Shown here: positions 1 to 42,585 of the stretch, piece after piece
Layout: every line of letters starts with the position of its first letter
How positions within the stretch are numbered: position 1 is the first letter of the stretch
NCBI GenBank assembly: GCA_028289125.1
Contig: JAQGGZ010000002.1
Location: 1 to 42,585, forward strand
DNA from: Candidatus Saccharimonadota bacterium
GTDB lineage: Bacteria > Patescibacteriota > Saccharimonadia > Saccharimonadales > UBA4665
Direction: 5' to 3'
Length of the DNA: 42,585 nt
Notes under the pieces: generated by a model
The model's database searches: none
Told to the model about the DNA's origin: nothing
Seen by the model: the letters and a program-made list of their open reading frames with translations, nothing else
Translations under genes and position numbers: made by a program

Positions 1-916
1 CGATGATGTAATCTAAAGCGCCGCCACCTTTATATGCCACCACCGGCGTCCCAGCCGCCAGGGCTTCAACAGCGACGATACCGAAGTCATCCAAGCCGGG
101 AAAAATGAAAGCCTGAGCTTTTTGCATCCTGGCTGCCACGGCCGCATCATCAGGTTCGATGACGAACGTGACCGTCGGACCGGCCATGGCTTGCAGACGT
201 TCGTGCTCGGGGCCTTCGCCCACTACAGTCAAAGGCAGGCCTAAACGGGTGCAGGCCGCGACGGCCAGGTCGATACGTTTGTACGGCGTCTGGCGTCCGA
301 CGATCAAGTACCCATGCCGTCCGTGATTTGGAGTGAAGGATCTTAAGGCGACCGGCGGGAAGATGACAGTCGCATCACGGCCGTAGTATTTCTTAATTTC
401 CTGAGCGGTATGCGTCGAGTTGGCAACGACATGTGTCGGCTTCTGGGCGGCGCGGTAGTCCCATTTGCGCATCGGTCCGACCAGGCTTTTCAAGCCTAAG
501 CGGGCGAGCCAGTCTAACTTTCCAAATCCCGGATGCTGTAGATAATCGTCGTAACGTCGCCAGTAGTAATGAGTCGGGGCGTGACAGTACCAGACGTGAG
601 TCGTCTTTGGCCCCGTCTTGATGGCTTTAGCCTCGGCACCGCTGCTGGTAATGACCAAGTCGTAAGCGCTGAGGTCTAATCGGCTGAAGCTTAAGGCTCT
701 CAAAACCGGAAAGAATTTTTTCAAGCCGTTCGGTAGTTTCTGCAACCAGGTCGTCCGAACGTCGGCATCCTTGAACCAATCGATCTTAGCGGGATCGTAT
801 TGCGAAGTGTAGATAGGAGCTTCCGGATAAAGCCGGTGCAGTTCCAGGACGACGCGCTCGGCGCCGCCGATACCGACGAGCCAATCGCAGACGATCGCCA
901 CTTTAAGCTCAGCCAC
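1..916 (-). CDS. Glycosyltransferase family 4 (3' end cut by window)
   Basis: I translated the reverse strand by hand. From GTG at 916 it reads without a stop for about 305 residues to the window edge. It opens with KVAIVCDWLVGIGGAERV, the GG[AS]E donor loop found near the N terminus of GT-B enzymes of the WbaZ type. It later has YLIVGRQTPYKRID at the start of the second Rossmann domain, and near the edge FIFPGLDDFGIVAVEALAAG, where the E-x7-E nucleotide-sugar motif lies. The acceptor is unknown; the expected role is adding a sugar to a lipid-linked glycan on the cytoplasmic face. The start is fixed by an in-frame TAA at 917-919, which is also the stop codon of the upstream sugar transferase, so the two genes abut (TAAGTG) and are probably co-transcribed. 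The last part of the protein lies outside the window. Confidence 0.9.
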   Translation of the reverse strand, partial: MAELKVAIVCDWLVGIGGAERVVLELHRLYPEAPIYTSQYDPAKIDWFKDADVRTTWLQKLPNGLKKFFPVLRALSFSRLDLSAYDLVITSSGAEAKAIKTGPKTTHVWYCHAPTHYYWRRYDDYLQHPGFGKLDWLARLGLKSLVGPMRKWDYRAAQKPTHVVANSTHTAQEIKKYYGRDATVIFPPVALRSFTPNHGRHGYLIVGRQTPYKRIDLAVAACTRLGLPLTVVGEGPEHERLQAMAGPTVTFVIEPDDAAVAARMQKAQAFIFPGLDDFGIVAVEALAAGTPVVAYKGGGALDYII

Positions 917-2353
917 TTACTTCGCGCCTTCGCTGCCGAGGACGCTTCGGACAGTTTTCAAAAGTATCATGACATCCATCCAGAATGACCAGTTCTGTAC
1001 GTAGTAAACGTCCAGTTTGCGACGTTCGTCAAAGCTGATGTTACGCCGGCCGGAAACTTGAGCCAGCCCGGTGATGCCTGATTTTACCGCCAGGATAGCG
1101 TGACGTTTCTCGTACACGGCTAATTCCTGTGGAATCAGGGCCCGCGGCCCTACCAGGCTGAGCTCACCCCGCCAGACATTGAATAACTGTGGTAGTTCAT
1201 CGAGGCTGCTGCGACGCAAGAATCGGCCTAGGGCGGTAACGCGCGGATCCTTGGCAAGGTAATCGCCGTTCTTCCGGTATTCGATCGCTAGTTCAGGCTT
1301 GCCCATAAGTCTGAAAGCTTCTTCGGGTGTCGTTCCGTCGTAACGCTTGTACTGGCTGCGGAACTTGAACACTTGGAATTCATTGTTGTAACGGGTCAAT
1401 CTGGTCTGGCGGAAGAATACCGAACCGCTGCCGCTGAGCATTTCTAATACGGCGACCAGCAACATAATGGGCGATGCCAATACGATAAGTACACTGCTGA
1501 CACCGAAGTCAAATATCCGTTTGACCACTCGGCCCCAGCCAAGCAGGGCGGTCTGGTGGACGGCGATCATCGGAATCGAAGAGCGGAACAGCTCGACATC
1601 CAGGTTTCCGACGAACAGTTCGGTGTTGCCCGGCACGAACCTGTAGCCGATATGATTGGTTTGGGCGAAATTGAGGATGTCCAGGTTCTTCTGGTCGTCA
1701 GCGTACAGTTCGGTCTGGACGATCAGGTGTAACTGGCTCCGATGGCGGTCGTCAAAATCTTTGAAGCTATGATAAAGTTTGACGTTGCCGTGCTTGCCGA
1801 GGCCGGTTTTTCCGCCGACCACACCGACGACCTTGTAACCCGAACGTTTGCTGTCGATAAGCCAGTCGACCAGCTCGGCGGTCATCTTATTATTGCCGAC
1901 CAGCAGTATATGTGTCAGTCCACGATTGAAGCCGAACAACAATCCTCTGATGAATCGGGCGATATTACGGAATATGACCAAGAAAACAAAGGCTAACCCT
2001 AACCCGTAAAGCGGCACTGCATGCGCCGGAAAGATCGGCCGGACCGAAAAGAAGTCCCAGAGGATGGCGAACATCATACCGATGAACGAACCGATCGCCA
2101 GGCGCCCAAGTTCGCGGAAGCGTTTTTCGTAGATGCTGCTGTTATATAAGCCGAGTAGTGCGAATACCAGAATCCAGAATGGCAGCAGCAACAAGAAGAG
2201 CTTCAAATAGGTGACGGCCGGTATGAAATAAGGGGCGGGGCGGTCGTCGAGACTGATACGTAATACGAAGGCACCGACGAAGGCGGCCACCAAAGCCAGG
2301 AAATCACCGATGATGAGACAGATGTTGTAGAGAATCGAGGCGTTATTTTTCAT
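917..2353 (-). CDS. Polyprenyl-phosphate sugar-1-phosphate transferase (exopolysaccharide initiating enzyme)
   Basis: The protein has 478 aa. The N-terminal third holds about four hydrophobic segments (residues ~10-120), followed by a Rossmann-like CoA-binding-type domain (~140-260). The C-terminal third is a bacterial sugar-transferase domain: KRIFDFGVSSVLIVLASPIM re-entrant helix, FKFRS, SSLDELPQLFNVWRGELSLVGPR and GITGLAQVSGR. This is the WbaP/WcaJ architecture and usual length. Members move a hexose-1-phosphate from a nucleotide sugar to undecaprenyl phosphate and so start a glycan repeat unit. It is the first gene of a leftward pair with the glycosyltransferase. The ATG at 2353 has a TATAAC -10 box just 6 nt upstream and no Shine-Dalgarno. 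The sugar it transfers cannot be read from sequence. Confidence 0.93.
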   Translation of the reverse strand: MKNNASILYNICLIIGDFLALVAAFVGAFVLRISLDDRPAPYFIPAVTYLKLFLLLLPFWILVFALLGLYNSSIYEKRFRELGRLAIGSFIGMMFAILWDFFSVRPIFPAHAVPLYGLGLAFVFLVIFRNIARFIRGLLFGFNRGLTHILLVGNNKMTAELVDWLIDSKRSGYKVVGVVGGKTGLGKHGNVKLYHSFKDFDDRHRSQLHLIVQTELYADDQKNLDILNFAQTNHIGYRFVPGNTELFVGNLDVELFRSSIPMIAVHQTALLGWGRVVKRIFDFGVSSVLIVLASPIMLLVAVLEMLSGSGSVFFRQTRLTRYNNEFQVFKFRSQYKRYDGTTPEEAFRLMGKPELAIEYRKNGDYLAKDPRVTALGRFLRRSSLDELPQLFNVWRGELSLVGPRALIPQELAVYEKRHAILAVKSGITGLAQVSGRRNISFDERRKLDVYYVQNWSFWMDVMILLKTVRSVLGSEGAK

Positions 2354-2359
2354 AGCTTC

Positions 2360-2373
2360 GTTATACTTATAGT
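2360..2373. promoter_or_regulatory. Overlapping divergent -10 boxes
   Basis: On the minus strand TATAAC (2360-2365) ends 6 nt before the ATG at 2353. On the plus strand TATAGT (2368-2373) ends 7 nt before the ATG at 2381. Both transcripts would start at or within 1-2 nt of the start codon, so both polysaccharide genes are probably leaderless. No convincing -35 boxes were seen. Confidence 0.6.
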
Positions 2374-2380
2374 AACACCG

Positions 2381-3718
2381 ATGAAAACTTCCCCCTCCAC
2401 ATTTTTACGCGCAGCACCGAACCTGCTTCTGGGGGCCATGTTCGTATTCGTGCCTTTTTACGCATTGATTACTGTCTGGCTTGGCACGACACTCGGAGGC
2501 TATTCGATATGGCGGGTTATTCCGGAAATAACGTTACTCGCGTTAGGTGTCGTAGCGGCCATAACCATGATGCAGGAAAAGAATCGCCCCGGCACTTTGT
2601 TTCGTGATCGCTTGCTGCAGGTATGCCTTGCGTACATCGGCATCCTTGTCGTGTATGGAATGGTATCGTACTTCCGCGGCGATGTCGGCGCTCGGGCTAT
2701 TCTGCAGGGTATGGTCATGGACCTGCGGCTACCGGTTGCATTCCTGGCTGCTTACCTCGTAGCGCCCCGTATAAATGGGGTAGAGGGCAAGCTCTGGCGA
2801 TGGATCTTGTGGCCAGCCGTCGGCGTAGTCGTTTTCGGGTTGTTGCAAACGTTCGTGCTTCCCCCTGATACCCTGCGCCATGTCGGGTATGGCCCGACGA
2901 CGGTTCCAGCGGTTACCTTGGTCGATCAGAAGGCGGATTTTCCCCGCGTACAATCAACTTTGAGGGGTCCGAATCCGCTCGGCGCCTACCTGATTATTAT
3001 CCTGTCTGCGCTGACGGTGGCGCTAGTCAAAAGCCGTAAACGCTGGCAGGCCACAGTGTTCGGCCTTGCGGCCGCAGTAGTGCTTATATACACCTATTCT
3101 CGTAGCGCCTACATCGGTGCTTTCATCGGCGTAGCCGGAATCTGCTGGCTGTTAGCGGGCAGGTATCGTCGTTGGCTTCTCGTGGCATCAGGCTTGCTTG
3201 TGATCATCTTCATTACAAGTCTGGTATTGTTACGAAACAATGACCAGTTTCAGAATGTCTTCTTTCACACTGATGAGACATCACGCTCAAGCCGAAGCTC
3301 CAATCAAGACAGGGCAAGTGCTTTGCACGACGGGTTCATCGAACTCGCCCACGATCCGGTCGGACGGGGTGTCGGAACTGCCGGACCGTCATCGGTCTAT
3401 AGTGGTGAAGGTACCCGAATTACCGAGAATTATTACTTGCAGATAGGGCAGGAAACCGGCTGGCTTGGGCTGGCACTCTTCTTGGGCTTCACGGGTCTTA
3501 TCGCGTACCGCTTGTGGTCGTACCGGCGCAATCACTGGGCAATCGTATTGTTGGCAAGCGGCGTCGGTCTGGTAGTCGTGAACTGTCTGTCACACGCCTG
3601 GACTGATCCGACCCTGGCGTATGTCTGGTGGCTGGCGGCCGGCCTGACGATCGGGTCTGGTATACTGTCCTCAGAAAGCCCAAACAAACATGCTAAAAAA
3701 ACTACTCAAAGGCTTTGA
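2381..3718 (+). CDS. O-antigen ligase / Wzy polymerase-like membrane protein
   Basis: The protein has 445 aa and roughly eleven hydrophobic segments. A large loop contains LRGPNPLGAYL and, further on, the extracytoplasmic stretch with GRGVGTAG and YYLQIGQETGWLGLALF. This matches the Wzy_C/O-antigen-ligase family (PF04932), in which an Arg-rich periplasmic loop takes part in transfer of lipid-linked glycan. It acts in the membrane, either polymerising repeat units or ligating a glycan to its acceptor; sequence alone does not separate the two. It is divergent from the sugar transferase, shares its promoter region, and overlaps the downstream GtrA gene by 29 nt. The C-terminal tail is short and basic (ending KHAKKTTQRL). 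Confidence 0.85.
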   Translation: MKTSPSTFLRAAPNLLLGAMFVFVPFYALITVWLGTTLGGYSIWRVIPEITLLALGVVAAITMMQEKNRPGTLFRDRLLQVCLAYIGILVVYGMVSYFRGDVGARAILQGMVMDLRLPVAFLAAYLVAPRINGVEGKLWRWILWPAVGVVVFGLLQTFVLPPDTLRHVGYGPTTVPAVTLVDQKADFPRVQSTLRGPNPLGAYLIIILSALTVALVKSRKRWQATVFGLAAAVVLIYTYSRSAYIGAFIGVAGICWLLAGRYRRWLLVASGLLVIIFITSLVLLRNNDQFQNVFFHTDETSRSSRSSNQDRASALHDGFIELAHDPVGRGVGTAGPSSVYSGEGTRITENYYLQIGQETGWLGLALFLGFTGLIAYRLWSYRRNHWAIVLLASGVGLVVVNCLSHAWTDPTLAYVWWLAAGLTIGSGILSSESPNKHAKKTTQRL

Positions 3719-4160
3719 GCCTAAACGTTTCTTAGAGTACATGGTCAGCGGCGGTGCCTATTTCTGGTTCGGCTACTTCGTGTTCTTCGTCTGCGACCAA
3801 TGGCTTCACTTGAACCTGTGGTGGGCCAAACTGCTGGCCAATGTCAGCGGCTGGACCATCAATTACCTCCTGCAACGCTACTGGGTCTTTGCCGATGGCC
3901 GCAAAGCCAGCGAACAAGCAATCAGTGGCCGCTATGCGGTCATCACGCTGGTCGACTTTTTGCTCGATTATCTGATAGTGGCCGGCCTGCAGATGCTTGG
4001 CCTGACGCCGTATATCGGCCAGTTCGTATCATCGGCCTTCTTCACGGTGTGGAATTACGCGTGGTACAAATGGTGGGTCTTCCCGGCCAAGTACGTCCAC
4101 CGGGCCCGGAAGAGTACCAAGAAGCGTAAGCATCCAGCACAACGGAAACGGCGTAAATGA
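3690..4160 (+). CDS. GtrA-like membrane protein
   Basis: The protein has 156 aa and four predicted membrane helices: SGGAYFWFGYFVFFVCDQWL, a second after NLWWAKLLANVSGW, a third at YAVITLVDFLLDYLIVAGL, and a fourth near SSAFFTVWNYAWYKWWVF. The N-rich NYLLQRYWVF and NYAWYKWWVF signatures are typical of the GtrA family (PF04138), small proteins linked to moving polyprenyl-linked sugars across the membrane or to cell-wall decoration. The tail is very basic (KSTKKRKHPAQRKRRK). It starts inside the 3' end of the ligase-like gene and ends in an ATGA overlap with the LexA-like gene, so the three genes look like one operon. Confidence 0.85.
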   Translation: MLKKLLKGFEPKRFLEYMVSGGAYFWFGYFVFFVCDQWLHLNLWWAKLLANVSGWTINYLLQRYWVFADGRKASEQAISGRYAVITLVDFLLDYLIVAGLQMLGLTPYIGQFVSSAFFTVWNYAWYKWWVFPAKYVHRARKSTKKRKHPAQRKRRK

Positions 4161-4564
4161 CACAGCTGAAGACGGTCAGACCGACCAAGAAGCAACAGGA
4201 ACTGCTCCAGTTCATCGACGCGTTCATCGGGCAGCATGGCTACAGCCCGAGCTATCGTGAAATCATGAACGGTCTCGATTACACCTCGGTCGCGACCGTG
4301 GCGTTGCATGTCGGCAACCTGATCCGCCGCGGGCACCTTATCAAGCGGGATCGCTCGGCCCGGTCTTTGGAACTGGCTACGAAGGTCGACGAAATCACCG
4401 ACACTGCCGCTCCAGAGCAGTGGCTACTCGACCATATAGAGGCCCGCTTCGCTGCCGAAGAACCTGATATTGAAGCCCTGGAAACACTGGTTAAGGCGTT
4501 GCTGATACTCGAACTCCCGGCCGCCGAAGCATTCCAAGAGCGGCTTGAAGCGCTTCGTTCATAG
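4157..4564 (+). CDS. LexA-like DNA-binding protein without peptidase domain
   Basis: The protein has 135 aa. Residues ~1-68 match the LexA winged-helix DNA-binding domain: PTKKQQELLQFIDAFIGQHG, then YSPSYREIMNGLDYTSVATV as the recognition-helix region, then a wing ending RDRSARSLEL. True LexA is about 200 aa and has an S24 self-cleavage domain with a Ser-Lys dyad. Here that domain is absent and is replaced by about 65 residues of acidic helical sequence (EQWLLDHIEARFAAEEPDIEAL...). It therefore cannot be a self-cleaving SOS repressor. The gene begins in the ATGA stop/start overlap with gtrA. Palindromic DNA just downstream (4573-4607) is a candidate binding site. The target genes are unknown. 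Confidence 0.8.
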   Translation: MTQLKTVRPTKKQQELLQFIDAFIGQHGYSPSYREIMNGLDYTSVATVALHVGNLIRRGHLIKRDRSARSLELATKVDEITDTAAPEQWLLDHIEARFAAEEPDIEALETLVKALLILELPAAEAFQERLEALRS

Positions 4565-4572
4565 CAAAAACC

Positions 4573-4607
4573 ACTACATTTAGCGTAGGCGTTATGTAGT
4601 ACACTAC
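4573..4607. promoter_or_regulatory. Inverted repeats upstream of the riboswitch (operator candidate)
   Basis: ACTACAT (4573-4579) is repeated in inverted form as ATGTAGT (4594-4600) with a 14-nt spacer. The second arm also forms a tighter palindrome GTAGT-AC-ACTAC (4596-4607). There is no T-run, so a terminator is unlikely. The site lies between the LexA-like gene and the cobalamin-riboswitch-like leader, where an operator overlapping the promoter of the riboswitch transcript would be expected. Assignment to the LexA-like protein is inference. Confidence 0.4.
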
Positions 4608-4619
4608 TAGGTATTAACA

Positions 4620-4702
4620 ATCGAACGCTGGAAACCGGTTAGAATCCGGTACTGTGCCGCAACGGTGACTGGCCCTCGAGCCATAAGTCCGATACAGCTC
4701 CT
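4620..4702 (+). ncRNA. Cobalamin (B12) riboswitch aptamer
   Basis: The core GAATCCGGTACTGTGCCGCA followed by ACGGTGA closely follows the cobalamin riboswitch core (GGAA..CCGGT.aGAATCCGG..CTG..CCGCAACGGTGA). A B12-box-like AAGTCCGATACAGCT (4686-4699) follows after a short variable part. ACCGG (4634-4638) pairs with CCGGT (4646-4650), and GCTG (4627-4630) can pair with CAGC (4695-4698) of the B12 box, as in the short class-II type fold. The compact peripheral region suggests a small variant. The usual GGTG is GGTT here, and the GGG/CCC pair positions differ, so binding strength is uncertain. Confidence 0.8.
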
Positions 4703-4711
4703 AAAGTCTTC

Positions 4712-4766
4712 CGAGCAGAAGCGCGACCAATGTGGTCGGTACTGCTCGAGACGGCGAAAGTCACGA
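4712..4766 (+). promoter_or_regulatory. Candidate riboswitch expression platform
   Basis: CGAGCAG (4712-4718) pairs with CTGCTCG (4742-4748) around an inner CGACCA/TGGTCG hairpin (4724-4738). The 3' part can instead pair within the aptamer: CTCGAGC (4675-4681) is complementary to GCTCGAG (4744-4750). The two helices exclude each other, as expected for a ligand-controlled switch. There is no U-run, so control is more likely at translation of the GTG at 4767. This is inference from complementarity only. Confidence 0.5.
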
Positions 4767-6164
4767 GTGAAAGAGACCGAACCAACCCTACCAGCCGAAC
4801 AAGCTTACGATGCCTACGCACCCTTTGACCGGGAAGCGATCGAGTTTGAAGCTATGGCCCTGATTGAGAATCGTCAGCATGCCCCTGAGGTTCCGTTGGC
4901 GCCCCAGGAACGTTTTGATAACGCCCGTACCGCATTATGGGAAGCGTTGACCACCTCCGGCCATTTATCGCGCGTGGAGATTGACGGGGACTCGATCGAA
5001 GATATCAACCGACAGGTGCTGGCCCGCCTGGTGAACGGCTTCCACGCCGAGCTTCCGTCGCATGAATATAATCGCCGGTACGCCGAATTGTGTAACGAAC
5101 TAGTTATCCAAAAAACCCATCTGGCGATCGCTGCCGGTACGATGGATCCCGAAGTCGCCGTCTTGGAGCTGTCGGATTTTCCGACGGTACTACCTGATTC
5201 CGTGGCCAGCCGTTTAGGGTATCGGGCAAAGAACCTGAAAGGCATGGTCCGTTCTACTCATTTCGAACGCACTTCGGACGGGCGCTATCACCGCGTCATT
5301 GAACAGATCAGCCGCAGTAATGCTGACGGACATTCAAGCCGCGCTTTCCTTGCGGCTTCCGGACAACATATGCCACCACCTGAAAGCGATGACCTCCGGG
5401 TCCTGAGCACGCCGCTCCACTACTCGAAACGGGATTACCGTGACGCCGTGGTTGATATCCAACGACGCCTGGACGCCTATTCAGGGCCAGGTGTACGCTT
5501 CGGTGAGCCTACGTACAACCCGCTCCATGTTGAATATGAAGCTCTGCGGGAAGAATCTGAAGCTCGGGAAACGCAGGTTGCGTACTTTGCAGAAAAACTG
5601 GCAGCCTACGAGAAAAAACTTGACGACAAGTTAGCGACGGGAGATATCTCCGAGGACACCCGTCTGTATCTCTACGGCCAAGAAGTCAAGAAAATCCTAG
5701 CCGCCATCTGTACGCTGGCACCGGAATACAGCAGCGATTGCCTGGGTACCGAAGCGACATACTATATAGAACAAGCCGCCTTATACGCTGCCGCCGGGGA
5801 CATGGAACGAGCGGCCGAACTGGCTGACGCCGCCGCTGACGCCGCCGACACGATTCTGTTCTGTGGTATGGAAATAAGTAAGGAAGAAGCCGACCGGCTG
5901 GGCCTGAATCCAGACAACACCGGCAACCTTATCGGTGAAGGCAAAGAAAAGATGTCTTGGAAAGACGGCGTCTGCCGGGTTAAGTCCTGTAGCAGTCCTC
6001 GCCCCACCAAGGTCGGGCCGTGCAGCGTCTGCCGTAACTGCCAGCATATGTTCGACAAAGGCATTGATCCTACGAAGCTTTCCTTGGCAGCGGCACTCGC
6101 CGCCACCTCGGAAAACGAAAAGAAGTCCCGACAAAAACAGAAGGACTTTGAGCTGGCAGCCTGA
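4767..6164 (+). CDS. Unknown protein with C-terminal cysteine cluster, under riboswitch
   Basis: I do not recognise the family. The open frame extends to 4665, but that part is the riboswitch, so GTG at 4767 (product 465 aa, starting KETEPTLP) is the sensible start. The protein has no signal peptide or membrane helix. The middle (~275-300) is charged and probably coiled coil (EYEALREESEARETQVAYFAEKL); residues ~335-365 are Ala-rich helix. Near the C terminus is a cysteine cluster, C-x4-C-x10-C-x2-C-x2-C (residues ~403-425, VCRVKSCSSP...GPCSVCRNC), which could bind zinc or an Fe-S cluster. A Lys/Glu-rich tail follows. The cobalamin-riboswitch-like leader links it to B12 status, but nothing in the protein resembles a known B12 transporter or B12-dependent enzyme. 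nadD follows with its own -10 box. Confidence 0.8.
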   Translation: MKETEPTLPAEQAYDAYAPFDREAIEFEAMALIENRQHAPEVPLAPQERFDNARTALWEALTTSGHLSRVEIDGDSIEDINRQVLARLVNGFHAELPSHEYNRRYAELCNELVIQKTHLAIAAGTMDPEVAVLELSDFPTVLPDSVASRLGYRAKNLKGMVRSTHFERTSDGRYHRVIEQISRSNADGHSSRAFLAASGQHMPPPESDDLRVLSTPLHYSKRDYRDAVVDIQRRLDAYSGPGVRFGEPTYNPLHVEYEALREESEARETQVAYFAEKLAAYEKKLDDKLATGDISEDTRLYLYGQEVKKILAAICTLAPEYSSDCLGTEATYYIEQAALYAAAGDMERAAELADAAADAADTILFCGMEISKEEADRLGLNPDNTGNLIGEGKEKMSWKDGVCRVKSCSSPRPTKVGPCSVCRNCQHMFDKGIDPTKLSLAAALAATSENEKKSRQKQKDFELAA

Positions 6165-6175
6165 CAAGACAGGCG

Positions 6176-6181
6176 TATAAT
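6176..6181 (+). promoter_or_regulatory. -10 box of nadD
   Basis: TATAAT ends 8 nt before the nadD ATG at 6190. The gap reads aaaaggat, so a short AAGGA Shine-Dalgarno is present but would lie at the extreme 5' end of the transcript. Confidence 0.5.
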
Positions 6182-6189
6182 AAAAGGAT

Positions 6190-6810
6190 ATGAAAAAGGC
6201 ACCGCGTATCGGCATCTATGCCGGTAGTTTCGATCCGGTTCACGCCGGGCATATCAGCTTCGCGCTCCAGGCTTTGCAGCAGGCCAAGCTCGACGAAGTC
6301 ATTTTCTTGCCGGAGCGCAAACCGTTTTTTAAGCCGGGTGCGGAACATTTCGGTCACCGTGTCGCCATGCTTAAGACGGCGCTCAAGCCGCACCCCTCCT
6401 TGTCGGTGGCGGAAACCGTCGACCGGCAATTCACGGTACGCCGTACGCTCCGTCAGCTGAGAGCATTGCTACCTCCGGATGCTCAGTTAGTATTTCTATT
6501 CGGCGCTGACACGGTCGCATTATTGCCAACCTGGCCGCACGCCGAAGAATTGCTCCGGACGTGTGAAATTGTCGTCGCCGTCAAGCAAGGACAGAAACTG
6601 AAAACAGTCCAGGGAGTCATCAAAGGGTGGCCGACCCAGCCGTTGGCCACCACTATCATACCGGCGCATGCTCCGCATGTGTCGAGCACGGCCATCAGGG
6701 CTGCTTTGCGCAAGAACATACCGACCGGCGGATTGCTCGCCAGCGTGCGCCGGTATGCCCATCGCCAGTGGCTCTATGTCTCACTCGATAAGTTGAAGAA
6801 TCAAGCTTGA
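6190..6810 (+). CDS. nadD: Nicotinate-nucleotide adenylyltransferase
   Basis: The 206-aa length is usual for NadD. The nucleotidyltransferase signature GSFDPVHAGH is at residues ~12-21. NadD-type motifs follow: FLFGADTVALLPTWPHAEELL and, near the C terminus, HVSSTAIRAAL, the (S/T)SSTxIR element that contacts ATP phosphates. The enzyme adenylates nicotinate mononucleotide to deamido-NAD in the cytoplasm. The related CoaD is shorter and lacks the GADTVALLPTW motif. It stands as a single gene with its own -10 box, downstream of the Cys-cluster gene. No other NAD-synthesis gene is visible, so the organism may salvage the mononucleotide. Confidence 0.88.
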   Translation: MKKAPRIGIYAGSFDPVHAGHISFALQALQQAKLDEVIFLPERKPFFKPGAEHFGHRVAMLKTALKPHPSLSVAETVDRQFTVRRTLRQLRALLPPDAQLVFLFGADTVALLPTWPHAEELLRTCEIVVAVKQGQKLKTVQGVIKGWPTQPLATTIIPAHAPHVSSTAIRAALRKNIPTGGLLASVRRYAHRQWLYVSLDKLKNQA

Positions 6811-6835
6811 CAAGCATAAGCGTACTCTTGTAAGA

Positions 6836-7027
6836 TTAGTCTACTTTAGAAGCCTTCATGCGAGAGACGGCAGAAAAAAGACAAAAACATAACAAAAAAA
6901 GAACGCATCCATGATAAATGGTGCGACGCTTGGGGGTCACGATAATGCCAATCACGGTCATTACATACCAGGCCAACCCGACGAAGATACCTGTAAAGGT
7001 TCGCCGGCCAACCTGGCAGGAATTCAT
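6836..7027 (-). CDS. Possible small two-helix membrane protein
   Basis: This 63-aa frame lies in the space between convergent nadD and the DsbA-like gene. It encodes two hydrophobic stretches (FTGIFVGLAWYVMTVIGIIV and YHGCVLFLLCFCLFSAV) separated by a basic turn PKRRTI, which fits a helical hairpin with positive-inside topology. There is no Shine-Dalgarno, and the strong hairpin at 7036-7073 lies directly upstream, so it would need a promoter inside or after that hairpin. It may be spurious; I see no family match. Confidence 0.3.
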   Translation of the reverse strand: MNSCQVGRRTFTGIFVGLAWYVMTVIGIIVTPKRRTIYHGCVLFLLCFCLFSAVSRMKASKVD

Positions 7028-7035
7028 CCACTACT

Positions 7036-7073
7036 AAAAAATCGCCCGTCACTATAGAACGGGCGATTTTTTT
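7036..7073. terminator. Bidirectional rho-independent terminator
   Basis: AAAAAATCGCCCGT (7036-7049) pairs perfectly with ACGGGCGATTTTTT (7059-7072) around a 9-nt loop. It is flanked by A-run and T-run, so it can stop transcription in both directions. It sits between convergent nadD and the DsbA-like gene, 13 nt after the stop of the latter. Confidence 0.9.
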
Positions 7074-7085
7074 AGGTCAGGTGTT

Positions 7086-7745
7086 TTAGATGTCAGCGTT
7101 CTGCTTGCTCTTGATTGCGGCGTCAATCAGTTTAGACCAGTCCTCAACGTTCTGCGGCGCATTGGCGACCTGTTTGTCGTTCAGGAAGAAGGTAGGTGTG
7201 CCTTGGATGCCCAGTTTTTGACCGGCAGCCAGGTCGGCCCGGACGGTGTCATTCACTTTGTCACTACTGTAATCACTGTCGAACTTCGTCACGTTCAAAC
7301 CGAGGGCCTTTGCATACTGCTCAAAGTAAGGTTTGGGATTTTGGCTGTTACTCCAGGTCGTCCAGTTAGCTTCGGTGTAAAGAGCCTGATGCATTTCCCA
7401 GAATTTGCCTTGCAATGCTGCGGCTTCAGCGGCACGGGCGCCGGCAAAGGCGTTCTGGTGAATGGTGGTGAGCGGGAAGTTGCGGAACTGGAAGGTGATC
7501 TGCCCCTGGTACTTTTCGTAGACCTGTTCGATGATGGGGTAATAGGCTTCACAGGCGGGGCACTGGAAATCGCCGTACTCGACGAGGACGACACCGGTGC
7601 TGCCTTGGCCCCGGACGTGGTTCGTAGCGCTTACCGACGAATTTGAGCCGCCGTTTTCTGATGATTTCTGCTTGTTAGTCGTGAAGATGATTCCCGCGAC
7701 GACCAGGATGATGACGGCAATGACTGCCCAAAACTGTTTACTCAT
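7086..7745 (-). CDS. DsbA-like thiol oxidoreductase, membrane anchored
   Basis: The protein has 219 aa from the ATG at 7745 (a TTG two codons further upstream is possible). Residues ~5-24 form a signal anchor (FWAVIAVIILVVAGIIF), followed by a Ser/Asn-rich linker. The thioredoxin fold then shows VEYGDFQCPACEAYYP with the CPAC redox pair, the FRNFPLTTIHQNA helix typical of the DsbA/BdbD group, and GTPTFFLN containing the cis-proline next to the active site. It would introduce or shuffle disulfides in exported proteins outside the membrane. The ATG has TATACT 7 nt upstream and no Shine-Dalgarno. It is monocistronic and ends at the 7036-7073 terminator. Confidence 0.92.
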   Translation of the reverse strand: MSKQFWAVIAVIILVVAGIIFTTNKQKSSENGGSNSSVSATNHVRGQGSTGVVLVEYGDFQCPACEAYYPIIEQVYEKYQGQITFQFRNFPLTTIHQNAFAGARAAEAAALQGKFWEMHQALYTEANWTTWSNSQNPKPYFEQYAKALGLNVTKFDSDYSSDKVNDTVRADLAAGQKLGIQGTPTFFLNDKQVANAPQNVEDWSKLIDAAIKSKQNADI

Positions 7746-7752
7746 GAGCAAC

Positions 7753-7798
7753 AGTATACACGGTTTAGCTTACGTTTTCATCGTAAAGACGGTAAGAT
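7753..7798. promoter_or_regulatory. Divergent -10 boxes of the DsbA-like and CBS genes
   Basis: On the minus strand TATACT (7753-7758) lies 7 nt before the ATG at 7745. On the plus strand TAAGAT (7793-7798) lies 6 nt before the ATG at 7805. Neither gene has a Shine-Dalgarno in the remaining gap, so both fit the leaderless pattern seen across the window. Confidence 0.5.
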
Positions 7799-7804
7799 AC
7801 TTAC

Positions 7805-8836
7805 ATGCTTGCGTTTATTTTCGGCCTCATCCTTTTAGGCATTTTGTTACTGGCACTCAGTGCCCAGAAGACCTATAGCTATTTGCCACTGCGAGAACTG
7901 AAGCGGCAGGCCCGCACCGGTGATAGCCTGGCCCAGATTCTTTATGGCGCGGCCAGTTACGGCTTCAGCTTACGGGCATTCCTGTGGCTGGTTGTCGGGC
8001 TCAGTGCCGCCGGCAGTTTCATGTTGCTACAGGCCGCCTTGCCGGGTTGGCTGACATTCATCACGCTCGTATTCATATTATTGCTGGGATTCATGTGGCT
8101 GCCGGCCAGCCGTTTGTCCGGTTGGGGTGCACAGATCGTCGCCTTCATCACGCCGGCCGTAACCAAGGTGCTGCATTATGTGCACCCGATGTTTGACAAG
8201 CTTTCCCGGTTTATCCGTAAACACCGCCCGGTCACTGTCCATACCGGTCTGTACGAGCGCGAAGACTTGCTGACCCTCCTCGATAACCAAGCTCAGCAGC
8301 CTGACAGTCGGATTGACCCGGCCGATCTGAGTCTGGCCGCTCATGTGCTTACCTTCGGAGACCAGCATGTCAGGGATTGCCTGACTCCGCAGCGGGTCGT
8401 AACATCGGTCAATGCGACGGCTTCGATCGGTCCGGTGTTGATGGGTGAACTGCACGAGTCAGGCCACAGCCGTTTCCCGGTCTATGACGAACACCAGAAA
8501 GTTGTCGGCATCCTGTACTTACGCGACATCACCGCTAGCAAACAAGGTGGCAGCGTCCGCACTCACATGCGCCCTGATGTGTACTATGTCCATGAAGACC
8601 ATACCTTGCGTCAGGTGCTCCACGCCTTCCTGCAGACCAAACATCATTTGTTCATCGTCGTCAATGAATTCGAGGAATACGTGGGTATCATTACTATTGA
8701 AGACGTGATGGAGCAGATCATCGGGGAACCGATCGTCGACGAATTTGATCGGTACGATGATATGAGGGCCGTCGCTGCAAGCCAGGCGGTCGAGGATCAC
8801 GCCGATCACGCTGAGCCATCAACTGTGGTAGAATGA
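7805..8836 (+). CDS. CBS-pair membrane protein (CNNM/HlyC-CorC-like, shortened)
   Basis: The protein has 343 aa. Hydrophobic helices are at ~2-20, ~58-78 and ~80-98. A basic cytoplasmic linker leads to two CBS domains: VRDCLTPQRVVTSVNATASI...GHSRFPVYD...VVGILYLRD, then MRPDVYYVHEDHTLRQVLHAF...HHLFIVVNEFEEYVGIITIEDVMEQIIGEPIVDE. The last motif is typical of hemolysin-C/CorC type proteins. Compared with the family (about 420 aa), the membrane part is short and the C-terminal CorC_HlyC domain is missing: the chain stops after an acidic tail. The likely role is Mg/Co homeostasis or nucleotide-sensed regulation at the membrane. It is followed by the aspS leader. Confidence 0.85.
   Translation: MLAFIFGLILLGILLLALSAQKTYSYLPLRELKRQARTGDSLAQILYGAASYGFSLRAFLWLVVGLSAAGSFMLLQAALPGWLTFITLVFILLLGFMWLPASRLSGWGAQIVAFITPAVTKVLHYVHPMFDKLSRFIRKHRPVTVHTGLYEREDLLTLLDNQAQQPDSRIDPADLSLAAHVLTFGDQHVRDCLTPQRVVTSVNATASIGPVLMGELHESGHSRFPVYDEHQKVVGILYLRDITASKQGGSVRTHMRPDVYYVHEDHTLRQVLHAFLQTKHHLFIVVNEFEEYVGIITIEDVMEQIIGEPIVDEFDRYDDMRAVAASQAVEDHADHAEPSTVVE
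8829..8834 (+). promoter_or_regulatory. -10 box of the aspS leader transcript
   Basis: TAGAAT overlaps the stop of the CBS gene and ends 7 nt before the ATG of an 18-codon ORF at 8842. This spacing equals that of the leaderless genes elsewhere in the window. No clear -35 box was seen. Confidence 0.4.
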
Positions 8837-8841
8837 CAGCA

Positions 8842-8898
8842 ATGACAACTTCTAGTACGGTCCAGGCAAATACGAATCACCGGGTCGGCAGCTGCTAA
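8842..8898 (+). CDS. Possible leader peptide of aspS (18 aa)
   Basis: ATG ... TAA encodes MTTSSTVQANTNHRVGSC. It has no Asp codon but two AAT (Asn) codons, at 8869-8871 and 8875-8877. These lie exactly in the 5' arm of the second leader hairpin (8870-8876), and the stop codon overlaps the third hairpin. A ribosome stalled at the Asn codons would open that hairpin. A non-discriminating AspRS also charges tRNA-Asn with Asp, so an Asn-codon sensor would make sense. Translation is not proven, and the ORF is short enough to occur by chance. Confidence 0.35.
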   Translation: MTTSSTVQANTNHRVGSC

Positions 8899-8935
8899 CC
8901 AGGCGTAGCAGTTCGCGTATCCGGCCCTCCCGTAC
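8855..8935 (+). ncRNA. Structured 5' leader of aspS
   Basis: Three nested helices are visible: GTACGG (8855-8860) with CCGTAC (8930-8935); ATACG (8870-8874) with CGTAT (8916-8920), extendable by AA/TT; and CTGCTA (8892-8897) with TAGCAG (8906-8911). In addition GGGTC (8882-8886) can pair with GGCCC (8923-8927), which would cross the second helix and form a pseudoknot. No T-box motif, rho-independent terminator or riboswitch class known to me fits. It ends 19 nt before the AAGGAG of aspS. The class is unknown. Confidence 0.5.
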
Positions 8936-8966
8936 AGCCTTCCGAACATCTAACAAGGAGTAAATT

Positions 8967-10283
8967 ATGCGTATTCTCAGCGACCAGGTAGCTGGTCACA
9001 CCGGTCAAACGGTTCATATCGAAGGGTGGTTACATAAGAAGCGGTTGCTTGGTGGCCTGACTTTCATCAACATCCGCGACCGGGCCGGCCTGGTCCAAAT
9101 CGTGATTCAGAATAAGGACGAAGTTGAAAAGTTGCGCGGCATGCAGATTGGCACCGTGTTAGCAGTCGACGGCATGGTCGTCGAAGAGCCTCGTGCACCT
9201 GGTGGTGCCGAACTGCACGACCCGGTCCTGGAAGTCCTCGTGCCTGTCACCGACGAACCACCGATTGAAATCGACAAACCTATCCAGCACAAACCGGAAA
9301 ACCTCGACACTTTGTTTGACTTCCGCGTCCTCAATGTCCGTAACCTGCAAGAGCAGAAAATTTTCAAGATTCGCGCCAGCCTATTACGTGCCATTCGCGC
9401 TTACTTGGATGAGCGTGATTTCGTCGAAATCCAAACCCCGAAATTACTCGCCAAACCGACCGAGGGTGGGGCTGAAGTCTTTACGCTTGATTATTTCGGC
9501 AAGCAGGCTTCGCTTGCCCAGAGCCCGCAGTTCTACAAGCAGATCATGGTCGGCGCTTTTGAGCGTGTCTTCGAAATCGGCGCGGCTTACCGTGCCGAAC
9601 CGAGCGCCACCACCCGCCACATGACCGAACTTACCATGCTTGATATCGAGATGGGTTTCGTAAAAGATCATGACGAAGTCCTCGACACCGTCGGCGACAT
9701 GACTATGAACGCTTTACAGACCGTCTATGAAAAACACGCCGCCGATCTAAAAAGCCTGAACGCTCCGGAGCTTAAGCTGCCCGCCGACGGTAAAGTGCCA
9801 CGCTTCACCGTGGCCGAAATCCATGAGCTGTACACCAAGGCAACTAAGACCGACACGACCGCCGAAAAGGACCTGATTCCGGATGAAGAGCGCTGGATCG
9901 CCGACCACGCTCGTAAACAGTTCGGCAGTGACCTGGTGTATGCAGTTAAGTTCCCGGTCGAAGCCATGAAGTTCTACCACCAGCAGAACCCGGATGATCC
10001 GACGACCGTCCTATGGGGCGACCTCTTGTTCCGCGGTCTCGAAATCGCGACCGTACCGCTCCGTGAGCACCACTACGAAAAGATGCTCGAGCAGATGCGC
10101 AAAGCCGGCCTGAACCCGGAAGACGAAGGTTTCAAGTACTACCTGCAAGCCTTCAAATATGGCCTGCCACAGCATGGTGGCTGTGGGTTCGGCATCGACC
10201 GCCTGGTTCAGAAGACTATCGGCCTCGGCAACGTCAAAGAAGCGACGCTGTTCCCGCGCGATATCAACCGCCTGACCCCGTAG
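8967..10283 (+). CDS. aspS: Aspartyl-tRNA synthetase, archaeal type (probably non-discriminating)
   Basis: The protein has 438 aa against about 590 aa for the usual bacterial AspRS; the bacterial GAD insertion is missing. An N-terminal OB-fold (~15-105, VHIEGWLHKKRLLGGLTFINIRDR) binds the anticodon. The class II core shows QSPQFYKQIMVGAFERVFEIG, motif 2 around YRAEPSATTRHMTEL, and motif 3 GCGFGIDRLVQ. This is the short archaeal/AspS2 form. Such enzymes often aspartylate both tRNA-Asp and tRNA-Asn, with GatCAB converting the product; that needs gatCAB elsewhere in the genome. The ATG has a clear AAGGAG (8955-8960) at good spacing, and the leader at 8855-8935 suggests regulation. Confidence 0.93.
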   Translation: MRILSDQVAGHTGQTVHIEGWLHKKRLLGGLTFINIRDRAGLVQIVIQNKDEVEKLRGMQIGTVLAVDGMVVEEPRAPGGAELHDPVLEVLVPVTDEPPIEIDKPIQHKPENLDTLFDFRVLNVRNLQEQKIFKIRASLLRAIRAYLDERDFVEIQTPKLLAKPTEGGAEVFTLDYFGKQASLAQSPQFYKQIMVGAFERVFEIGAAYRAEPSATTRHMTELTMLDIEMGFVKDHDEVLDTVGDMTMNALQTVYEKHAADLKSLNAPELKLPADGKVPRFTVAEIHELYTKATKTDTTAEKDLIPDEERWIADHARKQFGSDLVYAVKFPVEAMKFYHQQNPDDPTTVLWGDLLFRGLEIATVPLREHHYEKMLEQMRKAGLNPEDEGFKYYLQAFKYGLPQHGGCGFGIDRLVQKTIGLGNVKEATLFPRDINRLTP

Positions 10284-10310
10284 GTACTTGCCCCCGATAC
10301 CACAGGAGAA

Positions 10311-10316
10311 TATAGT
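10311..10316 (+). promoter_or_regulatory. -10 box before the 261-aa anchored protein
   Basis: TATAGT ends 6 nt before the ATG at 10323, the same leaderless spacing as elsewhere. An AGGAG at 10304-10308 lies upstream of the box and so would not be in this transcript, although it could serve read-through mRNA from aspS only poorly (14 nt spacing). Confidence 0.5.
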
Positions 10317-10322
10317 GCTGGT

Positions 10323-11108
10323 ATGGAATACGATAAGCCCGACCAGCAGCCGGAAGTCGATCGCGTCGACCGCATCAATCAGCTGCAAGCCAGCATGCGC
10401 CGCCCGCGACCGCGTCGGTGGCCCAAAATCGTCGCCTTGTTCGTCGTCTTATTGTTGATCGGTGGTGGTGCGGCGTACTATTTCCTTGTCCGCAAGCCCG
10501 ATTCAGCCCCTGTGCCGCAGGTGACGACTACCAAACCCGCGCCAACGCCTGAAGAGACGACCGTGGCCACGAAGAAATACGATGCCCCGACGTTCGGGCT
10601 GTCATTCAACTATCCTGAGGCATGGACCGTTATCGACAAGAACGACGGTCAGCTGCTCGTACAGTCGTCGCCTGCCAGCTTCATGGTTAAAGGGCAGAAA
10701 ACTACCGGAATCATCAGCTTCGCCATCCGTTCAAAAGGGCAGAATCTGACTGCCTATGATAAGGGTGATGGTACTGCCGTACTCGATTCGAACAAGTTAT
10801 CCTACAAGACACCGAGTCCGACGCAACGCGCTCAAACCTACCTGAGCTACGTCCAGTACCCGGCCGATACGATAGTAGGTAATCTTGATGCACTGCATGT
10901 GACGGGCGACTATGGCTACCAAAAAGGACAGAACGTCCCGAAGGCCGACCTAGCCATTGGTGATCCGCAATTGTCGGTCATATTCCTGGCTTGTAGCGAT
11001 AAGGCTTGCCAGGCGACCGCTCAGACACCGATATCGGCGGCTGATTGGATCAAAAGCAGTGATGCGAAAACAGTCACCGCAATGATCGAGTCTGTCACTA
11101 TCAACTAG
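10323..11108 (+). CDS. Membrane-anchored extracytoplasmic protein, unknown function
   Basis: The protein has 261 aa. Residues 1-35 are cytoplasmic and basic (MRRPRPRRWPK). One membrane helix follows (IVALFVVLLLIGGGAAYYFLV, ~37-57), then a Pro/Thr-rich linker (~60-85) and a folded outer domain. FGLSFNYPEAWTVIDKNDGQL resembles the opening of PsbP-like domains found in many anchored bacterial proteins of unknown role. Two cysteines near the C terminus (ACSDKAC) could form a disulfide, consistent with the DsbA-like enzyme nearby. I do not know its function. Confidence 0.8.
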   Translation: MEYDKPDQQPEVDRVDRINQLQASMRRPRPRRWPKIVALFVVLLLIGGGAAYYFLVRKPDSAPVPQVTTTKPAPTPEETTVATKKYDAPTFGLSFNYPEAWTVIDKNDGQLLVQSSPASFMVKGQKTTGIISFAIRSKGQNLTAYDKGDGTAVLDSNKLSYKTPSPTQRAQTYLSYVQYPADTIVGNLDALHVTGDYGYQKGQNVPKADLAIGDPQLSVIFLACSDKACQATAQTPISAADWIKSSDAKTVTAMIESVTIN

Positions 11109-11194
11109 CACCTGACGCATCCGAAGCTTAAGTTTGTTTAAAGGCCGTCGCTAAACCGCTCGTATCGGACACATTACTGACATACCATGGCCAC

Positions 11195-13432
11195 ATGAAA
11201 CGTCTGACCATAACACTGTCATTTGTGATAGTCACCACAGTAGTTGTCGTGTCAAAAGTTATTGCCACTACTGCGCCATCCTGGCATGCTACCGGTCCGT
11301 TATACATGCAATCGTTGCGCCAGGACACCGATCAACCCTGCTCGTATATGCAGACATGGACACATCCCGGCTTTACGCTAGCAGGCTGCATCGATGACTA
11401 TCATCAGCCCATCGATATGGCGTTCGGACAGTTATCGGCACATGGCAAGATACGACTAGGAGAACTGCCGTACTATCGTCAAATCACCTTGCCGCCAGGT
11501 TATATCCTGTACCCGCTTTCGGGCACTGATGGGGCTCTGCTCGTAGGAGACGATGATTTTCACTATCCCGACAGGCCGATCGCATATTACCCTGATGTCA
11601 TAGCTGCACTGTCATGGCCAGACCTGGCGTTGCGGTATCCTACACCGGATCAACAGTTCAGATATGGGGACGGCTACCTGTATGCGCTGCATGACAGTGT
11701 GGCCGGTTCCCGGGATGGTCGATGGGCGGTGGCGCAATCTTCTTCAGGCCAGCCCGTCCGCCTCAACCTAGAGACGTTGGCAGTCAATGCCTTCGCTGAG
11801 CCTTTGAAAGGAGTGGACGAACGGAGCGGTGACACGTACTTATACCTGATGCATGCTGCCATAAGCGATGACGGCAGGACTGTTTTCATGGTCAATCCGT
11901 ATAGCCATGAGTCACAGCAGGCGGCTTTGTATGACGTGTCATGCCAGACCGGATGTATAAGGCAGCTGACTGATTACCTGGACGACGCGTTGTCGGGTTA
12001 TGTGTATGCTTTGAAACCCGTCTTTGTCACGGATGACACATTGGAGTTCGTCGGGCTCGTCAATGATCCGCAACGAGGGATGACATACAACAACTACCGT
12101 CTCGGACTCCACCTGCCGCCGGACGAACATGACTATCTGGCCTTCGGCGACTCGTTCTCTTCCGGAGAAGGCGCGTACTATTATCGTCCGCAAACCGATC
12201 TGGTTGATAATAAATGTCATAACTCGCTGGCAGCGTATTCATACATACTGCGTCCGGCCAGTCATTCGGTGGCATGCTCGGGCGCCCGGCTTAAGGATGT
12301 CAACGGAACTGCGTGGGGCCAACGCAGCGGGCGAGCCAAGTCCAGCTATACTGATGCCGAAACACGGGCCATCTTAGAATCTTTCCTACCAGGCAACGTT
12401 AATCAGATAGAGTTTTTGAAAAAATATCATCCACGGACGGCAACCATTTCTATCGGTGGCAATGACATAGGTTTCGCTGACATCATAAAACAATGCATCG
12501 ACCCTCGGCATAATTGGCGCGACGATGCGACTTGCTATCCAACATACGAAGATAGGTACGAACTGTTCCAGACAATTTATGAATCATATGACCGCCTGCT
12601 GGCTACCTACCGTACATTAGCCACAGCAAGTCCTGAGACCGATATTTACATAATAGGTTACCCTCAGTTAATCAGCGTTACCGGTAGTTGTGGCGTGAAT
12701 GTACAACTCAACACAGACGAGCGCGAACTGGCAGCGGAGCTGACTGATGCTCTGAACGAGACCATAGCCAAGGCTGCTCGTGCCAGTGGTGTTCATTACG
12801 TCGATGTGTCTGATGCATTCGAGGGCCATCGCCTCTGTGAAGCCGGCCAGGCGGCTGTCAACGGTATCACGGCAGGGAACGATGGATTGCAGATAGCCGG
12901 ACATCCGGTCCTAGGACAGGAAACGTTTCATCCGACCGCATTCGGACAAAAACTACTTGCCGAAAAGATCGACCGTGCTACGCACAATTTCAGTCTGATA
13001 CGTATCAAAGTTGAGAGTCAGGAAGCACCCAGGGTGAGTCCTCTCAAACCGGCTCTCAGTACGGTCAAGCAAGTCAATCGGCTGATACGTCGTCGCAGCC
13101 CCAGCTCAACAATTACGACGGACAAGGCCAAGAAGAAGCTTGTCGTCACCAGCAAGCATGATGCTAAGAAACTAAAGCCGAAACAAGCCGTGACGGTAGC
13201 GGTGGCTGATAAGAAAATTACCACTACCACTGACGATACCGGCGAATTCAATCTGACGATCGACATCGGTGACATTACACATACTGGCTACTACGAAGTT
13301 CATATCTATGGCACCGACCCGTTCGATGAGTTGATCGATATCGTTAAGACCGCCTGGTTAGAGCGCGCTGACGATCCGGACGATCCGCAGCTCACTGTGC
13401 AGGTCAATCGCCTGGCTAGCGGAGGGGTTTGA
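11195..13432 (+). CDS. Secreted SGNH/GDSL hydrolase with extra N- and C-terminal domains
   Basis: The protein has 745 aa. An N-terminal signal sequence (~5-25) is followed by ~280 residues of a Tyr/Asp-rich region, perhaps a beta-propeller-like domain (DGRWAVAQSS, DDGRTVFMVN repeats). The SGNH hydrolase starts at ~312 with YLAFGDSFSSGEG (nucleophile S320), continues with ISIGGNDIGF (Asn in block III, ~421-424), and ends near FHPTAFGQKLL with H579 as catalytic His. It thus resembles secreted actinobacterial GDSL lipases/esterases. The C terminus (~640-745) looks like an Ig-like sandwich after a basic linker. Several Cys pairs may be disulfides. The substrate could be a lipid or an acetylated glycan. 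It overlaps the convergent LssY-domain gene by 17 nt. Confidence 0.85.
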   Translation: MKRLTITLSFVIVTTVVVVSKVIATTAPSWHATGPLYMQSLRQDTDQPCSYMQTWTHPGFTLAGCIDDYHQPIDMAFGQLSAHGKIRLGELPYYRQITLPPGYILYPLSGTDGALLVGDDDFHYPDRPIAYYPDVIAALSWPDLALRYPTPDQQFRYGDGYLYALHDSVAGSRDGRWAVAQSSSGQPVRLNLETLAVNAFAEPLKGVDERSGDTYLYLMHAAISDDGRTVFMVNPYSHESQQAALYDVSCQTGCIRQLTDYLDDALSGYVYALKPVFVTDDTLEFVGLVNDPQRGMTYNNYRLGLHLPPDEHDYLAFGDSFSSGEGAYYYRPQTDLVDNKCHNSLAAYSYILRPASHSVACSGARLKDVNGTAWGQRSGRAKSSYTDAETRAILESFLPGNVNQIEFLKKYHPRTATISIGGNDIGFADIIKQCIDPRHNWRDDATCYPTYEDRYELFQTIYESYDRLLATYRTLATASPETDIYIIGYPQLISVTGSCGVNVQLNTDERELAAELTDALNETIAKAARASGVHYVDVSDAFEGHRLCEAGQAAVNGITAGNDGLQIAGHPVLGQETFHPTAFGQKLLAEKIDRATHNFSLIRIKVESQEAPRVSPLKPALSTVKQVNRLIRRRSPSSTITTDKAKKKLVVTSKHDAKKLKPKQAVTVAVADKKITTTTDDTGEFNLTIDIGDITHTGYYEVHIYGTDPFDELIDIVKTAWLERADDPDDPQLTVQVNRLASGGV

Positions 13433-14252
13433 CATGGCAGACCGCCACGACACCGTCAGCTTCAAGATAACCCCGCCACACCCGGTTAACCAGGCGATAA
13501 GGTTCGTTGACCCGCACCGTTTCGACGCTGACCAACTCACCGGCTTTACGTAACGTTTTAACTATCATGTCACGTTCTTGATCGGTGTCCGGGTGGATCA
13601 TATGGCTGATTTGAACATTGTGTTTGATCAGTGCAAAACCGACATCCCGTGAGGCGGCCCCCAGCCATAAGACCGGTTTGGTCGTATCAGGTTTGTGCCG
13701 GTTATGGCCGAGGTGCTGTCGCTGCAACGGTCGCTCTGCGTCGAAGCGGGTGGCCCAGAAACGCACATGGTGGCGCATGCCCCTGGAACCGCTGATCTGG
13801 ATTTCAAATCCGATATCCTGGTGACGACCCAGTAAATATAAATAACTCATCGGCGCGCTCAGGTATGATTTACCGGTGAGCACCGAGAAGATTTCACGAA
13901 ACACATTCACTAGGGTGTGATGGTCAGCTACCGACCAACCTGCCGCCTTCATAGACGAGACAAGCTGCGCTTTCGTACCGACGACGCCGATATTTACGGG
14001 GTCCGAAGCGAAACCGTCAGGAGTCACACTATAAGTCGGTGGATGACGGGCAGGTAATAGGATCCGGCCGAAGCGGATGACGGCGGGGATTAAAATATAT
14101 GCTCCCAAAGCATACGTTATCAATATAGCCACGCTCAAAGGGAGGCGGCTATCAAGCGTAGGGAAGATGCCCTCGATAGATATATACGTGATAAATATAC
14201 CAGGGAGCAAAACCACCAAGCGCTTCAAGTAGCGCACGAAGAAGCTGATCAT
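13416..14252 (-). CDS. LssY C-terminal domain membrane protein
   Basis: The protein has 278 aa. Two N-terminal helices (~8-25 and ~37-60) anchor it. The soluble part begins DPVNIGVVGTKAQLVSSMKAAGW, the hallmark of the LssY C-terminal domain (PF14067), and includes RHQDIGFEI, HHVRFWATR and LWLGAASRDVGFAL. LssY-type proteins are often fused to phosphatases or found in envelope contexts; the biochemical role is not established. TATAAT (14260-14265) ends 7 nt before the ATG with no Shine-Dalgarno. It converges on and overlaps the SGNH hydrolase gene. Confidence 0.8.
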   Translation of the reverse strand: MISFFVRYLKRLVVLLPGIFITYISIEGIFPTLDSRLPLSVAILITYALGAYILIPAVIRFGRILLPARHPPTYSVTPDGFASDPVNIGVVGTKAQLVSSMKAAGWSVADHHTLVNVFREIFSVLTGKSYLSAPMSYLYLLGRHQDIGFEIQISGSRGMRHHVRFWATRFDAERPLQRQHLGHNRHKPDTTKPVLWLGAASRDVGFALIKHNVQISHMIHPDTDQERDMIVKTLRKAGELVSVETVRVNEPYRLVNRVWRGYLEADGVVAVCHVKPLR

Positions 14253-14259
14253 TTTCTAA

Positions 14260-14265
14260 ATTATA
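14260..14265 (-). promoter_or_regulatory. -10 box of the LssY-domain gene
   Basis: On the minus strand a perfect TATAAT lies 7 nt before the ATG at 14252, placing the expected transcription start at or next to the start codon. Confidence 0.6.
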
Positions 14266-14298
14266 GCAAACCTCCCTGGGACCTCATGCTACGATTGA

Positions 14299-15123
14299 AT
14301 GATGACAGGGCTTGAGCGACAGCTTTTCGCGGAGAAAGTCTGGCAGTATTACGCCGAACACGGTCGCGACTTACCTTGGCGCCTACCCACAGTAGGCGAT
14401 CGCTTTGATGCATATCGCATCATGCTCTCAGAAATAATGCTCCAACAGACTCAGGTGAACCGGGTTATCCCGAAGTACCATGAATTTCTGGAGCGATTCC
14501 CAGACATTCGGGCATTGGCGGCCGCGCCGCTCCATGACGTCTTGATTGTCTGGAGCGGACTCGGCTATAACCGCCGGGCGAAGTTCTTACATCAGGCGGC
14601 ACGACAGACAATGGATGAATTCGATGGAATCCTACCAGATGATCAACGCCTCCTGACGACTTTGCCTGGCATCGGGCATAATACCGCGGGGGCCATCGTG
14701 GCATATGCCTACAACCGGCCGGCGATCTTCATCGAGACGAACATCAGGACAGTCTATATCCATCACTTTTTTAATGACGCGACAGACGTGACCGACGCAC
14801 AGATCAGAGCCTGTCTGGGAGAGACAGTAGATGCTGACGAACCGCGTCAGTGGTACTGGGCACTGATGGACTACGGAAGCCATCTCAAAGCAACCACCGG
14901 CAATGCCGCGCAACGAAGCAAGTCGTATACCCGGCAGTCGAAGTTTGAAGGTTCACGTCGTCAAATCCGCGGTAAGGTCCTGGCCGGCCTGACCCAAGGT
15001 CCGCTATCGTTGGACCAATTATCGGTCGAAATACCAGACGCAAGATTAGAATCGGTGCTGTCCGATTTGGTGTCCGAAGGGATGCTAATTGAGTCGGCTG
15101 AGACGTACCAGCTAGCCGCCTAA
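14299..15123 (+). CDS. MutY-like A/G-specific adenine glycosylase lacking the Fe-S cluster
   Basis: The protein has 274 aa. LPWRLP and SEIMLQQTQVNRVIPKY carry the glutamate (E45) that protonates adenine in MutY. A helix-hairpin-helix LPGIGHNTAGAIVAYAYNRPA (~122-142) binds DNA. In place of the usual D-G-N catalytic loop there is FIETNIRTV, with Glu (E146) where Asp is normal. The four-cysteine 4Fe-4S motif that should follow is absent (DYGSHLKATTGNAAQRSKS), and so is the NUDIX-like 8-oxoG recognition domain; instead there is a ~60-residue winged-helix-like tail. The substrate may therefore be A:8-oxoG or another mispair. The start is ATGATG; either codon could be used. Confidence 0.82.
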   Translation: MMTGLERQLFAEKVWQYYAEHGRDLPWRLPTVGDRFDAYRIMLSEIMLQQTQVNRVIPKYHEFLERFPDIRALAAAPLHDVLIVWSGLGYNRRAKFLHQAARQTMDEFDGILPDDQRLLTTLPGIGHNTAGAIVAYAYNRPAIFIETNIRTVYIHHFFNDATDVTDAQIRACLGETVDADEPRQWYWALMDYGSHLKATTGNAAQRSKSYTRQSKFEGSRRQIRGKVLAGLTQGPLSLDQLSVEIPDARLESVLSDLVSEGMLIESAETYQLAA

Positions 15124-15125
15124 TC

Positions 15126-15134
15126 TGTTACAAT
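15126..15134 (+). promoter_or_regulatory. Extended -10 of the 79-aa membrane protein
   Basis: TGT-TACAAT (extended -10) overlaps the end of the MutY-like gene and ends 7 nt before the ATG at 15142; no Shine-Dalgarno fits in the gap. Confidence 0.5.
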
Positions 15135-15141
15135 TACCCAT

Positions 15142-15381
15142 ATGGATAAGTCTGCTGCCCAGATAGCTGCGCCTGCAAAACGGGCAACTAAGCCAAAACT
15201 GAGCTTGGCCGAACTTGAAGCTCAACATGCCCGGGCACATAAGCGCCTGACGATGATAGAGACCGCAGGTGTCGTGCTGCTCGTTTTCGTGCTGCTGGCT
15301 GCTTTGGCTGGCTGGGCTTATTATCAACAAGAAACTAACGCTGCCTCCAAAGAGCCATACTCAACCAATGAATACCAGTAA
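15142..15381 (+). CDS. Small single-pass membrane protein
   Basis: The protein has 79 aa and no family I recognise. An Ala/Lys-rich N terminus leads into a short heptad-like helix (LSLAELEAQHARAHKRLTMI), one membrane helix (~44-64, AGVVLLVFVLLAALAGWAYY) and a short polar outer tail. Its end overlaps the TsaC start by 14 nt, so the two are probably translated from one mRNA. Confidence 0.65.
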   Translation: MDKSAAQIAAPAKRATKPKLSLAELEAQHARAHKRLTMIETAGVVLLVFVLLAALAGWAYYQQETNAASKEPYSTNEYQ

Positions 15382-15976
15382 ACCGGCAATTTATCAGGAC
15401 CTGACAGCTGCGCCCATGCTGCAGTCAATACGCGCCGGGGCTGTCGGCATCTTACCGACTGACACCGTGTATGGCTTGGTGGGCCGAGCTATCGACGAGA
15501 AAGCCGTCACCCGCCTTTATGCCCTCAAGGACAGGCACGCCAAGCCGGGAACGGTAATCGCTGCCGATATCGACCAGCTTGTCGGTCTGGGTATTCATCG
15601 ACGTTACTTGACTGCGGTGGCTGATTTCTGGCCGAACCCCCTCAGCATCGTCATCCCGGTCGGCGAAGATCTGGATTACCTGACCCAGGGCAAGCGTTCG
15701 TTAGCAGTCCGTATTCCTGCCGATCCTCAGATACATGCCTTACTTGAGCAGACCGGACCACTTGTGACTTCGAGCGCGAATCGCCCGCATGAACCCACCG
15801 TCACATCATGTGATCAGGCCCAAGCGACCTTTGGTGATGCCGTAGACTTTTATGTCGATATAGGCGATATCGGCGAACGGCCGGCTTCGACGGTCATACG
15901 ACTGGTCGATGACGCGATTGAGATTTTGCGCCCCGGTGCGGTAAATATTAACGAAAACGGAAAGATAACCCCATGA
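15368..15976 (+). CDS. tsaC: L-threonylcarbamoyladenylate synthase
   Basis: The product from ATG 15368 has 202 aa, the usual size for TsaC/YwlC without the Sua5 extra domain. The frame stays open further upstream, but that part overlaps the preceding gene and reads as a Cys/Leu-rich artefact. Motifs are AGAVGILPTDTVYGLVGRA (nucleotide site), YALKDR, LAVRIPADPQIHALL, GPLVTSSANRPHEPT and STVIRL...ILRPGAV. It makes threonylcarbamoyl-AMP from Thr, bicarbonate and ATP for the t6A37 modification of ANN-decoding tRNAs. It overlaps the MazG-like gene by ATGA, indicating an operon. Confidence 0.92.
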   Translation: MNTSKPAIYQDLTAAPMLQSIRAGAVGILPTDTVYGLVGRAIDEKAVTRLYALKDRHAKPGTVIAADIDQLVGLGIHRRYLTAVADFWPNPLSIVIPVGEDLDYLTQGKRSLAVRIPADPQIHALLEQTGPLVTSSANRPHEPTVTSCDQAQATFGDAVDFYVDIGDIGERPASTVIRLVDDAIEILRPGAVNINENGKITP

Positions 15977-16317
15977 CATTCAACGATTATCAGGATAAAG
16001 CCATTACTACCGATACGTATGGCGGTAAGATGACAGCACTCAGCGATTTCGGTTTTATCGAGAAATCATTCGGATTGGTCGGTGAAGCAGGTGAAGTCGC
16101 CGAAAAGTTAAAGAAAATATTCCGTGATAAGGCAGGTGAACTAAGTCCGGAAGATAGGGCGGAGATCCTCAAAGAGCTCGGCGACGTGCTGTGGTACGTC
16201 AGTGCGCTGGCGCGTTATCTGGATTGCCCGTTAGAGGACGTTGCCGCTCATAACCTTGAAAAAGTATTGAGCCGCCAACAGCGCGGTCAGACCGGTGGCA
16301 GTGGCGACAACCGCTAA
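15973..16317 (+). CDS. MazG-like nucleotide pyrophosphohydrolase
   Basis: The protein has 114 aa, a single MazG fold of all-alpha NTP pyrophosphatase type. The metal-binding signature is GLVGEAGEVAEKLKK (EExxE-like) paired with EILKELGDVLWYVSALA (ExxD). Such enzymes hydrolyse (d)NTPs to the monophosphate and clean the nucleotide pool; the preferred NTP is not visible. It starts in the TsaC stop (ATGA). Its TAA lies within a 4-nt overlap with the convergent murC, leaving no terminator space. Confidence 0.88.
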   Translation: MTFNDYQDKAITTDTYGGKMTALSDFGFIEKSFGLVGEAGEVAEKLKKIFRDKAGELSPEDRAEILKELGDVLWYVSALARYLDCPLEDVAAHNLEKVLSRQQRGQTGGSGDNR

Positions 16318-17603
16318 TCGGCGTAACGCTGTCGCAGCCAGTCGTCCAAAGAACTGCCGCCACCACCGGCGATAGCGACGACCATGTCGCCGTCGGCTAA
16401 GTGCTGATTAATGATCTTTTCCAGTTCTTCGTTGCGCTGTGGGGCGGAGGCGATCGAGGGATCGTCCAGATGAGAAATCAATTCCTGTGGAGTCACGATA
16501 GCCTGGTCAGGGTCTTCCCGGGCAAGGTAACTCGGCAGCCAGTAGACATGTTTGGCGCCGGCAAAACAATCCTTGTAATCATCGATCATATGTATTTGGC
16601 GTCGGTTCGTCAGCGGCTCATAGATGACGACGACTTCCTGGCCGGTCTCAGCCGCCATTTCTAAAGCTACGCTCATGGCGCCACGGATCTTTTCAGGGGT
16701 GTGGGCGTAATCACTGTATAAGTTCGGTGCGATCGCTTCCATGCGGCGCTGCAGGCCGGGAAACGCATTAAGATGCTCCACCAGCTCGGCCATCGGCTTA
16801 CCGGTGAGCCCGTGGATGGTCTTTGCCACCAGCCAGGCGTCCAGACGGTTATACAGGCCTTTCAGGGTCAGGCCACTATCGGTGGGCGGTTCCAGAACGG
16901 ACAGATGCTCGTCGGTCGGTAGTTGCAGGTATTCGTAATCATCCCGCCAAAGCAGGCTGTGATTGCTTTGAGCGATGAATTCGCGGAAGGCGGACTGATA
17001 ATCTTCACGGGTCGGGAATATTTCGTGGTGGTCCCAGCTGACCCCGGTGATCAGGCTACGGAAAGGGCGGAAGGCTAAGAAGTTGCGATCGAACTCGTCA
17101 CACTCATAAATGAAATAATCGGCTTGTGGGTCATGATGTCCCATCGTGCCGAAAGAGGTCTTGGCCGGCAGCAGGTAGCTGGTGGGCAGACCGATACGTT
17201 GGCTCAGCCATACGAGCATAGCCGTTGTAGTGGTTTTGCCATGTGTTCCGGCTACGGCTAGCAGTTTGAGCTTCTGATCGCTTAGAATGCGGTTCAGGAG
17301 CTCGTCACGCTTGCTCATATGTATGGCTTGGTCGCGGCAGAATATGAATTCGGGCGCATCCGGGTTGTCCATCGAGACGGCGGAGGAGTAGACGTACCAA
17401 TCGATCGGGTCGGCGTCGTGGACGGCAGCAATTGCCTCGCGCGTCTGGCCGATATGAATGTCCTCGATGCCGTGACGGCGCAAGTATTCGATGTAGCTGG
17501 TGTTCTGTTTGTCTGAGCCGGATACGCGGTAGCCGGCTTGGTGAGCGATCTCGGCCAACGGCCCGATCCCTGCGCCCCCGATGCCGGAAAAGTAAATATG
17601 CAT
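16314..17603 (-). CDS. murC: UDP-N-acetylmuramate--L-alanine ligase (Mur ligase family)
   Basis: The protein has 429 aa. The N-terminal Rossmann domain starts HIYFSGIGGAGIGPLAEIA, as in MurC and Mpl. The central ATP-binding loop is VAGTHGKTTTTAML (~115-128). The central domain continues ECDEFDRNFLAFRP and SWDHHEIFPT, and the C-terminal domain has SDYAHTPEKIRGAM and VIYEPLTNRRQ. MurC adds L-Ala to UDP-MurNAc, the first step of the peptide stem; Mpl instead recycles tripeptide. In a small genome without known recycling MurC is more likely, but the sequence is somewhat divergent. TATACT lies 6 nt before the ATG. It is divergent from the 196-aa membrane protein. Confidence 0.85.
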   Translation of the reverse strand: MHIYFSGIGGAGIGPLAEIAHQAGYRVSGSDKQNTSYIEYLRRHGIEDIHIGQTREAIAAVHDADPIDWYVYSSAVSMDNPDAPEFIFCRDQAIHMSKRDELLNRILSDQKLKLLAVAGTHGKTTTTAMLVWLSQRIGLPTSYLLPAKTSFGTMGHHDPQADYFIYECDEFDRNFLAFRPFRSLITGVSWDHHEIFPTREDYQSAFREFIAQSNHSLLWRDDYEYLQLPTDEHLSVLEPPTDSGLTLKGLYNRLDAWLVAKTIHGLTGKPMAELVEHLNAFPGLQRRMEAIAPNLYSDYAHTPEKIRGAMSVALEMAAETGQEVVVIYEPLTNRRQIHMIDDYKDCFAGAKHVYWLPSYLAREDPDQAIVTPQELISHLDDPSIASAPQRNEELEKIINQHLADGDMVVAIAGGGGSSLDDWLRQRYAD

Positions 17604-17609
17604 GTCTAC

Positions 17610-17648
17610 AGTATAAAGCGGGCGGGATAAAAGTAAAAAAGGTATAAT
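17610..17648. promoter_or_regulatory. Divergent -10 boxes of murC and the 196-aa protein
   Basis: On the minus strand TATACT (17610-17615) is 6 nt from the murC ATG. On the plus strand TATAAT (17643-17648) is 10 nt from the ATG at 17659, the gap containing a weak GCGAG. Confidence 0.5.
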
Positions 17649-17658
17649 CGTAAGCGAG

Positions 17659-18249
17659 ATGAAACGTCACCATATCAAGAAGCGACTTCAGACCGCTGGC
17701 CCGCTTCAACCAAGCCATCTGTTTATCGTTGCGGGTGTCAGCGGGATAGTTTCAGTGATCGCCTTACGGCACAACTTCCAGACGATGACCAAGCTGCGTA
17801 GCGCTGTCTATACGGCTGATGAAAAGAATGGTGACGTCGAGGGTGCCCTCAAGAGCCTCAGGGAGCATATCTATTCCCATATGAACACCGACCTTACCAG
17901 CGGCACAAACACTATCTATCCGCCGATACAGCTCAAGTATCGATATGACCGATTGGTGGCAGCCCAACAGGCCGACCAGAGTAATTCACAGATGTACTCC
18001 GAAGCGCAGGCGTACTGCGAGCAGCAGAACCCGACTGATTTCTCGGGCAAGAGCCGCGTGCCCTGCATCAAGGATTATGTGGAAGCGCATGGCGTCAAAG
18101 CTCAGACCACCATCCCGGAAAGCTTATATAAGTTCGACTTTGTCAGCCCTCGCTGGTCTCCCGATGTAGCCGGGTGGAGCCTGGTCATCGCAGCCGTGTT
18201 GTGCGCAGCCGGGCTGGTAATGCTGATCCGTCGCCGCATCGCAAAATAG
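17659..18249 (+). CDS. Two-helix membrane protein, unknown function
   Basis: The protein has 196 aa. A basic start (MKRHHIKKRLQ) precedes a helix (SHLFIVAGVSGIVSVIAL, ~19-36). An outer domain of about 120 residues follows, largely helical with REHIYSHMNTDL, YRYDRLVAAQQA and two Cys (AYCEQ, VPCIKD). A second helix (WSLVIAAVLCAAGLVMLI) and a basic end (RRRIAK) close it, so both termini should be cytoplasmic. I do not recognise a family. It ends at a strong terminator. Confidence 0.75.
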   Translation: MKRHHIKKRLQTAGPLQPSHLFIVAGVSGIVSVIALRHNFQTMTKLRSAVYTADEKNGDVEGALKSLREHIYSHMNTDLTSGTNTIYPPIQLKYRYDRLVAAQQADQSNSQMYSEAQAYCEQQNPTDFSGKSRVPCIKDYVEAHGVKAQTTIPESLYKFDFVSPRWSPDVAGWSLVIAAVLCAAGLVMLIRRRIAK

Positions 18250-18265
18250 ATTACGCTCCCAATAA

Positions 18266-18294
18266 AAAACTCCCGCTACGAGAGCGGGAGTTTT
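18266..18294. terminator. Rho-independent terminator
   Basis: AAAACTCCCGCT (18266-18277) pairs perfectly with AGCGGGAGTTTT (18283-18294) around a 5-nt loop, flanked by A-run and T-run. It serves both convergent genes (196-aa protein rightward, 206-aa protein leftward). Confidence 0.9.
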
Positions 18295-18310
18295 ATTATA
18301 CGATTGCTGC

Positions 18311-18931
18311 TTACTGCTTGGTCGTAGTGGTGGTACCGGTACCGGTGGTGTCAGTGGTGCTGCTGGTTGAACAGTTCTGAGCGCCTGGGTTCTGGTCCTT
18401 GTAAGTCTTGACGGCTGCGGCGACCTGACCGGTGGTCTTCAGGTTTTCCCAGAAGGTAACCTGTGAGCGGTTGATCGTCATTGAGTCTTCAGGAGCGTGC
18501 AATTCACAACCTAACTTGACTAACTGGACGCCGGTGTTGCTGGCGGCTGAAGCCTGGTTGGTGTTTGGCTGAACCTGCGTGTTGGTCGTCAGGTAGTAGA
18601 TGTCGCTTAACTGGATAGACTGGCTGTCGACAGACTTGATGTGGCCGAAGTATACCTGGCCGTTGGTCAGGAAGACTGCCTGCATGTTAGCGCTGTTGAC
18701 TAACTTAGCTTCATTTTCAGAAGGGTCAGTGGTCTTGCTGGTTGCGATGACGATAAGCAATGCTGCGACTAAAGCGGTAATCAAGAGCAACAGGACGAAA
18801 GATCCAGCCTTGACGAGCTTACGTGTTTGAAATTTGCTTTCACCTTTAGCAGAGACAGAAGCGCTAGCTTTGTCGTTGTTAGGTTGATTGTGTGCCGGTT
18901 GTTGACTGGCGCCACGATTCATGAAATCCAT
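18311..18931 (-). CDS. Membrane-anchored extracytoplasmic protein, unknown function
   Basis: The protein has 206 aa. A polar Gln/Ser/Asn-rich cytoplasmic segment (~1-40) is followed by one helix (SFVLLLLITALVAALLIVIAT, ~44-64). The outer domain contains VFLTNGQVYFGHIKSVDSQS, a pattern of short strands, then LGCELHAPEDSMTINRSQV. The end is Thr/Gly/Ser-rich low complexity (STTDTTGTGTTTTTKQ), which looks like a wall- or surface-spanning linker. I recognise no enzyme motif. A GAGGG sequence precedes the ATG. Confidence 0.75.
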   Translation of the reverse strand: MDFMNRGASQQPAHNQPNNDKASASVSAKGESKFQTRKLVKAGSFVLLLLITALVAALLIVIATSKTTDPSENEAKLVNSANMQAVFLTNGQVYFGHIKSVDSQSIQLSDIYYLTTNTQVQPNTNQASAASNTGVQLVKLGCELHAPEDSMTINRSQVTFWENLKTTGQVAAAVKTYKDQNPGAQNCSTSSTTDTTGTGTTTTTKQ

Positions 18932-18970
18932 AGGTACCCTACCCTCTTTTATTTAACGATTTATGGCATC

Positions 18971-19000
18971 AGTGTAATACATAAGCGCCTTCATAAGCAA
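18971..19000 (-). promoter_or_regulatory. Promoter of the 206-aa anchored protein
   Basis: On the minus strand TTGCTT (18995-19000) and TACACT (18971-18976) are 18 bp apart, about 40 nt upstream of the ATG at 18931, leaving a normal leader with a GAGGG site. Confidence 0.5.
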
Positions 19001-19031
19001 GAGCAATATCGCTATCTCTGTTGCTAAAGTG

Positions 19032-19061
19032 TTGACAAATAAAATATCCTCAGAGTATGGT
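19032..19061 (+). promoter_or_regulatory. Sigma70-type promoter of the 66-aa protein
   Basis: TTGACA (19032-19037) and TATGGT (19056-19061) are separated by 18 bp. Transcription would start near 19068, which makes the ATG at 19102 the real start instead of the GTG/ATG-frame opening at 19057. Confidence 0.65.
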
Positions 19062-19101
19062 TAGGGTACCATTACTAAATAAGAGAGGGAGAACTGAAGC
19101 A

Positions 19102-19302
19102 ATGGCATATTCACACACTAATTCCAAAGGTGTTAAGTACTTTTTGAACTCGAAGGAAGTCGTCCTGCGCGGCGGCAAAGCACAGAGAATCTTTTACTTC
19201 AGCAAGGACGAGCGCCCAGAAGCCGTTCCTTCTTTGCCAGAGGGTATGGTCGTCAACGAAAACCCACGCAACGGTTTCTTGACTGTCAGCAAAAAGAAAT
19301 AG
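19102..19302 (+). CDS. Small conserved basic protein, unknown function
   Basis: The protein has 66 aa starting MAYSHTNSKGVKYFLNSKEV. The frame is open from 19057, but that position overlaps the -10 box, and ATG 19102 has GAGAGGGAG upstream. The sequence is compact, with alternating hydrophobic and basic residues (VVLRGGKAQRIFYFSKDERP) and a KKK end, which suggests a small beta-rich, possibly nucleic-acid-binding protein. It has a strong promoter and a strong terminator of its own, so it is probably highly expressed. I cannot name a function. Confidence 0.8.
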   Translation: MAYSHTNSKGVKYFLNSKEVVLRGGKAQRIFYFSKDERPEAVPSLPEGMVVNENPRNGFLTVSKKK

Positions 19303-19323
19303 TTTCGGCTCCATAAATAATAG

Positions 19324-19353
19324 CGTCGGCACCCTAGGGGCCGACGTTTTTTT
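19324..19353 (+). terminator. Rho-independent terminator
   Basis: CGTCGGC (19324-19330) pairs with GCCGACG (19340-19346); the loop contains CCCTAGGG, and seven T follow. It ends the 66-aa gene just before the ABC transporter operon. Confidence 0.9.
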
Positions 19354-19355
19354 AT

Positions 19356-19363
19356 GCTACTCT
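19356..19363 (+). promoter_or_regulatory. Weak extended -10 of the ABC exporter operon
   Basis: TGC-TACTCT lies directly after the terminator T-run and 6 nt before the ATG at 19370; no Shine-Dalgarno fits in the gap. Confidence 0.35.
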
Positions 19364-19369
19364 GGCCGT

Positions 19370-20125
19370 ATGAGCGCAATAGTTACGGTTACTGATCTCG
19401 TCAAGCGGTATAACGACCGCGAAACCGTCAAAGGTATCAGTTTCTCAGTTAAAAAGGGTGAAATATTCGGTATCCTCGGTCCGAACGGTGCCGGCAAGAC
19501 GACCACGCTGGAAATGATCGAAACGCTACGGCCGATCGACGGCGGTACGGTCATCGTGAACGGCTTAGACGCCGCTAAACAACCTGATGCGGTCAAGCGA
19601 ATCATCGGTGTCCAACCGCAATCGCCCTCGTTCCAGGATAAGCAGAAACTGACTGAAATCATTCAGTTGTTCGCAGCGGCCTACGGTGAAAAAGTCGACG
19701 CGATGAGTTTTCTGCGCGATGTACAGCTGGAAGAGAAGGCGAACGCCTACGCCGAAAGCCTGTCCGGCGGCCAGCGTCAACGTCTCAGCATCGCGGCCGC
19801 CCTGGTGCACAGTCCGAAAGTCTTCTTTCTGGACGAGCCGACCACCGGCCTCGACCCACAGGCCCGTCGCAACCTCTGGGAGCTTGTCAAACAGGTCCGC
19901 GACAAAGGCGTGACCGTGATCATGACGACTCATTATATGGACGAAGCTGAATTGCTGTGTGATCGTGTGGCTGTCATGGACGACGGCAAGATCATCGCCC
20001 TGGACACCCCGAAGAACCTTATCAAGCAGTTGCTCGGCCGTGGCTTTACCAAATCACAGCGTGTCGAACAAGCCGATTTAGAAGATGTCTTTATTGATCT
20101 GACCGGAAAGGCCCTGAGGGACTGA
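19370..20125 (+). CDS. ABC transporter ATP-binding protein
   Basis: The protein has 251 aa, one ATPase domain. Walker A is GPNGAGKTTT (~37-46), the signature is LSGGQRQRLSIA, Walker B is VFFLDEPTTGLDP with the catalytic Glu, and the H-loop is MTTHYMDEAE. It is of the DrrA/CcmA ABC-2 exporter class. It forms an operon with the permease one base downstream, so they build one exporter. The substrate is not shown by sequence; relatives export drugs, polysaccharides or lipids. Confidence 0.93.
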   Translation: MSAIVTVTDLVKRYNDRETVKGISFSVKKGEIFGILGPNGAGKTTTLEMIETLRPIDGGTVIVNGLDAAKQPDAVKRIIGVQPQSPSFQDKQKLTEIIQLFAAAYGEKVDAMSFLRDVQLEEKANAYAESLSGGQRQRLSIAAALVHSPKVFFLDEPTTGLDPQARRNLWELVKQVRDKGVTVIMTTHYMDEAELLCDRVAVMDDGKIIALDTPKNLIKQLLGRGFTKSQRVEQADLEDVFIDLTGKALRD

Positions 20126-20126
20126 T

Positions 20127-21230
20127 ATGAAAAAAGCCTGGTACACCGTCTATGTCTTCACTATGCTCAACACGAAGCGCTTTTTCCGTGATCGGCTGGC
20201 TATCTTCTTCGGCGTCCTGTTCCCGTTAATTTTTCTGTTCGTGTTCGGTGGTATTTCGGGCGGCGGAAACAATTTGTCTTTCAATGTCGCCGTACTCAAC
20301 AATGCTACGTCGCAGCCGGCTACCCAACTGGTCAACAGTGTTAACGGCAGCAAGACTTTCAAGGTAGCCAAGGACGTAACAGATATGGCAGACGCCCAGG
20401 AACGGATGTCTCGCAGCCAGCTCGATGCTATCGTCATCATTCCAAAGGATTTCGGTACCGTCCAGGCAGGGCGGCCATCCGGCAATGTTACCATCAGCTA
20501 TTCTCCTAATAACGAACAAGCCGGCAACGCCATCGCCACCCTGGTACAGAACGAATTGCTGCCATTCAACGCCAAATTAGTCGACACCGATCTGCCGTAT
20601 AAGGCGATACCACAGGCAAGTAATCGTAGCAGCCTCCAGGCCTTTGATTACACGTTCGCGGGCCTGCTCGGTTTCTCTATCATCGGACTTGGTATCTTCG
20701 GCCCGGTCAACGTCTTCCCGGAGTTGAAGAAGCAGGGAATACTTCGTCGCTTGCGCACCACGTCTCTCAAGGTTTGGCAGTACTTCGTATCAACTATGTT
20801 GTCGCAAGCTATGATCGGGCTGGTGTCACTGAGCGTCATGTTTATCGTGGCCATCACAGTTTTCCATCTCCACGTCGTCGGTAATTACGTGGAAATAGCC
20901 TTGTTCCTGATTCTCAGCATCTTCCTGATCCTTGGTATGGGCCTGGCGATCGGGGGGTGGGCAAAGAATGAACGTCAAGCCGCACCACTGAGTAATATCG
21001 TCGTGTTCCCCATGTTGTTCCTGTCAGGAACTTTCTTCCCTCGCTTTCTCATGCCGGAGTGGCTGCAGCATCTATCTGCCTTCTTGCCGCTGACACCAGT
21101 CATCGACGGCATCCGGCTCATCATCACCGAAGGCGCTCATCTGTCAGACCTGCTTCCTCAGTTGGGATTGATGGCGATATGGATGGCAGTGATTTACTTC
21201 ATCGCCTTCAAAGTTTTCCGCTGGGAATAG
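20127..21230 (+). CDS. ABC-2 type exporter permease
   Basis: The protein has 367 aa with the YhgE/ABC2_membrane_3 layout. It has an N-terminal helix (LAIFFGVLFPLIFLFVFGGI), a large extracytoplasmic domain (~45-185), then five helices with the conserved stretch FPELKKQGILRRLRTTSLKVWQYFVSTML (interaction with the ATPase). A helix pair around FPMLFLSGTFFPRFLMPEWLQ follows. It starts 1 nt after the ATPase stop. It works with the preceding protein as a two-component half-transporter dimer. Confidence 0.9.
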   Translation: MKKAWYTVYVFTMLNTKRFFRDRLAIFFGVLFPLIFLFVFGGISGGGNNLSFNVAVLNNATSQPATQLVNSVNGSKTFKVAKDVTDMADAQERMSRSQLDAIVIIPKDFGTVQAGRPSGNVTISYSPNNEQAGNAIATLVQNELLPFNAKLVDTDLPYKAIPQASNRSSLQAFDYTFAGLLGFSIIGLGIFGPVNVFPELKKQGILRRLRTTSLKVWQYFVSTMLSQAMIGLVSLSVMFIVAITVFHLHVVGNYVEIALFLILSIFLILGMGLAIGGWAKNERQAAPLSNIVVFPMLFLSGTFFPRFLMPEWLQHLSAFLPLTPVIDGIRLIITEGAHLSDLLPQLGLMAIWMAVIYFIAFKVFRWE

Positions 21231-21267
21231 TTGCAAATTTCTGTTAAAAGTTTCATAATTAACAGCT

Positions 21268-22080
21268 ATGACTGTCAACGAAACCTCCCCAGAATATGAC
21301 GTATTACCCGGTATGCCGATACTCTCGGTTGCAGCCCCCGAAGCTTTGACGGCGCACGATCTGACGCGCCGCCGGGCCTTCGGTTCGGTACCGAATCTTT
21401 TACAGCTGACGCGTAGCATGGATCTCGATTTGGAAGTGTGCCCCTCCGACCATGACGCAGTCAGCCCCCGGGCCATGTACGCTACGTTAATCAGAGACGA
21501 TCGTAATTATCAGGACGGAGCTTATGTCGACGGCGTACTGTTGAACAGTACGGAATACAGCCGGATCGCCCGTAACGTGCCGGCGATCGGTCGTCAGGTC
21601 GGCGAACGCATCATGCGGGCTCGCAGCCTCAGCAGTCCGGCAGCTCAAGCTGAGACGGCCCATGCCGGTATCGGCCACACCCTCGATGGCTATGTTGAAA
21701 AGCAGACGAAAGTCAGCGTCAGCCTGGAAAAAGAAATCGAGCGGTTACGCGCAGTCGAGCGACTGGCCAGTAGGCCAGGCTTCGCACTGACGACGGGGCA
21801 CGACCTGCTCATGAAAGTTGCCGACGTGTGGGAGTTCAGCTTCATGAATCTCGTACGCACCGCCGGTGATCAGCAGCAGTGGTCACCCGACGACCGCAGG
21901 CGCGCTGAGACCGCCTTGGCCCGGGCCTTGTCGACCGGCCCCCAACGGCAACGTATCGCTGGCTGGCAGTCGTACACCTCGTTAGCAGGCAATTACGCGA
22001 TGACAAAGAAGCTCTTGTTCGACGGCCGCACACGCGCTATCAAACAGTTAATGAAAAAGCGCCATGCCGCCACTTCCTAA
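21268..22080 (+). CDS. Unknown soluble protein
   Basis: The protein has 270 aa with no signal peptide, helix anchor or enzyme motif that I recognise. The first 100 residues contain LTRRRAFGSVPNLLQLTRSM. The second half is helical and charged (LEKEIERLRAVERLASRPGF, WSPDDRRRAETALARALSTG). CATAAT lies 8 nt before the ATG. Its 3' end overlaps the Dus gene by 17 nt in a different frame, so the two are co-transcribed; a tRNA- or translation-related role is only guilt by association. Confidence 0.7.
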   Translation: MTVNETSPEYDVLPGMPILSVAAPEALTAHDLTRRRAFGSVPNLLQLTRSMDLDLEVCPSDHDAVSPRAMYATLIRDDRNYQDGAYVDGVLLNSTEYSRIARNVPAIGRQVGERIMRARSLSSPAAQAETAHAGIGHTLDGYVEKQTKVSVSLEKEIERLRAVERLASRPGFALTTGHDLLMKVADVWEFSFMNLVRTAGDQQQWSPDDRRRAETALARALSTGPQRQRIAGWQSYTSLAGNYAMTKKLLFDGRTRAIKQLMKKRHAATS

Positions 22081-23041
22081 ACCGTTCTTCGTACTGGCCC
22101 CGATGGATGACGTCACCGACTCCGTTTTTCGGCGTGTCGTCGCCCGCTGCGCGCCGCCTGATCTGTTCTTTACCGAGTTCGTCAACGTGGACGGCCTGCA
22201 AAGCCCAGGTCGGCCCCGCCTACTCAAGAAATTACGCTTTACCGATAAGGAACAGCCGTTGATCGCCCAGATCTGGGGCAATAAGCCCGAAAATTACCGG
22301 GCCGTGGCTGAGCAAATAGCCGATGGCAGTCTGGCTGACGAACTGGGTGTGCCCGGCCTGCAATTCGCCGGCATCGACATCAACATGGGATGCCCCGAGA
22401 AGAACGTCGTCAATAACGGCTCGTGCAGCGCGCTGATCAATAATCCTGAACTGGCCCTAGAAATCATCAACGCGACCAAGGCCGGTGCGGCCGGCCGGTT
22501 ACCAGTCAGCGTCAAGACACGACTCGGCTTTAATGAAGTCGATTTCAGCTGGCACGAACTGCTCCTGCAGCAGGATCTCGCTATGCTGACCGTCCATGGC
22601 CGTACCCGTAAGGAAATGAGCAAAGTGCCGGCCCGATGGGAAGACATCGCCAAGGTGCGCGAACTCCGCGACAAGCTCGGCGTCCAGACCTTGATCGTCG
22701 GTAACGGTGACGTCGAAAGCCGCGAGCAAGGTGAGGCACTCGCGAAGGAGTATGACCTGGACGGTGTGATGGTGGGGCGTGGCGTCTTCCATGACCCATA
22801 CGTCTTTGCCAAGGATTCCGACTGGGATAATTTCAGCAAACAGGCCCGGATGGAACTGTTCCTTGATCATATCGATCTTTTCGCTCAGACCTGGCAGCCA
22901 GGTGAGCGGGCCACTCATACTCTGAATAAGTTCTGCAAGATTTATATCAATAACTTCGACGGCGCCAAAGAATTACGCGAGGACTTCATGCAAGCCGACG
23001 ACGTAGCTGATCTGCGTCAAAGAGTTTCAGACGCGTTGTGA
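22064..23041 (+). CDS. tRNA-dihydrouridine synthase
   Basis: The protein has 325 aa, a TIM barrel with FMN. It opens PFFVLAPMDDVTDSVFRRVV, then DINMGCPEKNVVNNGSCSAL with the catalytic Cys in the MGCP loop, SVKTRLGF, LTVHGRTRKEM, and the phosphate-binding NGDVESREQG and DGVMVGRGVFHDPY. It reduces uridine in tRNA D-loops with NADPH. Family assignment to DusA/B/C is not safe. It is translationally coupled to the 270-aa gene (17-nt overlap). Confidence 0.93.
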   Translation: MPPLPKPFFVLAPMDDVTDSVFRRVVARCAPPDLFFTEFVNVDGLQSPGRPRLLKKLRFTDKEQPLIAQIWGNKPENYRAVAEQIADGSLADELGVPGLQFAGIDINMGCPEKNVVNNGSCSALINNPELALEIINATKAGAAGRLPVSVKTRLGFNEVDFSWHELLLQQDLAMLTVHGRTRKEMSKVPARWEDIAKVRELRDKLGVQTLIVGNGDVESREQGEALAKEYDLDGVMVGRGVFHDPYVFAKDSDWDNFSKQARMELFLDHIDLFAQTWQPGERATHTLNKFCKIYINNFDGAKELREDFMQADDVADLRQRVSDAL

Positions 23042-23106
23042 AAATTTGGACAGCAAAACACCGGTGCCAGCGTTACTATTAGGGGTGTAATCAAGGAGAT
23101 CCTGTC

Positions 23107-23232
23107 ATGGCCCAAGACAAGCGACGTAAAGGCTACGGTGACATCAACGACATTCCGATGGATGCCGACAATCTGACGCCAGATGAGATTGAAGCGCTCC
23201 AAGACTATATGGATGGCTTGGATGGGCGCTAG
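23107..23232 (+). CDS. Small acidic protein, 41 aa
   Basis: ATG at 23107 follows a good AAGGAG (23093-23098). The product begins MAQDKRRKGYGDIND and ends DYMDGLDGR; it is strongly acidic in its second half (NLTPDEIEALQDYMDG), probably one amphipathic helix. The TAG overlaps the stop of the convergent 185-aa gene by 4 nt. The good ribosome-binding site and coding-like composition support it; the function is unknown. Confidence 0.6.
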   Translation: MAQDKRRKGYGDINDIPMDADNLTPDEIEALQDYMDGLDGR

Positions 23233-23786
23233 TAGCTATTGATACCCTGCATGAACGAGTAGAAAGATGCATCGGCACAGCCGGCATCTATGGATAGATA
23301 GGCCGTCCGGCCATCTTTAAGCTGTTTGCTCGTCTGGGTAACCGAGGAATCGGGCTTAAATGATAGCGTTACGCCGCGCGCACAAGCCTGCAAACGAGGT
23401 ACCTGATCGAGCAGCTTGGTGTTGTCATCGAGATGCGAAAAAAGTTGATTGGCTGACAAGTTGACATCACGGTCGCTGGATATCGCTAACGTATCACCGA
23501 ACGAAATGTAACTGAGCAGTCCGACGGCCGGATCAGTGGCCGGTAAGACTATGCGTTTCTCGGGGATGTACATCCGTCCGTCCGTCGGGCTGATGACCAG
23601 GGGAACGCGGTTATCTTTGGCGGACCTTACTATCAGTTCGGCCATGCCGATATTAGACTGGGGTATGCTTGGGCGCGGATTTAGCATGATATAGGCTAGT
23701 AATCCCAGATTTACTAGCGTTACAACGGCGATTCCCATGACTACCAGGGTCAGACGAGACGGCTTAAACTGCTTCTGCTTTTTCAT
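23229..23786 (-). CDS. Membrane-anchored extracytoplasmic protein, unknown function
   Basis: The protein has 185 aa. A basic start (MKKQKQFKPSR) precedes one helix (LTLVVMGIAVVTLVNLGLLAYIML). The outer domain includes GRMYIPEKRIVLPAT and two Cys (RLQACARGV, DAGCADASF) that could form a disulfide. TGC-TATTCT (extended -10) lies 6 nt before the ATG, so it is probably leaderless. I recognise no family. Confidence 0.75.
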   Translation of the reverse strand: MKKQKQFKPSRLTLVVMGIAVVTLVNLGLLAYIMLNPRPSIPQSNIGMAELIVRSAKDNRVPLVISPTDGRMYIPEKRIVLPATDPAVGLLSYISFGDTLAISSDRDVNLSANQLFSHLDDNTKLLDQVPRLQACARGVTLSFKPDSSVTQTSKQLKDGRTAYLSIDAGCADASFYSFMQGINSY

Positions 23787-23792
23787 ATAAGT

Positions 23793-23801
23793 AGAATAGC
23801 A
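23793..23801 (-). promoter_or_regulatory. Extended -10 of the 185-aa anchored protein
   Basis: On the minus strand TGCTATTCT ends 6 nt before the ATG at 23786. Confidence 0.5.
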
Positions 23802-23831
23802 TAACAGGGCCGGCTCCCGACATGTTAGGAG

Positions 23832-24395
23832 TTAAGTCCGCCAGTTGGAGGAATTTGCCAATAACGCTAGGCATATCCTAACGCCGTCGAAGAAGCTGTC
23901 GTGCCGACCGTACTCACCGGTCGTGAAAGCGCCGTTAGCGCCAACGTTTCTCAGCGTTGACTTTAACGGCTCATCCAGCGGGTAATGGGCCTGAACGATG
24001 TAACTTAGTTCTTGATCGCCGGCAGCCAGTTCTGCGATGTAAGCCGGAACTTCGACGGAGGCTCCCGATGCGCTGACGGTTCTCCCGCTGCCAGGGTGGT
24101 CGATCATCGTCCACCCCCGAATGTACGACCGATTGCGGGCTTGTGCCATAATGCCTTCCAGTGCAATGTAGGCGAAGGCACCAGGTTGCTGTTCACGCGC
24201 GAACGCTATGCGGTTTTCACAGCCAAGCAGTCCCTCTTCATCTGAGCTAGGAGTGACGGAGATGCCACTTTCGCTTTCCACCCCGATAAGGGTAAAATCA
24301 TCATTCCATCCATACTGTGGCCCATAGGTCTGTAAGGAGTCACGCACCGCTTGGATTTTGCCTTCATTCTGAGTTGCGATGACGATGGTGTTCAT
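23832..24395 (-). CDS. DUF84 inosine/xanthosine triphosphatase (YjjX-like)
   Basis: The protein has 187 aa. VIATQNEGKIQAVRDSL is the substrate-loop start of the ITPase/YjjX fold. GISVTPSSDEEGLLGCENRI resembles the conserved DEET...AxNR block of DUF84, and AYIALEGIM stands where the family has the VGIEGG stretch. The C-terminal third (VQAHYPLDEPLK...FFDGVRI) is less typical. Family members hydrolyse non-canonical ITP/XTP to monophosphates, protecting RNA and DNA. The Gly of the usual EGG is replaced (EGI), so activity should be tested. AAAGGA precedes the ATG. It lies 14 nt after the HAD phosphatase gene on the same strand, so they share an operon. Confidence 0.75.
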   Translation of the reverse strand: MNTIVIATQNEGKIQAVRDSLQTYGPQYGWNDDFTLIGVESESGISVTPSSDEEGLLGCENRIAFAREQQPGAFAYIALEGIMAQARNRSYIRGWTMIDHPGSGRTVSASGASVEVPAYIAELAAGDQELSYIVQAHYPLDEPLKSTLRNVGANGAFTTGEYGRHDSFFDGVRICLALLANSSNWRT

Positions 24396-24409
24396 ATAAC
24401 AATCCTTTC

Positions 24410-25021
24410 TTACCGAGCTATGGGTAACGACAATAAATTATAGGCCTGTTCAGTACTGGTAAACAGATGAGCATCAAGCCCGACTTCTTTGGCGCCTTCA
24501 ATATGTTCCGGTGAGTCATCAAGAAAGAGAATATCGGACGGCTGAATGCCAGGCTGCCTGGCTGATATTTCGGCTAAGACGGCCCGGAAATATTCTGGGC
24601 TGGGTTTTTTACTGCCTATAAATGCTGATACGAAATACGCATTGAACTCATCCTTGAACATAACGTCCCTGATGTATTCTCCGCGATATTTTTCCTGATT
24701 GGTCGCCAGGTAACAGGGTGTACCTGACGAACGAAGGCTGGCAACAAGCGCCAGCATAGGTTCGTTGCGGGCGTCTTCCGTACTGAACCAACGGGCCAGC
24801 AGCGCGTCCACGTTGCCATCAGCATGCCATAAGTCCTCGTGCTCACTAATCAACTCTTTAAGGTCGGCTTTTCCTACCAATGCATCCTGAAACACACCCT
24901 GGAAAAAAGACCTGAACTGATGGTAGTCCGTGCCAAGCTCGCGGGCATACATAGTGGAAAATGATTCGGTATGCGTCGTCAGCACCCCATCCGCGTCAAA
25001 AAGGACTGCCTTATATTTCAT
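24410..25021 (-). CDS. HAD-superfamily hydrolase
   Basis: The protein has 203 aa. Motif I is VLFDADGVLTT (nucleophile Asp at ~9 and general acid at ~11), motif II is YLATNQEKYR, motif III is the Lys in IGSKKPSPEYFRAVL, and motif IV is ILFLDDSPEHIEGA. A four-helix cap is inserted after motif I. This is the subfamily I arrangement of small phosphatases acting on sugar or nucleotide phosphates. TATACT lies 7 nt before the ATG. It is first in an operon with the DUF84 NTPase and divergent from the dNMP-kinase-like gene. Confidence 0.85.
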   Translation of the reverse strand: MKYKAVLFDADGVLTTHTESFSTMYARELGTDYHQFRSFFQGVFQDALVGKADLKELISEHEDLWHADGNVDALLARWFSTEDARNEPMLALVASLRSSGTPCYLATNQEKYRGEYIRDVMFKDEFNAYFVSAFIGSKKPSPEYFRAVLAEISARQPGIQPSDILFLDDSPEHIEGAKEVGLDAHLFTSTEQAYNLLSLPIAR

Positions 25022-25060
25022 ACGACTGAGTATATCCTATTGCAATATGTTCTGTATAAT
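25020..25060. promoter_or_regulatory. Divergent promoter region of the HAD and dNMP-kinase-like genes
   Basis: On the minus strand TATACT (25029-25034) is 7 nt before the HAD ATG. On the plus strand TATAAT (25055-25060) precedes a 27-nt leader with ATAGGAG and the GTG at 25088. ATAC-GACTGA-GTAT (25020-25033) is a 14-bp imperfect palindrome similar to the two operator-like sites near 28.5-28.7 kb. Confidence 0.5.
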
Positions 25061-25087
25061 GGTTTTATATTTGAAATAGGAGTTACT

Positions 25088-25663
25088 GTGGCTTACGAAA
25101 AAATTGGTATAGCCGGCACCTCTGCCAGTGGCAAGGACACAGCCGCAGATCATTTGGCAGAACTAGGTTATCTGCATGTCTCTACCGCCGAAATAATCAG
25201 GCAGGAAGCGCAGCGGTTGTATGGCAATGAAGATCAATACGTTTTGCGTAAGGTCGGTCATGAGCTTCGACAACGACAGGGGCCGGCAGCCACATGCCTG
25301 CTCGGTCTCAGCCGGTACATGGAACAGCGTCATCTTTACCGGGGTGTAGTTATCAGCGGCTTCAGAGCCGTCGCGCCGGCACAGGCCATACGAGACGTAG
25401 GGGGCGTATTACTGGCCATCGATGCTCCGCCAGAGATACGCTACCAGCGCCAAGTCGGTAGGGCCCGGCCCGGAGAGTCGAGGTCATATGAAGAGTTCCT
25501 GGCTTTCGAAGAAGAAGAACTAGCTGGCACTTTGTCAACCGGGCAAGATATCCGGGGCGTACAACGCATAAGTGACGTACAGATATATAACGACGGCGAT
25601 CTGCCAACTTTTTTACGCCAAGTGGAGACCGCTGTCGGCCTTGATACTTCAACGGCAGCTTAA
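25088..25663 (+). CDS. Deoxynucleotide-monophosphate-kinase-like P-loop protein
   Basis: GTG at 25088 is chosen because AGGAG (25078-25082) lies 5 nt upstream; the frame is open to 24971, but that would cross the promoter. The product has 191 aa. The P-loop is IAGTSASGKDTAADHL with Asp where Ser/Thr is usual after Lys; SGKDT is typical of the phage-type dNMP kinase group. VVISGFRAVAPAQAI and LLAIDAPPEIRYQRQVGRARPGE look like the Walker B side and lid. It probably phosphorylates a (d)NMP; CoaE-like or other small-molecule kinase activity is possible. It converges on the Dcd pair with a 4-nt overlap. Confidence 0.75.
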   Translation: MAYEKIGIAGTSASGKDTAADHLAELGYLHVSTAEIIRQEAQRLYGNEDQYVLRKVGHELRQRQGPAATCLLGLSRYMEQRHLYRGVVISGFRAVAPAQAIRDVGGVLLAIDAPPEIRYQRQVGRARPGESRSYEEFLAFEEEELAGTLSTGQDIRGVQRISDVQIYNDGDLPTFLRQVETAVGLDTSTAA

Positions 25664-26181
25664 TCTTTGAAGTCTTTGTAAATCTGAGAGGGCATCGGAC
25701 CACGGCTGCCCTGATACTTGCCTTTGTACAACTCGATGTCACCCTGGGCTTCCCAGAACGTTACCTGACCAATGAGCATGCCCGGGTATACACGCACGGG
25801 TTGCACGACATGCATCTGCAGCGTCCACTGGTTTATGGAGCCAATATCGATCAGGTCGGCCGTAATGTTGATGAAGATACCGATGCGCCCGATTGATGAC
25901 CGGCCTCGCATAATTGGCACGTAATGTTCACTCCCCATGACCTCCATGGTATGACCGAGGTAAAGCGTGGTAGGTTGCAGCACCATCCCCTCGGGCGGAA
26001 TCTTCGTGGTCGTGCTGGGATTCATCACTTTGACGTCCAAAACGTTATCGTCATACGTCAGGATCGTATCACCGAGCCTGAAGTTGTAGGAGTTTGGGTT
26101 GACCTGGTCAAGCGTGAACGGGTCGATGTGAATCCGGCCGGAAGCCACTTCCTGAGTAATTTTATCGCCCGTCAATATCAT
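25660..26181 (-). CDS. dCTP deaminase-family protein with Gln at the catalytic Glu position
   Basis: The protein has 173 aa. It aligns without gaps with the neighbouring paralogue for about 140 residues. It keeps the MRGRSSIGRIGIF block (Ser/Arg contact the triphosphate) and VYPGMLIGQVTFW. In dCTP deaminase the catalytic Glu lies in a ..LE(F/L).. strand after that block; here the aligned residues are WTLQMHV, so Q122 replaces Glu. Deamination by the standard mechanism is unlikely; nucleotide binding or a dUTPase-like role remains possible. The gene starts in the ATGA stop/start overlap with the paralogue, so equal expression and a mixed trimer are plausible. Confidence 0.8.
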   Translation of the reverse strand: MILTGDKITQEVASGRIHIDPFTLDQVNPNSYNFRLGDTILTYDDNVLDVKVMNPSTTTKIPPEGMVLQPTTLYLGHTMEVMGSEHYVPIMRGRSSIGRIGIFINITADLIDIGSINQWTLQMHVVQPVRVYPGMLIGQVTFWEAQGDIELYKGKYQGSRGPMPSQIYKDFKD

Positions 26182-26720
26182 ATGGTTGGCTCACTTTCTT
26201 CCAATAGCTCTTCGTACAACTTGCTGTGATGAGGCTTATCGTGGGCATGGTACTTGCCAGCATAAAGCATTCTTTTGCTACCGGTCGTCGACCAGAAACT
26301 GACCTGTCCGATTTTCATCTTAGGATAGACACGGAGCGGTTGAACGACTTTTAGCTCCAGGGTCCAGTGATGGATAGCTCCCAAGTGTCCGAGGTCTGCG
26401 GTAATCTGTAGGAACAACCCGAGGCGGCCAACCGACGAACGCCCGATCAAGCTGGTAACAAACTGGTTGCTGCCGATTTTTTCCAAAGTCGAGGCTAGGT
26501 ATAGCGTACCCGGGGTCAAGAGGTAGCCCTCGTCAGTGAGGGTGATTGATTTGTAGTTTGGCACCGCCTTTGGATCGATGACATCGTCGGTTATTTCCAG
26601 CAAGTGCGAGCCGAGGCGATAATTGTAGCTGTTGGGGTTGACCAGTTCTTCGGAAAAGGGCGCGATGGTAATCGCACCCGATCGAACCTGCTTAGTAATT
26701 TCAGAACCGGTCAGAATCAT
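26178..26720 (-). CDS. dCTP deaminase-family protein (catalytic Glu retained)
   Basis: The protein has 180 aa, close to the usual Dcd length of ~190. LVNPNSYNYRLGSHLL (~27-42) resembles the N-terminal Dcd pattern, LIGRSSVGRLGLF (~91-103) is the nucleotide-binding block, and WTLELKVVQPLRVYP carries E122 where the catalytic Glu should be. Dcd enzymes are trimers that convert dCTP to dUTP (or to dUMP in bifunctional forms). The sequence around the active site is divergent (ADLGHLGAIHHWT), so another pyrimidine nucleotide is possible. TAGCAT lies 6 nt before the ATG. It is first of the tandem pair. Confidence 0.8.
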   Translation of the reverse strand: MILTGSEITKQVRSGAITIAPFSEELVNPNSYNYRLGSHLLEITDDVIDPKAVPNYKSITLTDEGYLLTPGTLYLASTLEKIGSNQFVTSLIGRSSVGRLGLFLQITADLGHLGAIHHWTLELKVVQPLRVYPKMKIGQVSFWSTTGSKRMLYAGKYHAHDKPHHSKLYEELLEESEPTI

Positions 26721-26758
26721 TTTTCTATGCTAATTTCTTGTTCGTGATAAATCAAACC

Positions 26759-28498
26759 TTAATGGCCACAAGGTGCAGGAGTAAGCAATCTGGAAATCTT
26801 TTCGTTAAGCTGACTCAGGTCGGCCATGGTCGTAACCGGGTTAGTGTGAATCAGGTCGACGACTTCATCAAACTTAGCGGCGGCTTCAGTCATGCTTTTT
26901 GGCTCGGCTGGTCCGCACTCACCGCAGCAGACTAATCGCGCGCCGATTACCCGCGAGTTGGTCAGATACGGTCGTTCGGTGCTGGTTTTGAATGCATCGT
27001 GGTAGTAATGTTTCCACGAAATGCCCGCCAGCCGTTTGCTCACAAGTGCCTCATTGGACCAATCCGAACACCAGGTCTTCAGGTTACCGAAAAAGTCGTC
27101 AGGCAACGGGCCTTCGCCTGTTCCCGTAGGTGTGGCGTCATCATTGGCATAGGTATGGTTGGCGTCGTGTTCTTCGGGTACGTAAAAGTTGTCGTAGACG
27201 TGCTGCCACTCGGCTTGTAGCGGCAAGCGCATGCCCTCTTTGTACGCATACAGGGATGCTGCCAGCCAGCTGATCCAGTAGGCCGGGTAATCATCAAATC
27301 CCTCGGTTGCCTTGAATGCCCCCTCGCTTTTATCGAATGTAATCCTACCTCCGCGTGCCGGCGGCATATGATCCATCATCAAATAGTTGTTGAGGGACGG
27401 ATCTAAGCCGTGCTCGGTAAGACCCTGTAAGAAAGCACCCATCTGTTTGTTGGTAATGAGCGCATAATCCCAGAGTACGTTACTCCCAGGGTCAAACTTA
27501 ACCAACCGCCGCTCGGCTGACTCGTGCTCTCCCGTCGCCTCGATTCTGGTTTGGGGCCGGGTCTCAGTTGCGACACTGACTGCGCCGAGCAGCTTTGTCT
27601 CTGCGCTTGGCTTAGCACCGGTCACCTCCTTATCAACATGACGGCCGTACAGATCGTAAAACAAGCGTTGGTCTGAGCCGTCGAACTCTGTCTGTACAAA
27701 GTCTGCGCAGGCCCGCATGGCTCCTCGCAGGGCGATCATTTCGTCCGCGGTAAAGCGGGACTCAAAGTCATCGTGGGTCTTATATATGTTGGTGCCGAAT
27801 ATCGAGTCTTCAACCCGGGCATGTACGACGGTTTCCGGGCTGCTCAAAGGAATCACGTCATCTTCGTAGCTGATAATCTTGCTTAATCGGTCCGGCGATA
27901 CGTGGCGTGATAACAATACCGCGTTGAGCCCAATCATCCACGCCAGTTTTGTCGGCCAGCTGTCCCCCTGGGCAAGCATAGATTGAAGAGCCTCATAATT
28001 ATCGGGCTGGCCTGCTTCCAGCTGATTGCCCACGACGCGGGCTACATCGGCGTATCCCCACCGGTGGTATAAATCACTTCTCTGGAATGAGGATACGATG
28101 CCTATCGGGTGACGGGTCAGGAGCTCTACGTTCGAGTAAGGGAAAATATCCAGAAACTGCGGCAACGCCAAATAGAGGTTCGTTTCTTTTACGTATTGGT
28201 GTCCCGGATAGTGCAGGGAAGCCACGAAGTTTCGCATCCAGTGCTTATCCAGTTCCGAGACATCACCACTTTCAAAGAACTCATCCACGCTTGTTAGCTG
28301 GCCATCGTAGCCTTTAGCGATTGGCCATTCGGACGGCAGCAGCAATTTATAAGGCTCATTATGAACGATATTCTCTTTTTCGAGTTGGTCGATATAAAAC
28401 GTGGAACCTACCCGCTCAAACTGCCCCAATAGAAGTACCGGAGGTTGCAACAACTCACCGGTCTGTTCACCTAATAGGGAAGTGACGACCTCTGACAT
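26759..28498 (-). CDS. Sulfotransferase-like / FGE-sulfatase-domain fusion
   Basis: The protein has 579 aa. Residues ~20-285 look like a PAPS-type sulfotransferase: VLLLGQFERVGSTFYIDQL forms the 5'-phosphosulfate loop, and VELLTRHPIGIVSSFQRS (R129, S136/S137) the 3'-phosphate site. Residues ~335-525 match the formylglycine-generating-enzyme/C-type-lectin fold: PAYWISWLAASLYAYKEGMRLPLQAEWQHVY, LKTWCSDW and a final VIGARLVCC. The C-x4-C copper-binding pair of true FGE is missing at its usual place (GISWKHYYHDAF), but C524, C525 and C528 cluster at the end. A ~50-residue helical tail ends in PAPCGH. The gene is divergent from the MBL hydrolase; its promoter is TTGACA-17-CACTAT, 6 nt before ATG. 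I know no characterised protein with this architecture. Confidence 0.75.
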   Translation of the reverse strand: MSEVVTSLLGEQTGELLQPPVLLLGQFERVGSTFYIDQLEKENIVHNEPYKLLLPSEWPIAKGYDGQLTSVDEFFESGDVSELDKHWMRNFVASLHYPGHQYVKETNLYLALPQFLDIFPYSNVELLTRHPIGIVSSFQRSDLYHRWGYADVARVVGNQLEAGQPDNYEALQSMLAQGDSWPTKLAWMIGLNAVLLSRHVSPDRLSKIISYEDDVIPLSSPETVVHARVEDSIFGTNIYKTHDDFESRFTADEMIALRGAMRACADFVQTEFDGSDQRLFYDLYGRHVDKEVTGAKPSAETKLLGAVSVATETRPQTRIEATGEHESAERRLVKFDPGSNVLWDYALITNKQMGAFLQGLTEHGLDPSLNNYLMMDHMPPARGGRITFDKSEGAFKATEGFDDYPAYWISWLAASLYAYKEGMRLPLQAEWQHVYDNFYVPEEHDANHTYANDDATPTGTGEGPLPDDFFGNLKTWCSDWSNEALVSKRLAGISWKHYYHDAFKTSTERPYLTNSRVIGARLVCCGECGPAEPKSMTEAAAKFDEVVDLIHTNPVTTMADLSQLNEKISRLLTPAPCGH

Positions 28499-28504
28499 GA
28501 ATGA

Positions 28505-28533
28505 ATAGTGACCTAAACTGGCGCTGTTGTCAA
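28505..28533 (-). promoter_or_regulatory. Promoter of the sulfotransferase-FGE gene
   Basis: On the minus strand TTGACA (28528-28533) and CACTAT (28505-28510) are separated by 17 bp, the best consensus in this part of the window. The -10 ends 6 nt before the ATG at 28498, so the mRNA should be leaderless. Confidence 0.65.
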
Positions 28534-28702
28534 TATCTTAGTGAGATACTAACTAGTATTATGTTTCCGCTGGCGCCGTTTCTGTGTAGCCGGGCTATGC
28601 GGAAATTTCTCATCGTTAAACTCACACAGCCTAAAAAAACTGCCGAGAATAGATAAATATCTCATTATTTTGTCTGGCCAGGCGGCGCATACTCGTGAGT
28701 AT
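28534..28702. promoter_or_regulatory. Repeated operator-like palindromes in the divergent intergenic region
   Basis: ATACT-aact-AGTAT (28546-28559) and ATACT-cgtg-AGTAT (28689-28702) share the same arms and spacing. The first lies just upstream of the leftward -35; beside it TATCT-N5-AGATA (28534-28548) overlaps. The second would overlap a weak -10 (CATACT) of the MBL gene. This suggests joint control of both genes by a dimeric regulator. Between the sites (28560-28688) I see no gene. Confidence 0.5.
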
Positions 28703-28726
28703 CAAGGTAGATAGTCGGAGGACATG

Positions 28727-29470
28727 ATGTTCCAAAAAGATATCGTTCCAGGCATTCATCGGATCGAACACGCGTACACTAATTTTTACGTCGTCGAAGA
28801 AGCGGGCCGCCTGACCGTTGTCGATACGAGCTTCCCCAAAAGCTGGGGACTGTTACTTGATATCTTGTCGGAGCTGGAGTTCGACCGCAAAGATATCGCT
28901 GCCATAATCATCACGCACGCGCATTTTGACCATCTCGGGTTTGCGGCCCGTGCCCAAGCGGAGCTGGGCATACCAGTGTGGGTCCATACATATGAAGCCT
29001 ATATCGCCCGGCATCCGTATCGGTATGACCACGAAAAGAACCGCGTGCTGTATCCCTTATTACACCCTCGCTCACTGCCGATTCAGATGAGTATGATCAA
29101 AGCCGGCGCGCTCGCTGTCCCGGGTCTCAAACATATTCACAAATTTGAGAATGTCGAGAAGCTTGAGGTGCCCGGCTCGCCGAAAGTGATATTCGTTCCT
29201 GGCCACACGCATGGACACTGCGCTTTTTACTTTGAAGAAAGGGGAGCGCTACTGACAGGCGATGCCCTCGTGACGCTCAACCCTTATACGGGCGAGACCG
29301 GTCCGCAGATAATATCTGGAGCTGCAACCGCTGACAGCGCAGAAGCACTGGTTTCACTTGATAAGTTACTGATAGCGAAAGATTCCATCATACTTCCTGG
29401 TCATGGCGAACCGTGGAAAGACGGTGTGGCAAAAGCCGTCGGACTCGCCCGTGATAAGGGCGCTTCATAG
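28727..29470 (+). CDS. MBL-fold metallo-hydrolase
   Basis: The protein has 247 aa from the second of two adjacent ATGs (28724 and 28727), chosen because GGAGG (28717-28721) then has a 5-nt gap. The metal-binding motif is THAHFDHLG (HxHxDH), followed by PGHTHGHCAFYFE, GDALVTLNPYTGE (Asp ligand) and ILPGHGEPW. It is close to the glyoxalase II/beta-lactamase-like group with broad hydrolase activities (thioesters, lactones, phosphodiesters); the substrate is unknown. It shares a divergent, palindrome-bearing promoter region with the sulfotransferase-FGE gene, so they may be co-regulated. Confidence 0.88.
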   Translation: MFQKDIVPGIHRIEHAYTNFYVVEEAGRLTVVDTSFPKSWGLLLDILSELEFDRKDIAAIIITHAHFDHLGFAARAQAELGIPVWVHTYEAYIARHPYRYDHEKNRVLYPLLHPRSLPIQMSMIKAGALAVPGLKHIHKFENVEKLEVPGSPKVIFVPGHTHGHCAFYFEERGALLTGDALVTLNPYTGETGPQIISGAATADSAEALVSLDKLLIAKDSIILPGHGEPWKDGVAKAVGLARDKGAS

Positions 29471-29478
29471 GAGTCTTA

Positions 29479-29832
29479 TTATTCAGCCACGGGTTTGTCA
29501 TCCTCGGATGGACCGGACACGACCCCGTCTAGTTCAACGCGGGCTTCACTCTCACAGAGCGCCCTGGCAAACTCCATTATTCCTGCAAACACACCTTCGG
29601 CGAAATCCTGGCTGAACCCTTCTTCTAACGAGGATTTAGCGAGTGCGCCAGCAAAAGCCGCAACCTGCGGAAGGTCTTCAAATAAGATAGCCGACCGTTG
29701 TTCTTCCTCGAAATAGGCTGCTGGGTCGGCACCACGTGAAGCGGCGATCGCATCATCGCGGACTGACATATCCGAATAGTGCTGAAACAACTGTTCAGGA
29801 TCAATATCTCTGATATGATCGGAAAGTCTCAT
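29479..29832 (-). CDS. Small acidic protein, unknown function
   Basis: The protein has 117 aa, rich in Asp, Glu and Ala, and helical: LSDHIRDIDPEQLFQHYSDM, DLPQVAAFAGALAKSSLEEG and DFAEGVFAGIMEFARALCES. It has no signal or membrane segment. Its stop lies 8 nt from the convergent MBL gene and its start 18 nt from the 3' end of the tRNA gene on the same strand, so it may be read through from that tRNA. I do not recognise a family. Confidence 0.65.
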   Translation of the reverse strand: MRLSDHIRDIDPEQLFQHYSDMSVRDDAIAASRGADPAAYFEEEQRSAILFEDLPQVAAFAGALAKSSLEEGFSQDFAEGVFAGIMEFARALCESEARVELDGVVSGPSEDDKPVAE

Positions 29833-29850
29833 AGTTGAAGATGGCTAAAA

Positions 29851-29926
29851 TGGTGGGGGCGGTTGGAGTTGAACCAACCACCAAGCGGTTATGAGCCGCC
29901 TGCTCTAACCGATGAGCTACGCCCCC
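29851..29926 (-). tRNA. tRNA with CAU anticodon, probably tRNA-Ile2
   Basis: The minus strand folds as a complete cloverleaf with encoded CCA: acceptor GGGGGCG/CGCCCCC, D-stem GCTC/GAGC, anticodon stem GGCGG/CCGCT with loop CTCATAA (anticodon at 29891-29893), T-stem GTTGG/CCAAC with TTCAACT, discriminator A. The CAU anticodon leaves elongator Met or Ile2 (needing TilS lysidine). The stem and following TTGG resemble bacterial tRNA-Ile2 (GGCGACTCATAATCGCTTGG in E. coli ileX), so Ile2 is favoured. Confidence 0.9.
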
Positions 29927-29937
29927 GACATCGGTAA

Positions 29938-29969
29938 AGTATAGCAGATTAGCGATAAGGTTATATAAT
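29938..29969. promoter_or_regulatory. Divergent -10 boxes of tRNA-Ile2 and the FtsB-like gene
   Basis: On the minus strand TGC-TATACT (29938-29946) would start transcription about 5 nt before the tRNA. On the plus strand TATAAT (29964-29969) is 10 nt before the ATG at 29980. Confidence 0.55.
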
Positions 29970-29979
29970 AAGACAGTCA

Positions 29980-30432
29980 ATGATTGAAAAAATAAAAACA
30001 TTTATCAAAACCGAACTTATCGATAACCTGCGCGACGTCCGCGTTATCGGTCTGCTGACTTTCTTGCTGATCGTCCTGATGATGAGCTACAGCGGCATCA
30101 AGGTAATCGAGGCCAATTATAAATTGCAGAAACAGATCGCTCAACTGCAGCAGGAAAATAAAGTCCAGCAGCTGAAGAACAACAACCTCAAACTACAGAA
30201 GGACTATTACAATACCGACCAGTATCTCGAAATCTTTGCCCGCCAGAACTTCGGGCTCGCCGGAGCAGGCGAGAAGGAGCTGACCGTTCCGAAGGATGTC
30301 GCGCTCGCCAGAGCACCCCAAATAAAGACCGGCCCACCCACTGAAACCGCTGCCGCCGAAGCCAATCAGCCGTTCTTCGTACGCAATTTCCATGCCTGGC
30401 GTGAGTTCTTCGGCGGCCAGTCGGTCAACTGA
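29980..30432 (+). CDS. FtsB/DivIC-like septum formation protein
   Basis: The protein has 150 aa. A short basic cytoplasmic segment precedes one membrane helix (VIGLLTFLLIVLMMSYSGI, ~23-41). Directly after it is a coiled coil (NYKLQKQIAQLQQENKVQQL ... NNNLKLQKDYY, ~47-80), then TDQYLEIFARQNFGLAGAGE, the conserved segment of the DivIC/FtsB family (PF04977). The tail is Pro/Ala-rich. FtsB/DivIC joins FtsL and FtsQ/DivIB in the divisome outside the membrane. It stands alone between two tRNAs. Confidence 0.85.
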   Translation: MIEKIKTFIKTELIDNLRDVRVIGLLTFLLIVLMMSYSGIKVIEANYKLQKQIAQLQQENKVQQLKNNNLKLQKDYYNTDQYLEIFARQNFGLAGAGEKELTVPKDVALARAPQIKTGPPTETAAAEANQPFFVRNFHAWREFFGGQSVN

Positions 30433-30435
30433 CCA

Positions 30436-30465
30436 TTGACAGAGGTAGCTATTTCTTAGTAAACT
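30436..30465 (+). promoter_or_regulatory. Promoter of initiator tRNA
   Basis: TTGACA (30436-30441) and TAAACT (30460-30465) are 18 bp apart; the start would be ~12 nt upstream of the tRNA. Confidence 0.6.
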
Positions 30466-30483
30466 GAAATCTGTCCTAAATAT

Positions 30484-30558
30484 CGCGGGGTGGAGCAGCG
30501 GCAGCTCGCGTGGCTCATAACCACGAGGTCAGAGGTTCGAGTCCTCTCCCCGCAACCA
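30484..30558 (+). tRNA. Initiator tRNA-fMet (CAU)
   Basis: The cloverleaf has acceptor CGCGGGG/CCCCGCA with the C1-A72 mismatch that marks bacterial initiators, D-stem GAGC/GCTC, anticodon stem CGTGG/CCACG with loop CTCATAA (anticodon 30516-30518), T-arm AGAGG-TTCGAGT-CCTCT, and encoded ACCA. The three G-C pairs usual at 29-31/39-41 are reduced: position 29-41 is U-A. Confidence 0.93.
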
Positions 30559-30568
30559 TAAGCATCGT

Positions 30569-30600
30569 AACCTCTGTTATTCCGACAGAGGTTTTTGTTT
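30569..30600 (+). terminator. Rho-independent terminator of tRNA-fMet
   Basis: AACCTCTGT (30569-30577) pairs with ACAGAGGTT (30585-30593), followed by TTTGTTT. Confidence 0.85.
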
Positions 30601-30664
30601 GTCCAAAATCCACTAAGAAGTTAATTGGTTCCAAGTCTTGTTTGGTTAAGTTGCGAATATTTTA

Positions 30665-31447
30665 TTATAAATTTGCGCCCTGGGTCGCACCGTGATTTGT
30701 TTGGATGTCGTAGTTAGCCTCAGCTTGATTAAGATTAGATATTTGCGAGCCACCATAACTAGTTGCTGATTGCGAAATGGTTGAACAGTCCGTAGGTGGG
30801 TATGCCAGTAGTCCGTTGTAGAGCTGGCTTGCATATTGGGTGGCAAGATCACGATGCCCATTCTCGTGAGTTGTTAAATTCTTAATGAACGTTTGCCACT
30901 CCGAGCTGAGACCAGCCGATGCATACATACTGTTCGACCATTGAGGATAGGAAAATGTAATATGCACCACCACGCCCGCACTCTGGATAGTACACAAGTT
31001 ATTGGTATCTGGAGCCGAGAGCGCAAATGCATACCTAAGCCACCAATTCGTGTATCCATTGAAGTCAGTGCTTGACGTGCCTGGTGCACATTGACTCATT
31101 TGACTCCTAATCTGGTCCGCGGTGTAGCCATAGACCGAGTAGTACTGTGGTGCATCAATAACTTGTTGCAACCCTTGTGTGGCAGGGGTTGTATTAGACG
31201 CAGATGCAGGGCTGTACGTGCCTTTTGTACAGGGTGGTGGTGTTGGGGGGCTGGGGCTTGAGTGCGTGACCGTAGGAGCAGGAGTGTGTTGTGCTTCCTT
31301 CTGAGGAGCCTGTCCGCCGCAAACATGAACGGCAATGACTGCACCACTAATGAGAAGTGTCGCAGGTAAAGCTATAAACAGTACCTTAGTTAGGGGTTGA
31401 GTAGGAAGTAACTTTTTGGACAGAATTCGGCTTAGGGTTAGACGCAT
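30665..31447 (-). CDS. DUF922-type secreted metalloprotease-like protein
   Basis: The protein has 260 aa. A basic start and one hydrophobic helix (VLFIALPATLLISGAVIAVHV, ~23-43) are followed by a Pro/Ser/Thr linker (~50-85). The outer domain has YYSVYGYTADQIRSQM, NGYTNWWLRYAF, VVVHITFSYPQW and WQTFIKNLTTHENGHRDLAT. The HENGH element (HExxH) and the order of motifs match DUF922 (PF06037), predicted zinc-dependent proteases. Several Cys could form disulfides. It lies opposite to the surface protein and near the sortase, fitting envelope work. The substrate is unknown. Confidence 0.8.
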   Translation of the reverse strand: MRLTLSRILSKKLLPTQPLTKVLFIALPATLLISGAVIAVHVCGGQAPQKEAQHTPAPTVTHSSPSPPTPPPCTKGTYSPASASNTTPATQGLQQVIDAPQYYSVYGYTADQIRSQMSQCAPGTSSTDFNGYTNWWLRYAFALSAPDTNNLCTIQSAGVVVHITFSYPQWSNSMYASAGLSSEWQTFIKNLTTHENGHRDLATQYASQLYNGLLAYPPTDCSTISQSATSYGGSQISNLNQAEANYDIQTNHGATQGANL

Positions 31448-31682
31448 AGATTTTTATATTTGTACGCTAACCAAACTATAACCTTGATTACAATAAAATA
31501 ACATCACTGAAAATGGTTCGAGTATTGCTTGGTTATTTGGTATGGGTATTTAAAAGGTAAATGGTAGGCATCCAGATGTTCGTTCGAATCAAAGAAATCA
31601 ATCAAGTCGCCGTCACAAAAGCCCAAGGTAGAGGTTGACGATTGTAAATAACACAAACCCATGTATATTTAAAACCATAAGC
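31448..31682. other. AT-rich divergent intergenic region
   Basis: This holds the promoters of the DUF922 gene (leftward) and the surface protein (rightward). On the plus strand TTGTAA (31642-31647) and TATATT (31664-31669) are 16 bp apart. No RNA gene or repeat was recognised. Confidence 0.4.
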
Positions 31683-33311
31683 GTGAAAATTAAAAAACAC
31701 CGGGGATTACATAAACTATTTAAACGGTTGACAAGGCTAGCTGTCTTGCTGGCGTTCGGGCTCGTAGCTTTGAGTGTATCGTACGCTTTGCCGGCGTACG
31801 CCTCCGCGCCGAATAATTGTTCATGGACAGGCGCACAGAGCAATGAGTGGTCAGTTGCCGCCAACTGGTCGGGCTGCGGCGGGACGCATCCGCAAGACGG
31901 CGACAATCTGATCTTTGATAATACGGGTCTCGGTGAAATAACTACGCTTAATAACGATCTGGCTAACCTGCAGGCGGGGAGTATTACATTAACCGGCAGT
32001 GGCAATAATTCATACTATCTCAACGGCAACGACATATCCCTGAGCGGCGGTATCGATAACACGGCTGGCATGTCTGAAATTTGGCTCATAAACCTAAATA
32101 TCAAACTGACCGCGGACCAAACATTTGCTGATACGGGCCGCCAAAGTGCGTATTATGTGGCTCAGGGCAAATCGATCATCGTCGGCAGCCACAACCTGAC
32201 AATTACGGATGGAAATTACCTGATTGTGTACGGCGATATTATAGGCGATGGCACCGTAAGGGTGGCAACGGGTGGCTCTGCAAGTCTAGTAGTAGCGAGC
32301 GCCAATTTCACTGGTAAATGGATCATATCCGGTAACACTACGTTGAGTATAGCCAATCCTGACCAGCTTGGCACTGCCAGCGTCACCGTCGAAAACGGCA
32401 GCCAACTGAGGATAGTCACCTCTGATACGGGCGACACCATTCATACTATTGCCAACGACATAACAGTGTCCGGCATCAACGGACTGCTTATCAACAACAT
32501 GATGTACGCCTATGACATTTTCGAACTAAGCGGTACCATTACACTCCTGAGCGACGTGCAAGTTAATCTCGGCGGGATGTCCAGCCTCTACCTCACTGGC
32601 AAGCTGGTCACGAATGGCCATGCATTGACGACCTATGATGCTGTTGATTACGTCAACAATGCCTATGGCTACCACGAACTGCTTAATGCCGAGTCTAGCC
32701 GTCCCGTAACCATCCTCACCCCTCAAAGCACCTTGCTTGATGCACAAACCGCTATCAAGGAAAGTTCGCTCAGTGCTCAAGATACTGGCTACGACTATCC
32801 TTTAGGACTGGTGAATTATACATTTTCTAACGCAGCCGCCAGCAACCAGGTTGTTCTAATATTCGTCACCGATCTAACCCCGAGCCAAGTAATTGCCCGT
32901 AAGTACAACGCAATCACCAAACAATACAACGACATACCCGGCGCTACTATTACCGCAACGACTTTTAGTGGCAATCCAGCCCTACGGCTAACTTACGACA
33001 TTACGGACGGCGGTCCGCTGGACCAGGATGGCACGGTCAACGGAACCATAATCGACCCAGTTGGCCTAGCTACTGTGGCTTCTGCTGCCAGCTCAGGCTC
33101 TAACTCCCAGTCTCAATCTACTGCTGATTCGAGTTCTACTCCTCAGCAGCAATCTAACAGTTCCTCTCCAGATGCAACGAAAGCACCTGACACCGGCTAT
33201 GGCGCGCCGGTACAGTTGAGCCTGTCCATCACAGTTCTAGCCATTGTAGCCACCACCGCTACGAGCGCGGGACTTGCGATGCTCCGCGGTCAAAATCGCT
33301 CTAAGAACTAA
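31683..33311 (+). CDS. Sortase-anchored surface protein with parallel beta-helix-like passenger
   Basis: From GTG 31683 the product has 542 aa; TTG at 31635 would add 16 residues and has a partial AAGG upstream, but it overlaps the likely promoter and gives an unusually long signal n-region. A signal peptide (KLFKRLTRLAVLLAFGLVAL...AYASA) is followed by SNEWSVAANWSGCGG, as in passenger-type repeats, and long runs of short strands (GSGNNSYYLNGNDISLSGGI). YDITDGGPLDQDGTVNGTI resembles a choice-of-anchor U domain. A Ser/Gln-rich wall linker and the sorting signal KAPDTGYG, a hydrophobic stretch and RGQNRSKN end the chain. The adjacent sortase overlaps its end by 11 nt. It is likely displayed on the surface, perhaps in host contact. 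Confidence 0.83.
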   Translation: MKIKKHRGLHKLFKRLTRLAVLLAFGLVALSVSYALPAYASAPNNCSWTGAQSNEWSVAANWSGCGGTHPQDGDNLIFDNTGLGEITTLNNDLANLQAGSITLTGSGNNSYYLNGNDISLSGGIDNTAGMSEIWLINLNIKLTADQTFADTGRQSAYYVAQGKSIIVGSHNLTITDGNYLIVYGDIIGDGTVRVATGGSASLVVASANFTGKWIISGNTTLSIANPDQLGTASVTVENGSQLRIVTSDTGDTIHTIANDITVSGINGLLINNMMYAYDIFELSGTITLLSDVQVNLGGMSSLYLTGKLVTNGHALTTYDAVDYVNNAYGYHELLNAESSRPVTILTPQSTLLDAQTAIKESSLSAQDTGYDYPLGLVNYTFSNAAASNQVVLIFVTDLTPSQVIARKYNAITKQYNDIPGATITATTFSGNPALRLTYDITDGGPLDQDGTVNGTIIDPVGLATVASAASSGSNSQSQSTADSSSTPQQQSNSSSPDATKAPDTGYGAPVQLSLSITVLAIVATTATSAGLAMLRGQNRSKN

Positions 33312-33963
33312 CTAAACTCGTAAAAACAACCAGGCGTTCGTTGAACTCGCTGGTATCTTTGATAATTTGTCCCGTGCAGGTCATTAGGTTAAGCCCAGGT
33401 ACCTGAGGGTTGATAGGAGCCAATACCTGCTTCATATCTACTCTGTTATATGGATATATCTTTGCAGAGACTACCTGATAGGTAAGCGTGCTGGCATCGC
33501 CTTTAGTAATAACAATCTTATCACCAGGAACGAGTTTCTTTAGATTAAAGAATATTCCATCAGCTTTCCAAGACGATACATGACCATAGATAAACATGGC
33601 TCCCTTATCTCCCGGCAAGGCACTTCCACTATACCAACCCGTTTCGTAAATATTATCTGGTGTCGCTATAGCGCCGGAACTACCTAAACCTAGTTTGAGA
33701 ACGGGTGTATTACTGATATTGAGTGCCGGTATGGCTATGTATCTAGGCTTATTAGCAGGAACGCTGTAATTGGCGATTGCGGTATGACTAAGCTTTTCCG
33801 AAGAAGGTGCCGCATTGAGATTGACTGACGTTTCCGATGTTTGTTTCGGAGGCCTAGGCTGATGTAGATACAAATGGACACTTATACTAATACCGATGAT
33901 GCCTATGGCTATCAAGAAGTAGGCCATCGGCTTACTTTTTACTATTTTCTTAAGCTTTTTCAT
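33301..33963 (-). CDS. Sortase (class D/E-like)
   Basis: The protein has 220 aa. An N-terminal membrane helix (~12-32) is followed by a linker and the sortase beta-barrel. The active site is readable: H128 in MFIYGHVSSW, C196 in LNLMTCTG, and R210 in NERLVVFT. YIAIPALNISNTPVLKLG is the typical start of the domain. Class E/D sortases in monoderms attach or polymerise surface proteins carrying xPxTG signals. It is convergent with its probable substrate, which ends in APDTG; a second candidate substrate with IPKTG is at 40234-40563. The upstream -10 is TATAAT, 11 nt from the ATG. Confidence 0.9.
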   Translation of the reverse strand: MKKLKKIVKSKPMAYFLIAIGIIGISISVHLYLHQPRPPKQTSETSVNLNAAPSSEKLSHTAIANYSVPANKPRYIAIPALNISNTPVLKLGLGSSGAIATPDNIYETGWYSGSALPGDKGAMFIYGHVSSWKADGIFFNLKKLVPGDKIVITKGDASTLTYQVVSAKIYPYNRVDMKQVLAPINPQVPGLNLMTCTGQIIKDTSEFNERLVVFTSLVSS

Positions 33964-34383
33964 TTGATAAATCCATTATAAATGTACTTTTGTATTAGGT
34001 ACTGACAAAAACCATTTTTCCAAGAAATCGAATTGCTGGCTGATTAATAAGAGAGATTATCTTATGACATTAGAAATGTTTGATATCAAGCAATAGCATG
34101 TAAATGACGATTCCATCTTAGGAGCTCCGTGCTAATCAGGTTCCAATTCGACTGCGCCCGGGTAACCAAAGAAAAAGGCCCAAGCTTGTTGGGCCTTTTT
34201 CTTTGGTTTTATTATGACCGAGTCTCGGTTTACGCCGGTTAGATTTCATAATACCGGAATAGGTTAATGTCAAATACCCGCGTATACTAATGGTATACAT
34301 ACGGCCACAACTAAAGTTTACAGCTCAAGCTAGGACCAATGGTTGTCGGACTATCGCGACAACATAACTGGAAAGACAATACT
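33964..34383. other. Intergenic region with orphan terminator hairpin
   Basis: This divergent gap of ~420 nt has no convincing ORF. It contains the sortase promoter at its left end, a 20-bp hairpin (34164-34208), and GTATAC-taatg-GTATAC (34282-34298) near the right-hand promoter. Because both flanking genes point away, the hairpin suggests a small RNA transcribed inside the gap. Confidence 0.4.
34164..34208. terminator. Long perfect terminator-like hairpin
   Basis: The 20-nt arm starting AACCAAAGAAAAAGGCCCAA (34164-34183) pairs perfectly with its complement (34189-34208) around a 5-nt loop. Its T-tract is within the stem, followed by TTATT. It works as a terminator in either orientation, but no gene on either side runs into it. 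Confidence 0.75.
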
Positions 34384-34446
34384 ATGTCAAAAGACCGAGG
34401 ACGTAAAGAAGTTAAAAAGCCTAAAAAGCCAACCGAGAAAGTTTAA
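34384..34446 (+). CDS. Tiny Lys-rich protein, 20 aa
   Basis: ATG at 34384 (GGAAAGA upstream) encodes MSKDRGRKEVKKPKKPTEKV. It resembles the widespread very small basic proteins of the MSKxxxRGxKEVKKPKK type seen in many bacteria; this is from memory, not a search. It lies in a different frame from a longer open frame (34343-34696) whose N-terminal part would then be spurious. The next gene starts 4 nt after its stop. Its function is unknown; binding to nucleic acid would fit the charge. Confidence 0.5.
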   Translation: MSKDRGRKEVKKPKKPTEKV

Positions 34447-34450
34447 AGAT

Positions 34451-34696
34451 ATGGCACTCACACGAGGAAAAACATTTTTGGACTCCGAAGAGGGAAAAGA
34501 CGTAAGACGTAACTTCGAGCAGATGACAGAGGATGGAGCATACAATACCTCTTCGAGTTATAGCCCTGATAAGCTTAAATATCCTGACAACCTCATACCG
34601 TTCGCGGACAAACACATGAATTATCTGAATATGTATCCTAAAATGGACGCCCAATTGTACCTGGCAAATGTTAAGCTTGGTTGCCGCATTAAGTAA
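34451..34696 (+). CDS. Small protein, unknown function
   Basis: I place the start at ATG 34451 (81 aa, MALTRGKTFLDSEEGKDVRR), just after the tiny Lys-rich gene; the frame is open back to a TTG at 34343, but that would overlap it. The protein is polar, with YSPDKLKYPDNLIPFADKHM and several Tyr/Met residues near the end, and has no signal or helix anchor. I do not recognise it. Confidence 0.5.
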   Translation: MALTRGKTFLDSEEGKDVRRNFEQMTEDGAYNTSSSYSPDKLKYPDNLIPFADKHMNYLNMYPKMDAQLYLANVKLGCRIK

Positions 34697-34803
34697 CCAG
34701 ATTAGTCAGGTATAAAAAGGCATTTGGCTGTCTGCCACTTTGGCTGGTACCCCTGCGGCCGTGCTACTATGATAGGCAGACGATAATAGGAACCCAGTCC
34801 GTC

Positions 34804-35883
34804 ATGAATGATATCCGCTATATCCCGATTACCTCTAACCCTGTACCTGAGCTCTTTGAAAACCAACTGGCAAAATTCACGCTCGAGAGCATACACGCCC
34901 AGCAAATCGCTGATTTTAGCCCTGAGGGCGCCCATGAAGTACTACGCTCGAAAGAGGGCAGTAAAGTCATCGGTGCAGACTTCGGTGGTGACAAAGGGCT
35001 TACCAGGCTTTATGTCATCCGGGACGGCCGATTGGAGTTGGATGATGGCTACGTAGACTACGTGCAGGGTACACATGGCGACGGCTATATTGCCAGCCTG
35101 GAAAAAACCGCTGCATTTGCCAGCCAGAACAATATACCAGTCGGTATTTCCTGGGGCGCGCCATTAGAAGGAACGCAGCCTATTTTCCACCCGAAAGCCG
35201 GCCACTTTTTGCAAGAGTTACAGGACCGCTACGATAACGACTTCAAGAATATCGTACCGACTTTGGCAGCCTGCATGAACGACGGACCGGCGGGCCTGAT
35301 CAGTGGTATCATCGAGACCAGCAAAGATAGGGAGATTGACTCGGTGCTGTTTCCTATAAATGGCGGCGGTTTAGGCATGGCCGCCCTTGTGCGGAAGGGT
35401 ATATATGCGGCCGAAGCGGGGCATATTGAAGCGATACCGGAATTAAATACTTACAGCCAGGATACGGAATGCGGGGTGTATGGGGCAACGTACGTATGCT
35501 TGGAAAAAATCGGTGCCAACAAGTCGGGTATCGAGCCTCAATGGGAAGCCAGGAACGGCTACATGCGGGCCCGGGATATCGAGGATCGTTTCAAGGAAGG
35601 TGACGTCTTTGCCGGTGAGCTGTATGATCATTCCGCGCTTGTCGTCGCACATATGATCGTCGGTTCGGCCATTGCTCTAGGTATTGATTTATCCAGTGAG
35701 ACCACGGCTATCGTCGGTCACGGAGGAGGCTTCAAATTTCCAAATTATGGTGAAAGAGTACAGCAGATAATCGAAAAGCATTTAGGGGCTAAACCCAACC
35801 TGATAATGACGCATACGTACGGCTTTAAAGACACGAATGCTTGTTTGGATGGCGCTGCGCTGGCAGCTGCCATAGAATACTAA
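34804..35883 (+). CDS. ROK-family protein (sugar kinase-like)
   Basis: The protein has 359 aa. The phosphate-binding loop VIGADFGGDKGLTRLYVI is at ~54-71. The second ATP-loop region is LFPINGGGLGMAALV, then GIYAAEAGHIEAIPE as in ROK kinases, and TECGVYGATYVCLE stands where ROK members have CxCGxxGCxE; the zinc-ligand pattern is incomplete (one Cys early). VGHGGGFKFPNYGERV is the adenosine-binding segment. The likely role is phosphorylation of glucose or an aminosugar, though the catalytic Asp is not certain and the extra N terminus (~50 aa) is unusual. It precedes the VIT transporter by 29 nt. Confidence 0.75.
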   Translation: MNDIRYIPITSNPVPELFENQLAKFTLESIHAQQIADFSPEGAHEVLRSKEGSKVIGADFGGDKGLTRLYVIRDGRLELDDGYVDYVQGTHGDGYIASLEKTAAFASQNNIPVGISWGAPLEGTQPIFHPKAGHFLQELQDRYDNDFKNIVPTLAACMNDGPAGLISGIIETSKDREIDSVLFPINGGGLGMAALVRKGIYAAEAGHIEAIPELNTYSQDTECGVYGATYVCLEKIGANKSGIEPQWEARNGYMRARDIEDRFKEGDVFAGELYDHSALVVAHMIVGSAIALGIDLSSETTAIVGHGGGFKFPNYGERVQQIIEKHLGAKPNLIMTHTYGFKDTNACLDGAALAAAIEY

Positions 35884-35912
35884 GATATAATCCTAATACT
35901 CCAAGGAGCGCT

Positions 35913-36626
35913 ATGAGTCGTACAGATCATTTTGAAAGTCCGCATGCCGAAAAACACCGTTCCCACCGGGCTGCCTGGCTGCGCGCCGCCGTGCTGGGAG
36001 TGAACGACGGCATCGTCTCGACGTCCAGCCTGATGCTTGGTGTCCTGGCGGCGTCACAAAGTGACTCGGCCATCTTAACCGCGGGTATCGCCGGCTTGGC
36101 GGCAGGTGCGTTGTCTATGGCGGCCGGTGAGTATGTCTCGGTCGGTTCGCAGCGCGATTCAGAAAAAGCCGACATTGAAATTGAAAGAAAATCTCTGGCT
36201 GAAAACCCGGATGAAGAATTAGCAGAGCTGGCCTGGATATATGAAAACCGAGGGCTTGATAAGAAACTTGCCGAGAAAGTTGCCCGGCAGTTGCATGATC
36301 ACGACGCCGTCGCGGCTCATGCCCGGGATGAGTTGGGCATCGATCATGAAGCGCTGGCCCAGCCGATGCAGGCAGCAGTGGCCTCAGCGATTTCTTTTTC
36401 ATTCGGAGCGCTGATACCAATACTGGCGGCAATATTCAGCTCGGGAAACGCTGGCGCCTGGGCAATTACCATCAGTTCATTGGTGGCGCTGGCACTGTCG
36501 GGTGCCATCGGTGCTATCGTCGGTGGGGGCCACCGGGTGCGGGCGTCCTTACGAGTCTTCGTGGGCGGTGGTTTGGCGATGGCGATTACGTACTACATCG
36601 GTCACCTTATCGGTGGTGCCGCCTAG
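35913..36626 (+). CDS. VIT/CCC1-family iron/manganese transporter
   Basis: From ATG 35913 (AAGGAG at 35903-35908) the product has 237 aa; an upstream open stretch overlaps the ROK gene and is not used. WLRAAVLGVNDGIVSTSSLMLGV is the first helix of the VIT1 family, followed by AAGALSMAAGEYVSVGSQRDSE with the conserved metal-site region, a cytosolic Glu-rich helical loop (~75-140), and three more helices. It moves Fe2+ or Mn2+ across the membrane. It is followed by the reductase gene after 2 nt, so they are co-transcribed. Confidence 0.92.
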   Translation: MSRTDHFESPHAEKHRSHRAAWLRAAVLGVNDGIVSTSSLMLGVLAASQSDSAILTAGIAGLAAGALSMAAGEYVSVGSQRDSEKADIEIERKSLAENPDEELAELAWIYENRGLDKKLAEKVARQLHDHDAVAAHARDELGIDHEALAQPMQAAVASAISFSFGALIPILAAIFSSGNAGAWAITISSLVALALSGAIGAIVGGGHRVRASLRVFVGGGLAMAITYYIGHLIGGAA

Positions 36627-36628
36627 GG

Positions 36629-37318
36629 ATGATTCATAAGAATCAGAATATCCCGATCGTCGTAAAATTCATTCGGCCCGAAACACCTGGGTATCTTTCA
36701 ATCATATTTGAAAGGCCGGTCGGCTTTGAGTTTAAGGCAGGTGACTGGATGGATCTTGGTTTTGTAAATCCAGATATACGGGGAGGCACTACGTATTCTT
36801 TTTCGTCATCTCCGACCGAGCCCGACTTGATGATCACGTTCAGAGAAGGCGTCAGTGAAGTGAAGCGGACATTGCAGGCCGCCAAAGCAGGCGACACGTT
36901 CAGCATAGTCCAGTACGGTAACGATTACGGTTTCCATCTGCGCGAACATACGACGGCGACCTTGATCGCCGGCGGCGTCGGTGTGGCGCCGTTCAGAAGC
37001 ATGATCAAAGAAATGGCCGATACTGATGATAAAAGTTCTATCGACTTGCTCTACTTTAATTCTTCTGCTGACTTCTTATTCCAAGAGGAAATAAATCAGT
37101 GGAAGGCAGCGTTACCGAGTCTTGGCGTACAATTCGTCGTAACACGTGATTTGAAGAAGAAAGATAAGGTTAAAATTTTGGCGGGCATAGCCGAAGCCTC
37201 GCAACGTTCTTATTATATTGCCGGGCCGGACGCGATGGTTGAATCGACCGAACACACTCTTATTGAGCAGGGTGTTAAGTTTAAAGACATCAAGATCGAC
37301 AGCTTCGGAAGCTATTAG
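36629..37318 (+). CDS. FAD/NAD(P)-binding flavin reductase (FNR-like)
   Basis: The protein has 229 aa. The FAD domain contains EFKAGDWMDL and TTYSFSSSPTEPDLMITF (the R-x-Y-S motif has Thr in place of Arg). The NAD domain starts TATLIAGGVGVAPFRSMI, then DLLYFNSSADFLFQEEI, and the end is YYIAGPDAMV...IKIDSFGSY. No iron-sulfur or heme domain is attached, so it may reduce free flavin, ferric iron or a separate partner. The operon with the VIT transporter hints at iron metabolism (inference). Its 3' end overlaps the open frame of the GNAT gene but not its likely start. Confidence 0.88.
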   Translation: MIHKNQNIPIVVKFIRPETPGYLSIIFERPVGFEFKAGDWMDLGFVNPDIRGGTTYSFSSSPTEPDLMITFREGVSEVKRTLQAAKAGDTFSIVQYGNDYGFHLREHTTATLIAGGVGVAPFRSMIKEMADTDDKSSIDLLYFNSSADFLFQEEINQWKAALPSLGVQFVVTRDLKKKDKVKILAGIAEASQRSYYIAGPDAMVESTEHTLIEQGVKFKDIKIDSFGSY

Positions 37319-37346
37319 ATTCGCTCAGGGCTGTTATGATAAAGAA

Positions 37347-37931
37347 ATGGAAGTCTTAGGTCCGTCAGCCACTGAATTCACGCCACTACCGCCCGATGAG
37401 GTCCTGAAACCGGCCTGGCCGGCTGACGTTAAGGATGTCACGGAACTTATGCGGCAGGCAGCCGCGTTCAAGCGTCAGCAAGGTGATCAACTATGGGGTG
37501 ATCAACCGTTTACCGAAGATGAAGTAGCCAGCATGATCGAACGAGGCAACCTATTCGTGTTCAAAATCGACGGCGTGGCAGCGGCTTCAGTCGTACTGGC
37601 TCCAAGCGACGTGCGGATATGGGGACCCGACGACGGCGCTGACGGATCAGCCCTCTACATCCACCGGCTATGCGTGGGTGATGCGTTCCGGGGTATCGGT
37701 ACACGCGTCATGACGGCCGCTGAGGACTACGCCCTGAACAACGGCAAGACCAAATTACGGTTGGATTGCCCGTATGACAATCCCGGCCTCTGCACATACT
37801 ACGAAAACTTCGGTTTTGAAGAAATGCGTCGGGAAGACCGTCCGAACTCAGCGGGCGGCAGAAATCCCGATCAGGATGTCTACCGGGCTGCCCTTTATGA
37901 AAAAGAAATAATGAATGGAGGAGACTCGTGA
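37347..37931 (+). CDS. GNAT-family N-acetyltransferase
   Basis: From ATG 37347 the product has 194 aa; the frame is open to 37218, but that part lies inside the reductase gene. The fold is recognised from TELMRQAAAFKRQQG, ALYIHRLCVGDAFRGIGTRVM (acetyl-CoA loop, usually RGxGxG/A) and LRLDCPYDNPGLCTYYENFGF. The acceptor is unknown. The Shine-Dalgarno is weak (AAAGAA). The stop overlaps the GTG of the next HAD gene by 4 nt. Confidence 0.85.
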   Translation: MEVLGPSATEFTPLPPDEVLKPAWPADVKDVTELMRQAAAFKRQQGDQLWGDQPFTEDEVASMIERGNLFVFKIDGVAAASVVLAPSDVRIWGPDDGADGSALYIHRLCVGDAFRGIGTRVMTAAEDYALNNGKTKLRLDCPYDNPGLCTYYENFGFEEMRREDRPNSAGGRNPDQDVYRAALYEKEIMNGGDS

Positions 37932-38389
37932 AATATATCATTCCCGGCCACGAACCTTTGGAGATTCAAACTATCATCCTTGATCTCAATGGAACATTAT
38001 CGGTCGGTGGCGTCATTCCGGAAGGGGTAAAAGAGCGTCTCGGCGACCTCAAAGACAGAGGCTTCAACCTCGTCTTCTTTACTGGCAACACGCGTGGTGA
38101 TGCCGACGAACTGTCAGAGCGGCTCGGAATCCAATGGAAGCTGGCCAAGACCGCATTAGAAAAACGTGACCTGGCCAAGGAAATAGGGTCGGCTACCTGT
38201 GCCACCATCGGCAACGGGCTCATCGATTCAGAACTTATGAAAGAAGTCGCGCTGGGAATTGTCACCCTTCAGGCGGAAGGAGTGCATACGCAGACCCTGC
38301 TGGCAGCTGATATCGTCGTGCCATCGATCAACGACGCCCTCGATCTGTTTCTCGACGAGAACAGACTCATCGCGACGTTACGGCGCTGA
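37928..38389 (+). CDS. HAD-family soluble hydrolase (P-type-ATPase-like phosphatase)
   Basis: The protein has 153 aa and starts with GTG at 37928 after a GGAGG site (37918-37922). Motif I is IILDLNGTLSVGG with Asn in place of the second Asp of DxD, motif II is FFTGNTRGDADEL, and the last motif is TIGNGLIDSELMKEV. There is no large cap. It resembles the COG4087 group of soluble P-type ATPase-like proteins. The loss of the second Asp (general acid) makes normal phosphatase activity doubtful. Confidence 0.8.
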   Translation: MKYIIPGHEPLEIQTIILDLNGTLSVGGVIPEGVKERLGDLKDRGFNLVFFTGNTRGDADELSERLGIQWKLAKTALEKRDLAKEIGSATCATIGNGLIDSELMKEVALGIVTLQAEGVHTQTLLAADIVVPSINDALDLFLDENRLIATLRR

Positions 38390-38400
38390 CAGTTACCGTT

Positions 38401-38409
38401 TGCTATAAT
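38401..38409 (+). promoter_or_regulatory. Extended -10 of the iminopeptidase gene
   Basis: TGC-TATAAT ends 6 nt before the ATG at 38416; the gap (ccctcc) is the complement of a Shine-Dalgarno, so leaderless initiation is likely. Confidence 0.6.
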
Positions 38410-38415
38410 CCCTCC

Positions 38416-39360
38416 ATGGAACAAACCGACATATATGTACGCGACAAAGGTTTCTTAGACGTTGGCGACGGCCACAAAATTTATTGGGAAGATTGGGGCA
38501 ATCCGGACGCGACGCCGGTCATGCATTTTCATGGCGGTCCGGGCGGCGGCTTCAGTGACGGCCATAAGATCATGTTTAATCCTGACAAGCAGCGCATCAT
38601 ATTCTTTGATCAGCGCGGCTCGGGAAGAAGCACGCCGTATGCCGAAACGATAGATAATACGACCCAGAAACTGATCGAGGATACTGAAAAACTACGCGAG
38701 CATCTCGGCATTGAGAAGATGCACCTGGTCGGTGGTTCGTGGGGCTCGACCATGGTGCTGACCTACGCGATAGCACATCCTGACCGCGTCCTGTCCATGG
38801 TCATGTGGGGCATTTACATGGGGCGGCAGTTTGAAAACGATCTTATATCGGCCGGTCATGCCCGCTATAACTATCCGGAAGCATGGGAGCGTTTCATCGC
38901 ACTCGTGCCGGCAGAATATCGGCAGAATGGCACCTCGATCACGCAGTATTATGCCGACAAGATCAACTCAGATGACGACGCCGAAGCGCATAAATATGCG
39001 AACGAATGGGCGCTCTGGGAATCATCCTTATTGTCATTGTCATACGATCAACGGAAGTTGGAGCAGAGCGTTCTTAGCGACATCAGCAACCTGCCGTTGG
39101 CTCGGCTTGAAACGCACTATTTTCTAAACGGGTGTTTCCTTCCAGAAAATTACATTCTCGATAACGTCGACGCGATCAAGCACATCCCGTGTTACGTCGT
39201 GCAGGGACGTTTTGACAACTGCACGCCGCCGATCAGCGCGGTCGAACTCAGCAAGGCTTATGGCGATAACATGACGCTGCAAATGGTCAACGCCGGTCAT
39301 CGTCGGTCGGATCCGGAGTTGCTGGCCGCCTTACGAGCTGCCGTCAACATCATGTTTTAG
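38416..39360 (+). CDS. pip: Proline iminopeptidase-like alpha/beta hydrolase
   Basis: The protein has 314 aa, the family length for the S33 proline iminopeptidases. The oxyanion stretch HFHGGPGGGFSDGH (~39-52), FFDQRGSGRS, the nucleophile elbow VGGSWGSTMVL, VVQGRFDNCTPP with the Asp, and NAGHRRSD with the His form the catalytic set. A helical cap lies between (~150-240). It cleaves N-terminal proline from peptides in the cytoplasm, consistent with peptide scavenging. Confidence 0.92.
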   Translation: MEQTDIYVRDKGFLDVGDGHKIYWEDWGNPDATPVMHFHGGPGGGFSDGHKIMFNPDKQRIIFFDQRGSGRSTPYAETIDNTTQKLIEDTEKLREHLGIEKMHLVGGSWGSTMVLTYAIAHPDRVLSMVMWGIYMGRQFENDLISAGHARYNYPEAWERFIALVPAEYRQNGTSITQYYADKINSDDDAEAHKYANEWALWESSLLSLSYDQRKLEQSVLSDISNLPLARLETHYFLNGCFLPENYILDNVDAIKHIPCYVVQGRFDNCTPPISAVELSKAYGDNMTLQMVNAGHRRSDPELLAALRAAVNIMF

Positions 39361-39369
39361 TGACTCGAT

Positions 39370-39399
39370 TTGACGACCAGACGCATTCTTCTATACGCT
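39370..39399 (+). promoter_or_regulatory. Promoter of the DUF4396 gene
   Basis: TTGACG (39370-39375) and TACGCT (39394-39399) are 18 bp apart; the -10 ends 6 nt before the ATG at 39406. The TTG of the -35 should not be read as a start codon. Confidence 0.5.
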
Positions 39400-39405
39400 A
39401 AAGGC

Positions 39406-39858
39406 ATGGATCATACTAAACATTCGCCGCGGTCGATGGCCGTCGATGCGACCTTGCACTGTCTGACCGGCTGTTCTATTGGTGAGATACTGGGGCTGAC
39501 AATCGGCGCGATAACCGGGCTGACCACGGGCTCTACGATTGCCATCTCAGTTGCCCTGGCATTTCTGTTCGGCTACGCGCTGTCGACTTTACCGCTCGTC
39601 CAAGGCGGCATGTCGTTACGAAAAGCCGTCACACTGGTGCTGGCGGCCGACACGCTTTCGATCGTGACCATGGAAATCGTCGACAACCTTGTCATGGCCG
39701 TCGTGCCAGGCGCGATGAACGCCGGTATCGTCAACCCGCTGTACTGGATAACTATGTCGTTAGCCCTATTGACGGCTTTTTTCGTGGCCGTTCCAGTCAA
39801 TCAGTATTTGCTCGTGAAGGGCAAAGGCCACGCGCTCGTGCATGGTCATCATCATTAA
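39406..39858 (+). CDS. DUF4396 membrane protein
   Basis: From ATG 39406 the product has 150 aa. It has four helices, starting SMAVDATLHCLTGCSIGEILGLTIG, the typical DUF4396 opening with HC and GC-x2-GE motifs, and later VLAADTLSIVTMEIVDNLVM. The C terminus is His-rich (GHALVHGHHH), suggesting metal binding. The function is not established. It is followed after 10 nt by the DUF305 gene, a pairing that suggests a copper or silver role, by inference. Confidence 0.82.
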   Translation: MDHTKHSPRSMAVDATLHCLTGCSIGEILGLTIGAITGLTTGSTIAISVALAFLFGYALSTLPLVQGGMSLRKAVTLVLAADTLSIVTMEIVDNLVMAVVPGAMNAGIVNPLYWITMSLALLTAFFVAVPVNQYLLVKGKGHALVHGHHH

Positions 39859-39868
39859 AAGGAGCCCC

Positions 39869-40237
39869 ATGAAAAAGTACCCATTACTATACGGAATCAT
39901 AGGCTTCATCCTCGGCGGGCTGCTCGTGTCTGTCGCCGCTACGACTTTCGACAAGCCACCGGCGGAAGACACCGAAATGTCGATGAGTGAGATGACTGAG
40001 TCCCTTAGTTCCAAAACCGGTGACGATTTTGATAAAGCTTTCGTGGCAGACATGATCGAACACCACCGGGCCGCCATCGCTATGGCTCAGCTGGCCGACA
40101 GCCGGGCTAAACATCAGGAAATCAAAGACCTGTCAGCTAACATCATCGAAGCACAGGCCAAAGAAGTCAGCCAAATGAGCCTCTGGCAGACAAAGTGGAA
40201 CTACGTGGACCATTCCCGTATGGGCATGGGGCATTAA
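39869..40237 (+). CDS. DUF305 membrane-anchored protein
   Basis: From ATG 39869 (AAAGGAG upstream) the product has 122 aa. One N-terminal helix (LLYGIIGFILGGLLVSVAA) anchors an outer helical domain. The DUF305 motif DDFDKAFVADMIEHHRAAIAMA is followed by SANIIEAQAKEVSQM, and the end is rich in Met and His (DHSRMGMGH). Such Met/His proteins occur with copper-handling genes. Its stop overlaps the convergent IPKTG gene by 4 nt. Confidence 0.87.
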   Translation: MKKYPLLYGIIGFILGGLLVSVAATTFDKPPAEDTEMSMSEMTESLSSKTGDDFDKAFVADMIEHHRAAIAMAQLADSRAKHQEIKDLSANIIEAQAKEVSQMSLWQTKWNYVDHSRMGMGH

Positions 40238-40563
40238 CGCGGAGCGCGGAGCCGAAACCACGCGTAATGTCCCGCGGCGGCGACAAAGCTTACGACAGCG
40301 AATAACATGATGACGTCACCGGGGCCGGTCTTCGGTATCGTGGCGGCCGTCGAAGGTGACGTTGCCGGGCGTGACTGAGGAGCTTCCGCCCGCGGTGTCG
40401 TCGCTGTCTTCGGCGTCGCCAGTTTGTCCTTGGTTCCAGCTACCGACACAGGTTGTTTGACCGGCGCATCTGAAGTGTTGGATTTGACGATGGCAACGAT
40501 GAAAATTATCAACGCCAAGACGGCAAGGCCACCGATTATGAATCGTTTAGTCTTCGGCTTCAC
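40234..40563 (-). CDS. Small sortase-signal protein (IPKTG)
   Basis: The protein has 109 aa and starts with GTG at 40563 after a strong GGGAGG. An N-terminal helix (IIGGLAVLALIIFIVAIV) leads to a Thr/Pro/Ala-rich linker (~30-75). It ends in the sorting signal IPKTGPGD (residues 76-83), a hydrophobic helix (VIMLFAVVSFVAAAGHYAWF) and RLRAPR. It looks like a minimal wall- or pilin-linked spacer protein and is a second candidate substrate of the sortase at 33301-33963. Confidence 0.8.
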   Translation of the reverse strand: MKPKTKRFIIGGLAVLALIIFIVAIVKSNTSDAPVKQPVSVAGTKDKLATPKTATTPRAEAPQSRPATSPSTAATIPKTGPGDVIMLFAVVSFVAAAGHYAWFRLRAPR

Positions 40564-40658
40564 TCGGTTCCTCCCTCATTACTGTGCGACCACACCCGTA
40601 CACAACTTATTACAGTTTAAGTAATACCACAGTTACGCTTATCGGGCAATTTGATCGA

Positions 40659-41858
40659 TTACACCCGACGGGCGGGCTTTACCTTAGTGGTCTTCATGAC
40701 GGTATCAGGAGCGACATCTTCGTCATACTGATACGACGGACGTGGCGTACGGCCGAAGATTTCTAAGAGAATCGCACCTTCGCCGATCCAGGTCGCAGCC
40801 ACGAATACGAGGATGCCGATGAACGGGATGAAGTAAGCGATGGCCAGAATCAGAGCCCCGACCAGCATGACGAGTAACGGCCGACGGGCATTACGCAGGA
40901 CTAATCGGCCTACGTAAAATGCCGCCACCGGACCACTGAGCAGTACGATGACGAGCCACGCTAAACCAGCCAATAACGCCAACGGCAATCCGATGATGGT
41001 GATACCTATGACGATCAAGATGACCGGTACCGCCAGACTGGCTACGAAGCCGGTCAGCAGCGCCTTCCACGGTCGTGGCAATGCGCGGTCAGTTACGGTA
41101 CGGAACAAGCGTGGGAATAAGAGGACGAGCGCCATGGCGGTGAACAACGTCGCCAGCAACCAGTACAGGAACCATAAAATACTAAAGCCGAAGAACTCGT
41201 GCCGGTTGCCTTCTTGTGTGGGTTCGGTCCGGACGATCTGGCCGGTAACGACAGCGCCGGCATCACGTGTCAGCGATGACGAGCTGGTGTAATCGACCCG
41301 GCCACTAACGCGGGCGGCAGATGTCAGGTGAAGATTCTGTACCTGCGCTTTAACGTTGCGACCGACGGTGCTACCGATGACAAGGCTGCTACCGGTAGCG
41401 GCGATGTCACGCCCGACCGGGCCACTCACCGTTGTCTCACTTGATGCCAAGCTGGCGTCACCGGCGATTGATCCGGTGGGCTCTAAAACGAATGTCTGCC
41501 CGGCCACCGTGGCGTTGCCACCGACTTTTCCGCCGACTGTCACCGTCTGTCCGGCCAGTCGCACATCGCCATCGACCGTACCGGTGATATGTATGGTCTG
41601 AGCCGCACAAATGATGTCCCCGTGTACCGTGCCTGATACCGTAACCGTCTGTCCCGCGCAGAAGACATCACCAGAGACTTCGCTATTGATCGTGACGGTC
41701 GTTCCGGCCGTAAAGAGTGTGCTGTCGATGCGCTGATCCTGGCCGAGTGTAACGTTATTGCCACTATGGAAACTATGGGCACTGGCTGGCACGGCCCACA
41801 TGAAACTGACTGCTAAAACGAGAAGGGATAATGGTAGTAACCGGCGGAATCTTTTCAT
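40659..41858 (-). CDS. Bactofilin-like beta-helix protein with membrane helices
   Basis: The protein has 399 aa. A signal peptide (RLLPLSLLVLAVSFMWAVPASA) precedes ~15 short repeats of the type G-x-V-x-G-D-V-x-x-A-G-Q-T-V-x-V (residues ~40-190), which form a polymer-forming-cytoskeletal/bactofilin-like beta-helix. It lies outside the cytoplasm here, which is unlike classical bactofilin. About five helices follow (~225-350), and the end is basic (KVKPARRV). This resembles secreted polymer-forming DUF proteins of unknown role. An AGAGGA site precedes the ATG. Confidence 0.82.
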   Translation of the reverse strand: MKRFRRLLPLSLLVLAVSFMWAVPASAHSFHSGNNVTLGQDQRIDSTLFTAGTTVTINSEVSGDVFCAGQTVTVSGTVHGDIICAAQTIHITGTVDGDVRLAGQTVTVGGKVGGNATVAGQTFVLEPTGSIAGDASLASSETTVSGPVGRDIAATGSSLVIGSTVGRNVKAQVQNLHLTSAARVSGRVDYTSSSSLTRDAGAVVTGQIVRTEPTQEGNRHEFFGFSILWFLYWLLATLFTAMALVLLFPRLFRTVTDRALPRPWKALLTGFVASLAVPVILIVIGITIIGLPLALLAGLAWLVIVLLSGPVAAFYVGRLVLRNARRPLLVMLVGALILAIAYFIPFIGILVFVAATWIGEGAILLEIFGRTPRPSYQYDEDVAPDTVMKTTKVKPARRV

Positions 41859-42017
41859 CTATATATCCTCTAAATATCAGTATGATAGTTCCGCCTACAC
41901 CATTTGTCTATACGTTTACCAACAGTTGCTATAACGTCAGGCGGTGTAACAAAATTAACATCACAAATATAGCAGCTGTCGTATAGTCGTATTATCATCA
42001 AGAATAGGAGGTTTATC
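41859..42017. other. Divergent intergenic region
   Basis: The AT-rich space holds the start regions of the bactofilin-like gene and the 48-aa gene. TATAGT (41982-41987) is a possible -10 for the latter. No further structure was seen. Confidence 0.3.
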
Positions 42018-42164
42018 ATGTTATTGACCATCGCTGCCATCCTCGTAGTCTTATGGCTACTCGGTCTCGTTGCCCATGTCGGTGCCGGCCTGATCCACAT
42101 CGTCCTCGTCGTCGCGATCATCATCGCTGCCATCCACTTCCTGCGGGGCCGCAAGAGAGTTTAA
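42018..42164 (+). CDS. Lmo0937-type small membrane protein
   Basis: ATG at 42018 follows a perfect AGGAGG (42007-42012). The 48-aa product, starting MLLTIAAILVVLWLLGLVAH and ending IHFLRGRKRV, has two hydrophobic helices split by HVGAGLIHI. It matches the lmo0937 family of tiny membrane proteins (DUF5670), which are linked with envelope or stress conditions. The next small gene begins 4 nt after the stop. Confidence 0.8.
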   Translation: MLLTIAAILVVLWLLGLVAHVGAGLIHIVLVVAIIIAAIHFLRGRKRV

Positions 42165-42168
42165 TCAG

Positions 42169-42282
42169 ATGTTAATCCGCAAGAACCAATCCGGCAAAGT
42201 CGTCGTAAAAGTATTCTGGCTGACCAGTATTCTGCTCAGCCTGTTTTTGACGCTGCTACTGAACCTTATCTTTAACCACTAA
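42169..42282 (+). CDS. Tiny membrane protein, 37 aa
   Basis: ATG at 42169 encodes MLIRKNQSGKVVVKVFWLTS followed by ILLSLFLTLLLNLIFNH: a basic head and one helix. It is close to the 48-aa gene (4-nt gap), so it is probably translated from the same mRNA. I know no function; the distinct positive-inside layout argues for a real gene. Confidence 0.55.
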   Translation: MLIRKNQSGKVVVKVFWLTSILLSLFLTLLLNLIFNH

Positions 42283-42294
42283 ATTAAGTCGGTT

Positions 42295-42303
42295 TGTTAC
42301 ACT
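42295..42303 (+). promoter_or_regulatory. Extended -10 of the maf gene
   Basis: TGT-TACACT ends 6 nt before the ATG at 42310; the gap has no Shine-Dalgarno. Confidence 0.55.
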
Positions 42304-42309
42304 GAACAT

Positions 42310-42585
42310 ATGTCACGTCTTATATTGGCAAGCCAGTCGCCACGTCGCAAAGAATTGCTGGCGGCCATGGGGCTGGAATTCGATATCATACCCAGTACGT
42401 ATGACGAGAAACTTGATGACGCACGCTCACCTGAAGAGGTAGCTATCGAGCTGGGCTTAGGCAAAGCCTTGCAAGTTGCCGCAGATTACCCTGACAGTTT
42501 TGTAATCGGCTCCGACACCATCGTAACGGTGGACGGTAAACAACTTGAGAAGCCACGGGATAAAGCCGACGCATACGCGATGCTC
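42310..42585 (+). CDS. maf: Maf-like nucleotide pyrophosphatase (5' part; cut by window)
   Basis: 92 residues are visible. LILASQSPRRKELLAAMGLEF is the Maf signature (S-x-S-P-R-R), then YDEKLDDARSPEEVAIELGLGKAL, VIGSDTIVTVDGKQLEKPRD with the catalytic Asp and the metal/nucleotide loop. Maf proteins hydrolyse modified or canonical dTTP/UTP/CTP and are linked with division arrest. The rest lies outside the window. Confidence 0.92.
   Translation, partial: MSRLILASQSPRRKELLAAMGLEFDIIPSTYDEKLDDARSPEEVAIELGLGKALQVAADYPDSFVIGSDTIVTVDGKQLEKPRDKADAYAML

Follow-up and report, generated by a model that had tools for sequence, protein, structure and literature searches.

This locus raises the question of which signal is sensed by a short leader in front of an unrecognised cysteine-cluster protein, and what that protein does. 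It lies in a stretch of 42,585 nucleotides (the window) from a member of the Saccharibacteria, in which, to our knowledge, gene regulation is almost unknown. Cobalamin riboswitches usually precede genes for B12 uptake, B12 synthesis or B12-independent isozymes. A sequence-only reading of the window had proposed such a riboswitch upstream of a 465-aa frame, here called CysP, and had suggested a new B12-linked function for the protein. Taken as a whole, the results are probably best explained by a translational OFF cobalamin riboswitch which controls CysP, a presumed protein of B12 acquisition or economy.

Aptamer and expression platform

The leader and the regulated gene comprise the following features (basis of the assignment in brackets).

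4579..4716, plus strand: cobalamin riboswitch aptamer (RF00174 model 1-189; core 4624-4700)
4655..4659, plus strand: L5 loop UGCCG (sequence; unchanged in aligned leaders)
4708..4721, plus strand: P13 hairpin CUUC-CGAGCA-GAAG (loop kept in relatives, compensated stem)
4712..4748, plus strand: alternative helix 4712-4718/4742-4748 (CGAGCAG/CUGCUCG), proposed anti-sequestor (exact complement)
4745..4767, plus strand: proposed start-codon hairpin CUCGaGAC-ggcgaaa-GUCaCGAG (sequence, folding, relatives)
4767..6164, plus strand: CysP, the regulated gene, 465 aa, GTG start (no Pfam or NCBIfam match; homologues in named loci)

The aptamer core motifs and the open reading frame of the sequence-only reading were present at the positions given: the core GGAA..AAUCCGG..CUGUGCCGCAACGGUGA and the B12-box-like AAGUCCGAUACAGC span 4624-4700, just 5' of the frame that starts at GTG 4767. 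A permissive scan with RF00174 returned a significant match to 4579-4716 over the full model length (28.5 bits; E = 1.5e-5 for 401 bases and 7.7e-6 genome-wide), the sole RF00174 match across the whole 0.87-Mb genome. Rfam in its default mode, at gathering scores, returned only tRNAs for the window, because this copy misses the curated RF00174 gathering score of 31.5 bits. When AdoCbl-II (RF01689) and the other members of the same clan (CL00101) were compared on the window, RF00174 scored best; one relative, L010, matched AdoCbl-II at 23 bits, below the gathering score of 36.5 bits.

Covariation in relatives was examined on 34 aligned cores at 18 pairs of the P3-P6 helices and the variable arm. 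Paired bases occupied 95.4% of the cells, compared to 73.4% after shuffling, and cells with double changes numbered 144 versus 47 in the shuffles. The covariation score was 0.586 versus 0.169 shuffled, and it collapsed to 0.04-0.13 in controls with slid partners. With the known family the leader shares the core GGAA..CCGG..CUGUGCCGCAAC, the B12 box, the P3-P6 helices, L5 with a downstream P13-type hairpin, and presumed sequestration of the start site; it differs from it by a compact peripheral arm. By family, structure and conserved parts, the window leader is a genuine cobalamin riboswitch. Membership in this family points to cobalamin as the ligand, and CysP is almost certainly the gene controlled.

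A leader that binds another ligand, or none, as a degenerate copy in the window genome would agree with a score under the cut-off and with a start-site hairpin unlike those of relatives. We consider this most improbable, as every core position invariant among the aligned leaders is kept, P3, P4 and P6 are fully paired and P13 is intact.

Shortly 3' of the B12 box, a hairpin with the loop CGAGCA was found in 44 of 48 leaders, and its stem variants are compensated (CUCU/AGAG, CUCC/GGAG, CUUC/GAAG, UUAGC/GCUAA). In cobalamin riboswitches a kissing contact between L5 and L13 links the aptamer to the expression platform. The L5 sequence UGCCG and the P13 loop CGAGCA can form five pairs with one bulged A; both loops are near-invariant and covariation is uninformative for them. 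By analogy to the known L5-L13 contact, we propose that these loops kiss.

Most relatives carry a start hairpin whose 3' arm contains a Shine-Dalgarno sequence, for instance GAGGG. In many of them a hairpin of the form CCCUC..GAGGG-UAUUUUU-AUG masks the Shine-Dalgarno sequence, whose spacing to the start is ideal, which argues for translational control. Sequence and folding of the window copy suggest a hairpin at 4745-4752/4760-4767 that reaches the G of GUG 4767 and is the counterpart of the CCCUC..GAGGGUAUUUUUAUG hairpins in relatives. The standard GAGGG-U-rich-ATG start of the relatives is missing from the window copy and GTG 4767 has no good Shine-Dalgarno sequence upstream. The GTG start is plausible, since close relatives have a similar N-terminus and start at an ATG about equally far from the aptamer.

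Two alternative helices had been put forward for the platform, and both pairs of 7-mers exist as written. Only the helix 4712-4718/4742-4748 proved meaningful (shuffle P ~0.03): it joins the invariant P13 loop and 3' arm to the start region, belongs to the minimum free energy structure of 4700-4790 and is the form which competes with the start hairpin. Comparable pairing is found in some relatives as well, L049, L054 and L056 among them. The second helix, 4675-4681/4744-4750, uses the variable aptamer arm and was dismissed as not beyond chance (P ~0.10). An anti-sequestor or antiterminator common to all leaders was likewise rejected, as complementarity to P13 occurs in some relatives only.

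We therefore favour a switch that very probably acts on translation and in the OFF direction, judged from the architecture of the platform. With cobalamin bound, L5 would kiss the P13 loop and hold P13, and the second hairpin would bury the ribosome site and the start codon. When cobalamin is absent, the loop and 3' arm of P13 would pair with the 5' arm of the second hairpin, as in the alternative helix of the window, and free the start. CysP would then be made at B12 shortage.

Conservation of the leader and CysP in Saccharibacteria

Two conserved neighbours flank the riboswitch and its gene.

4157..4564, plus strand: LexA-N-like small protein, conserved upstream neighbour (ORF list; synteny in most loci)
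6190..6810, plus strand: nadD-like gene 25 nt downstream of CysP, possibly co-transcribed (ORF list; synteny)

Of 93 genomes from the family of the window genome, 78 had an RF00174 match at E <=0.05, nearly always in one copy; 36 of the 93 exceed the RF00174 cut-off, and homologous leaders score as high as 43.8 bits. Second matches were observed in four genomes (G088:C1:108395-108469, G079:C26:13395-13465, G024:C37:99-280 and G022:C2:23090-23183).

Gene by gene inspection of 47 element sites and the window, i.e. 48 loci, revealed a CysP homologue as the next gene after the element in 44. The remaining four (L058, L082, L086, L090) have a pair of small genes there. In L058 and L086 the CysP homologue comes after this pair, and in L082 and L090 no CysP stands directly behind it. 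The gene order at the locus is sugar transferase, O-antigen ligase, GtrA, LexA-like protein, leader, CysP, nadD, DsbA, CBS protein and asnS. Synteny is strong, and the leader and CysP are still paired where the surroundings differ (L043, L070, L085) or are inverted (L056).

A second sample of 80 named Saccharibacteria loci was fetched with the LexA-like neighbour as bait; it overlaps partly with the first, as some named records are genomes of the 93-genome survey. A CysP profile detected homologues in 68 of the 80, and all 68 carry the strict core sequence upstream. The core is close to the start in 64 of these and ~1040 nt away in four, two of which (L113 and L116) match loci with DUF6580 in between. 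Eleven of the twelve CysP-negative loci are without the core; the twelfth (L164), on the same contig as L082, has it in front of a DUF4430-DUF6580 pair. Among 380 sampled genomes of the phylum, CysP was confined to one order, in other families of which the leader again stands directly upstream of CysP (G233, G127, G274). The leader is kept with the protein across the order; on this point, on the significance of the RF00174 match and on covariation, the checks that could have refuted the sequence-only reading spoke for it.

Three loci showed irregularities. In L047 (G065; 5959-7404) the CysP frame ends in unrelated sequence and the usual tail lies in another frame, probably by a frameshift; the core is found upstream of this CysP though the genome scan gave no RF00174 match. 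The CysP of L194 (G601; 1675-3148) appears to be divided: the riboswitch is followed by two frames, 271 and 222 aa long, that overlap, through a genuine split of the gene or a frameshift. L136 (CAJCIR010000041.1), titled 'Chlamydiae bacterium', holds a Saccharibacteria locus and is probably mislabelled.

In the open-access journal literature searched, we found no paper on cobalamin riboswitches in Saccharibacteria, nor the CysP family, its near-universality in this group or its swapped Cys-rich tail. The riboswitch class is already known; its target family and lineage appear undescribed. In contrast to known RF00174 elements, those of Saccharibacteria have an unrecognised protein family as main target and usually occur once per genome.

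Sequence, predicted fold and tails of CysP

The protein is divided as follows.

4803..5546, plus strand: N-terminal alpha/beta domain of CysP, residues 13-260 (AlphaFold2 pLDDT mostly >90)
5862..5864, plus strand: Cys366 codon (residue invariant in all 63 homologues, where a low-confidence linker begins)
5973..6041, plus strand: C-terminal Cys cluster C403-C408-C419-C422-C425, tail type D, presumed metal site

The cysteine spacing C-x4-C-x10-C-x2-C-x2-C noted earlier was correct, and C403, C408 and C425 are, like Cys366, invariant among 63 homologues; Glu59 is the only invariant residue in the alignment of the N-domain. Window CysP had no family above the cut-off in Pfam or NCBIfam. Searches of Pfam, NCBIfam and PHROGs with between one and 63 CysP proteins yielded nothing above chance beyond weak zinc-ribbon matches of the tail, and with 42 and 63 homologues against family libraries the matches were scattered and marginal. 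Nothing significant was obtained with PDB sequence profiles.

An AlphaFold2 model built with 63 homologues (pLDDT 88.5) begins with an alpha/beta domain that extends to about residue 250, followed by a helical bundle, a weakly predicted linker from Cys366 onwards and the Cys-rich tail. The N-domain of a distant member was modelled with the same order of elements (pLDDT 88.9). Structural comparison with Foldseek and VIA-align gave best E values of 0.3 (Foldseek, full model) and 0.03 (Foldseek, N-domain) and best Z scores of 5.0 and 4.2, respectively. No confident match was found for the whole model and the N-domain in the PDB or for the full model among viral proteins (BFVD); as predicted cellular proteins lie outside this comparison, the models give no proof of a new fold. 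PAS-like neighbours of the N-domain (best Z 4.2, rmsd 2.7 over 79 residues) are not trusted.

The earlier statement that the protein has no membrane segment held for the window CysP (highest Kyte-Doolittle mean over 19 residues 1.03), and such means stayed at or below 1.5 in all 63 homologues. CysP is thus predicted to be cytosolic, and without a membrane or signal-like segment it could not itself be a transporter.

At least eight dissimilar tail types occur on one kind of N-domain. Mapped on the N-domain tree they require 26 changes, against a minimum of nine, numbers that are approximate as the labels are simple patterns plus an 'other' class. One strongly supported clade (L170, L096, L100, L114) contains three tail types. 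Along this tree the Cys-rich tail appears to be swapped among types. When the tail module was sought in other proteins by a whole-protein search over the 93 genomes, no genome had more than one match. The N-domain has a median identity of 15% across species versus 60% for the LexA-like neighbour, and the sequences characterise CysP as a fast-evolving family of one order of Saccharibacteria. In another family, the CysP proteins of L190 (G274) and L191 (G406) have lost the Cys-rich tail and bear a different, Cys-poor end; the tail seems therefore dispensable in some lineages.

A cytosolic protein with a sensor-like alpha/beta domain and a nucleic-acid-binding zinc ribbon might be a regulator of B12 starvation, reprogramming e.g. 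NrdJ, attachment and growth. Like zinc-ribbon proteins of the Elf1 and eL43 kind, CysP has four to five cysteines in C-terminal CxxC-type clusters; its tail resembled Elf1 in seven members and, marginally, ribosomal eL43 and L32, and the N-domain has PAS-like sensors as its weak structural neighbours. None of these matches, however, reaches significance, the tails are swapped among dissimilar types, which would be unusual with fixed DNA sites, and no known DNA-binding domain was found in CysP. We consider a regulator unlikely.

Those Saccharibacteria that have been brought into culture live on host bacteria. They possess a type IV secretion system without an assigned role, and delivery of effectors has been a matter of speculation (PMC11665869). 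If low B12 reports poor supply by the host, CysP could be an effector directed at the host bacterium or at competitors as a means of getting B12. Very fast evolution and tail swapping would suit such a protein, whereas its usual single copy per genome and near-universality in the family are unlike typical effectors, and no signal, toxin domain or secretion motif was found in CysP. This appears a little less likely still than a regulator.

B12 economy and the probable role of CysP

The preferred reading, B12 acquisition or economy, draws on the genes found in company with the switch. The pair of small genes behind the element in some relatives encodes DUF4430 (PF14478) and the membrane protein DUF6580 (PF20221). 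DUF4430 is a domain at the C-terminus of transcobalamins (PMC4350170); it was confirmed in L058, where it stands between the switch and DUF6580. DUF6580 was clear in nine of the 93 genomes, namely those of L058, L082, L086 and L090 (G008, G001, G066 and G088) and G021, G022, G028, G029 and G030, and no copy was detected in the genome of the window. Each of the nine copies immediately follows an RF00174 match, which makes DUF6580 a candidate B12 uptake protein. The DUF4430-DUF6580 pair plausibly serves B12 capture and uptake, and control of presumed uptake genes in some relatives would be a further feature shared with known RF00174 elements. These operons have the same riboswitch as CysP and no sequence link to it. 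Only a few lineages connect CysP to the presumed uptake genes, and this counts against the preferred reading. A search for a BtuC-type importer across the 93 genomes gave weak partial FecCD matches only, none of them in the window genome.

The ribonucleotide reductase in most genomes of the order is NrdJ. By their NF005122 scores, 170 genomes of the order sample have full NrdJ, 51 have distant matches and the other 74 have none. The RF00174 element was present in 128 of the 170 full-NrdJ genomes versus 16 of the 125 others (Fisher P ~4e-28, uncorrected for descent). This co-occurrence is partly phylogenetic, as one large family is mostly without both. In this family, in which other reductases prevail, the full-NrdJ members G274 and G584 carry the riboswitch and a third such member, G406, carries CysP; the riboswitch is also present in G572, G601 and G610, which are without the full NrdJ type. 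The NrdJ-like protein of the window genome is a shorter one (590 aa); its best family was NrdJ_Z at 350 bits (cut-off 400), and class I NrdE_NrdA gave only 163 bits. Most of these Saccharibacteria would need B12 for DNA synthesis by way of an adenosylcobalamin-dependent NrdJ.

A CobA/BtuR-type adenosyltransferase was found in 86 of the 93 genomes, including that of the window, although PduO was found in none of the 93. The idea that CysP is a missing adenosyltransferase was rejected as unnecessary on this ground. Taken together, uptake, adenosylation and NrdJ would make up a consistent B12 economy, with CysP as the step that responds to B12. The B12-linked function anticipated by the sequence-only reading gains support from the DUF4430 and DUF6580 genes under the same switch and from the co-occurrence with NrdJ.

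The metE gene and genes of class I and class III reductases behind cobalamin riboswitches encode isozymes that are repressed by B12, and by this classical logic CysP might replace a B12-dependent step; NrdJ is the reductase present in most of these genomes. Its predicted fold and size are unlike those of any reductase or methionine synthase, and Glu59 alone is invariant in the N-domain, so that an isozyme is very improbable.

Judged from its gene company, CysP rather likely serves B12 acquisition or economy, and NrdJ would thereby keep its cofactor. It is possible, and we put it forward tentatively, that CysP represents a new class of such proteins with an undescribed fold, an invariant cysteine and a freely exchanged metal-binding tail, made only at B12 shortage and the sole B12-switched gene in most of the order. 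These results indicate that Saccharibacteria sense vitamin B12 by a riboswitch, mark a near-universal gene as part of their B12 economy and suggest an uptake role for DUF6580. The supply of B12 is a concrete candidate for a tie between Saccharibacteria and their hosts or neighbours, and the leader offers a ready sensor to test it.

Elsewhere in the window, the minus strand holds what appear to be two adjacent, overlapping dCTP-deaminase-like genes at 25660-26181 and 26178-26720.
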